From contig JABWAT010000023.1 in the NCBI GenBank assembly GCA_013360915.1, positions 1 to 36,252 on the forward strand: a DNA stretch of 36,252 nucleotides, written 5' to 3'. This document shows, piece by piece, positions 1 to 36,252 of the stretch. The notes under the pieces are model-generated. The model was not told the DNA's origin. It saw only the letters and a list, made by a program, of their open reading frames with translations, and did no database searches. The position numbers and the translations under genes were made by a program. Each line of letters opens with the position of its first letter. Positions within the stretch are counted from its first letter, which is position 1. The DNA comes from Bacteroidota bacterium (GTDB taxonomy: Bacteria > Bacteroidota > JABWAT01).

Positions 1-1
1 T

Positions 2-139
2 GAACTGGTGAATGGTAAATTAACCGCTGGTGAGAAATCGGTGTCCTTCAACGCCGCCGGACTGAGCAGCGGAGTCTATATCTACCGCATCCAGGCTGGG
101 AATCAGACGGTTACCCGGTCGATGTTGCTGACGAAGTAA
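2..139 (+). CDS. C-terminal end of a secreted protein with type IX sorting-like tail (partial)
   Basis: An open frame enters from the left edge and stops at TAA 137-139, giving the last 45 residues of a longer protein. The tail has the layout of a type A type IX secretion sorting domain or FlgD-like fold: a short strand, then GLSSGVYIYRIQAGN, then a final strand ending MLLTK. In this family the segment GxYxYxIxAG near the C-terminus is followed by a basic, hydrophobic last strand, and the domain directs export across the outer membrane. The identity of the main body of the protein cannot be seen here. The tail assignment rests on motif recognition only. It is separated from the next gene by a repeat block and has no visible classical terminator immediately after the stop. 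Confidence 0.7.
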   Translation, partial: ELVNGKLTAGEKSVSFNAAGLSSGVYIYRIQAGNQTVTRSMLLTK

Positions 140-146
140 AAATTCA

Positions 147-325
147 GTTTCAACGCAAAGGCGCAAAGGGTACATACAGAAGGACGCCAAGTTTTTTGGT
201 TTTTAATACAAGAATCTCTGCACCGTTGCGAAGTCTTCGCAGTCTTTGCGTTTAAATGTGCTTCAATGCAGAGGTGCAAAGGTTCGTGTTTTGGAATTCT
301 TTGCGTGCGCATTCACATCAGGTGG
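147..325. repeat. Dispersed palindromic repeat block, left copy (about 1.5 units)
   Basis: The block starts with GTTTCAACGCAAAGGCGCAA at 147 and runs to TTTGCGTTTAAATGTG ending near 260. A second, degenerate partial unit then starts with CTTCAATGCAGAGG. Each unit begins with CAACGCA(A/G)AGG and ends with CTTTGCGTTTAAA, so its two ends are roughly inverted copies and the unit could fold into a long imperfect hairpin. The same unit recurs three times at 1920-2264. No convincing protein is encoded. Confidence 0.8.
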
Positions 326-336
326 GTCAGCGCGCT

Positions 337-1812
337 TCAGTAAAATGGAAAAGGAATCAGAGGAATCACAGCCGCTGCGAAAAACACGGGTTCCTTCTTG
401 CTGAGTTCAACATGAAATTCGGTGTACCACGGTGTCTTCATATACAGATCCACGTAGAGGAAAGTCTGAGTCCTGGTAAGATCTTCCAGGCGATCCACCT
501 GGGATGCATAGACCGATGAAGCAATCAATGAACCGGTATCCGATTTGTAGCGGTTATGGGTCAGGATCAGTTCATGACGGTATGAATTTTTTAAAGTCAG
601 GGTCTCCTTCCGGAAACCAAGATCAGCCATCGCCCATCCGTAACCAGCAAAAGTCGTGCTGATTGACCAATTGGTGACCGCATAATCGACTTTATAGCCT
701 GATCGTTTCTGCTCTGTGATTATTTCGTCGTTCCATTCATAAATGGGCTTTTCTGTGATTTCGGCTGATTTCCCGTGGTAGGCCATTTCTGTGACTGATT
801 GCGAACCAGTTGAAGCCTGAAACCTGAAAACAGAAAACGGCAAGGTAATCTGACCTTCAGGTGCCTTCCACTGAAAAGAGGCACCAACACCCAGCCGGAA
901 AGGATAAAAGCCCTGATCGGCACCAACAGTGTAGTCCTGGCCATAGGCCCTCATTTTACTGGTTTGGGAAAATTCCACCGGAGTGGATAGTCCGCCCGAC
1001 ACAAATCCGGATATCGCAATCGTGTCACTATACAAATAAGATTCGAGGGCCTGTGCCATCCGGGTAATCACCCCGGGACCGCTATCTTCCACCCGGGCAC
1101 CGGACCAGGAGGAATTGATCACAATCGGATACCAATACTGTCCATATTCCCACGGGCGAAGCATTGTCCAGAAATCCGCCATCGGTTTCATCAATTTCAC
1201 CATGTCATCGGTGGATACGGATCCCGAGGTTAACCACTTTTCCCTTTTGGCATTCAGATTGCTGACCTTTTCTTCCACCAGATACCGGTACTGGTTTTCA
1301 TAGTTAACCAACTCTGAATAAGGCTCATAAATCCCTTTCAGGTAAATAATGGCCAGGTGATATCGCTGAGGAGCCAGTTTCGGGGTAGCGGGCAAAGCGA
1401 TGTTACTTTTTCCTGAATCGGGAAGGGTGGCGGAGATCATTTTGCCGATAACTTCCCTGACCTTCATCCGGTTGTCCTCTGTCCGGCTTTCCGGGTGCTT
1501 ATCGAAAGCTTCCAGTTCGGCTTTCAGCCACTCCTGGCGCTTTCTGATCGTGGCACGTAGCCCGAGATTGATCATTTCATCATATCCCATGCGGTTATCT
1601 GCACGGGTGTTAAACCGCTCAATATACAGGTAAACCAGTGTTGGATCGATGGAACCGATCTGTTTTACACGTTCATGAAACACTTGTTTCTGGTTGATGT
1701 TGGTGATGAAATCCTTCGGAAGGAAAGATTCATAAGCTTTGTAGTAGGTAATATCCTGAGCGAATCCGGTTGAGGCGGAAAGAAGAATCAGCAGGACAAG
1801 TCGCAGTTTCAT
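337..1812 (-). CDS. Secreted protein of unknown function, beta-rich C-terminal half
   Basis: I do not recognise this 491-residue protein. The chosen start (ATG 1812) begins with a clear signal peptide, MKLRLVLLILLSASTGFAQ, with cleavage expected after the AQ region. An upstream in-frame start would put eleven charged residues in front of the signal and is less likely. The first 200 residues after the signal are charged and look helical. The second half, from about residue 240, is rich in aromatic and alternating polar/hydrophobic segments and ends in FPFY, which resembles outer-membrane beta-barrel proteins. A periplasmic or outer-membrane location is inferred. It is flanked by repeat blocks on both sides and does not appear to share an operon with its neighbours. 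Confidence 0.7.
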   Translation of the reverse strand: MKLRLVLLILLSASTGFAQDITYYKAYESFLPKDFITNINQKQVFHERVKQIGSIDPTLVYLYIERFNTRADNRMGYDEMINLGLRATIRKRQEWLKAELEAFDKHPESRTEDNRMKVREVIGKMISATLPDSGKSNIALPATPKLAPQRYHLAIIYLKGIYEPYSELVNYENQYRYLVEEKVSNLNAKREKWLTSGSVSTDDMVKLMKPMADFWTMLRPWEYGQYWYPIVINSSWSGARVEDSGPGVITRMAQALESYLYSDTIAISGFVSGGLSTPVEFSQTSKMRAYGQDYTVGADQGFYPFRLGVGASFQWKAPEGQITLPFSVFRFQASTGSQSVTEMAYHGKSAEITEKPIYEWNDEIITEQKRSGYKVDYAVTNWSISTTFAGYGWAMADLGFRKETLTLKNSYRHELILTHNRYKSDTGSLIASSVYASQVDRLEDLTRTQTFLYVDLYMKTPWYTEFHVELSKKEPVFFAAAVIPLIPFPFY

Positions 1813-1919
1813 GGAGAATCCGGGATCTGGTTCAGACTTCTGCAAAAATCAATCTGGAACAGGAAGGATGCAAACAGCTTCACCGTGAAGGGTGATACTT
1901 TTAACGCATAGTACAATAC

Positions 1920-2275
1920 GTTTCAACGCAGAGGCGCAATGGTTACATACAGGAGAACGCAAAGAGTTTTTTGGTTTTCAATACAAGAACCTCAGCGCCC
2001 TTTGCTTTCCTCTGCTGTCTCTGCGGTAAGAACGTTTCAACGCAGAGAACGCAAAGGTTACATACAGAAGGACGCAAAGTTTTTTTAGTTTTCAGTACAA
2101 AAACCTCAGCGCCCCTTGCGAATTCTTTGCTGTCTTTGCGTTTAAATGTGTTTCAACGCAAAGGCGCCAAGGTTAAATACATGAGAACGCAAAGGATTTT
2201 TGGTTTTCAATAATTAAATCACTGCGTCCTTTGCGAATTCTTAGCTGTCTTTGCGTTTAAACGTGCTTCAACGAA
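1920..2275. repeat. Tandem palindromic repeat, three units of about 115 bp plus a remnant
   Basis: Unit starts are at about 1920, 2034 and 2150, with a fourth truncated start (GCTTCAACGAAA) at 2265. Each unit opens with GTTTCAACGCA(A/G)AG, continues through TACATACA and a T-rich TTTTGGTTTTCA segment, and closes with TTTGCTGTCTTTGCGTTTAAA or a close variant. GCAAAG words at the left end pair with CTTTGC words at the right end. The last unit overlaps the 3' end of the downstream minus-strand gene and supplies its final codons and stop. This fills most of the 444-bp gap between the two neighbouring genes; I see no further gene there. Confidence 0.85.
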
Positions 2276-3849
2276 ATATTACTGCGGAATAAGGTGCTGG
2301 CGCTGGCGACCCGGTAATCCCCGTATTTATACACAACATGCTGCCGGGTGAGGTGAACCGGACTGGTAACTCCGCAGGCGGCTGCAAGCGAGAAACACGC
2401 CGCCCGGATGGTGGTGATGTAATTGGCCACACGGTATTGCTTCTCTTCTACGACCAATGCACTCATGTATTTCGGATCGTTCGTGGCTACCCCGACCGGG
2501 CAGGTGCCGGTGTGGCATTTTTCAGTCATGATACAACCCACTGCAATCATAAATCCGCGGGCAATGTTGACGGCATCGGCTCCCAGTCCAAGGGCAATGC
2601 AGATCTGATCGGCACTGTGCAGCTTGCCTGAAGCGATCAGTTTCACCCGGTCCCTGATACCTGCTTCCTGCAGGGCATTATCCGCCAGTACCAATCCGGA
2701 AAAGACGGGAAGTCCCATGGAATCGGCCATTTCCTGATAGGTGGCGCCCGAACCGCCTTCTCCGCCATCCGCTGTAATGAAATCGGGGCCTTCACCCCGG
2801 GCTTTCATTCTTGAACACAGTTCATCGAGGGACAGATCGGATCCCATCACCACTTTGACACCAACCGGCTTACCAGAGACCTCCTGAAAACGCGAAACGA
2901 AATCAAGCAATTCATCTACCGAATTGAAATCGGAAAAGCGGTTGGGGGATGAAATGGTTTTCCAGGGCTGAACTCCCCGGATGGCAGCGATCTCGGGAGT
3001 AACCTTCACACCTTCAAGATGTCCGCCCTTGATTTTGGCACCCTGATGAAGTTTGATTTCGAACATTTTCACCTGCGGAATGGCCGCCTTTTCAGCAACC
3101 AGATCCCAGCTGATGGCCCCGTCGGGTGTACGGAATCCGAATTTACCCGAACCAAGCTGGGCGATCACATCGGCTCCTTTCAGATGAAACGGCGATATGC
3201 CTCCTTCTCCGGTGTTATGCCATCCCGAGCCCGTCATGGCAATTCCACGGTTGATGGCTTCGATGGCGTGTGCACCCAGTGAGCCGTAACTCATGGCCGA
3301 ACATCCGAACCAGGTTTTGGAGATGTAGGGATTTTTCCGGTTGGGTCCGAAGATGATGGCGTCTTCATCGCTTAACATCCAGGGGCGAAGGTCAACGGTG
3401 GTCTGGCGCTGTTTGCGGGTAAAGATTCCCTCGCTCACCACTTCGTACTTGTGGGTGGTGAACGTTTTCCGGTTATCAATGGCCATTTCATCCATCTGAC
3501 GGGGAAAGAGTGCATTGTTCAGGTAAAATCCAGGTTCTCTGAAATCGCGCTTCGATCCGAACCCGATCACCGTTTTACAGTATTTTGCAGCAAAGACAAT
3601 GGATGTGAAATGCATCCGGCTGAAGGGGGTTCCTTCGTTGTCAGAATCGGTGATGTAGAAACGGAATTCCGGACCGAGTTTTTCGATCACGTACCGCATC
3701 ACACCGAGAATCGGATGCTGGCGCAAAATGGAATGACCCGACTGAAATTTGTTGCGGACATACACAAACCCCAGCAGGACAAGCGGGGTCAGTACAAACA
3801 GAGCAACCAGTGTGAAGGTGAGTATGCTGATGAGGGTGTCGAGCGCCAT
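2257..3849 (-). CDS. FMN-binding glutamate synthase family protein, membrane-anchored
   Basis: This 530-residue protein carries the central/FMN domain of glutamate synthase (Glu_synthase family). The FMN- and substrate-site signatures are visible in order: GSLGAHAIEAINRG near residue 190, GEGGISP, KIKGGHLEG, and FITADGGEGGSGAT near residue 360. Cys439, Cys445 and Cys450 (C-x5-C-x4-CPVG) match the spacing of the 3Fe-4S cluster of glutamate synthases. There is no N-terminal glutamine amidotransferase domain, so it is not a complete GltB. It resembles the stand-alone class seen in many bacteria, whose substrate is uncertain. One hydrophobic helix at residues 8-30 suggests an inner-membrane anchor with the catalytic part in the cytoplasm. 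The last residues (about SLKHV and the stop) lie inside a dispersed repeat, so the 3' end may have been altered. Confidence 0.9.
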   Translation of the reverse strand: MALDTLISILTFTLVALFVLTPLVLLGFVYVRNKFQSGHSILRQHPILGVMRYVIEKLGPEFRFYITDSDNEGTPFSRMHFTSIVFAAKYCKTVIGFGSKRDFREPGFYLNNALFPRQMDEMAIDNRKTFTTHKYEVVSEGIFTRKQRQTTVDLRPWMLSDEDAIIFGPNRKNPYISKTWFGCSAMSYGSLGAHAIEAINRGIAMTGSGWHNTGEGGISPFHLKGADVIAQLGSGKFGFRTPDGAISWDLVAEKAAIPQVKMFEIKLHQGAKIKGGHLEGVKVTPEIAAIRGVQPWKTISSPNRFSDFNSVDELLDFVSRFQEVSGKPVGVKVVMGSDLSLDELCSRMKARGEGPDFITADGGEGGSGATYQEMADSMGLPVFSGLVLADNALQEAGIRDRVKLIASGKLHSADQICIALGLGADAVNIARGFMIAVGCIMTEKCHTGTCPVGVATNDPKYMSALVVEEKQYRVANYITTIRAACFSLAAACGVTSPVHLTRQHVVYKYGDYRVASASTLFRSNISLKHV

Positions 3850-3906
3850 GCGATATCTCCCGTCTTTCCGGCAGAAGATAAGACAAAATCCAATGATGGA
3901 AAAGGA

Positions 3907-5244
3907 TTACGGAGAATCCGGCGGATCGGTGTGACGGGTCAGGTCGCCGTAGAGCAGCTCGGTGCAGGCCGGGCAGATGCCATGTGTGAATTCGGCATGG
4001 GTGTGTTTCATCAGGTAGGATTCGATCCGGTTCCAGAACCCCGAATCATCTCTGATTTTCTTGCAATTGGCACAGATGGGAATCAGACCCTTCAGTTCCC
4101 TGACATTTTCGAGGGCCTCGGTCAGTTGCTGGTTCGTCGCGATCAGTTCCGCATTGCTCTGCGCAAGCAGGCGTTTCTGACGGCGGTTTCGGATGAAGAG
4201 CAGAACCAATCCGGCCGAAAGCAGACTTAACAGAATAAGACCCGAGACCAACCAGAAGGTAATTTTTCGCTGAATATCGGCCTGCGTGGTCAGATAGCGG
4301 ATTTCCGTTTCTCTGAGTTTGAGATCGAGCTGATGCTGAAATTCGCTTTGCAGCCGGGCCAGATCGTCATTGCGCAGCGAGTCGGAAAGTGCCTGAATCT
4401 GCGTCTGAAATGAGACAGCCGATTTCCAGTTTTTTTCGGCCACGGACTTTTTCAATGCCAGCTGGTACCAGTCCAGCATTTCATTCCGGAACCGGCGTGG
4501 AAAGAGGACCGCTGCCGCTGAATCGAGGTGACGTGAGGCAGAGGTCAGCTGACCTTTCTCCAGATAAATACCGGCCAGAAGCAAATGACCTTTGGCGCGG
4601 AACTTCAGCCGTGACGGTTCATGTGTCAGCCCTGTCAGTCCCTTAACCGTCATCTGTAGGGCCGAATCCACCTTACCGGTTGCAGCCAGTGATTTACCGA
4701 GATAAATCTCGAAGATGGCCTGGTTACCGGGTCTTTGTTCAGAAATGTAATCATTAATTGCAGCGCGGATAAACAGTAGCGCTGAATCATGGACACCCAG
4801 TTCCTGATAGCAGATGCCAATGTTTCCCAATTCCCGACCGTTGAACTGCGTGATTCCGGCCAGTTTATTCAGCCGACGGCTCTCGTGAAAAAAACGCAAT
4901 GCTTCCCGGTACCGTTTCTGGTTGTGGAAGGCATTGGCAATGTAATTGACGGTGTGTGAAAGACCACCGGTATCTGCAAGTCCGGTGTAAATGGGGTAGG
5001 CCTTCAGAAACTGATCATGGGCCAGCGTGTTCATCCCCAGTTGAAGATAGCCAAATCCGAGCGAGTTATGGGCTGTGGCCAGTGCTTTCTGATTTCCGGT
5101 TCGCCCGGCCAGATCAATGGCTCTTCTGCTGATCGCAATGGTGGAATCGGGCTGAAGGTAAAAATAATAATCCGCCCGGGTCAGGAGGGCCGTAAGCAAC
5201 GAGTCGGATTGAAGTGAAAAAAAAAGAAGTATCGTGGTGAGCAT
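3907..5244 (-). CDS. TPR-domain membrane protein with C-terminal four-cysteine motif
   Basis: The 445-residue product has a short hydrophobic start (MLTTILLFFSLQ) and then tetratricopeptide-like helical pairs from about residue 30 to 290. A transmembrane helix at 329-351 follows, then a coiled-coil stretch to about 384, and a C-terminal module with Cys391, Cys394, Cys424 and Cys427. The ICANCKKIRDDSGFW segment and the HGICPAC ending are recognisable as the tail often attached to PAS, response-regulator or histidine-kinase-like proteins. Metal binding by the four cysteines is likely but inferred. The topology would put the TPR part in the periplasm and the cysteine module in the cytoplasm, like a TPR sensor kinase whose catalytic domain is replaced. 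No kinase or cyclase domain is present. The start codon has no strong ribosome site. Confidence 0.8.
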   Translation of the reverse strand: MLTTILLFFSLQSDSLLTALLTRADYYFYLQPDSTIAISRRAIDLAGRTGNQKALATAHNSLGFGYLQLGMNTLAHDQFLKAYPIYTGLADTGGLSHTVNYIANAFHNQKRYREALRFFHESRRLNKLAGITQFNGRELGNIGICYQELGVHDSALLFIRAAINDYISEQRPGNQAIFEIYLGKSLAATGKVDSALQMTVKGLTGLTHEPSRLKFRAKGHLLLAGIYLEKGQLTSASRHLDSAAAVLFPRRFRNEMLDWYQLALKKSVAEKNWKSAVSFQTQIQALSDSLRNDDLARLQSEFQHQLDLKLRETEIRYLTTQADIQRKITFWLVSGLILLSLLSAGLVLLFIRNRRQKRLLAQSNAELIATNQQLTEALENVRELKGLIPICANCKKIRDDSGFWNRIESYLMKHTHAEFTHGICPACTELLYGDLTRHTDPPDSP

Positions 5245-5316
5245 GCCCGGAAAGTCGTCATTGAAGGCGACTCAGGCAACCCGTTGGCAGATGTGTATCG
5301 GTGTTTTGTGACCCAA

Positions 5317-6093
5317 TCAGCCGATACACACCGAGCGCATGGAAATGGAGGCGTGCTCATATCCTTCATAGACAGTCCGGACCGGTTCGGCCGGCCGGGC
5401 CGTGCCCATCACATAAATCAGCGGAATGTAATGTTCAGCCGAATTCACTGCCAGACGGGTGTCATTGTCTGCAGAGAGATAGTCGAGAAGGGTTTGTTCG
5501 TCCTTTTGCTCCATGGCGAGCCTGATTTTCTCATCGTACCGTCGGGTGTAACCGGCAGGCTCAGCATCCGGATTTCCGAAATCAGCCATCCGAAGATTGT
5601 GGACGATATTTCCGCTGCCCATGATCATGATACCATGGTCGCGGAGAATGGCCAGTTCGCGTGCAAGAACCCAGTGTTCGGCCGGTGATTTGTTCACATC
5701 GATACTGAGCTGAGTCACAGGAATATCGGCCTGCGGATATAAATGCCGGAGAACGGACCAGGATCCGTGATCAAGGCCGTAGGTGGTATCTACCCAGATT
5801 CCGCATGACTTCACTACCAGACTGACCTGATAAGCCACTTCCGGGGCACCAGGTGCCGGATAACGGACCTGATAAAGCGCGGGGGGAAATCCATAAAAAT
5901 CATGAATGGTTTCCGGATGCTCGGCCGAACTGACCTGAGTACCGGTTGACAGCCAGTGGGCCGACACCATCAGGATTCCTTTCGGACGGGGAAGAGATCG
6001 TCCCAGTTCTGTGAGTGTGCGGGCATAGGCCGATTCATTGTGAAGGGCATTCATGGGCGAGCCGTGCCCGATGAAAAGTGAAGGCATCCGCAT
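5317..6093 (-). CDS. LigB-type extradiol ring-opening dioxygenase (DODA/YgiD class)
   Basis: The 258-residue protein belongs to class III extradiol dioxygenases of the DODA/YgiD type, non-haem metal enzymes that open catecholic rings such as DOPA. Characteristic segments are SLFIGHGSPMNAL near the N-terminus, SAHWL, GLDHGSWSVL, IMGSGNIVHNL, and the late NSAEHYIPL; the histidines in these are the expected metal and acid/base residues. The start at 6093 is favoured because GGAGG sits 9 bases upstream, inside the end of marR, and only 4 bases separate the two genes. A longer reading frame to 6153 would overlap marR without need. It is the last gene of the yceI-CDGSH-marR operon, so its expression is probably under the same operator. 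The natural substrate is unknown. Confidence 0.88.
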   Translation of the reverse strand: MRMPSLFIGHGSPMNALHNESAYARTLTELGRSLPRPKGILMVSAHWLSTGTQVSSAEHPETIHDFYGFPPALYQVRYPAPGAPEVAYQVSLVVKSCGIWVDTTYGLDHGSWSVLRHLYPQADIPVTQLSIDVNKSPAEHWVLARELAILRDHGIMIMGSGNIVHNLRMADFGNPDAEPAGYTRRYDEKIRLAMEQKDEQTLLDYLSADNDTRLAVNSAEHYIPLIYVMGTARPAEPVRTVYEGYEHASISMRSVCIG

Positions 6094-6097
6094 GGGA

Positions 6098-6559
6098 TCA
6101 GCCCTCCGACCGAAGTTTGTCGAGCAGATAGGAAAGCTGATCGGCTTCGGCATCGGTAAGCGTCTGAATCAGCCGGTTCATCTGATCGCTCTCCCGGTCG
6201 ATCTGTGCCAGAAGAGACAATCCTGCTTCAGAAATGGTCACATCCATCTGCCGCCGGTCCGACGGGCATTCCCGCCGGATGACCAGTCCTTTTTTAAAAA
6301 GCCGGTCTACCAGACGGGATGCATCGGAATTTTTATCGATCATGCGCTCTTTCAGCAGCATGATCGATGCAGGTTTGGGTTGCTGACCCCTCAGTATCCG
6401 CAGAATATTAAACTGCTGAACCGACAGACCAAATGGTTTCAGAAAATCCGCATGACGATCCTGCAGCCAACCGGCTGTGAACAGAACATTCACCACCGCC
6501 CGCTGCCCGGAAGATGAAAAAGTTTGCTGTTGAATTTCATCATGTATGGTTCTCATCAT
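6098..6559 (-). CDS. MarR-family transcriptional regulator
   Basis: This 153-residue protein has the MarR winged-helix layout: an N-terminal dimerisation helix, FGLSVQQFNILRILRG (helix 1-2), a recognition region around NSDASRLVDRLFKKGLV, and the wing DRRQMDVTISEAG, followed by the long C-terminal dimerisation helices. MarR proteins are homodimers that bind palindromic operators and often repress their own operon until a ligand or oxidant releases them. The gene lies third in an operon after yceI and the CDGSH gene. The paired ATGTTGCAACAT palindromes over the operon promoter are the obvious candidate binding sites. A GGAAGGAAG ribosome site precedes ATG 6559. The ligand cannot be read from sequence. 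Confidence 0.92.
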   Translation of the reverse strand: MMRTIHDEIQQQTFSSSGQRAVVNVLFTAGWLQDRHADFLKPFGLSVQQFNILRILRGQQPKPASIMLLKERMIDKNSDASRLVDRLFKKGLVIRRECPSDRRQMDVTISEAGLSLLAQIDRESDQMNRLIQTLTDAEADQLSYLLDKLRSEG

Positions 6560-6576
6560 GCGTCTTCCTTCCTGGA

Positions 6577-6774
6577 CTACGACCGGACCTCAGTACGGGA
6601 TCCATCGGCCTGATAGACGTAAACCTTGTCGGGTTCTTCGTCACGGGTTTTCTTATGCGATCCATCGCAAAAGGGCTGTGAGGCACTCAGTCCGCACATG
6701 CAGATCCATTTTGCGGAATCTCCTTCACCCACTTTTTGCGGTTGCTGACCGGTTTTGACGACGACACGTGCCAT
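6577..6774 (-). CDS. CDGSH iron-sulfur domain protein
   Basis: This small 65-residue protein contains the full CDGSH signature CMCGLSASQPFCDGSH, that is C-x-C-x2-S-x3-P-x-C-D-G-S-H. In this family the three cysteines and one histidine hold a redox-active 2Fe-2S cluster. The protein is essentially one such motif with short flanks, as in bacterial single-CDGSH proteins, and has no membrane anchor. It begins only three bases after the yceI stop and ends 17 bases before marR, so translation is probably coupled. Its place in a MarR-controlled operon fits a role in redox or stress response, which is inference. Confidence 0.93.
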   Translation of the reverse strand: MARVVVKTGQQPQKVGEGDSAKWICMCGLSASQPFCDGSHKKTRDEEPDKVYVYQADGSRTEVRS

Positions 6775-6777
6775 GGA

Positions 6778-7365
6778 TCAGCTCTTCTTTTCTTCGACGT
6801 AAGCCGCATTGATGGTGATTCCAACGGTTTCACCGACAACGGCTCCGCCACTTTCGATCAGTTTATTCCATTTCAGGTTGAAATCAAACCGGTTGATTTC
6901 GCCGGTAGCCTTGAAAGCAACCTTGTTGTTACCCCATGGATCCTTGATGGTTCCGTTAAACTTCACATCCAGTTCGACCTGTTTGGTCACATCGCGGATG
7001 GTGAGGTTTCCGATTACTTTATACTTGTTTTCGCCAACCTTTTTAAAGGAGGTACTTACAAATTTAATCTCGGGGAACTGCTCAGCGTTAAAGAAATCGT
7101 CGCTGCGGAGGTGTTCATCCCGTTTGGTGTTATCGGTATTGACCGAGGCAGACTTGATGGCGGTTTCGACCCGCGCGGTGCTGAAATCGTTTACATCAGC
7201 AACCAGTTTCGAGTCAAAGCTGGTGAACCGGCCATCGACTTCACTGACCAACAAGTGAGTGACGGTAAAGGTGACGTTTGAATGAGAGGCATCCAGCTTC
7301 CAGTTGGATTGCGCAGAAACCGATCCGGCCAGAACCAGAGCGGCAAGTGTAAGTGACAGTTTCAT
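6778..7365 (-). CDS. YceI-family periplasmic lipid-binding-type protein
   Basis: The 195-residue product starts with a signal peptide (MKLSLTLAALVLAGSVSAQ) and continues as a YceI-like beta-barrel: WKLDASHSNVTFTVTHL at the start of the mature protein, the middle KVIGNLTIRDVTK motif, and the end GETVGITINA. YceI proteins are periplasmic and bind long isoprenoid-type lipids; their physiological role is often unclear. The start at 7365 is chosen over an upstream ATG in the same frame because AAAAAAGGAG lies directly in front of it and the signal peptide begins there. It is the first gene of the operon and is read from the palindrome-overlapped promoter at 7394-7422. Confidence 0.92.
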   Translation of the reverse strand: MKLSLTLAALVLAGSVSAQSNWKLDASHSNVTFTVTHLLVSEVDGRFTSFDSKLVADVNDFSTARVETAIKSASVNTDNTKRDEHLRSDDFFNAEQFPEIKFVSTSFKKVGENKYKVIGNLTIRDVTKQVELDVKFNGTIKDPWGNNKVAFKATGEINRFDFNLKWNKLIESGGAVVGETVGITINAAYVEEKKS

Positions 7366-7386
7366 CGTTGCTCCTTTTTTGATTAG

Positions 7387-7425
7387 ATGTTGCAACATAC
7401 AATATTTAATTGAATGTTGCAACAC
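7387..7425 (-). promoter_or_regulatory. yceI operon promoter with two MarR-type palindromic operators
   Basis: ATGTTGCAACAT (7387-7398) is a perfect 12-bp palindrome and is repeated 27 bp away as ATGTTGCAACAC (7414-7425), 11 of 12 identical. On the minus strand TTGCAA (7417-7422) and TATGTT (7394-7399) form a -35/-10 pair with a 17-bp spacer, so each promoter element lies inside one palindrome. Binding by the MarR protein encoded in the operon would block polymerase. The palindromes are directly seen; the regulator assignment is inferred from position. Confidence 0.75.
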
Positions 7426-7459
7426 GGAACGCAAAAATGAAACAGCCTGGTTCCCGATC

Positions 7460-7882
7460 TCAGCGCTGCCGCTCCCGGATGCTGGTGGTTTCGTACTTCC
7501 CATCGGACCTTAACCGGACGATGGTGGTGACGTTTCCTCTGGCGTTGAAGTCGCCGATGACTTCGAGAAACCGGGGTTTCAGCCGGTCATTGAGCACGTT
7601 GTAAATTTCGTTGGTGACCGCTTCATGGCTGATATGTCGGTCCCGGAAGTTGTTCAGCCAGAGTTTCAGCGCCTTCAGTTCGACAATCAGCTGATCGGGA
7701 ATGTAGTTAATGTATATCCTGGCAAAATCGGGGTAGCCCGACCGCGGACACAGGCAGGTAAATTCAGGATAATCGATTTCGATAAGGTAGTTGCGGTCTT
7801 TAAACTGGTTTTCCCAAAGTTCGAGAACGGTCTCTTTGATTTCCTTTTCACCGTACATCAGGTCTTTAACCACTGTCTTCAT
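7460..7882 (-). CDS. queF: NADPH-dependent 7-cyano-7-deazaguanine reductase (preQ0 reductase)
   Basis: QueF reduces the nitrile of preQ0 to the amine of preQ1 in queuosine biosynthesis. The 140-residue protein is of the short, unimodular type. It shows [21 protein letters not shown], in which Cys45 of the LCP segment is the expected nucleophile and Asp52 the proton donor, and [21 protein letters not shown], the substrate and NADPH-binding stretch. The start at ATG 7882 is chosen because family members begin a few residues before the YGEKEI segment, with AAAGGA upstream. The open frame continues to 8053, but those extra 57 residues do not resemble QueF. I found no preQ1 riboswitch pattern in the leader, and no other queuosine genes are nearby. 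Confidence 0.95.
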
Positions 7883-8064
7883 AGCTCGGTTCGTTCCTTT
7901 AATCCTTACATTTTTAAGCGATATGAAACCCCTGAATGGTTTCTTTTGTTTCAGTTCAGCTGACCAAAGGTCGATTAAATCGTAGAAAATTTCTAATTTT
8001 AAGTCTTTTTGGCCCAAATTCGGGCTGCCGCATGCGGTAACGTTTTGAATCAAAGGATCCTTTC
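7883..8064. other. Divergent intergenic region between queF and aceE with two small hairpins
   Basis: This 182-bp gap separates the divergent queF and aceE genes and must hold both promoters. Two short inverted repeats lie just ahead of aceE: GGCCCAAATTCGGGCT (8011-8026) and the palindrome CCGCATGCGG (8028-8037). They could be an operator or a leader structure for the pyruvate dehydrogenase genes. I could not assign a confident -35/-10 pair. Confidence 0.35.
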
Positions 8065-10743
8065 ATGGCTGATAATCCGGTACAGACAACCGACATCAAT
8101 GAGATAGAAAATCTCGAATGGATGCAATCTCTCGACTATGTCCTCCAGAATGGCGGACCGGAGCGGGTGATTGAAATTCTGAAACTGCTCAACATCCGGT
8201 CACGGCAGTCCGGGGTGCAAATCCCGTTCACAGCCAACACCCCATATATCAATACCATTCCGCGCGAGAAACAGCCCCCCTTCCCCGGTGATGCCGAGCT
8301 GGAAAGCCGTCTGGCTTCAATTATCCGCTGGAATGCCATGGCCATGGTGGTGCGGGCAAACCGGAACGAGGATGGGATCGGCGGCCATATTTCCAGTTTT
8401 GCTTCTTCGGCCACGTTGTATGAAACGGCCTTTAACCACTTCTTCCGCGGAAAGTCAGACAGTCACGATGGCGACATGATCTTTTTTCAGGGACATGCCT
8501 CACCGGGTATCTATTCACGCGCCTATCTCGAAGGTCGTCTGACCGAAAAACAACTCGAAAACTTCCGTCGTGAGCTGGCGCCCGAGGGAGGTCTTTCTTC
8601 CTATCCGCATCCCTGGCTGATGCCAAATTTCTGGCAATTCCCAACGGTCTCCATGGGTCTCGGGCCGATCATGTCGATTTATCAGGCACGGTTCAACCGG
8701 TATCTGGAAGACCGGGGTCTGAAGGCTCCTTCCGATCAGAAAGTGTGGGCTTTCCTGGGTGACGGTGAGACCGATGAACCCGAAACGCTTGGCGCCATCA
8801 CCCTTGCTTCACGTGAAAAGCTCGACAATCTCATTTTCGTCATCAACTGCAATCTGCAGCGGCTCGACGGTCCGGTCCGGGGCAATGGAAAGATTATCCA
8901 GGAACTGGAAGCGGCATTCCGTGGTGCCGGCTGGAACGTGATCAAGGTGATCTGGGGATCGGAATGGGATGCCCTGCTGGCCCGTGACATCAATGGAAAG
9001 CTGGTGAAGCGTCTCGGCGAAATCGTTGATGGTCAGTACCAGAAATTCACGGTTGAATCGGGTGCCTACATCCGCAAGGAATTGTTCGGTACCGATCCGG
9101 AACTGCTCGAAATGGTCGCGCACCTGTCGGATGAGCAACTGAAGAAAATGTCGCGCGGCGGGCATGATCTGGAAAAAGTGTATGCAGCCATGCACGCGGC
9201 TGTAAATCACAAAGGTCAGCCCACGGTCATTCTTGCCAAGACCATCAAAGGGTATGGCATGGGAGAGAGCGGGGAAGGAAAGAACATCTCGCACCAGCAG
9301 AAAAAGCTGAATGAAGATGAATTGAGGGAATTCCGGTCACGGTTTGGTATTCCGATTTCGGATGATGAAGTGTCAAAGGCCCCTTTCTTCCGTCCGAAGG
9401 ATGATTCGGCCGAAATGAAATATCTGCGCGACCGCCGGCAGGTGCTGGGTGGTCATCTTCCCGCCCGGACGGTGGATATCCGTCCGATCAAAACACCCCC
9501 CGAAGAAGTCTTTAAAGAGTTTTATACATCGAGTGAAGGACGGGAAGCGTCTTCCACCATGGTGTTTGTGCGTATCCTGACCAAGCTGCTCCGCGACAAG
9601 GAAATCGGTCGGCTCATCGTCCCGATTGTTCCCGATGAAGCGCGTACGTTTGGTATGGAGGCGCTGTTCCGGCAGATCGGGATTTACTCGCACGTCGGGC
9701 AGATGTATGAACCGGTTGACCGCGATCAACTGCTGTATTACCGCGAAGTCAAAGACGGTCAGATTCTCGAGGAAGGCATCACCGAAGCGGGCAGTATGTC
9801 CTCCTTCATTGCAGCCGGAACGTCTTATGCCAATCACGGCCTGAACATGATTCCGTTTTTCATTTATTATTCCATGTTCGGATTTCAGCGGATCGGGGAT
9901 CTGGTCTGGGCAGGTGCCGATATGCAGACCAAGGGGTTTCTGATCGGTGGAACAGCCGGACGGACCACCCTGAACGGGGAGGGACTCCAGCATCAGGATG
10001 GGCACTCTCACGTGCTGGCTTACCCGGTTCCGACACTGATGACCTATGATCCGACCTACAGTTTCGAATTGGCGGTGATCATCCGCGATGGAATCCGCCG
10101 CATGTATGAAGAGCAGGAAAACCTGTTCTACTATCTGACGGTCATGAATGAAAACTATGCCCATCCGGCCATGCCTGAAGGATCGGCCGAAGGCATTCTG
10201 AAAGGGATTTACAAACTGAAATCGCAGGCGGTCCGCGGATCTTCGCTGAAAGCCAACCTGCTCGGCAGCGGAACCATTCTGAATGAAACGCTGAAAGCGC
10301 AGGAGATTCTGGCATCGAAATATGGTGTTGCCAGCGATGTGTATTCGGTTACCAGCTACAAAGAACTTCGGAAGGATGCCCTGACCGTTGAACGCTACAA
10401 CCTCCTTCATCCTTCAGATAAACCAAAAGTGCCTTACCTGCAAACGGTCTTTTCAGGGAAGGATGATGCGGTCTTTGTGGCTGCTTCTGACTATCTGAAA
10501 CTCATGCCGGATATGATTTCGAAATGGCTGCCGAAGCCGGTCACCTCGCTCGGCACCGATGGATTCGGGCGCAGTGAAAGCCGCGAAGCGCTGCGTGATT
10601 TCTTTGAAGTGGATGCCCGTTACATTGTGGTGGCCACCCTGTACAGTCTCGCCAAAGAAGGCAAGATGAAAATGACCGAGGTTTCCAAAGCCATCAAAGC
10701 GTTGGAAATTCACCCGGATAAACTCAATCCGATGATTTCCTGA
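8065..10743 (+). CDS. aceE: Pyruvate dehydrogenase E1 component, homodimeric type
   Basis: This 892-residue protein is the thiamine diphosphate-dependent E1 subunit that decarboxylates pyruvate and acetylates the lipoyl group of E2, linking glycolysis to acetyl-CoA. Its length and single-chain form match the homodimeric AceE of proteobacteria, not the split alpha/beta E1. The thiamine diphosphate motif GDGETDEPETLGAI starts near residue 232 and closes with the INCN segment about 30 residues on. Other typical stretches are HGDMIFFQGHASPGIYSRAY, GHDLEKVYAAMHAA and DGFGRSESREALRDFFEVD at the C-terminus. An AAAGGA site precedes ATG 8065. aceF follows after 20 bp, so the two are co-transcribed. 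The E3 gene (lpd) is not in the window. Confidence 0.97.
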   Translation: MADNPVQTTDINEIENLEWMQSLDYVLQNGGPERVIEILKLLNIRSRQSGVQIPFTANTPYINTIPREKQPPFPGDAELESRLASIIRWNAMAMVVRANRNEDGIGGHISSFASSATLYETAFNHFFRGKSDSHDGDMIFFQGHASPGIYSRAYLEGRLTEKQLENFRRELAPEGGLSSYPHPWLMPNFWQFPTVSMGLGPIMSIYQARFNRYLEDRGLKAPSDQKVWAFLGDGETDEPETLGAITLASREKLDNLIFVINCNLQRLDGPVRGNGKIIQELEAAFRGAGWNVIKVIWGSEWDALLARDINGKLVKRLGEIVDGQYQKFTVESGAYIRKELFGTDPELLEMVAHLSDEQLKKMSRGGHDLEKVYAAMHAAVNHKGQPTVILAKTIKGYGMGESGEGKNISHQQKKLNEDELREFRSRFGIPISDDEVSKAPFFRPKDDSAEMKYLRDRRQVLGGHLPARTVDIRPIKTPPEEVFKEFYTSSEGREASSTMVFVRILTKLLRDKEIGRLIVPIVPDEARTFGMEALFRQIGIYSHVGQMYEPVDRDQLLYYREVKDGQILEEGITEAGSMSSFIAAGTSYANHGLNMIPFFIYYSMFGFQRIGDLVWAGADMQTKGFLIGGTAGRTTLNGEGLQHQDGHSHVLAYPVPTLMTYDPTYSFELAVIIRDGIRRMYEEQENLFYYLTVMNENYAHPAMPEGSAEGILKGIYKLKSQAVRGSSLKANLLGSGTILNETLKAQEILASKYGVASDVYSVTSYKELRKDALTVERYNLLHPSDKPKVPYLQTVFSGKDDAVFVAASDYLKLMPDMISKWLPKPVTSLGTDGFGRSESREALRDFFEVDARYIVVATLYSLAKEGKMKMTEVSKAIKALEIHPDKLNPMIS

Positions 10744-10763
10744 GACGGAAGGACCCCATACAG

Positions 10764-12395
10764 ATGAAGACATTTATTCTGCCCGAACTCGGCGACGGAA
10801 TCACGAAGGCGACCATTCTGAAAGTGCATGTGAAAGCTGGTGATGTGATTGCCCTTGATGCGCCGGTGGTCGAGATTGAATCGGATAAAGCCACCATTGA
10901 AGTACCCTCCACGGTAGCTGGCAAGGTTACCGAAGTGCGTGTGAAAGAAGGCGATGCGGCCCACGCCGGCGATGTGATTCTGGTTCTTGAAGCAGGAGAG
11001 CCGGCGCCTGCACCTGCTGCTGCTCCACCGGCACCCGCGGCAGCACCTGCTGCAGCACCTGCAGCCGCTGCACCGGCCCCGGCTGCAACTCCGGCACCTT
11101 CGGTTTCAGCAAAAACAGAAGTGCACCTGCCCGATCTGGGAGATGGAATTTCCAGCGCTGAAATCCTGAAAATTCTGGTAAAACCTGGTGATACACTGGC
11201 AACCGATCAGGGAATTCTGGAAGTCGGTTCGGACAAGGCCACCATTGAAGTTCCGAGTCCGGTTGCAGGGAAGGTGTTGTCTGTCCATGTGAAGGAAGGT
11301 GACAAACCGTCGGTCGGACAGTTGCTGCTGATTGTGGAAACCGTTCAGGCCTCTGCAGCCGCTCCGGCCCCGGTGCCTGTTGCACCAGCTGCGCCTGCTG
11401 CTAAAACAGCCGCTCCGGCAACCCCGGTCGTTTCGGCTCCGGTCACACCGGCGCGGGTAGCAGCCTCTGTTCCAGCCGGAACACCAGCCCCAGCTGCCCC
11501 TTCGGTTCGTCGTCTGGCCCGTGAAATCGGCGTGGATATCAACCAGGTCCCCGGCACGGGTCCGGGCGGGCGGATTTCCATTGAAGATGTTAAGGCCTGG
11601 TCGAAGTCCCTGCACCAGCAACGGAGTTCAGCACCTGCGCAGAGCGGTGGTCTTTCCATCAAGGCAGAGACGCTGCCCGATTTCACCCGATTCGGATCGG
11701 TTGAACGAAAGGCCATGACCACCATCCGGTCAAAAACAGCCGACCATCTCAGTTATGCGTGGATGACCATTCCGCACGTGACCCAGCATGATAAAGCCGA
11801 TATTACCCAACTGGAAGCCCTGAGAAAGCAATTTTCGCCTTCAGTGGAAAAAGCCGGCGGAAAACTGACCATGACGGCCATTCTTGTCAAAGTACTGACG
11901 TCTGCTTTGAAGAAATATCCGCAGTTCAATGCATCCATCGACATGTCATCGAAGGAGATCATTTATAAATCTTACTTCAACATTGGCATTGCGGTCGACA
12001 CCGAACATGGGCTGATGGTACCTGTGATCAAGGGAACCGATAAGAAAAACATCACTCAGATCTCACAGGATCTGAATGACATTGCCAACCGGGCCCGGAC
12101 CCGGAAAATCACTCCAGATGATTTGCAGGGCGGATGTATCTCGATCACCAATCTGGGTGGAATCGGCGGGGTGGCTTTCACGCCAATCGTGAATACTCCC
12201 GAAGTCGCCATTCTGGGTGTGTCGCGCGGATCCATGGAACCCGTCTGGAACGGATCTGCATTCGAGCCGCGTCTGATGCTTCCGCTGTCGCTTTCCTACG
12301 ATCACCGGATTATTGACGGGGCCGATGCCGCCCGTTTTCTCCGTTGGGTCTGTGAATCTCTGGAACAGCCACTGAAAATCCTGATAGAAGGATAA
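10764..12395 (+). CDS. aceF: Dihydrolipoamide acetyltransferase, E2 of pyruvate dehydrogenase
   Basis: The 543-residue E2 forms the core of the pyruvate dehydrogenase complex and transfers the acetyl group to CoA. Two lipoyl domains are visible, each with the DKATIEVPS motif; the lipoylated lysines are Lys42 and about Lys158. They are joined by long Ala/Pro-rich swinging linkers (about residues 75-112 and 195-243). A peripheral-subunit binding domain follows (PSVRRLAREIGVDINQVPG, about 245-280) and then the catalytic domain, whose active-site segment SYDHRIIDG lies near residue 512. The GGAAGGA site in the 20-bp gap after aceE supports the start. Translation with aceE matches the usual 1:1 need for E1 and E2. 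Confidence 0.96.
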   Translation: MKTFILPELGDGITKATILKVHVKAGDVIALDAPVVEIESDKATIEVPSTVAGKVTEVRVKEGDAAHAGDVILVLEAGEPAPAPAAAPPAPAAAPAAAPAAAAPAPAATPAPSVSAKTEVHLPDLGDGISSAEILKILVKPGDTLATDQGILEVGSDKATIEVPSPVAGKVLSVHVKEGDKPSVGQLLLIVETVQASAAAPAPVPVAPAAPAAKTAAPATPVVSAPVTPARVAASVPAGTPAPAAPSVRRLAREIGVDINQVPGTGPGGRISIEDVKAWSKSLHQQRSSAPAQSGGLSIKAETLPDFTRFGSVERKAMTTIRSKTADHLSYAWMTIPHVTQHDKADITQLEALRKQFSPSVEKAGGKLTMTAILVKVLTSALKKYPQFNASIDMSSKEIIYKSYFNIGIAVDTEHGLMVPVIKGTDKKNITQISQDLNDIANRARTRKITPDDLQGGCISITNLGGIGGVAFTPIVNTPEVAILGVSRGSMEPVWNGSAFEPRLMLPLSLSYDHRIIDGADAARFLRWVCESLEQPLKILIEG

Positions 12396-12470
12396 GCTGC
12401 CAGCAAGTTCACTTTTTTTTTTCCTCTTCTTAACCACCCGGTTTTTGGGTGGCTGAATTCCCCTCTGATT

Positions 12471-12496
12471 CCACCTGCAGGTTCCTCTGCAGGTGG
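12471..12496 (+). terminator. Strong stem-loop after aceF
   Basis: CCACCTGCAG (12471-12480) and CTGCAGGTGG (12487-12496) form a perfect 10-bp stem with a 6-base loop, 75 bases after the aceF stop. It is followed by only a weakly T-rich stretch, so it may stabilise the mRNA end or assist termination instead of being a full intrinsic terminator. Confidence 0.45.
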
Positions 12497-12650
12497 TTCC
12501 GTTCCTGACATAAAAACCGGGTTGGCTCACAGGCAAATCACCGGTCAACTGTTCAACAGAGTCCCTCCTGATCTGGTCCCCATGGTGACCGGCTGACTGA
12601 TTTTTTTAAGAATTCCAGGGAGATGCCTGGGCACCGACTCTTGAAATAAC

Positions 12651-12684
12651 AAAAGGACGGGTTTTGTTCTTTGCCGTCTTTTTT
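12651..12684 (+). terminator. Probable intrinsic terminator upstream of the histidine kinase gene
   Basis: AAAAGGACGG (12651-12660) pairs with CCGTCTTTTT (12674-12683) over 10 bp, with one G-U pair and a 13-base loop, and the stem runs into a T tract. This is the best rho-independent terminator between aceF and the kinase. Confidence 0.6.
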
Positions 12685-12780
12685 CTTGTCACTTGTAACT
12701 CGTTTCTCATCACACGTCACTGGAAAACCCGCAGGGTCCGGAGTGAATTGTCCGGGAAGGTTTCCTATCTTACTGTTTAC

Positions 12781-15700
12781 ATGAAACGGCTTTTGTTTAC
12801 CGCACTGATTGTGATCGTTGCCCGGATGGCGCTGGCCCAACCCCTGAGCAGTGCCTGGTACACCGTTATAGAAAACCTTCCTTCCAATTTTGTAAAGTCG
12901 GTGGCGGTCGATTCATCCGGATTTCTCTGGGCGGGTACCGATGCAGGATTGGCCCGTTTTGACGGCCAGCTATTCGAGTCCTTCAATGATGCACTACCCA
13001 GTCTGAAGGTGAAGGCGTTGCTGAATGCTTCAGGATACGGGATGCTGGTTCTCACCGATCTGGGCCTTTCTCAGATCAGGACTGACGGATTGCGTCCGGA
13101 CATTTCCCTTCTGATTCCCGGCAGCCCCGATCAGGAACCCGGGAAGCTTCACTTTGCCAAGACCCTTTTCCAGGGATCAGATGGGGTGATCTGGATGGGA
13201 GAGTCGGATGCCATTCTCCGATGGGATGGAAAAAGCCTGACCCGCTACCCCATCAGCAACCGGTTTTACAATGACAGTTTTTCGAGATCCTTCACATTTT
13301 TTGAAGATGAAGATGGCAACCTGCTTACTCTTTCATGGAGCGGTTATCTGTTCCGGTTTGACGGCCAGCAATTTGTAAACATTCCTTTTGATACCGGTGA
13401 ACCAGTCAAACGGGCGTATTCTGCCGTCCGTCGGCCGGGAAATAAGGTGTGGTTTGGTGCCAAGGCCGGTGTGTTCGAAATTGACCTTTCCCGGGTGGCA
13501 GTACCCGGTTGGAAACCGGCTCTGATTGCCGATGTTCCGAGTGCACATGCCATGGCAGCGGATGGTGATTCGGTGGTCTGGGCAGGCACCATCACCGAAG
13601 GTCTTTTCCGGATCAGGCAAACGGATCAGCGGGTTTCAGCCGAGAAAATGACTGGAATTTCGGATGTGATCATCAATGACATCCGGCTATCCGATGAAGG
13701 TCATATCTGGGTGGCACAGGATGAAGGTGTTCATCTTTTTTACCGCAAACTGTTCCGTCCGCTGAGTGAGGCCCGGCCGGGAAAAACCATCCGGGCCGTC
13801 AGAAAGGTATCATCGGGTGGTTTCCTCATTGTTTCCTTTGACGAAATCAGACTGTACACCCAACTGAAACAGCACCCGGAAGGAATCCGGTTGCATACAG
13901 ACCAGCGAGACATGTTCGATGCGGTGTATTCGCGGGAGGATCTCTGGATCAGTTACCGGGATGCCGAACTGGTCCGGATCGGACGCAACGGACGACAGTC
14001 GGTGTTGCCTGCGGTTCTCCAGTCCCGTCTCACGTTTATGACCACCGACCGGGAAGGATCGGTCTGGGGATACGATGAACGCAATCGTTTTCTGATCAGA
14101 ATCACACAGGATCTGAAGGTTGATCGCTTTGGTCCGACTGAAGGAATTGTTTCTCCGGTCAACACCATTCGTCCCCAGCCAGACGGAACCGTTCTGATTG
14201 GCGGAACTGGTCCCGGGACCCTTCTTTACCGTTACTCTCCCGAAAACCGGACGATCAACAACATCAGCGGACCGGTTCAGACCGGGTCAGGATCGGTGCT
14301 TGAAGTGTATGATGTCATGGCCTTCGGAGAGGATTCGCTGGTTATCGCCACCAATCATGGATTGTTCCGGGGCAATGAACGTGGCTATTCCCGGCTGTTT
14401 CCTGCAGAACCCAGCGATCTGCTGGTGGTCAGAGCACTGGATACCACCCGGAACGGTGATCTGCTGGCTGCGTCGGAGCGGGGATTGCATGTCTGGTCGG
14501 GCGGGGAATGGATTTCCTTCAATACAGCCTCGGGTTTACCGGCCATCCCGGTTCTGAACCAGGGGATGATTTGCGATGAGGATAACCATGTAATCGTACT
14601 ATCGACCAGACAGGCCGTTATGGCGCCGCTGGGTGGCAATCTGAAGCAGACACCGCGTCCTGTGGTGACCAGAATTGAAGGAATCCCGGATGAAGATGGG
14701 TCTTACCGGTCCGGGGAATCGCTCGAACTCTATTTTGCCACTCCGGTTTATCCATGGGTTCCTGTGGTGTACCAAATGAAGCAGGCAGGTTCACCACAGG
14801 GGTGGCAACCGGTTAAGTCACCGGGCTATCTTGTATTCAGTAACCCACAGCCGGGCACCATGACCATTCTGATCCGTGCGCAGCGTCCGGGCAGTCTGTG
14901 GAGTCAGCCGGCCAGCGTCTCTGTGGTCCTGAAATCCGTGTGGTATCAGTCCCCGATGGCTGTGGGTGTCATGATCACCGCTGGTCTGACTATCCTGATT
15001 GGATTGCTTCTGTTATATCACCGGTTCCGGCTCAGAACCATTCATTTGCGGCAGGCACATCTAGAGGAAATGGTGAGTCAGCGAACCGCAGAACTTGATA
15101 AACACTCAAAGGAGATCAGCCGGAAAAATGAGGAACTGCTCAAGGCTCACCGGATGAAATCGGATCTGCTCGCCATTTCCTCACATGAATTAAAGAATCC
15201 GCTGACCGCCGTCATCGGTTATGCCGATATTCTGAAAAAATCGGCCACATCCCCATCTGAAATGAACCGTCTGAATGAAATTATTCTGGCAGCTTCCCGG
15301 ATGCTTCGTGTGGTTAATGGTTTGCTGGAATCGGAAGCCATTGATTCAGGAAACCGTAAATTGGTTTTTTCGGAGTTTTCCCTGACGGAATGTGTGCAGT
15401 CGATCATCAGTCAGCATGGGATTGCCCGTGAGAAAAAAAATCAGAGTGTTGCACTGACCACTCCAGGTCCGGTCCAGTTGATGGCGGACCGCCAGGCTCT
15501 GGAAGAAGTGGTCGATAATCTCCTTTCCAATGCCATTAAATACGCTCCCCGCGATTCTGAAATCCGGGTCTGCATCAGTCACTCCGAGGAAGAGGTTTCG
15601 TTGTCGGTATCTGATGAAGGGCCTGGCATTCCTGATCAGGTCCGGAGCCGGTTGTTTCAACGGTTCGAAAAGCTCGGTTCGGTTCCCACCGGTGGTGAAT

Positions 15701-15831
15701 TTTCTTCCGGACTGGGTCTTTCCATTGCCCATGATCTGGTGGTTCTTCACGGTGGTCGGATAGAGGTCCGGTCGGAACCAGGGAAGGGAACAACCTTCGA
15801 CGTTTACCTGCCGGTGAACCGGACTCGTTAA
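12781..15831 (+). CDS. Two-component sensor histidine kinase with periplasmic beta-propeller
   Basis: The 1016-residue protein begins with a signal peptide (MKRLLFTALIVIVARMALAQ) and continues with two-component regulator propeller repeats such as GFLWAGTDAGLARFDG near residue 45. A Y_Y_Y-like immunoglobulin domain occupies roughly residues 640-720. A transmembrane helix at about 726-748 and a short coiled coil follow. The HisKA domain has the phospho-acceptor His802 in SSHELKNPLTAVIGY, and the HATPase_c domain has its N box near Asn913 (DNLLSNAIKYAPR), SDEGPGIP and GLGLSIAHDL. The chain ends after the ATPase domain. There is no fused receiver or AraC domain, unlike the hybrid propeller kinases of Bacteroides, and no response regulator gene is adjacent. 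The signal it senses is unknown. Confidence 0.93.
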   Translation: MKRLLFTALIVIVARMALAQPLSSAWYTVIENLPSNFVKSVAVDSSGFLWAGTDAGLARFDGQLFESFNDALPSLKVKALLNASGYGMLVLTDLGLSQIRTDGLRPDISLLIPGSPDQEPGKLHFAKTLFQGSDGVIWMGESDAILRWDGKSLTRYPISNRFYNDSFSRSFTFFEDEDGNLLTLSWSGYLFRFDGQQFVNIPFDTGEPVKRAYSAVRRPGNKVWFGAKAGVFEIDLSRVAVPGWKPALIADVPSAHAMAADGDSVVWAGTITEGLFRIRQTDQRVSAEKMTGISDVIINDIRLSDEGHIWVAQDEGVHLFYRKLFRPLSEARPGKTIRAVRKVSSGGFLIVSFDEIRLYTQLKQHPEGIRLHTDQRDMFDAVYSREDLWISYRDAELVRIGRNGRQSVLPAVLQSRLTFMTTDREGSVWGYDERNRFLIRITQDLKVDRFGPTEGIVSPVNTIRPQPDGTVLIGGTGPGTLLYRYSPENRTINNISGPVQTGSGSVLEVYDVMAFGEDSLVIATNHGLFRGNERGYSRLFPAEPSDLLVVRALDTTRNGDLLAASERGLHVWSGGEWISFNTASGLPAIPVLNQGMICDEDNHVIVLSTRQAVMAPLGGNLKQTPRPVVTRIEGIPDEDGSYRSGESLELYFATPVYPWVPVVYQMKQAGSPQGWQPVKSPGYLVFSNPQPGTMTILIRAQRPGSLWSQPASVSVVLKSVWYQSPMAVGVMITAGLTILIGLLLLYHRFRLRTIHLRQAHLEEMVSQRTAELDKHSKEISRKNEELLKAHRMKSDLLAISSHELKNPLTAVIGYADILKKSATSPSEMNRLNEIILAASRMLRVVNGLLESEAIDSGNRKLVFSEFSLTECVQSIISQHGIAREKKNQSVALTTPGPVQLMADRQALEEVVDNLLSNAIKYAPRDSEIRVCISHSEEEVSLSVSDEGPGIPDQVRSRLFQRFEKLGSVPTGGEFSSGLGLSIAHDLVVLHGGRIEVRSEPGKGTTFDVYLPVNRTR

Positions 15832-15898
15832 ATCTTGGCTTGAAATTTGTGGGCTGGCCCTTCCCGGTTGTATTTTACCCAAAAAAGCAGATAAAACC

Positions 15899-16501
15899 GT
15901 GATAGGTATTCACAATTATCTTATTTCTGATTCCGTTCTGACCACCCGATTTGCCTGCGATCTCGGAAAGTGCAAGGGGGCTTGTTGTGTGGAAGGTCTG
16001 GCCGGACCGCCGGTTACCCGCGAGGAAATCGATGAAATCGAAGCCCTGTTACCGGTTTTACGTCCCGGTCTGCGACCAGAAGGACTGGAAGTGATTGACC
16101 GGAAGGGCATTTGGGAGGAATGGGAGGGAACTCCGGTTCTTACCTGTGTGAATGAAAAGGAATGTGTGTTTGTGGTCTTTCGTGATGGGGTGGCCAAATG
16201 TGCCATTGAGGAACACTGGCAAAGCAATCCGTCTGCCTTCCGCAAACCCGTCAGTTGTCATCTGTTCCCCATCAGAGTTCGCGATTTCTTTGGTCAGAAG
16301 GCCTTAAATGTGGTGGATAATGAGGACTGTAAGCCGGCCATTGTACGTGGCAGGCGTGAATCGGTGCCGGTCCACCGGTTTCTGAAAGAGGCAATCATCA
16401 GACGTTTTGGCAGTGAGTTCTATCAGATACTCGATCAGGAATATTCCCGGATGACCGAAGCCGTCGTCCGCCGGCATACCCGAAAAAGAAAGACCCGGTA
16501 A
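15899..16501 (+). CDS. DUF3109-family cysteine-rich protein
   Basis: This 200-residue protein matches the DUF3109 pattern known from Bacteroidota: an N-terminal ISDSVLTTRFACDL segment, the cysteine cluster CDLGKCKGACC at about residues 20-30, and further conserved cysteines in CVNEKECVF, KCAIE, PVSCHLFPIR and EDCKPA. The cysteine set suggests binding of a metal or iron-sulfur cluster, as in the related YkgJ family, but the function is not established. Translation starts at GTG 15899, chosen because family members begin with Met-Ile just before the INx-LISD segment. The gene ends 8 bases before rpoN and probably shares its transcript. Confidence 0.85.
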   Translation: MIGIHNYLISDSVLTTRFACDLGKCKGACCVEGLAGPPVTREEIDEIEALLPVLRPGLRPEGLEVIDRKGIWEEWEGTPVLTCVNEKECVFVVFRDGVAKCAIEEHWQSNPSAFRKPVSCHLFPIRVRDFFGQKALNVVDNEDCKPAIVRGRRESVPVHRFLKEAIIRRFGSEFYQILDQEYSRMTEAVVRRHTRKRKTR

Positions 16502-16509
16502 AAGCCCCC

Positions 16510-18003
16510 ATGCTTCAGTTATCCCAGCAGCAAAAACTTCAGCAAAAACTGTCTCCGCAGCAGATTCAGTATATCCGGTTGCTGCAGTTGCCGCAGATTG
16601 CTCTGGAGCAGGCCATCAAAGCCGAGATCGAAATCAATCCGGCCCTGGAGGAAGGACCCGAAAACGAGGCAGAATCGGCCGATGAACCGATGGATGCCGC
16701 CGATTCCGTTCTGGAGTCGATGAAAGAGGAAACACCTGCAGACGATCCCCTGAACGACATTCTTCCACAATCAGACACGCCCTCCTCTTCAGGTGACGAT
16801 GAATTTTCCTGGGAAGACTATATTCAGACCGACGATCTGTACGGATTTAAAACCGATGAGTCCATGGGGCGCGGCGGTGAAGATGAGGACCGGCCGGATT
16901 ATACACCCGTTCAGACGGTGACCTTTCATGACCGGTTATGGGATCAGGTCCGGCTGTTGTCCTTTTCCGAAAAGGAAATGAAGATAGCCGAACACCTGCT
17001 GGGAAGTGCCGATCCCGATGGATACTTGCGGATTGAGCCGGACAAGCTGGCCGACGATTTTGTGTTTAATTATGGCGTTCTGGTGACCCCGGGCGAACTG
17101 GAAAAAGTGAGAAAACAGATTCTGAATCTGGACCCGCCCGGATTTCTCTCCCGCGACTTGCAGGAATGTCTTCTGGTTCAGCTGGAAAACATGGAAGTAA
17201 CCGAAACGTCTGAAAACGCCACCGACATTCTCCGCCATTGTTATGATGAATTCACAAGGAAGCATTTTGATGCCATCATGCGGATGCTTCAGCTCGAGCC
17301 GGATGAGTTGAAACTGGCCTTCGAACTGATCCAGCGTCTGAATCCCAAACCGGGTGAGGATGAAATGTCTCCGGGGTCGAATTATATCACTCCCGACTTT
17401 TTTGTGGAAATCGAAGATGGAGAAGCCCGCATCTCGCTCAATGACCGGGGGATTCCGTCGCTTCGGATCAACAAAAAATACGCCATCATGGCCCGGTTCG
17501 GTCAGGTGGATGAGCAGGCCCGTTCCTTTATCCGGAAAAAGGTTGAGGATGCCAAGTTTTTCCGTCAGTCCATTATTCAGCGGCGCGAAACCATGCTGAA
17601 GGTCATGTCGACCATTGTGGAACAGCAAATGGTCTTTTTTGAAACCGGGTCCGGATTGCGCCCGATGATTCTGAAGGACATTGCCGACCGGATCCGGATG
17701 GATATTTCAACGGTCAGCCGGGTGGTGAACAGCAAGTATGTTCAGACCGAGTTCGGTGTTTACTCACTCAAGCACTTTTTCAGTGAGGGAATCGAAACCG
17801 AATCGGGAGAAGAAGCTTCGAACCGCGAAGTGAAGGAGCGGATCAGAGAAATCATTCAGGCCGAAGACGGAAAGCGGCCGCTCAGTGATGACAAAATTGC
17901 TGACATGCTCAATGAAAAAGGCTACAACATTGCCCGCCGGACGGTGACGAAATACCGCGAATCCATGAACATTCCTGTGGCCCGTCTGCGCAAAACCATC
18001 TGA
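16510..18003 (+). CDS. rpoN: RNA polymerase sigma-54 factor
   Basis: Sigma-54 directs polymerase to -24/-12 promoters that need AAA+ activators. The 497-residue protein has the Gln/Leu-rich region I ([19 protein letters not shown], then [13 protein letters not shown]), an acidic region II (about residues 45-130), the core-binding region, and a helix-turn-helix near [20 protein letters not shown]. The RpoN box [10 protein letters not shown] near the C-terminus contacts the -24 element. All landmarks are in order and the length is normal. The gene sits 8 bases after the DUF3109 gene and 10 bases before hslV, so it is embedded in a proteostasis operon. No sigma-54 activator gene is in the window. 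Confidence 0.96.
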
Positions 18004-18013
18004 AAGGATCCCC

Positions 18014-18556
18014 ATGTCTGTACCCGCCATTCATTCCACCACTGTGGTGGGAATTATCCGCAACGGTCAGGCGGCCATCGCTTCCGACGGTCAGGTGACC
18101 ATGGGAACCACCGTGGCCAAGTCGAATGCACGCAAAGTCAGAACCATGATGAATGGTAGCATTCTGGCCGGATTTGCCGGTTCGGCCGGTGACGCCTTTA
18201 CGTTGTTTGAACGGTTCGAAGCCAAGCTGGAACAGTACAATGGTCAGCTGGGACGTGCTGCTGTTGAACTGGCGAAGGACTGGCGCACCGACCGGTATCT
18301 GCGCAGGCTGGAAGCCCTGCTTCTGGTCATGAACCGGGAGCAGATGTTTATCATCAGCGGAACCGGTGATGTGATTGAACCGGAAACGTCGCTCGCGGCC
18401 ATCGGATCGGGCGGACCGTATGCTCAGGCTGCAGCCATTGCCCTTTCGAAACACACCAGCCTGACTGCACGGCAGATTGCCGAAGAATCCCTTAAGATTG
18501 CAGGCGACATCTGCATTTACACCAATACCACCATTACTCTTTTAGAACTTACATGA
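18014..18556 (+). CDS. hslV: ATP-dependent protease subunit HslV (ClpQ)
   Basis: HslV is the proteasome-like peptidase of the HslUV complex, a double hexamer gated by HslU. The 180-residue protein has the segment [20 protein letters not shown], in which Thr9 is the likely N-terminal nucleophile after removal of an 8-residue propeptide. Further family marks are [48 protein letters not shown] and [12 protein letters not shown] ribosome site AAGGATCC precedes ATG 18014. The stop overlaps the hslU start by four bases (ATGA), which indicates translational coupling. Confidence 0.97.
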
Positions 18557-19938
18557 GCGAACCGTTTTTAACTCCCCGGCAGATTGTTGCCGAACTGGAT
18601 CAATACATCATCGGACAGGATCAGGCCAAAAGATCGGTGGCCATTGCACTGCGCAACCGGTGGCGCCGTCAGCAGGTGGCCGAAAACCTGCGAGAAGAGA
18701 TCATGCCGAACAACATCATTCTCATCGGACCCACCGGTGTGGGAAAAACCGAAATCGCCCGTCGTCTGGCCCGGCTGACCCAGGCTCCCTTTATCAAGGT
18801 GGAGGCCACCAAATTCACCGAAGTGGGTTACGTGGGAAAAGACGTGGAAAGCATGGTTCGGGATCTGGTCGAACTGGCCGTTACGCAGGTCCGTTCACGT
18901 CACATGGAAGAGGTCCGGGAAAAGGCCCGCATCATGGCGCTCGAACAGGTCCTCGATATTCTCATTCCGCCTGTTCAGCGAAACCGTCAGGAATCGTGGT
19001 TTTCTGCTGAGCAGTCCACACCTGCGGTCACAGACAGCGATGTGGAACTGAATGAAAAAACCCGCGAAAAATTCCGGGAAAAATTAAAGGCCGGCAGTCT
19101 GGCCGATCGGGAAATTGAAATCAGCGTTCAACCCGAGCAGATGCCGTTTATGCAGGTGGTCGGGGCGTCCGGATTGGATGATCTGAACAAGCAGATTCAG
19201 GATGTATTTGATTCGCTCGGACAGAAGAAACAGAAAAAACGGAAACTGAATGTAAAAGAGGCACTCGAAGTGCTCGAGGCCGAAGAAGCCGGTAAGCTGA
19301 TCGACATGGATGCCATCAGGAAGGAAGCTGTTCGCCTGACCGAAAACCATGGGATCATTTTTATTGACGAGATCGATAAAATTGCCGTCACCTCGTCACA
19401 GTCGGGCGGACCCGATGTTTCCCGTTCGGGGGTTCAGCGCGATCTGCTTCCCATTGTGGAAGGCACCTCGGTATCGACCAAGTATGGGGTGGTGAAAACC
19501 GATCACATTTTGTTCATTGCTTCGGGCGCGTTTCACATGTCGAAACCCAGCGATCTCATCCCAGAATTACAGGGACGGTTTCCCATCCGGGTGGAGCTGA
19601 AATCGCTGACCGAAAAGGATTTCATTTCCATTCTGACTCAACCTGCCAATGCCCTGACCCGTCAATACCAGGCTCTGCTTCAAACCGAAGGAGTCGATCT
19701 GACGTTTACCGAAGACGGCATTGCTGAAATTGCCCGAATTGCCACCGAGGTGAATCAGGAAGTGGAAAACATCGGAGCCCGTCGGTTACACACCATTCTG
19801 AGTACCCTGTTCGAGGAAATCATGTTCATGGTCCCCGATCAGATAACCGAACCGAGCATCCGGGTAGATCGGAACCTGGTCGATCAGCGTTTGTCGGGAC
19901 TGGTGAAAAACCGCGACCTGAGCCGGTATATTCTTTGA
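18553..19938 (+). CDS. hslU: ATP-dependent protease ATPase subunit HslU (ClpY)
   Basis: HslU is the AAA+ unfoldase that feeds substrates to HslV. The 461-residue protein shows the N-terminal [21 protein letters not shown], Walker A GPTGVGKT with Lys65, the pore motif region [16 protein letters not shown], the inserted I domain (about residues 110-245), Walker [11 protein letters not shown] and the sensor-2 segment [15 protein letters not shown]. It ends RDLSRYIL, typical of HslU, whose C-terminal tail inserts between HslV subunits. It overlaps hslV by four bases and is the last gene of the DUF3109-rpoN-hslV-hslU run. Confidence 0.97.
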
Positions 19939-20006
19939 CGGGAACCGAAGCCTGATTTGATTTTTACAACAATGTCTTGAAATTGCATGAGCAGTGGGAG
20001 GCAAGG

Positions 20007-20189
20007 ATGCTGAATAAAGAAACGGTAAATAAAACGGTTGAAAGTCTACCTGAAACATTTACAATTGATGAGTTATTGGATCGATTAATTCTGATTGAAA
20101 AAATTCAGGAGGGATTGAGTCAGTCTGAGCAAAATATGACTGTATCTGATGAAGTAGCAAAGGCTATGATTTCAGAATGGTCAAAATAG
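20007..20189 (+). CDS. Small antitoxin of a ParE/RelE-type toxin-antitoxin pair
   Basis: The 60-residue protein begins MLNKETVNKTVESLP and contains FTIDELLDRLILIEKIQEGL, typical of short acidic antitoxins of RelE/ParE pairs in Bacteroidota, which wrap around their toxin through a helical C-terminus. The start at 20007 is chosen over one at 19977 because GGGAGG lies 5 bases upstream. The gene overlaps the following toxin frame by 13 bases, the usual arrangement for such pairs. The base composition is lower in GC than the flanking housekeeping genes, which suggests acquisition. The gene itself is intact although the partner is broken. The family call rests on the partner and layout more than on its own motifs. 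Confidence 0.75.
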   Translation: MLNKETVNKTVESLPETFTIDELLDRLILIEKIQEGLSQSEQNMTVSDEVAKAMISEWSK

Positions 20190-20476
20190 TTTGGACTGAA
20201 ATTGCTCTGAACGACCTGAAGGGAATTTTTGATTATATTTCAGTCAACTCCAGAAGATACGCTTCTTTGACTGCAAGTAAGATTTATAATAAGATTCAAT
20301 TACTGTTAATCAATCCTCGGATGGGAAAGGTGGTGCCGTAATTAAAAAACAACCAAATCAGGGAATTGATAGAGGGAAATTATCGGATAATTTACCTGTT
20401 AAAGTCACCTGAACGTATTGATATTCTAAGGATTCACCATTCTTCAAGAAGGTTGAATAAACCTCGTTTTCATTGA
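20177..20476 (+). pseudogene. ParE/RelE-type toxin interrupted by an in-frame TAA
   Basis: From ATG 20177 the frame encodes 54 residues (VKIVWTEIALNDLKGIFDYI, then INPRMGKVVP) and meets TAA at 20339-20341. The same frame continues without another stop to TGA 20474-20476 and encodes the expected second half of the toxin: IRELIEGNYRIIYLL, then RIDILRIHHSSRRL. The family usually has Glu after the VVP segment, so a single GAA-to-TAA change explains the break. The full 99-codon length is normal for a ParE/RelE toxin. The first half lacks the C-terminal strands needed for activity, so the toxin is probably inactive. A sequencing error at this one base is the alternative. Confidence 0.85.
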
Positions 20477-20518
20477 CCTGCCCAATTTTTACATGGGTAG
20501 GCAGTATCACATTCCTTA

Positions 20519-21769
20519 TCATTCATACCGCAGACTCTCGATAGGATTCACGGCTGCGGCTTTACGGGCAGGGAAAAATCCGGCTGCCAGGCCGATCAGG
20601 ACCAGGATGATAAAGACACCTGCCATGATGCCCACCGATAAGATGGGTCTTGCCAGCATTTCAACCGGGTCGAACAGGTTATCACCCGATGGGACCAGCC
20701 AGGCGGCCTTTACAGTCAGCCAGGTGATGAAAAGACCGATCAGACCACCGGTAAACGACAGCATCACTGCTTCGCTGAGAAACTGAAACGAAATGTGAGA
20801 TTTCCGGGCTCCGATCGCCATCCTGATTCCGATTTCACGGGTCCGTTCCTTCACGGCCACATACATGATGTTGGCAATTCCCACACCGGCCACGATGAGG
20901 GTTAACAAGCCGATCATTCCCAGGAATATGGTAAATCCCTGACTGACAAGATTGGTCATTTTCAGATTTTCAACCATGTCCCAGATTCCAATGGCACGCT
21001 CATCGGCCGGATCGAATTTGTGCTTACGACCCAGAATCTGTCTGATCTGTGCTTTCACCGTTTCATTCTCGCCGGGAATGCGTAGGTGGAGAACGATGGA
21101 CCGTAATGGCTGATTTCCCCAGATTTGCCGGAACGTGGTATAAGGAATAATCGCCCGTCGTGAGTCGGGGCCCATGCTCATGCTCATCTGCGGTTTGGGT
21201 TGCAGCAACCCAACAACCGTGTAGGGTTGGGAATCCAGTTTAATCACCTTTCCGATGGGATCTTCCTCGCCGAACAACTCACGGGCCACTTCGTGCCCCA
21301 GAACCACCACGCGCCGGGCCTCGGTCACATCGGGTTCATTGATGAACCGTCCACCAGCCATGGGATACATGGTGCGCATGTCTTCAAACTGCGGATTCGA
21401 GGCTTCCATGTAAGTGTTCAGCAGGTTTTTGCCGTACTGCAACTGCACAAAATCCCCGTAATTCGGACTGATCATGTCGATCAGGGGAATGGAGGATTTC
21501 AGCACCTCCACATCCTCTTCCTGCAACCGGATGGCCCGGCCTTTCACCATGCCCTGATAGTCCAGGTTGGTCTGGCCGCCATACACGTTGATGATCTGGT
21601 TTCCGGCCCCGAGGGTTCCCTTTTTAAAAGCATTTCCCAGACCCGATCCGAAGGCGAGCAGGGCGGTGATGGTAAACGTTCCCCACGCCATGGAAGACAG
21701 GGTGAGAAAAGAACGCATTTTCTGGGTGTGAAGGTCGTGCAGGAATTCTTTGATTAATTGAAGCCACAT
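20519..21769 (-). CDS. MacB-like ABC transporter permease
   Basis: The 416-residue membrane protein has the MacB/FtsX permease layout. A first transmembrane helix lies at about residues 20-42 after the amphipathic start (MWLQLIKEFLHDLHTQKMRS), a large periplasmic MacB_PCD-type domain occupies about 45-280, and three helices near the C-terminus surround the signature GIRMAIGARKSHISFQFLSEA. MacB-type systems use mechanotransmission to drive efflux or lipoprotein-related export with a periplasmic adaptor. It lies 10 bases after a second permease of the same type and forms an operon with it and an adaptor. No ATP-binding domain is fused, and none is encoded nearby. The substrate is unknown. Confidence 0.9.
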   Translation of the reverse strand: MWLQLIKEFLHDLHTQKMRSFLTLSSMAWGTFTITALLAFGSGLGNAFKKGTLGAGNQIINVYGGQTNLDYQGMVKGRAIRLQEEDVEVLKSSIPLIDMISPNYGDFVQLQYGKNLLNTYMEASNPQFEDMRTMYPMAGGRFINEPDVTEARRVVVLGHEVARELFGEEDPIGKVIKLDSQPYTVVGLLQPKPQMSMSMGPDSRRAIIPYTTFRQIWGNQPLRSIVLHLRIPGENETVKAQIRQILGRKHKFDPADERAIGIWDMVENLKMTNLVSQGFTIFLGMIGLLTLIVAGVGIANIMYVAVKERTREIGIRMAIGARKSHISFQFLSEAVMLSFTGGLIGLFITWLTVKAAWLVPSGDNLFDPVEMLARPILSVGIMAGVFIILVLIGLAAGFFPARKAAAVNPIESLRYE

Positions 21770-21779
21770 AATGGGTACC

Positions 21780-23006
21780 TCATGCTCTCAGACATTCAAC
21801 AACATCGAGGTTGGCCGCCCGGCGCGCGGGAAGAAATCCGGCCGCCAAACCCACAGCCATCAGAATCGAAATGGCAATCATGGCTACTGACAGGGATAGC
21901 GCCGGGGTTCCTGCCACATCCTGAATGGGAAGAAGGGTCAATCCTTTCAGAATGCCCAACCCGATAATGAATCCGATCACAGCGCCGGTAGCCACAATAA
22001 AAAGTGTTTCGGCCAGGAACTGAATCATGATGGAGGTTTTGGTGGCTCCCATGGCCCGCCGGATTCCGATTTCTTTGATCCGTTCCTGAACCACAATGTA
22101 CATGATATTGGCAACTCCGATTCCGCCAACGGCCAGGGTGAACGCACCAAGGACACCGAGGAAAATATTCAGACCAAGGAAAAAGTAGTAAAGAAACCGG
22201 TCTGCCTCGACCGTATCCCAGATGAAAATGGCTCCTTCATCGGCCGGATCGAAGGTGTAATGTTTTCCCAGCACATCGCGCACCATTTTTCTGACGTCTT
22301 CGGACTGAGTGGGATCCGAGGTCCGGTACAGAAGCAGGTTGACCCATTGGGAAGGAAACATGCTTTTATAGGTGGTCATGGGGATGAAAAGCCGGTCGGC
22401 ATCCCAGGTCCCGTAATTGGAATTCTGAATCTTCCGCTGCATCACCCCGACAATGACAAAGGGGGTGTTTCCGACAAATACCGTTTTCCCGATGGGATCT
22501 TCATTGCCGAAAAGCGTGTTTTTTGCTTCGTTTCCGATTACAGCAACCCGACGCTGCTGATCCATATCGAGCTGATTCAGCCAGCGGCCACCAGCTTCAA
22601 CATAGACATTCCGCAGATCCGAATAAATTTCCTCAACACCGGTGATGCCGGGACGCATGGCATTCGATCCGTAGCTGGTGATTACCTGATTGGTTGAGTA
22701 CTCCGAGGTGGCATCGGCAATCAGGGAAATCCGGTCCTTCAGAAGACTTGCGTCTGAATCGGTCATCCTGATGGGCCGGGTCACGCCAAATCCGCCAAAA
22801 GGTTTGGTGGTAGCGCCACCAAAGACCACCGCGATCTGGCTTCCCATTCCATGCATGTTTTTCGTGGTCTGGTTTTTAAACCCCTGACCAACCGCCAGCA
22901 GGACCACGATGGCGATGGTTCCCCAGATGATTCCGAACAGGGTCAGCGTGGTGCGCAGTTTTTGCGCCCGCATATCCTGCAGAAACTCCGAGATCCACTG
23001 AAACAT
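21780..23006 (-). CDS. MacB-like ABC transporter permease
   Basis: The 408-residue paralogue of the downstream permease begins MFQWISEFLQDMRAQKLRTT and has the same order: one N-terminal helix, a periplasmic domain, then three C-terminal helices with GVANIMYIVVQERIKEIGIR and RRAMGATKTSIMIQFLAE. The two permeases probably form a heterodimer. It starts 19 bases after the adaptor gene. The periplasmic part contains the usual RRVAVIGNEAKNTLFGNEDPIGK stretch of MacB_PCD domains (split here by family naming, not by sequence). The ATPase must be supplied from another locus if the complex is functional. Confidence 0.9.
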   Translation of the reverse strand: MFQWISEFLQDMRAQKLRTTLTLFGIIWGTIAIVVLLAVGQGFKNQTTKNMHGMGSQIAVVFGGATTKPFGGFGVTRPIRMTDSDASLLKDRISLIADATSEYSTNQVITSYGSNAMRPGITGVEEIYSDLRNVYVEAGGRWLNQLDMDQQRRVAVIGNEAKNTLFGNEDPIGKTVFVGNTPFVIVGVMQRKIQNSNYGTWDADRLFIPMTTYKSMFPSQWVNLLLYRTSDPTQSEDVRKMVRDVLGKHYTFDPADEGAIFIWDTVEADRFLYYFFLGLNIFLGVLGAFTLAVGGIGVANIMYIVVQERIKEIGIRRAMGATKTSIMIQFLAETLFIVATGAVIGFIIGLGILKGLTLLPIQDVAGTPALSLSVAMIAISILMAVGLAAGFLPARRAANLDVVECLRA

Positions 23007-23025
23007 AATCGCTCCGGATGAATGG

Positions 23026-24123
23026 TTACTTAATCGACTTCAATTCTGGTTCCAGGACGGCATCTCCTTCGGCCAGTCCCGATACAATTTCAATGTTGAT
23101 GGCATTGCTCATTCCGGTTACCACTTGCTTGCGTATGCGGGTCTGATTGATGGTGTCGGGCAGGTATACAAAAGCCGTGTCATTTGAAAACGTGATCACG
23201 CGTTCGGGAAGTGACAGCACTTCTTCCTTTTTATGTATGATGATGTCGGCATTGGCCGAATACCCGGCACGCAGTTGAACCGATTCCGGATTGTCGATGG
23301 TGATTTCCACGTCAAAATTGGTTGCATTGTCCTTTTTCTGAGCTTTCAGGGAAATTTTCCTCAGAGTTCCGGTAATGGTTTCCTTGGGAAGGGCGCCGAT
23401 TTTCAGTTCAACTTTCTGGCCCACTTTCAGTTTTCCCACGTTGATTTCATCGACCGTTCCTTTAAAAATGAGGCTTTTCATGTCGGCTACCGTCATCAGT
23501 GCCTGTCCGGGCTGGAAGGAGGTGGATGGAACCACAGGGTCGCCGATGTTGACCATTTTTTCGAGAACGTATCCATCAATTTCCGACCGGATGACCGAGG
23601 AGATCACCGTGTTCTGGATGCTGACTTTTCCCTGTTTGAGCAGTGAAAGTTTGTCGTTGGCACTTTCAAGCCGTAACCGTGCTGTTTCATATTGCTGCAC
23701 AATGTCTTCGTAATCCTTGTTCGAAATCAGTCCCTTGTCCTTCAGGGTTGCCTGCCGGTTTTTTTCTTTCTCAATGGTGGAAAAGGCTGTCTGTTCCATG
23801 GTGACCAGGCGGGTCGCTTCGGCCAGTTCGGTCGGGGTCGGATCCGGTTTGATTTCGAGGAGAGGCTCTCCTTTCCTCACGTAACTGCCGGCATCGCGGT
23901 AAATGGTACTGACCAGTCCGGATACCTTCGATTTCACCTGAATCTGCTGCTCGGGTTCGATGGTCCCCACAGCCAGAACCTTATCGACGATGGTGGTTCT
24001 TGACACCTTGACGGTGGGCGCCTGCTGATCCGGATTCGGGCCGGAGTTGGTCAGGAAGATAAAGGCGCCGCCAGCGACGATCACGACGGCAAGGCTGGTT
24101 AAAATGATTCCCTTCTTTTTCAT
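23026..24123 (-). CDS. Periplasmic adaptor (HlyD/RND membrane fusion protein) for the MacB-like pair
   Basis: The 365-residue protein starts at ATG 24123 with AGGAG 8 bases upstream; an upstream GTG at 24141 covers that ribosome site and is unlikely. The N-terminal anchor GIILTSLAVVIVAGGAFIFL is followed by a biotinyl-lipoyl-like half-motif (VKSKVSGLVSTIYRDAGSYV), an alpha-helical hairpin at about residues 100-165, the second lipoyl half, and beta-barrel and membrane-proximal domains. Membrane fusion proteins of this kind bridge inner-membrane transporters to an outer-membrane channel. It is first in the operon with two permeases. No outer-membrane TolC-like gene accompanies it. Confidence 0.92.
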   Translation of the reverse strand: MKKKGIILTSLAVVIVAGGAFIFLTNSGPNPDQQAPTVKVSRTTIVDKVLAVGTIEPEQQIQVKSKVSGLVSTIYRDAGSYVRKGEPLLEIKPDPTPTELAEATRLVTMEQTAFSTIEKEKNRQATLKDKGLISNKDYEDIVQQYETARLRLESANDKLSLLKQGKVSIQNTVISSVIRSEIDGYVLEKMVNIGDPVVPSTSFQPGQALMTVADMKSLIFKGTVDEINVGKLKVGQKVELKIGALPKETITGTLRKISLKAQKKDNATNFDVEITIDNPESVQLRAGYSANADIIIHKKEEVLSLPERVITFSNDTAFVYLPDTINQTRIRKQVVTGMSNAINIEIVSGLAEGDAVLEPELKSIK

Positions 24124-24238
24124 GGGAGGTCTCCTGTTCACTGTTTGCCGGTTGTACGCCCGTAATTATTATTAAGTTTCCGTTAGATGACCATCAAACG
24201 GGTGCTTTTTTTGCTCCACAACTGAAACTTTTTTTCAA

Positions 24239-24265
24239 TTGAGGGGGTAAATTTATCTTTATAAT
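24239..24265 (+). promoter_or_regulatory. Candidate sigma-70-type promoter of the S9 peptidase gene
   Basis: A perfect TATAAT at 24260-24265 is preceded by TTGAGG at 24239-24244 with a short 15-bp spacer. A transcript starting about 24272 would lie downstream of the first in-frame ATG at 24268. This supports the later start at 24295 or 24298. Confidence 0.4.
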
Positions 24266-24294
24266 AAATGGTACCATTACTTAGTCAGGGATAC

Positions 24295-26193
24295 ATGATG
24301 CTCAGACCTGTTTTGTCCTCCTTAGCTGGCCTGGTCGTCCTGATTTCATGCAGTCAGCCACCAGCCGATCCGCCCTTTACCACCTATTCGGTCAGGGATT
24401 TCCTTTCCACGGTGAATTACCGGGGAGGGTCCTTTTCATCAGACAGCAAGCGGATACTTGTCAGTCATGATTCGACCGGGGTGTTCGATCTGTATGCCAT
24501 CACCATCGGGTCCCGGTCGGTTACGCCATTGCTTGCCCCCGATTCCATTTCCCGGTACGGGGTCTGCTGGTTTCCGGGTGATGACCGCTTCCTGTTCACT
24601 GCCGATCACAACGGAGATGAAAATTATCAGTTGTTTGTGGCACAGTCGGGTGGCGCTGCCAGAAACCTGACTCCGGAATCGGGACAGACCGCCCGTTTTC
24701 TGTCCTGGGCCGGTGATGAGAAATCCTTTTTTCTGGTCACCAATGCGCGTGACAAGCGTTACTTCGATGTCATCGAACAGGAAATCACTCCGGACTATCC
24801 GAAAAAACCCCTGTTTATAAACACCTCCGGTGTGGAACCGGCCGTTGTGTCTCCCGATCGCCGGTTTGTGGCGGTCATGAAGGCCGATGCACGGGATGAC
24901 ATTAAGATGATGGTCTGGGATACCCGTGAATCGAAGATGAGACCGTTGCTCTCTGAAGGCGGCAAAAAAGTGTGCATTCCGCAGGCATTCAGTAACGATG
25001 GACGGTTTCTCTACTATCTCACCGATGAAAACCATGAATTTCTCTATCTGGCCCGGCTCGATCTGGAAACCAATGAGGTGCGGGTTCTGGTAAAAACCAA
25101 CTGGGATGTGGAGTATGCATCGCTGAGTCACAGTGGCAGATACCTGGCGGTTGCCTTTAATAAAGATGCCATCAGTCAGCTGAGTGTCTTCGAGACCGAC
25201 ACCATGCTCGAAACCGAATTGCCAAAAATGACCAATTCGGAAATTACCAGCGTGGAATTTAACAAAACGGAAGACCGGGTGGCCTTTTATGCCTCGGGCA
25301 GCCGCACGCCAAATGACCTGTTTGTGACCGACATGAAGGGATCGGTCCCGGTTCAGCTTTCTCGATCTCTCAGCCGTTCCATTCATCCGTCTCATCTGGT
25401 CGAAAGTGAAACCGTCCGGTTTGCCTCGTATGACAGCCTGGAAATTCCCGGATTGCTGTACAAACCGGTTCTGGCGTCACCGGAATCACCCGTTCCGGCC
25501 ATTGTACTCGTTCACGGCGGTCCGGGCGGGCAAAGTCGTGTGGGTTACTCCGGACTGATTCAGTTTCTGGTTAACCAGGGCTACGCAGTTTATGCCATCA
25601 ATCACCGGGGAAGCGGCGGGTACGGAAAAACCTTTTATGCGCTGGATAATGGAAAACACGGAAAAGGCGATCTGGAAGATTGTGTGTACAGCAAGCATCT
25701 GCTGGCCCGGACGGGTTGGATTGATACCAGCCGGGTGGCCATCATGGGGGGCAGTTACGGAGGCTACCTGACACTGGCTGCTCTGGCCTTCAGACCTACC
25801 TCTTTCAGTGCGGGGGTTAACCTCTTCGGGGTTTCCAACTGGGTAAGAACCCTTCAGAACATTCCGCCGTATTGGGAATCATACCGCAAGGCGCTGGAAT
25901 CGGAATTCGGCACCTTTTCGGATGAGGCGTACCTGCGTTCCATTTCGCCTCTGTTTCATGCGCACGCCATTGTTCGTCCGCTGATGGTGATTCAGGGAGC
26001 CAATGATCAGCGGGTGCTGCGGATTGAGTCGGATGAAATTGTGGAAGCGGTGCGGAAGCGCGATGTGCCGGTTGAATATCTCATTTTCGATGACGAAGGA
26101 CATGGCATCATCCGCAAGGAAAACCGGATTGTGGCTTACGAGGGAATACTGGCCTTTCTGAACCGGCACGTCCGGGGAGACCGGCCCCGCTGA
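24295..26193 (+). CDS. S9-family prolyl oligopeptidase-like lipoprotein
   Basis: This 632-residue peptidase begins MMLRPVLSSLAGLVVLISCS, a lipoprotein signal with the cysteine of LISC as the lipidation site. A seven-bladed beta-propeller covers about residues 60-370 (for example VEPAVVSPDRRFVAVM and YASLSHSGRYLAVAF), followed by an alpha/beta hydrolase domain. The catalytic triad can be placed at Ser487 (GGSYGGY), Asp571 (GANDQRV) and His603 (DEGHGI); the oxyanion segment VLVHGGPGGQ is also present. The family cleaves short peptides. Start choice: AGGG lies 4 bases before ATG 24295 and 7 before ATG 24298, so either is possible; an upstream ATG at 24268 falls in the promoter. Confidence 0.94.
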   Translation: MMLRPVLSSLAGLVVLISCSQPPADPPFTTYSVRDFLSTVNYRGGSFSSDSKRILVSHDSTGVFDLYAITIGSRSVTPLLAPDSISRYGVCWFPGDDRFLFTADHNGDENYQLFVAQSGGAARNLTPESGQTARFLSWAGDEKSFFLVTNARDKRYFDVIEQEITPDYPKKPLFINTSGVEPAVVSPDRRFVAVMKADARDDIKMMVWDTRESKMRPLLSEGGKKVCIPQAFSNDGRFLYYLTDENHEFLYLARLDLETNEVRVLVKTNWDVEYASLSHSGRYLAVAFNKDAISQLSVFETDTMLETELPKMTNSEITSVEFNKTEDRVAFYASGSRTPNDLFVTDMKGSVPVQLSRSLSRSIHPSHLVESETVRFASYDSLEIPGLLYKPVLASPESPVPAIVLVHGGPGGQSRVGYSGLIQFLVNQGYAVYAINHRGSGGYGKTFYALDNGKHGKGDLEDCVYSKHLLARTGWIDTSRVAIMGGSYGGYLTLAALAFRPTSFSAGVNLFGVSNWVRTLQNIPPYWESYRKALESEFGTFSDEAYLRSISPLFHAHAIVRPLMVIQGANDQRVLRIESDEIVEAVRKRDVPVEYLIFDDEGHGIIRKENRIVAYEGILAFLNRHVRGDRPR

Positions 26194-26196
26194 GAG

Positions 26197-27549
26197 TCAG
26201 AACCGGGGCTTGATGTCGATATCAACCAGTTTCTTGTTCTGATCCGAGTCATCTGCCAGTTGTCTGAACCGGTCCAGTGAATCGCGGATCGCCGAGATGG
26301 TCTGATCTGCTTTTGGCTGAATACGTTGTGAGCCGGTGGATTCCAACGCCTTCAACACGTTCCCGATGGTGATTTGCTGAATGTCATAGGTGGGAATAAA
26401 ACTGCGTTCGGTTTTCTCACTGTGCTGCAATTCGTGAATCAGACCAGCCTCCATCAGATCCGACACCGATTTTCTGATGAGTCGAAGCGGCAATCCCAGA
26501 TCGATCGAAAGCCGGCGGGTGGAAGGTGGATTCAGGCCGGCCTCGAACGCCTTCACAACCCGGTGCATCACCACCACGGTGATAAATTGCTGATGACGAG
26601 GACTGATTCCGGAAATATCGGTTTCACTCTCAAAATTTTCTACATTCTGATTGGCGTAAGCGATCTCGGCCCCGATCAGAACTATCAGCCAGGAAATCTG
26701 CAGCCAGATGATAAAAAGAGGCAGGGCGGCAAAGCTTCCGTAGATGGCATTATACCGCGAAACCCCAATCTGGAAGTACAGATACCCCCACTGAATGGCA
26801 GTAAAGGCCACGCCGGCAATGATGCCTGCAGTCAGGGCCGATTTAAACTGGACCTTGGTGTTTGGCATCACCACATACAACATGGTGAACAGGATTCCGA
26901 TCAGCAGAAATGGCAGAATCTGAATAATCAGGGTGACCACAGGAGAAATGGCTCCCGAAAGCGGTGCTTCTTCGGCGACGGTGCTCAGGAACGCACTGAC
27001 GTACACCGTCAGACTCGAGGCGAGGATGAACAGAAGGGGTGCAATGATCATCATGGTCAGATAATCGCTGAACCGGCGCAGCCAGGTACGGCTTTGTTTC
27101 ACATCGTAAATGGCATTGAAGGATTCCTCGATGCTGCTGAAAATGGTCAGCACAGTGACGAGAAGAACCCCGAAACCAATCCCGGCAATCAGTTCTCCCT
27201 TGGTGGAATCGAGCAGGTTGTGAGAAAACGTGATGATCTGTTCAACAACCGCTTCCTGGCCGGTAAAATTGGAACGCAGAACCTCTTCGAGAACCGTTTC
27301 GAATCCGAACCCTTTGGCAATTCCGAATGCCATGGCGGCCAGAGGAACCACCGAGAGCAGGGTGTACATGGTCAAAGAAGAAGCGCGCAATGAGAGGTTG
27401 TCTTCTGAAAAACCGCGGACGGCGAGAATGATGATCCTGATCTGGCGGATGACAAACTGGGTGCCTCCGCTGAGATTCTGGAGCGGCATTCGCCACAAAT
27501 CGTGTTTCAGGAAGTGGGAAAGGCGGCGGTAAAGTTGAGGAATGTCCAT
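26197..27549 (-). CDS. YihY/virulence factor BrkB family membrane protein
   Basis: The 450-residue protein has about six transmembrane helices between residues 60 and 310. The family patterns are LSLRASSLTMYTLLSVVPLAAM near the start of the membrane part, YDVKQSRTWLRRFSDYLTMM in the middle, and YGSFAALPLFIIWLQISWLIVLIGAEIAYA near the end. The last 120 residues form a soluble tail that looks like a winged helix (RRLSIDLGLPLRLIRKSVSDL, then a GLIHEL segment), an extension seen in Bacteroidota-type members. The family was once annotated as ribonuclease BN, but that assignment is not accepted; transport is likely but unproven. It ends 3 bases from the convergent S9 peptidase stop. Confidence 0.9.
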   Translation of the reverse strand: MDIPQLYRRLSHFLKHDLWRMPLQNLSGGTQFVIRQIRIIILAVRGFSEDNLSLRASSLTMYTLLSVVPLAAMAFGIAKGFGFETVLEEVLRSNFTGQEAVVEQIITFSHNLLDSTKGELIAGIGFGVLLVTVLTIFSSIEESFNAIYDVKQSRTWLRRFSDYLTMMIIAPLLFILASSLTVYVSAFLSTVAEEAPLSGAISPVVTLIIQILPFLLIGILFTMLYVVMPNTKVQFKSALTAGIIAGVAFTAIQWGYLYFQIGVSRYNAIYGSFAALPLFIIWLQISWLIVLIGAEIAYANQNVENFESETDISGISPRHQQFITVVVMHRVVKAFEAGLNPPSTRRLSIDLGLPLRLIRKSVSDLMEAGLIHELQHSEKTERSFIPTYDIQQITIGNVLKALESTGSQRIQPKADQTISAIRDSLDRFRQLADDSDQNKKLVDIDIKPRF

Positions 27550-27613
27550 GTCGGATGTGGTTATTTCGGAACAATTTCCTCAAATTCCGGTGTAAAGTAA
27601 AACTGGGATCCAG

Positions 27614-28333
27614 ATGATTATTAAAAGCCGGGCATTGGTTATCCGTACGGTGGATTACTCCGAGTCGTCACGGATTGCCACACTGCTGACCGAGCAGTCG
27701 GGAAAACTGGCGGTGATGGCCAAGGGCGCAAGAAACCCGAAATCGGCTTACGGGCATCTGATCCAGCCCATGAATGAACTGGAAGTGGTGCTGTACTTCA
27801 AACCTGGTCGTGATGTGCAGACTCTCAGTCAGGCCGGATTGATAACAGCCAGAAGGCAGCTGATGGCCGACTATGACCGCATGATGGACGGATTCCGGGT
27901 GCTGGAGTGGGTCAACCGGTTTCCGGTGACAGCCGAGGATGCTTCTGTGATGTATCAGCTGGTCAGCCGGGTTCTCGATCTGCTCGATGCCGGTGCCACC
28001 CCCAATCCGCTCTGGATGGCAAAATTTCTGGTGCGTCTGGGTCAGATTGGCGGCTATGAGCCCAATGTATATGAATGTACCTCATGCGGAAAGCGCCTGT
28101 CTGAATTCAGAACCGACCAGACCGGACGGTTCCGTTTATCGGGTGGTGATGTCTGGTGTCCCGACTGTCAGGGGAACCATGATTCAGGATTCAGCGTCAG
28201 TATGGCAACAGTGGCACAGATGGCAGCCTGGCTGTACCCGGGCAGTGTGCCTGCAGCCACGGGGGGAGTGACCATCCGGGATGAGCTGGAGCATCTGATG
28301 GAAAAGCACCTGATGTATCATTTGGATTTATAA
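27614..28333 (+). CDS. recO: DNA repair protein RecO
   Basis: RecO anneals single-stranded DNA and helps load RecA on SSB-coated DNA in the RecFOR pathway. The 239-residue protein has the N-terminal OB fold with IIKSRALVIRTVDYSESSRI and AVMAKGARNPKSAYGHLIQP, both typical, then a helical domain. A zinc-binding module follows with CTSCGKRL and the WCPDC pair at about residues 156-190. The length is normal. It is followed after 11 bases by the HtrA-type protease and probably shares its transcript. Upstream is a 64-bp divergent gap shared with the BrkB-family gene. Confidence 0.93.
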   Translation: MIIKSRALVIRTVDYSESSRIATLLTEQSGKLAVMAKGARNPKSAYGHLIQPMNELEVVLYFKPGRDVQTLSQAGLITARRQLMADYDRMMDGFRVLEWVNRFPVTAEDASVMYQLVSRVLDLLDAGATPNPLWMAKFLVRLGQIGGYEPNVYECTSCGKRLSEFRTDQTGRFRLSGGDVWCPDCQGNHDSGFSVSMATVAQMAAWLYPGSVPAATGGVTIRDELEHLMEKHLMYHLDL

Positions 28334-28344
28334 CGGAGATAACA

Positions 28345-29880
28345 ATGAAAATCAATTGGAACAATGTGGGTCTGGTCGGACTGGGGATGGTCATCAGTGC
28401 CGTCCTTTTTATGCGGATGGATTGGATTCCTGTATCCTCTGCAACGGGTGGTGATAAAGAAATTGTACTTGGAAAGAAACAGGCCGATCCGGGTCAGTAC
28501 GAGGCATTTCCCGATCCCAGTCCGCGGATCAGGGCCATTTCCCGCGATCTGTTGCCAACCGTGGTGACAGTGCAGGTGACCGGTAGTTCGCGCAGACAGG
28601 ACTATCAGTTTCACAACGATGACTTCTTCCGCCGGTTTTTCCCCGATTTCCCCAATCGTGAACCCGACGGAGACAGCCGGACACCCCGGTTTTACGGATC
28701 GGGCAGCGGCGTGATTGTTACAGAAGATGGTTACATACTCACCAATAACCATGTGGTGGAAGATGCCACCGAAGACGGAATCAAAGTGGTTCTTTATGAC
28801 AAACGGGAATTTAAAGGCCGTCTGATCGGCCGTGACCCGCAAACCGATCTGGCAGTGGTCAAGATTGACGGAACGGGATTGCCTGTGGCGCCCCTGGGCA
28901 ACTCTGAAAAGGTGGAAGTCGGTGATTTCGTCATTGCCATCGGTACACCACTTTCACAAAACCTGAGCTCGACGGTAACAATGGGAATTGTATCTGCCAT
29001 CGGCAGAAGCATCGGGATTATTGGGGACCGGTACGGAGTTGAAAACTTTATTCAGACCGATGCCGCCATCAATCCAGGCAACTCGGGCGGACCGCTGATC
29101 GGCATGAGCGGATCTGTCATTGGAATCAATTCGGCCATTGCTTCGAGTACCGGCGGGTACCAGGGCTATGGTTTTTCAATCCCGATCAATCTGGCCCGCA
29201 AGGTAGCCACCGATCTGATCAGGGATGGAAAGGTTCTGCGCGGGTTTGTGGGAATCAGCATGCGCGAAGTGGATGGCACTCTGGCCAAAGCGCTGAATCT
29301 GAAACCTGGCATGGGCGTGCTGGTTCAGGATCTTGTTTCGGGCGGCCCTGCGGAAAAGGCCGGAATCAAACAGGGTGATGTGATTCTCTCTGTGGATGGA
29401 ACCGAGGTGTCATCCGGAGGCATGGTTCAGGCCCTCATTGCCTCGAAACGGCCGGGAGATAAGGTTAAAATGACCATCTGGCGAGAGAATAAGGAAAAAG
29501 ATTTCAGTGTTGAACTGGTTGAACGGGCCAGCCTGGAAACGGTGGCGTCTGGTAAACCGGAAGGACCTGCAACCGAGTCGGAAGCTGCTGTGGCCAAGGC
29601 CACTGTTCCGAAACTGGGGATCGAAGTGCGTCCTCTGACCCGTCAGGAACAGAAAAAGTATCAGACCGAAACCGGTTTATTTATCAGCCGGCTGACGACC
29701 GAATCCGGCTTCAGCCAGTTGGCGGTGGGTCAGGTCATTGTGGAAGTGGACCGGAAGGAAGTCCGTACGGTGGATGAAATGACCAAAATTCTGAATGGAA
29801 AGTCATCGGGTGATGCTGTTCTGCTGAAGATCAAGACACCGGATGGACAGCCACAGTACATGGGCGCGAACGTGTTGTAA
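28345..29880 (+). CDS. HtrA/DegP-type periplasmic serine protease
   Basis: The 511-residue protein has an N-terminal hydrophobic segment (VGLVGLGMVISAVLFM) that acts as signal or anchor, a trypsin-like domain, and two PDZ domains (about residues 300-390 and 415-505). The catalytic triad is His136 (TNNHVV), Asp168 (QTDLAVVKID) and Ser247 (PGNSGGPL). DegP-type enzymes degrade and refold damaged envelope proteins. The start has GGAG 9 bases upstream. The second PDZ is short but ends in a normal hydrophobic strand. The gene is the last of the conserved chromosomal part; the integron begins after its terminator. It could be named degP or degQ; the sequence alone does not separate them. Confidence 0.94.
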   Translation: MKINWNNVGLVGLGMVISAVLFMRMDWIPVSSATGGDKEIVLGKKQADPGQYEAFPDPSPRIRAISRDLLPTVVTVQVTGSSRRQDYQFHNDDFFRRFFPDFPNREPDGDSRTPRFYGSGSGVIVTEDGYILTNNHVVEDATEDGIKVVLYDKREFKGRLIGRDPQTDLAVVKIDGTGLPVAPLGNSEKVEVGDFVIAIGTPLSQNLSSTVTMGIVSAIGRSIGIIGDRYGVENFIQTDAAINPGNSGGPLIGMSGSVIGINSAIASSTGGYQGYGFSIPINLARKVATDLIRDGKVLRGFVGISMREVDGTLAKALNLKPGMGVLVQDLVSGGPAEKAGIKQGDVILSVDGTEVSSGGMVQALIASKRPGDKVKMTIWRENKEKDFSVELVERASLETVASGKPEGPATESEAAVAKATVPKLGIEVRPLTRQEQKKYQTETGLFISRLTTESGFSQLAVGQVIVEVDRKEVRTVDEMTKILNGKSSGDAVLLKIKTPDGQPQYMGANVL

Positions 29881-29948
29881 AAGCAATCCGGTCTGGCGGG
29901 AATCGGAAAAACGCTGAATCCGGACCCGCTGAACACAGTGGTTCTTTA

Positions 29949-29962
29949 AAACCGGCCGGTTT
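29949..29962. repeat. 14-bp perfect palindrome
   Basis: AAACCGGCCGGTTT is a perfect palindrome in the gap between the protease gene and the terminator. It may be an extra hairpin of the transcript end or a protein-binding site; nothing further can be said. Confidence 0.5.
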
Positions 29963-29974
29963 GCAATTCTTTTA

Positions 29975-30016
29975 AAAAGGGTGGTCTCCTTGTTCGGGGG
30001 CCACCCTTTTTTATTT
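29975..30016. terminator. Bidirectional intrinsic terminator between the protease gene and intI
   Basis: AAAAGGGTGG (29975-29984) pairs perfectly with CCACCCTTTT (30001-30010), and the plus strand continues TTATTT. The A-rich left arm gives a T tract on the minus strand as well, so it can end both the convergent htrA-type and intI transcripts. Confidence 0.88.
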
Positions 30017-30044
30017 GATCCACCCTTTTCTTACAGCAAGCTCC

Positions 30045-31001
30045 TCACCAATCGAGCGGACTTTTGACGAGGCGGTTTGAAGCCTGAATCACATGCGTGT
30101 AAATCATGGTGGTTCGTACATCGACATGTCCCATCAGTTCCTGGACTGTTCGGATATCGTAGCCCATTTCGAGCAGATGGGTGGCGTAGGAATGCCGGGA
30201 GGTATGGGAGGAAGCCCGTTTGGTTATGCCGGATTGCCGGATGGCATCGGCGAGGCGTCTCTGAAACGTCGAGGCAAGCAGGTGATGACGGTAGGTTTTC
30301 CCGGAAACCGGATCTTCACTGACTCTGGACATGGGGAATAAAAATTGCCATTTGAAGTCACGGTTTCCCGATTGATACTTCCGGGCATAGGCCTCGGGGA
30401 GCCAGACGGCACCCAATCCCAGTTGCAAATCGGCCTGGTGCATGAGCCGGACTCGTTCGATTTGTTCACGAAGCGGTGCTTGCAGTGAGTCGGGAAGCGG
30501 AACGCGCCGGTCCTTTGATCCCTTGGCATTAAAGACAATGATGCTTCGATTGTCGAAATCGAGGTGCATGATTCTGAGTTGGAGTGCTTCGAGCAGGCGC
30601 AGTCCGCACCCATACAGTAACCGGGTAATAAGAGAGTCATCTCCATCGAGGAATGCGATAATGCGTTTCACTTCTTCGCGAGAGAGGACAGTTGGGGCCC
30701 GGGGAGGTTTTTTGACGAAATGAATTCCATCGATCGGGCCGATCTCTCGTTTGATGACATGCCGGTAGAGGAAGATGAGGGCAGCCAGTGCCTGGTTTTG
30801 GGTGGAGGCGGCGACCTGTTGTTGGTCGGCAAGCCAGTTCAGGTATGTGCGTATTTCGCTTGCCCCCATCTGGTCGGGGTGTTGATTCTTATGGAACCGG
30901 ATGAAATGGAGGATCCATTTCAGATAGGCCTGCTCGGTCCTGAGAGAGAGGTGCTGGACTCTGATGGTTTGCCGGACGGAGAGCAGAAAGGGAGATTTCA
31001 C
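30045..31001 (-). CDS. intI: Integron integrase (IntI-type tyrosine recombinase)
   Basis: The 318-residue enzyme inserts and excises cassettes by attI x attC and attC x attC recombination. It has an N-terminal SAM-like core-binding domain (LRTEQAYLKWILHFIRFH) and the catalytic domain with Arg135 (GCGLRLLEAL), Lys160/163 (AKGSKDRR), His266 and Arg269 (HTSRHSYATHLLE), His292 (GHVDVRTT) and nucleophile Tyr301 (MIYTHV). The IntI-specific insertion that separates integron integrases from XerC/D is present at about 200-222 (WLPEAYARKYQSGNRDFKW). Translation starts at GTG 31001 with a perfect AAGGAGG 7 bases upstream. The motif reads HTSRH where most relatives have HTLRH. The gene is full length, so the integron may be active. 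Confidence 0.96.
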   Translation of the reverse strand: MKSPFLLSVRQTIRVQHLSLRTEQAYLKWILHFIRFHKNQHPDQMGASEIRTYLNWLADQQQVAASTQNQALAALIFLYRHVIKREIGPIDGIHFVKKPPRAPTVLSREEVKRIIAFLDGDDSLITRLLYGCGLRLLEALQLRIMHLDFDNRSIIVFNAKGSKDRRVPLPDSLQAPLREQIERVRLMHQADLQLGLGAVWLPEAYARKYQSGNRDFKWQFLFPMSRVSEDPVSGKTYRHHLLASTFQRRLADAIRQSGITKRASSHTSRHSYATHLLEMGYDIRTVQELMGHVDVRTTMIYTHVIQASNRLVKSPLDW

Positions 31002-31037
31002 GGGATCGCCTCCTTGATACTGCCAATATATGCAGTT

Positions 31038-31066
31038 AAGATTGCGAAATAAGAAGGCATTGTCAA
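31038..31066 (-). promoter_or_regulatory. Candidate intI promoter
   Basis: On the minus strand a perfect TTGACA lies at 31061-31066, and 17 bp further a weak -10 (AATCTT) at 31038-31043, about 37 bases before the intI start. No clear LexA box of the E. coli type (CTGT-N8-ACAG) overlaps it. Confidence 0.4.
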
Positions 31067-31128
31067 GTACTTATAACAGTGGATTGAATGATAAGTACCA
31101 GGGAATTAACCTTATTCTAATGTATATA

Positions 31129-31137
31129 TGTTATAAT
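31129..31137 (+). promoter_or_regulatory. Candidate cassette promoter (Pc) with extended -10
   Basis: TGTTATAAT is a perfect extended -10 element on the plus strand, between intI and the attI core, with no good -35 box. Transcription from about 31144 would cross the attI core and enter cassette 1. The region is AT-rich, so chance occurrence is possible. Confidence 0.45.
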
Positions 31138-31183
31138 TCTCTTATCTTGCAATACGCCCCAATCTCGGGGGTCTAATTAGATA

Positions 31184-31190
31184 GTTAGGC
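31184..31190 (+). other. attI crossover core
   Basis: GTTAGGC at 31184-31190 matches the GTTRRRY core; crossover is expected between G31184 and T31185. It is exactly complementary to the R'' box GCCTAAC of the first attC (31721-31727), showing that TTAGGC is the leading end of cassette 1. The full attI lies upstream in 31070-31184, where further IntI-binding repeats cannot be defined by eye. Confidence 0.85.
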
Positions 31191-31230
31191 CATTTTGCAT
31201 CAGACATTAAGAATTTTCGGAGAGTAAATT

Positions 31231-31719
31231 ATGAAAGCGTTTTTAATAGTATTATTTGCATTGAGTATTTCCTTTTGCAGCGATGACAATGATGAATCAA
31301 ATGGTACCAATAATTTTACTGGTATTACCTACACTAATGAAATCGGTGAAATGGTTGGAAATATTGATAGCACTGACTGGAAACTATTTGTTGTTCATCG
31401 ACCAGGTATATCTGTACCTCCAAATGCACCAAATATTTCACAACCACATCCTGCTTACCCAAATCCAACAACGTCTGTAGTCTCATGTCCTATTGACATT
31501 GGTGAAAATTCGATACTAACAATGGTCGTCAAAAACAACCAGGGTAAAATCCTTCAGAATTTATATAACCATCAACAGTTTGGGGTCGGATTCTATGATG
31601 TTCAAGTCGATTTAGTCTCTTATGAGAATGGGGTCTACCGTATTGAATATGAACTTGTCGTGGGTTCTAAAGTTTATAAAAGTTTCGGTGATGTTGAGGT
31701 AAGAAAAATGGAAAAGTAG
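31231..31719 (+). CDS. Cassette 1: small lipoprotein with FlgD/sorting-domain-like fold
   Basis: The 162-residue product begins MKAFLIVLFALSISFCSDDN, a lipoprotein signal with Cys at about residue 16. After a short linker it contains HPAYPNPTTSVVSCPI and then strands ending GFYDVQVDLVSYENGVYRIEYEL. That order, YPNP then alternating strands then GxY, resembles the FlgD-like/type IX sorting fold common at C-termini of secreted Bacteroidota-type proteins. Here the fold makes up most of a lipidated protein and lacks the usual basic last strand. GGAG lies 9 bases before ATG 31231. The stop lies one base before the attC R'' box, so the cassette is compact. Function unknown; a surface or periplasmic role is inferred. 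Confidence 0.8.
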   Translation: MKAFLIVLFALSISFCSDDNDESNGTNNFTGITYTNEIGEMVGNIDSTDWKLFVVHRPGISVPPNAPNISQPHPAYPNPTTSVVSCPIDIGENSILTMVVKNNQGKILQNLYNHQQFGVGFYDVQVDLVSYENGVYRIEYELVVGSKVYKSFGDVEVRKMEK

Positions 31720-31720
31720 G

Positions 31721-31875
31721 GCCTAACTATCGTTTCATGGCGACAACGCCTTGCTGATGTTTCAGCAAGCCTGTTGTCATTGCAGCCTGATGGCTGGCAG
31801 GTGGTTCGGTTTGGAAGAGCATTGGTTTCAAGGTAGAGTATAGAGAGGCGTTGCGCCTTAAACTTGTTGTTAGGT
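31721..31875 (+). repeat. attC site 1 (155-bp family)
   Basis: R'' GCCTAAC (31721-31727) pairs with R' GTTAGGT (31869-31875). L'' GGCGACAACGCC pairs with L' GGCGTTGCGCC, leaving one unpaired A in L''. Between them lies a long terminal structure with the inner hairpin TTGCTGA/TCAGCAA. Crossover is expected between G31869 and T31870. Confidence 0.93.
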
Positions 31876-31899
31876 ACATTAATTGAAAGGAATCTCTAG

Positions 31900-32679
31900 T
31901 TGAAAACAATAGTCATCTTATTTTTATCAATATTTACGCTTATTGGTTGTTCAGATGAAAATAACCAGGAGGAAATAACTAATGACAACTTGTTAAAGAA
32001 TCGTCTAGTTGAGTTGTTGGGCACCGGTAAATCACCTACTATAGAATACAGATCAAATAATACATATAAACAAACATTTTTTCATTCTGAAAGTAATGAT
32101 TCCAATAGTAACAAATTATGGATGATTGTTGAAGGTAAGTATTCAATAAATAATGCAGAATTAAAAATTGAGAATGGTACCGTTGTTTATATCGATTCCC
32201 TTGTTTCATATTTTGGTTGGCAAATCATTTTTACCCATGAAATAGAATTAAAATTAAGTGGTAATCAGTTATTAATGACACCTGTTAAAGTATTCACATC
32301 TGAAACAGGATCAAAAACTGAATTGTGGGGGCGATGGTCGCATACAAGCTGGACAATTAGTTATCGCAATCAAATAATTATCTATGAAGGAAGACAGACG
32401 GAAACATATACATTCAATAAAGATTCCTCCCAAATATATTTTTCCTTTGACTATTCAGAAAAAAATATCTTTGATCCATATTCTGGAAAAAGTGATTTCA
32501 TATATAATCCTCCATTACTTTCAATTGATGCCACAACTGAGAATATTCAAAACGTAACTTTCAAAAATGGGAAAATGTATTGGTATTACGATCTCAAGCC
32601 GAATATACTAGGTAAAGATTATCAATTAAATAATTCAGAAGTTTTACAACCATTTTCTTTAAAAACGTGGGAGAACTAA
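31900..32679 (+). CDS. Cassette 2: lipoprotein of unknown family
   Basis: The 259-residue protein starts at TTG 31900, 30 bases into the cassette, with AAAGGA upstream. It begins MKTIVILFLSIFTLIGCSDEN, a textbook lipoprotein signal with lipobox LIGC. The mature part is rich in Asn, Ser and aromatic residues, with alternating strands such as YSINNAELKIENGTVVYIDS and TYTFNKDSSQIYFSFDYS. It resembles lipocalin-like or META-like small beta-barrel lipoproteins in general character, but I cannot assign a family. Codon use is much more AT-rich than in the chromosomal genes. Periplasmic or outer-membrane location is inferred from the signal. Confidence 0.78.
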   Translation: MKTIVILFLSIFTLIGCSDENNQEEITNDNLLKNRLVELLGTGKSPTIEYRSNNTYKQTFFHSESNDSNSNKLWMIVEGKYSINNAELKIENGTVVYIDSLVSYFGWQIIFTHEIELKLSGNQLLMTPVKVFTSETGSKTELWGRWSHTSWTISYRNQIIIYEGRQTETYTFNKDSSQIYFSFDYSEKNIFDPYSGKSDFIYNPPLLSIDATTENIQNVTFKNGKMYWYYDLKPNILGKDYQLNNSEVLQPFSLKTWEN

Positions 32680-32701
32680 TATTATTCTAAACATATAATA
32701 T

Positions 32702-32856
32702 ACCTAACTATCGTTTCATGGCGACAACGCCTTGCTGAGGTTTCAACAAGCCTGTTTTCGTTGCAGCCTAATGGCTGGTCGGTGGTTCAGTTTGGAAGAG
32801 CATTGGTTTCAAGGTAGAGTATCGAGCGGCGTTGCGCCATAAACTTGTTGTTATAT
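32702..32856 (+). repeat. attC site 2 (155-bp family)
   Basis: R'' ACCTAAC (32702-32708) pairs with the first bases TTAGGT of its own cassette. R' is GTTATAT (32850-32856), contributed by cassette 3. L'' GGCGACAACGCC and L' GGCGTTGCGCC are identical to those of attC 1. Small differences lie in the terminal structure, for example TTTCAACAAG for TTTCAGCAAG. Confidence 0.93.
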
Positions 32857-32876
32857 TTTATTGGTGATGGAATATT

Positions 32877-33407
32877 ATGAGGTTCCTGGTAATTGTTTCT
32901 GCTCTGTTTCTAACTCTTTCTTGCAGTGATTCTGAAGTGGATGTTGAATACCCAAATGGTATTACAAAACCTGAATCAGTTTCAAAGAGCGGTGGGTGTG
33001 GAAATTTGGAGGTCTATCAATATATAAATGAAACATCTGCAATCGTAGTAAATATAAACGCTAACTCCGTGCAATTAACTAAAAAACTCACCGAATTTAA
33101 CTTGACAGGTGGCGATGAAAATATTTCCATTAGCTATCTTATAGCTGGAAATAGTACTGACAGCATTTATTTTAATTTTTGCAATGATATAGCCTACCCA
33201 AATATGGGTAAAAATAAAGTGTATAAGGCTCATGCAGGGAACGTATTCGTAACCGCTTCAAAGGACTTGAAAAAAGGAGAAGTCACAATGTACAAGGTTA
33301 CAATTCGTATCACTGATGTTTACCTTAAAAATATGGAAACTAATGAAAGTATATTTTTTTCAGAAATAATTTATTGGGATGTATTTGTCGGATGGTTTCC
33401 TGGTTAA
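32877..33407 (+). CDS. Cassette 3: lipoprotein of unknown family
   Basis: The 176-residue protein begins MRFLVIVSALFLTLSCSDSE, with a lipobox LSC at about residue 16. The mature part has several cysteines (KSGGCGNLEVY, YFNFCNDIAY) and strand-rich segments (VTMYKVTIRITDVYLKN). I do not recognise the family. It starts 26 bases into the cassette without a strong ribosome site, which is common for cassette genes. The signal peptide and cysteines point to an envelope protein. It shares no evident similarity with the lipoproteins of cassettes 1 and 2 beyond the signal. Confidence 0.77.
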   Translation: MRFLVIVSALFLTLSCSDSEVDVEYPNGITKPESVSKSGGCGNLEVYQYINETSAIVVNINANSVQLTKKLTEFNLTGGDENISISYLIAGNSTDSIYFNFCNDIAYPNMGKNKVYKAHAGNVFVTASKDLKKGEVTMYKVTIRITDVYLKNMETNESIFFSEIIYWDVFVGWFPG

Positions 33408-33457
33408 TAATCGAAGGTTGATTTTGATTATTCCTTTTTGAATGAAGAGTCAATAAA

Positions 33458-33612
33458 ATATAACTATCGTTTCATGGCGACAACGCCTTGCTGAGGTTTC
33501 AGCAAGCCTGTTGTCGTTGCAGCCTAACGGCTGGCAGGTGGTTCGGTTTGGAAGAGCTTTGGTTTCAAGGTAGAGTATAGAGAGGCGTTGCGCCATAAAC
33601 TTGTTGTTATAT
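33458..33612 (+). repeat. attC site 3 (155-bp family)
   Basis: R'' ATATAAC (33458-33464) matches the first bases TTATAT of its cassette. R' is GTTATAT (33606-33612). The L boxes and the unpaired A are as in attC 1 and 2. The body is nearly identical to attC 1. Confidence 0.93.
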
Positions 33613-33700
33613 TTATAGAACGAATACACGGAAAAAAAATAAAATTAAACTTATATGAAAGATTTATTTATATAATTTTCGAATAAAATAGAAGTAAATC

Positions 33701-34039
33701 ATGGAAAAGAAAAAACTATACTTTTTATATGACACAATTATAAGTTATGAAGAAGGTCATAAAAGTGGTGGGGCTAGAGGGATTAAAATATTACAAGATA
33801 AAGTTACTTTTATAGCCTTTGATGATTATGATAATGCTTTACAATTCAAGGAAAAAATAAAATTTGATGGGATTATTATTGAGGCAGAAAAATATGGAAC
33901 ACTTGAGTATCCAGTTTTATACGTAAAAGATAAAACATATATTTTACTTTTTAATAAAGAATCGCTTGAACTATATGAAAAAAAAGAATTTGATAAATTA
34001 AAGGATTATGTATTTGAATATAAGAGTACTAATCCATAA
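33701..34039 (+). CDS. Cassette 4: hypothetical protein, 112 residues
   Basis: This small, charged protein (Lys/Glu/Tyr-rich) begins MEKKKLYFLYDTIISYEEGH and has no signal peptide or membrane segment, so it is probably cytoplasmic. It alternates short strands and helices (KVTFIAFDDYDNALQFKEKI, then YPVLYVKDKTYILLFNKESL). I do not recognise the family. Unlike the other cassettes it has a 94-base leader, which contains a TATAAT at 33671-33676 and could carry its own promoter, although the AT-rich leader makes chance likely. The stop lies one base before the attC R'' box. Confidence 0.65.
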   Translation: MEKKKLYFLYDTIISYEEGHKSGGARGIKILQDKVTFIAFDDYDNALQFKEKIKFDGIIIEAEKYGTLEYPVLYVKDKTYILLFNKESLELYEKKEFDKLKDYVFEYKSTNP

Positions 34040-34040
34040 A

Positions 34041-34162
34041 ATCTAACAATCACTTTCACGCCGACGACTATGCGTAGCGATTGGCGGAGTTAGTTGTGAG
34101 GTTACAAAAGTTCGTTTTCAAACTGTCGTGAGTGAAGTTGCGTCGTAAATTGGTGGTTAGAA
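34041..34162 (+). repeat. attC site 4 (divergent, 122 bp)
   Basis: R'' ATCTAAC (34041-34047) and R' GTTAGAA (34156-34162) bound a shorter and different site. The inner arms CGCCGACGAC and GTTGCGTCG (complement CGACGCAAC) pair with mismatches and again leave an extra A. R'' does not match the start TTATAT of its own cassette (one mismatch in six), unlike attC 1-3. Confidence 0.8.
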
Positions 34163-34171
34163 TTGAATCAA

Positions 34172-34951
34172 ATGGAACCTTTAGAATATAGCAAACAGTT
34201 CAGTTTAGAAACATTCACACTTCTCTTTGCTAAAGTATTATTTATTGAATTACTAGTATTAGCATTATTAATAATTCTATTTATTCTTTTATTTAGAAAA
34301 AGTATATATGTGTTTAGGACAATATTGGAATTTATAGGACTACTATTCCTAATTGATATTATTCATACTGGTATTTCACTTCAAATAGCTAGCAATTATA
34401 AATATCAGTATTGCAATTCACATGAACACAATTATCCGTCTATTTATAAAATAGCAACTATATATGAGGATGTTGGGAGAATTGACACATTCCATACAAA
34501 TTATCTTAATATCTATGGACTGGGACCTAAGGTAGGGGACAAATTGTTGGAGGATATTAATTTTCTTGATTAATTTTGCAACACCTACCAAATTGATGTC
34601 TGTGTAAAAAAGACACCGCTGAGGACACAACAAACATACTATTTTAAGCAAAAATATTATCCTATTCTTATAAGACTTCCGGATAGTGTTCTAGCAGTGG
34701 CCTTGTACAAAAATAAGCGCCTTTTTTTGACTTTTTACACAAAGTATAAGTATTCCAAAGAAGACTATTCTAAATCTATTATTTGGCTAAGAAAGTGGGC
34801 AAAGATAAGAGAAATAGATGATGTTGAATTGATCGTGGATAATCGTTCTCCTGCGCCTGTGGTAAATAATCACATTGATGCAAAATATAATTTAAGAAAC
34901 ACATTACTGGATTTAACGGTAAGCGCAATAGGTCGTCTTGGAGAAAAGTGA
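34172..34951 (+). pseudogene. Cassette 5: two-helix membrane protein interrupted by an in-frame TAA
   Basis: From ATG 34172 (an in-frame TTG at 34163 is also possible) the frame gives 133 residues and stops at TAA 34571-34573. It then continues open in the same frame to TGA 34949-34951. The two parts align end to end with the 258-residue product of cassette 6. Shared stretches are LDIIHTGIS (here IDIIHTGIS), YYLNLYGIGPK (here NYLNIYGLGPK), KTPVRLRQYYY (here KTPLRTQQTYY), SAAPVVN (here SPAPVVN) and the ending RLGEK. A single Lys AAA-to-TAA change explains the break. Two hydrophobic segments lie within the first 75 residues. Function unknown; a 133-residue membrane-only form could still be made. 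Confidence 0.85.
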
Positions 34952-34956
34952 TTCCA

Positions 34957-35100
34957 ATATAACTATCGTTTCACGCGGACGCTGCCATCAGTGCCTTCGG
35001 CAGGTCCGGTCGGGAAGGTAGTTTTGTGCTCAAGGGTTTGGGGTTAGTGGTTTCTGGAAAGTTCGGTCGCAGGCAGCGCCGCTTAAACTAAGCGTTAGAA
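34957..35100 (+). repeat. attC site 5 (144-bp family)
   Basis: R'' ATATAAC (34957-34963) and R' GTTAGAA (35094-35100) flank L'' GCGGACGCTGCC and L' GGCAGCGCCGC, which pair perfectly except for one extra A in L''. The R'' box does not match the first bases TTAGAA of its own cassette, but does match those of cassette 4. Confidence 0.92.
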
Positions 35101-35877
35101 ATGAAAATAATGGAACAATCGGGGTTTGTTACTGAAATATTTGCACAACTATTTTGGAAGAGTTCATTCTTTGAAGTTCTTGCGTTTTTATTATTATTGT
35201 CAATTGGAGCATTTTTATTTTTCAAGAAGAAAAGAAAGTTTGTGGTATTTATTGCTGTTACTTTAATTATTTTATCATTAGATATAATTCATACCGGGAT
35301 ATCTGTCTGGAAAGCAAGTATAATTCTACTAGATAGAAATGATTCAAATATTTCATTTTATCCTTCAATTTATCGTGATAAAATTATTCGGGAGGAGAAT
35401 TATAGTATAGATACAGTTTATTCATATTATCTAAATCTTTACGGTATTGGCCCCAAAGAAAGTATGTCTTTTATTCGTAATGTAAGCTTCATTAATAAAT
35501 TTACTAGCACATACTTAATTTCCTTTCGTGTTGAGAAGACCCCCGTCCGTTTGAGACAATATTATTATATAAAGCAAAAACAATATCCGTATTATTTGAG
35601 ATATACTGATACTGATTTGGTAATGGCTACTTTTAAAGATAGGCGTTTAGAATTCAAGATTTATACAAATAATTTGTATTCACAAGAGGTTTATCTTCAA
35701 GCAATCTCTCATTTAAAAAGTTGGGTGAACAACGCGGATATTTTGGATATTTCAATTGTAATGGAAAAATATTCTGCTGCACCAGTTGTTAATGCTCAAG
35801 TCGGAGTACTTTTAAATGATGATAACGCTTTGCGTGATTTAACTGTAAACACATTGGTTCGTCTTGGAGAAAAGTGA
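35101..35877 (+). CDS. Cassette 6: two-helix membrane protein of unknown family (intact paralogue of cassette 5)
   Basis: The 258-residue protein starts at ATG 35101, directly after the attC R' box; a second ATG at 35110 is also possible. It has two transmembrane helices, FFEVLAFLLLLSIGAFLFF and FVVFIAVTLIILSLDIIHTG, within the first 70 residues, then a soluble, charged part of about 185 residues. This contains YYLNLYGIGPKESM, KTPVRLRQYYYIKQ, LKSWVNNADI and the C-terminal APVVNAQVG and TLVRLGEK segments. These are the parts conserved with cassette 5, so they probably mark the functional core. I recognise no known domain. There is no lipobox, and the protein is probably in the inner membrane. 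Confidence 0.8.
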   Translation: MKIMEQSGFVTEIFAQLFWKSSFFEVLAFLLLLSIGAFLFFKKKRKFVVFIAVTLIILSLDIIHTGISVWKASIILLDRNDSNISFYPSIYRDKIIREENYSIDTVYSYYLNLYGIGPKESMSFIRNVSFINKFTSTYLISFRVEKTPVRLRQYYYIKQKQYPYYLRYTDTDLVMATFKDRRLEFKIYTNNLYSQEVYLQAISHLKSWVNNADILDISIVMEKYSAAPVVNAQVGVLLNDDNALRDLTVNTLVRLGEK

Positions 35878-35882
35878 TTCAT

Positions 35883-36026
35883 TTCTAACTATCGTTTCAC
35901 GCGGACGCTGCCATCTGTGCCTTCGGCTGGTCCGGTTGGGAAGGTAGGTTGGTATGTGAGGGTTTAAAGTTAGTGGTTTCGGGAAAACGCGGTTGCAGGC
36001 AGCGCCGCTTAAACTAAGTGTTAGGA
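35883..36026 (+). repeat. attC site 6 (144-bp family)
   Basis: R'' TTCTAAC (35883-35889) is exactly complementary to the first bases TTAGAA of its cassette. R' is GTTAGGA (36020-36026). L'' GCGGACGCTGCC and L' GGCAGCGCCGC are identical to attC 5. Confidence 0.93.
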
Positions 36027-36033
36027 AATTAAA

Positions 36034-36252
36034 GTGTCAGTACCAGACTATCAGTCTTTAATGTTGCCACTGCTCCAACTCTTGGGTGATGGTAAAGAGT
36101 ATAAGTTCCGCGAACTTTGTGATTCTCTTGCTGTTAAGCTCGGTATAAGTGAATCTGAAAGGAAGGAAATGCTTCCAAGTGGTGCTCAGACCATCTTCGA
36201 TAACAGGACTGCCTGGGCTAAAACTTACATGAAGAAGGCAGGACTTTTAGAC
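36034..36252 (+). CDS. Cassette 7: N-terminal winged-helix domain of an Mrr-type restriction protein (partial)
   Basis: The gene starts at GTG 36034, 13 bases into the cassette, and runs off the window after 73 codons. The visible part reads VPDYQSLMLPLLQLLGDGKE, then REL...ESERKEMLPSGAQTIFDNR and AWAKTYMKKAGLLD. This is the N-terminal DNA-binding domain of Mrr-type restriction endonucleases (Mrr_N), including the LPSG and FDNRxxWAxTYLxKAG signatures. In complete members a PD-(D/E)XK nuclease domain follows and cuts modified DNA. Whether that domain is present here lies beyond the window. The GTG start is chosen because the family begins a few residues before PDYQ; the next ATG at 36061 would cut the domain. 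Confidence 0.88.
   Translation, partial: MSVPDYQSLMLPLLQLLGDGKEYKFRELCDSLAVKLGISESERKEMLPSGAQTIFDNRTAWAKTYMKKAGLLD

Follow-up and report, generated by a model that had tools for sequence, protein, structure and literature searches.

Towards the right-hand end of the window, the 36,252-nucleotide stretch of DNA analysed here, lie an integrase gene, intI (30045..31001, minus strand), an adjoining attI region, and six attC sites that separate seven cassettes read on the plus strand. Together these make up an integron, a system through which bacteria capture small gene cassettes and shuffle them. The window is the entire contig C23, one of 51 contigs in a genome of 3.65 Mb, and its seventh cassette is therefore cut by the contig end, as the original prediction had said in stating that the array runs off the window. 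The same prediction called the integron complete, which holds for the presence of intI, attI and attC and fails for the array itself, whose end lies off the contig.

The intI gene encodes an intact integrase of 318 aa from a GTG start that is preceded by an AGGAGG Shine-Dalgarno sequence. The protein matched the TIGR02249 integron integrase model at 414 bits (E 3.5e-124; cut-off 265) and aligned end to end with PDB 2a3v, the IntI4 structure (E 9.4e-78). All six catalytic positions were conserved in alignment, such that R146, K171, H277, R280, H303 and Y312 of IntI1 correspond to R135, K160, H266, R269, H292 and Y301 of the window protein. Similarly, the IntI-specific patch III insertion was present in the window protein and absent from the XerA/XerB proteins of its own genome. 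The intact gene, full catalytic set and IntI-specific insertion described from the sequence at the outset were thus all recovered. A phylogeny placing the recombinase with XerC/XerD had been named as grounds for abandoning the assignment; in our maximum-likelihood tree the window protein instead grouped with the IntI of one genome of the same family (G001; support 100) and then with those of the other two same-family genomes (support 97), while the Xer-type proteins of its own genome fell outside all IntIs (support 100). The host genome holds no other full IntI.

The attI region (31002..31190, plus strand) ends in the core GTTAGGC at 31184-31190, as originally predicted, with the insertion point at G|TT. 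This core conforms to the GTTRRRY consensus expected beside intI; the limits of attI rest on this one core site, and the bounds on the intI side are inferred. Comparison with the corresponding regions of sister genera yielded no bounds because those regions diverge.

The six attC sites, all on the plus strand, were scored with a covariance model that was built from these same sites, so that their scores are high by construction: attC1 (31719..31875; 149 bits), attC2 (32700..32856; 153 bits) and attC3 (33456..33612; 156 bits) belong to family A, attC5 (34955..35100; 139 bits) and attC6 (35881..36026; 144 bits) to family B, and attC4 (34039..34162; 88 bits) represents a third, divergent type with 64-73% identity to the other attCs of the window. 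The R'' (TAAC) and R' (GTTA) cores are invariant across all six. An integron is expected to hold two or more attCs spaced by under 4 kb, each built from R''-L''/L'-R' arms with extrahelical bases, and all six sites have this form; on the L'' arm of the L stem, two positions are invariantly unpaired and correspond to the known extrahelical bases (PMC2727003). When the arm structure, which was named by hand, was scored, 95.8% of the arm positions paired, as compared to 87.0% in shuffled sites (0 of 500 shuffles reached the observed value) and 33-53% when the arms were slid. Moreover, six pairs in the arms were altered on both sides among the six sites.

Against the whole 3.65 Mb genome, the model returned the six window attCs as its top matches, and the other matches below E = 0.1 were found only on contigs C4 and C11. 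This recovery agrees with the covariance-model check proposed at the outset, although with a model trained on its own targets the independent support comes from the covariation of the arms and from matches in other genomes. For example, the model also found sites in the sister genomes G002 and G003, which carry related arrays. An Rfam search of the window gave no match at the gathering threshold. With paired, covarying arms in six sites and seven cassettes around them, the claim of at least six attCs separating seven plus-strand cassettes stands. The description of these sites as mostly of two near-identical families stands only in part: there are two families, but identity is 90-94% within family A and 85% within family B, and attC4 belongs to neither.

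All seven cassettes carry a plus-strand reading frame. Cassette 1 encodes a predicted lipoprotein of 162 aa (31231..31719) with a lipobox-like N-terminus, recognised by eye, and a C-terminus that weakly resembles a T9SS sorting domain (Por_Secre_tail, E 9e-4, below the gathering cut-off). Cassettes 2 (31900..32679; 259 aa, TTG start) and 3 (32877..33407; 176 aa) likewise encode predicted lipoproteins whose lipoboxes were identified by eye, cassette 4 (33701..34039) encodes 112 aa at 24% GC, and cassette 6 (35101..35877) encodes a membrane-protein-like product of 258 aa. Family and domain profile searches assigned no protein family to cassettes 2, 3 and 6. Cassette 5 (34163..34951) is a pseudogene, a broken relative of cassette 6 whose membrane-protein-like frame is 39% identical to the cassette 6 protein and interrupted by one in-frame TAA at 34571; among 394 genomes, cassette 5 and one weak match were the only relatives of the cassette 6 protein. 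Cassette 7 (36034..36252) encodes the first 73 residues of an Mrr-like restriction enzyme of type IV (Mrr_N, E 2.2e-24; PADLOC mREase_IV, E 2.3e-16), and the Mrr catalytic domain that would form its missing half was not found elsewhere in the assembly. The GC content of the cassettes is 24-36%, versus about 49-54% in the remaining window.

Four of the six complete cassettes begin with bases complementary to their own R'' end. The match spans 8 nt in cassettes 1 and 2, 14 nt in cassette 3 and 12 nt in cassette 6, and is the exact own-end match originally reported for these four; cassettes 4 and 5 match their own R'' ends over only 4 nt. For 26 cassettes drawn from G002, G003, G025, G053 and the window's own genome, none of 20,000 permutations reached the own-end matching observed at positions 8-20. 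The cassette-end counts for the window do not rely on our home-made attC scanner, which set R' at the wrong position in two of the window's sites. Self-complementary cassette ends as long as 8-15 nt were also considered as a novelty and rejected, as pairing past the 7-nt R boxes, to 9-11 nt, was described earlier (PMC2727003) and the mode in Gemmatirosa is 11 nt; only matches of 12-15 nt, the upper end of the range here, are slightly longer than those known. The end of cassette 4 (GTTAGATTTTATGG in reverse complement; window 34034-34047) does not complement its own start; over 13-14 nt it complements instead the first bases of two contig C4 cassettes (L063 94-107 and 777-790), which suggests a past rearrangement of cassettes. 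More generally, the broken gene in cassette 5 and the mismatched ends of cassettes 4 and 5 indicate that some of the array is old or has been rearranged.

Contig C4 starts inside a truncated family B attC with 82-83% identity to attC5-6, and its first 2.65 kb (L063 1-2650) contain two further intact-looking attCs, a terminal site that is degenerate and another that is half-decayed (at about 1327), along with cassettes of lipoprotein and membrane-protein genes. Therefore, the array probably continues on C4 across a gap that would span at least the rest of cassette 7. A check on whether the flank of C4 lies beside htrA in the sister genomes, which would have favoured the join of C23 and C4, was uninformative because the C4 flank gene that was compared had no relative in those genomes. 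On contig C11 there is a solitary attC with a degenerate R' (L064 16596-16741, minus strand) and a second, decayed attC-like stretch (about 17360-17485, minus strand); these adjoin a phosphofructokinase-like gene far from intI and form a small cassette cluster that has no integrase.

A chromosomal location and an FCB-type genome had both been proposed, and both fit the wider setting. The contig carries genes that we take, from their sequences by eye and from general knowledge, to be homologues of recO, htrA, hslVU and aceEF, and the recO-htrA adjacency is conserved in three sister-genus genomes. As to the lineage, a genome of the same phylum (G006) shares 10,840 bp of identical sequence with the metagenome-assembled genome 'Bacteroidia bacterium HBSIN02', and the host is an environmental Bacteroidota-group bacterium. 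A sedentary integron would be expected to have a large array of highly similar attCs; up to the contig end there are six, of which five fall into two families of 85-94% identity and one is divergent. That the array is sedentary, as originally proposed, is plausible.

Just upstream of intI is a LexA-box-like palindrome, CTGCATATATTGGCAG (31020..31035, minus strand), a predicted SOS operator. In each of the four family genomes, namely that of the window and three same-family relatives, the motif CTGY-N8-RCAG occurs upstream of intI, of lexA and of recA. The density of its strict form in the sampled sequence is about 0.02 per kb. By matrix scoring, the window palindrome ranked third among 312,029 16-mers of its own genome, with the palindrome itself excluded from the matrix and the sister intI sites included. 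LexA scored over the cut-off in each of the four genomes. Therefore, from the palindromes shared by intI, lexA and recA and from the presence of LexA, intI is predicted to be under SOS control. The window palindrome, CTGC...GCAG, has one letter changed in each outer half-site, and LexA may thus bind it weakly. A sigma-70 promoter scan performed at chance level. Two LexA-C-terminal-like matches below the cut-off in the window's genome (G000:C33:163-522 and G000:C9:2173-2532) are perhaps phage repressors or UmuD-like proteins. The text of a published survey of LexA sites at intI makes no mention of Bacteroidetes or Chlorobi (PMC3108266).

At this locus the integrase gene is intact and keeps its catalytic residues, an attI core is present, the attC arms pair and covary, most complete cassettes match their own ends, and the operator-like palindrome is conserved. 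It is therefore almost certain that the window holds a chromosomal integron of classical layout. It is a genuine integron, one more member of a kind of system that is already known (PMC9668308) and not a new kind. By analogy with known integrons, from which we infer strand choice, chemistry, SOS induction and cassette capture, intI would be transcribed leftward from a promoter with the predicted LexA operator, and DNA damage would inactivate LexA and allow IntI to be made. The integrase would then bind attI in double-stranded form and attC as a folded bottom strand, recognising the latter via two extrahelical bases in the L/R stem, and would join incoming circular cassettes at G|TT beside intI, while exchange between attC sites would excise cassettes.

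Other readings of the locus deserve consideration. A XerC/D- or phage-type tyrosine recombinase lying beside unrelated repeats, with no integron at all, would share the Phage_integrase domain that is present here, and XerC/XerD models do match the window protein (144-146 bits, E about 1e-42). However, these scores stand far below the 414 bits of the IntI model, the patch III insertion is present, the split from the Xer-type proteins of the same genome is fully supported, and six structured, covarying attCs lie downstream; this identity is refuted by the tree together with the attC structure, and we give it next to no credence. Recent arrival of the integron on a mobile carrier, either a transposon or a plasmid, is very improbable. 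The intI genes of three sister-genus genomes are located on contigs other than the recO-htrA contig, and the location is therefore not conserved, as one might expect of a mobile element, yet the window IntI groups with the other IntIs of its family, housekeeping genes share its contig, and no transposase was recognised among the inspected ORFs around the integron.

Somewhat less improbable, though still unlikely, is a relic in which intI is intact while the array decays and is no longer shuffled. The nonsense codon in cassette 5, the mismatched ends of cassettes 4 and 5, and the decayed attC-like sites on C4 and C11 are all in keeping with such a state. On the other side stand the full-length intI with its conserved operator-like site and Shine-Dalgarno sequence, and the perfect own-end matches of 8-14 nt in four of the six complete cassettes. 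We thus return to a chromosomal integron that, judging from its intact gene, intact sites and conserved promoter element, is apparently functional.

This integron resembles the chromosomal, sedentary superintegrons of Vibrio in its divergent intI, its attI, its array of cassettes that mostly carry one gene each and share one orientation, the likeness of attCs within the array, and the SOS-type operator at intI, which is predicted here. It differs in that few cassettes are seen (six complete and one cut, with perhaps 3-4 more on C4), in its Bacteroidota-group host, and in having two attC families rather than one repeat. Similarly, V. cholerae IntI4/IntIA (PDB 2a3v) shares the full-length alignment, the catalytic residues and the patch III region, but is distant in sequence and its host's attC repeats differ. 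The plasmid integron of Gemmatirosa kalamazoonensis (NZ_CP007129.1) has an IntI that is 49.5% identical and cassettes that match their own ends; it lies on a 1.1 Mb replicon, and its cassettes are located beyond the 3' end of intI as opposed to the 5' end here. That integron, on plasmid 1 (L118 16622-30369), comprises over 20 attCs and at least 25 attC-like sites. Its own-end matches have a mode of exactly 11 nt and fall sharply at position 12, near the length of a tyrosine-recombinase binding arm. Integrons have been reported from the Bacteroidetes/Chlorobi group, including Chlorobi, Ignavibacteriae and Salinibacter ruber M1 (PMC9024848). Those too are complete integrons in the same broad lineage, but from a different family.

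Across the phylum, 394 genomes were sampled, of which 105 have an IntI that exceeds the curated cut-off, with matches in 53 of 170 genera. Several of the sampled genomes have two or three IntI copies, some of which bear internal stops. Integron biology is known mainly from Proteobacteria. What is added here is the predicted SOS operator in the family of the host and the high frequency of IntI in the phylum sample. On balance we favour the view, with reasonable but far from full confidence, that this phylum is a major, under-described reservoir of integrons, and that, as in Vibrio, the integrase of this family is under SOS control via a LexA box resembling that of E. coli. The cargo consists mostly of uncharacterised, predicted lipoproteins and membrane-type proteins, together with one enzyme that is predicted to be a restriction enzyme and is probably directed against phage. 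A well-preserved integron of the Bacteroidota group that is apparently SOS-controlled offers a second setting in which to test the regulation of integrases and the origin of cassettes.
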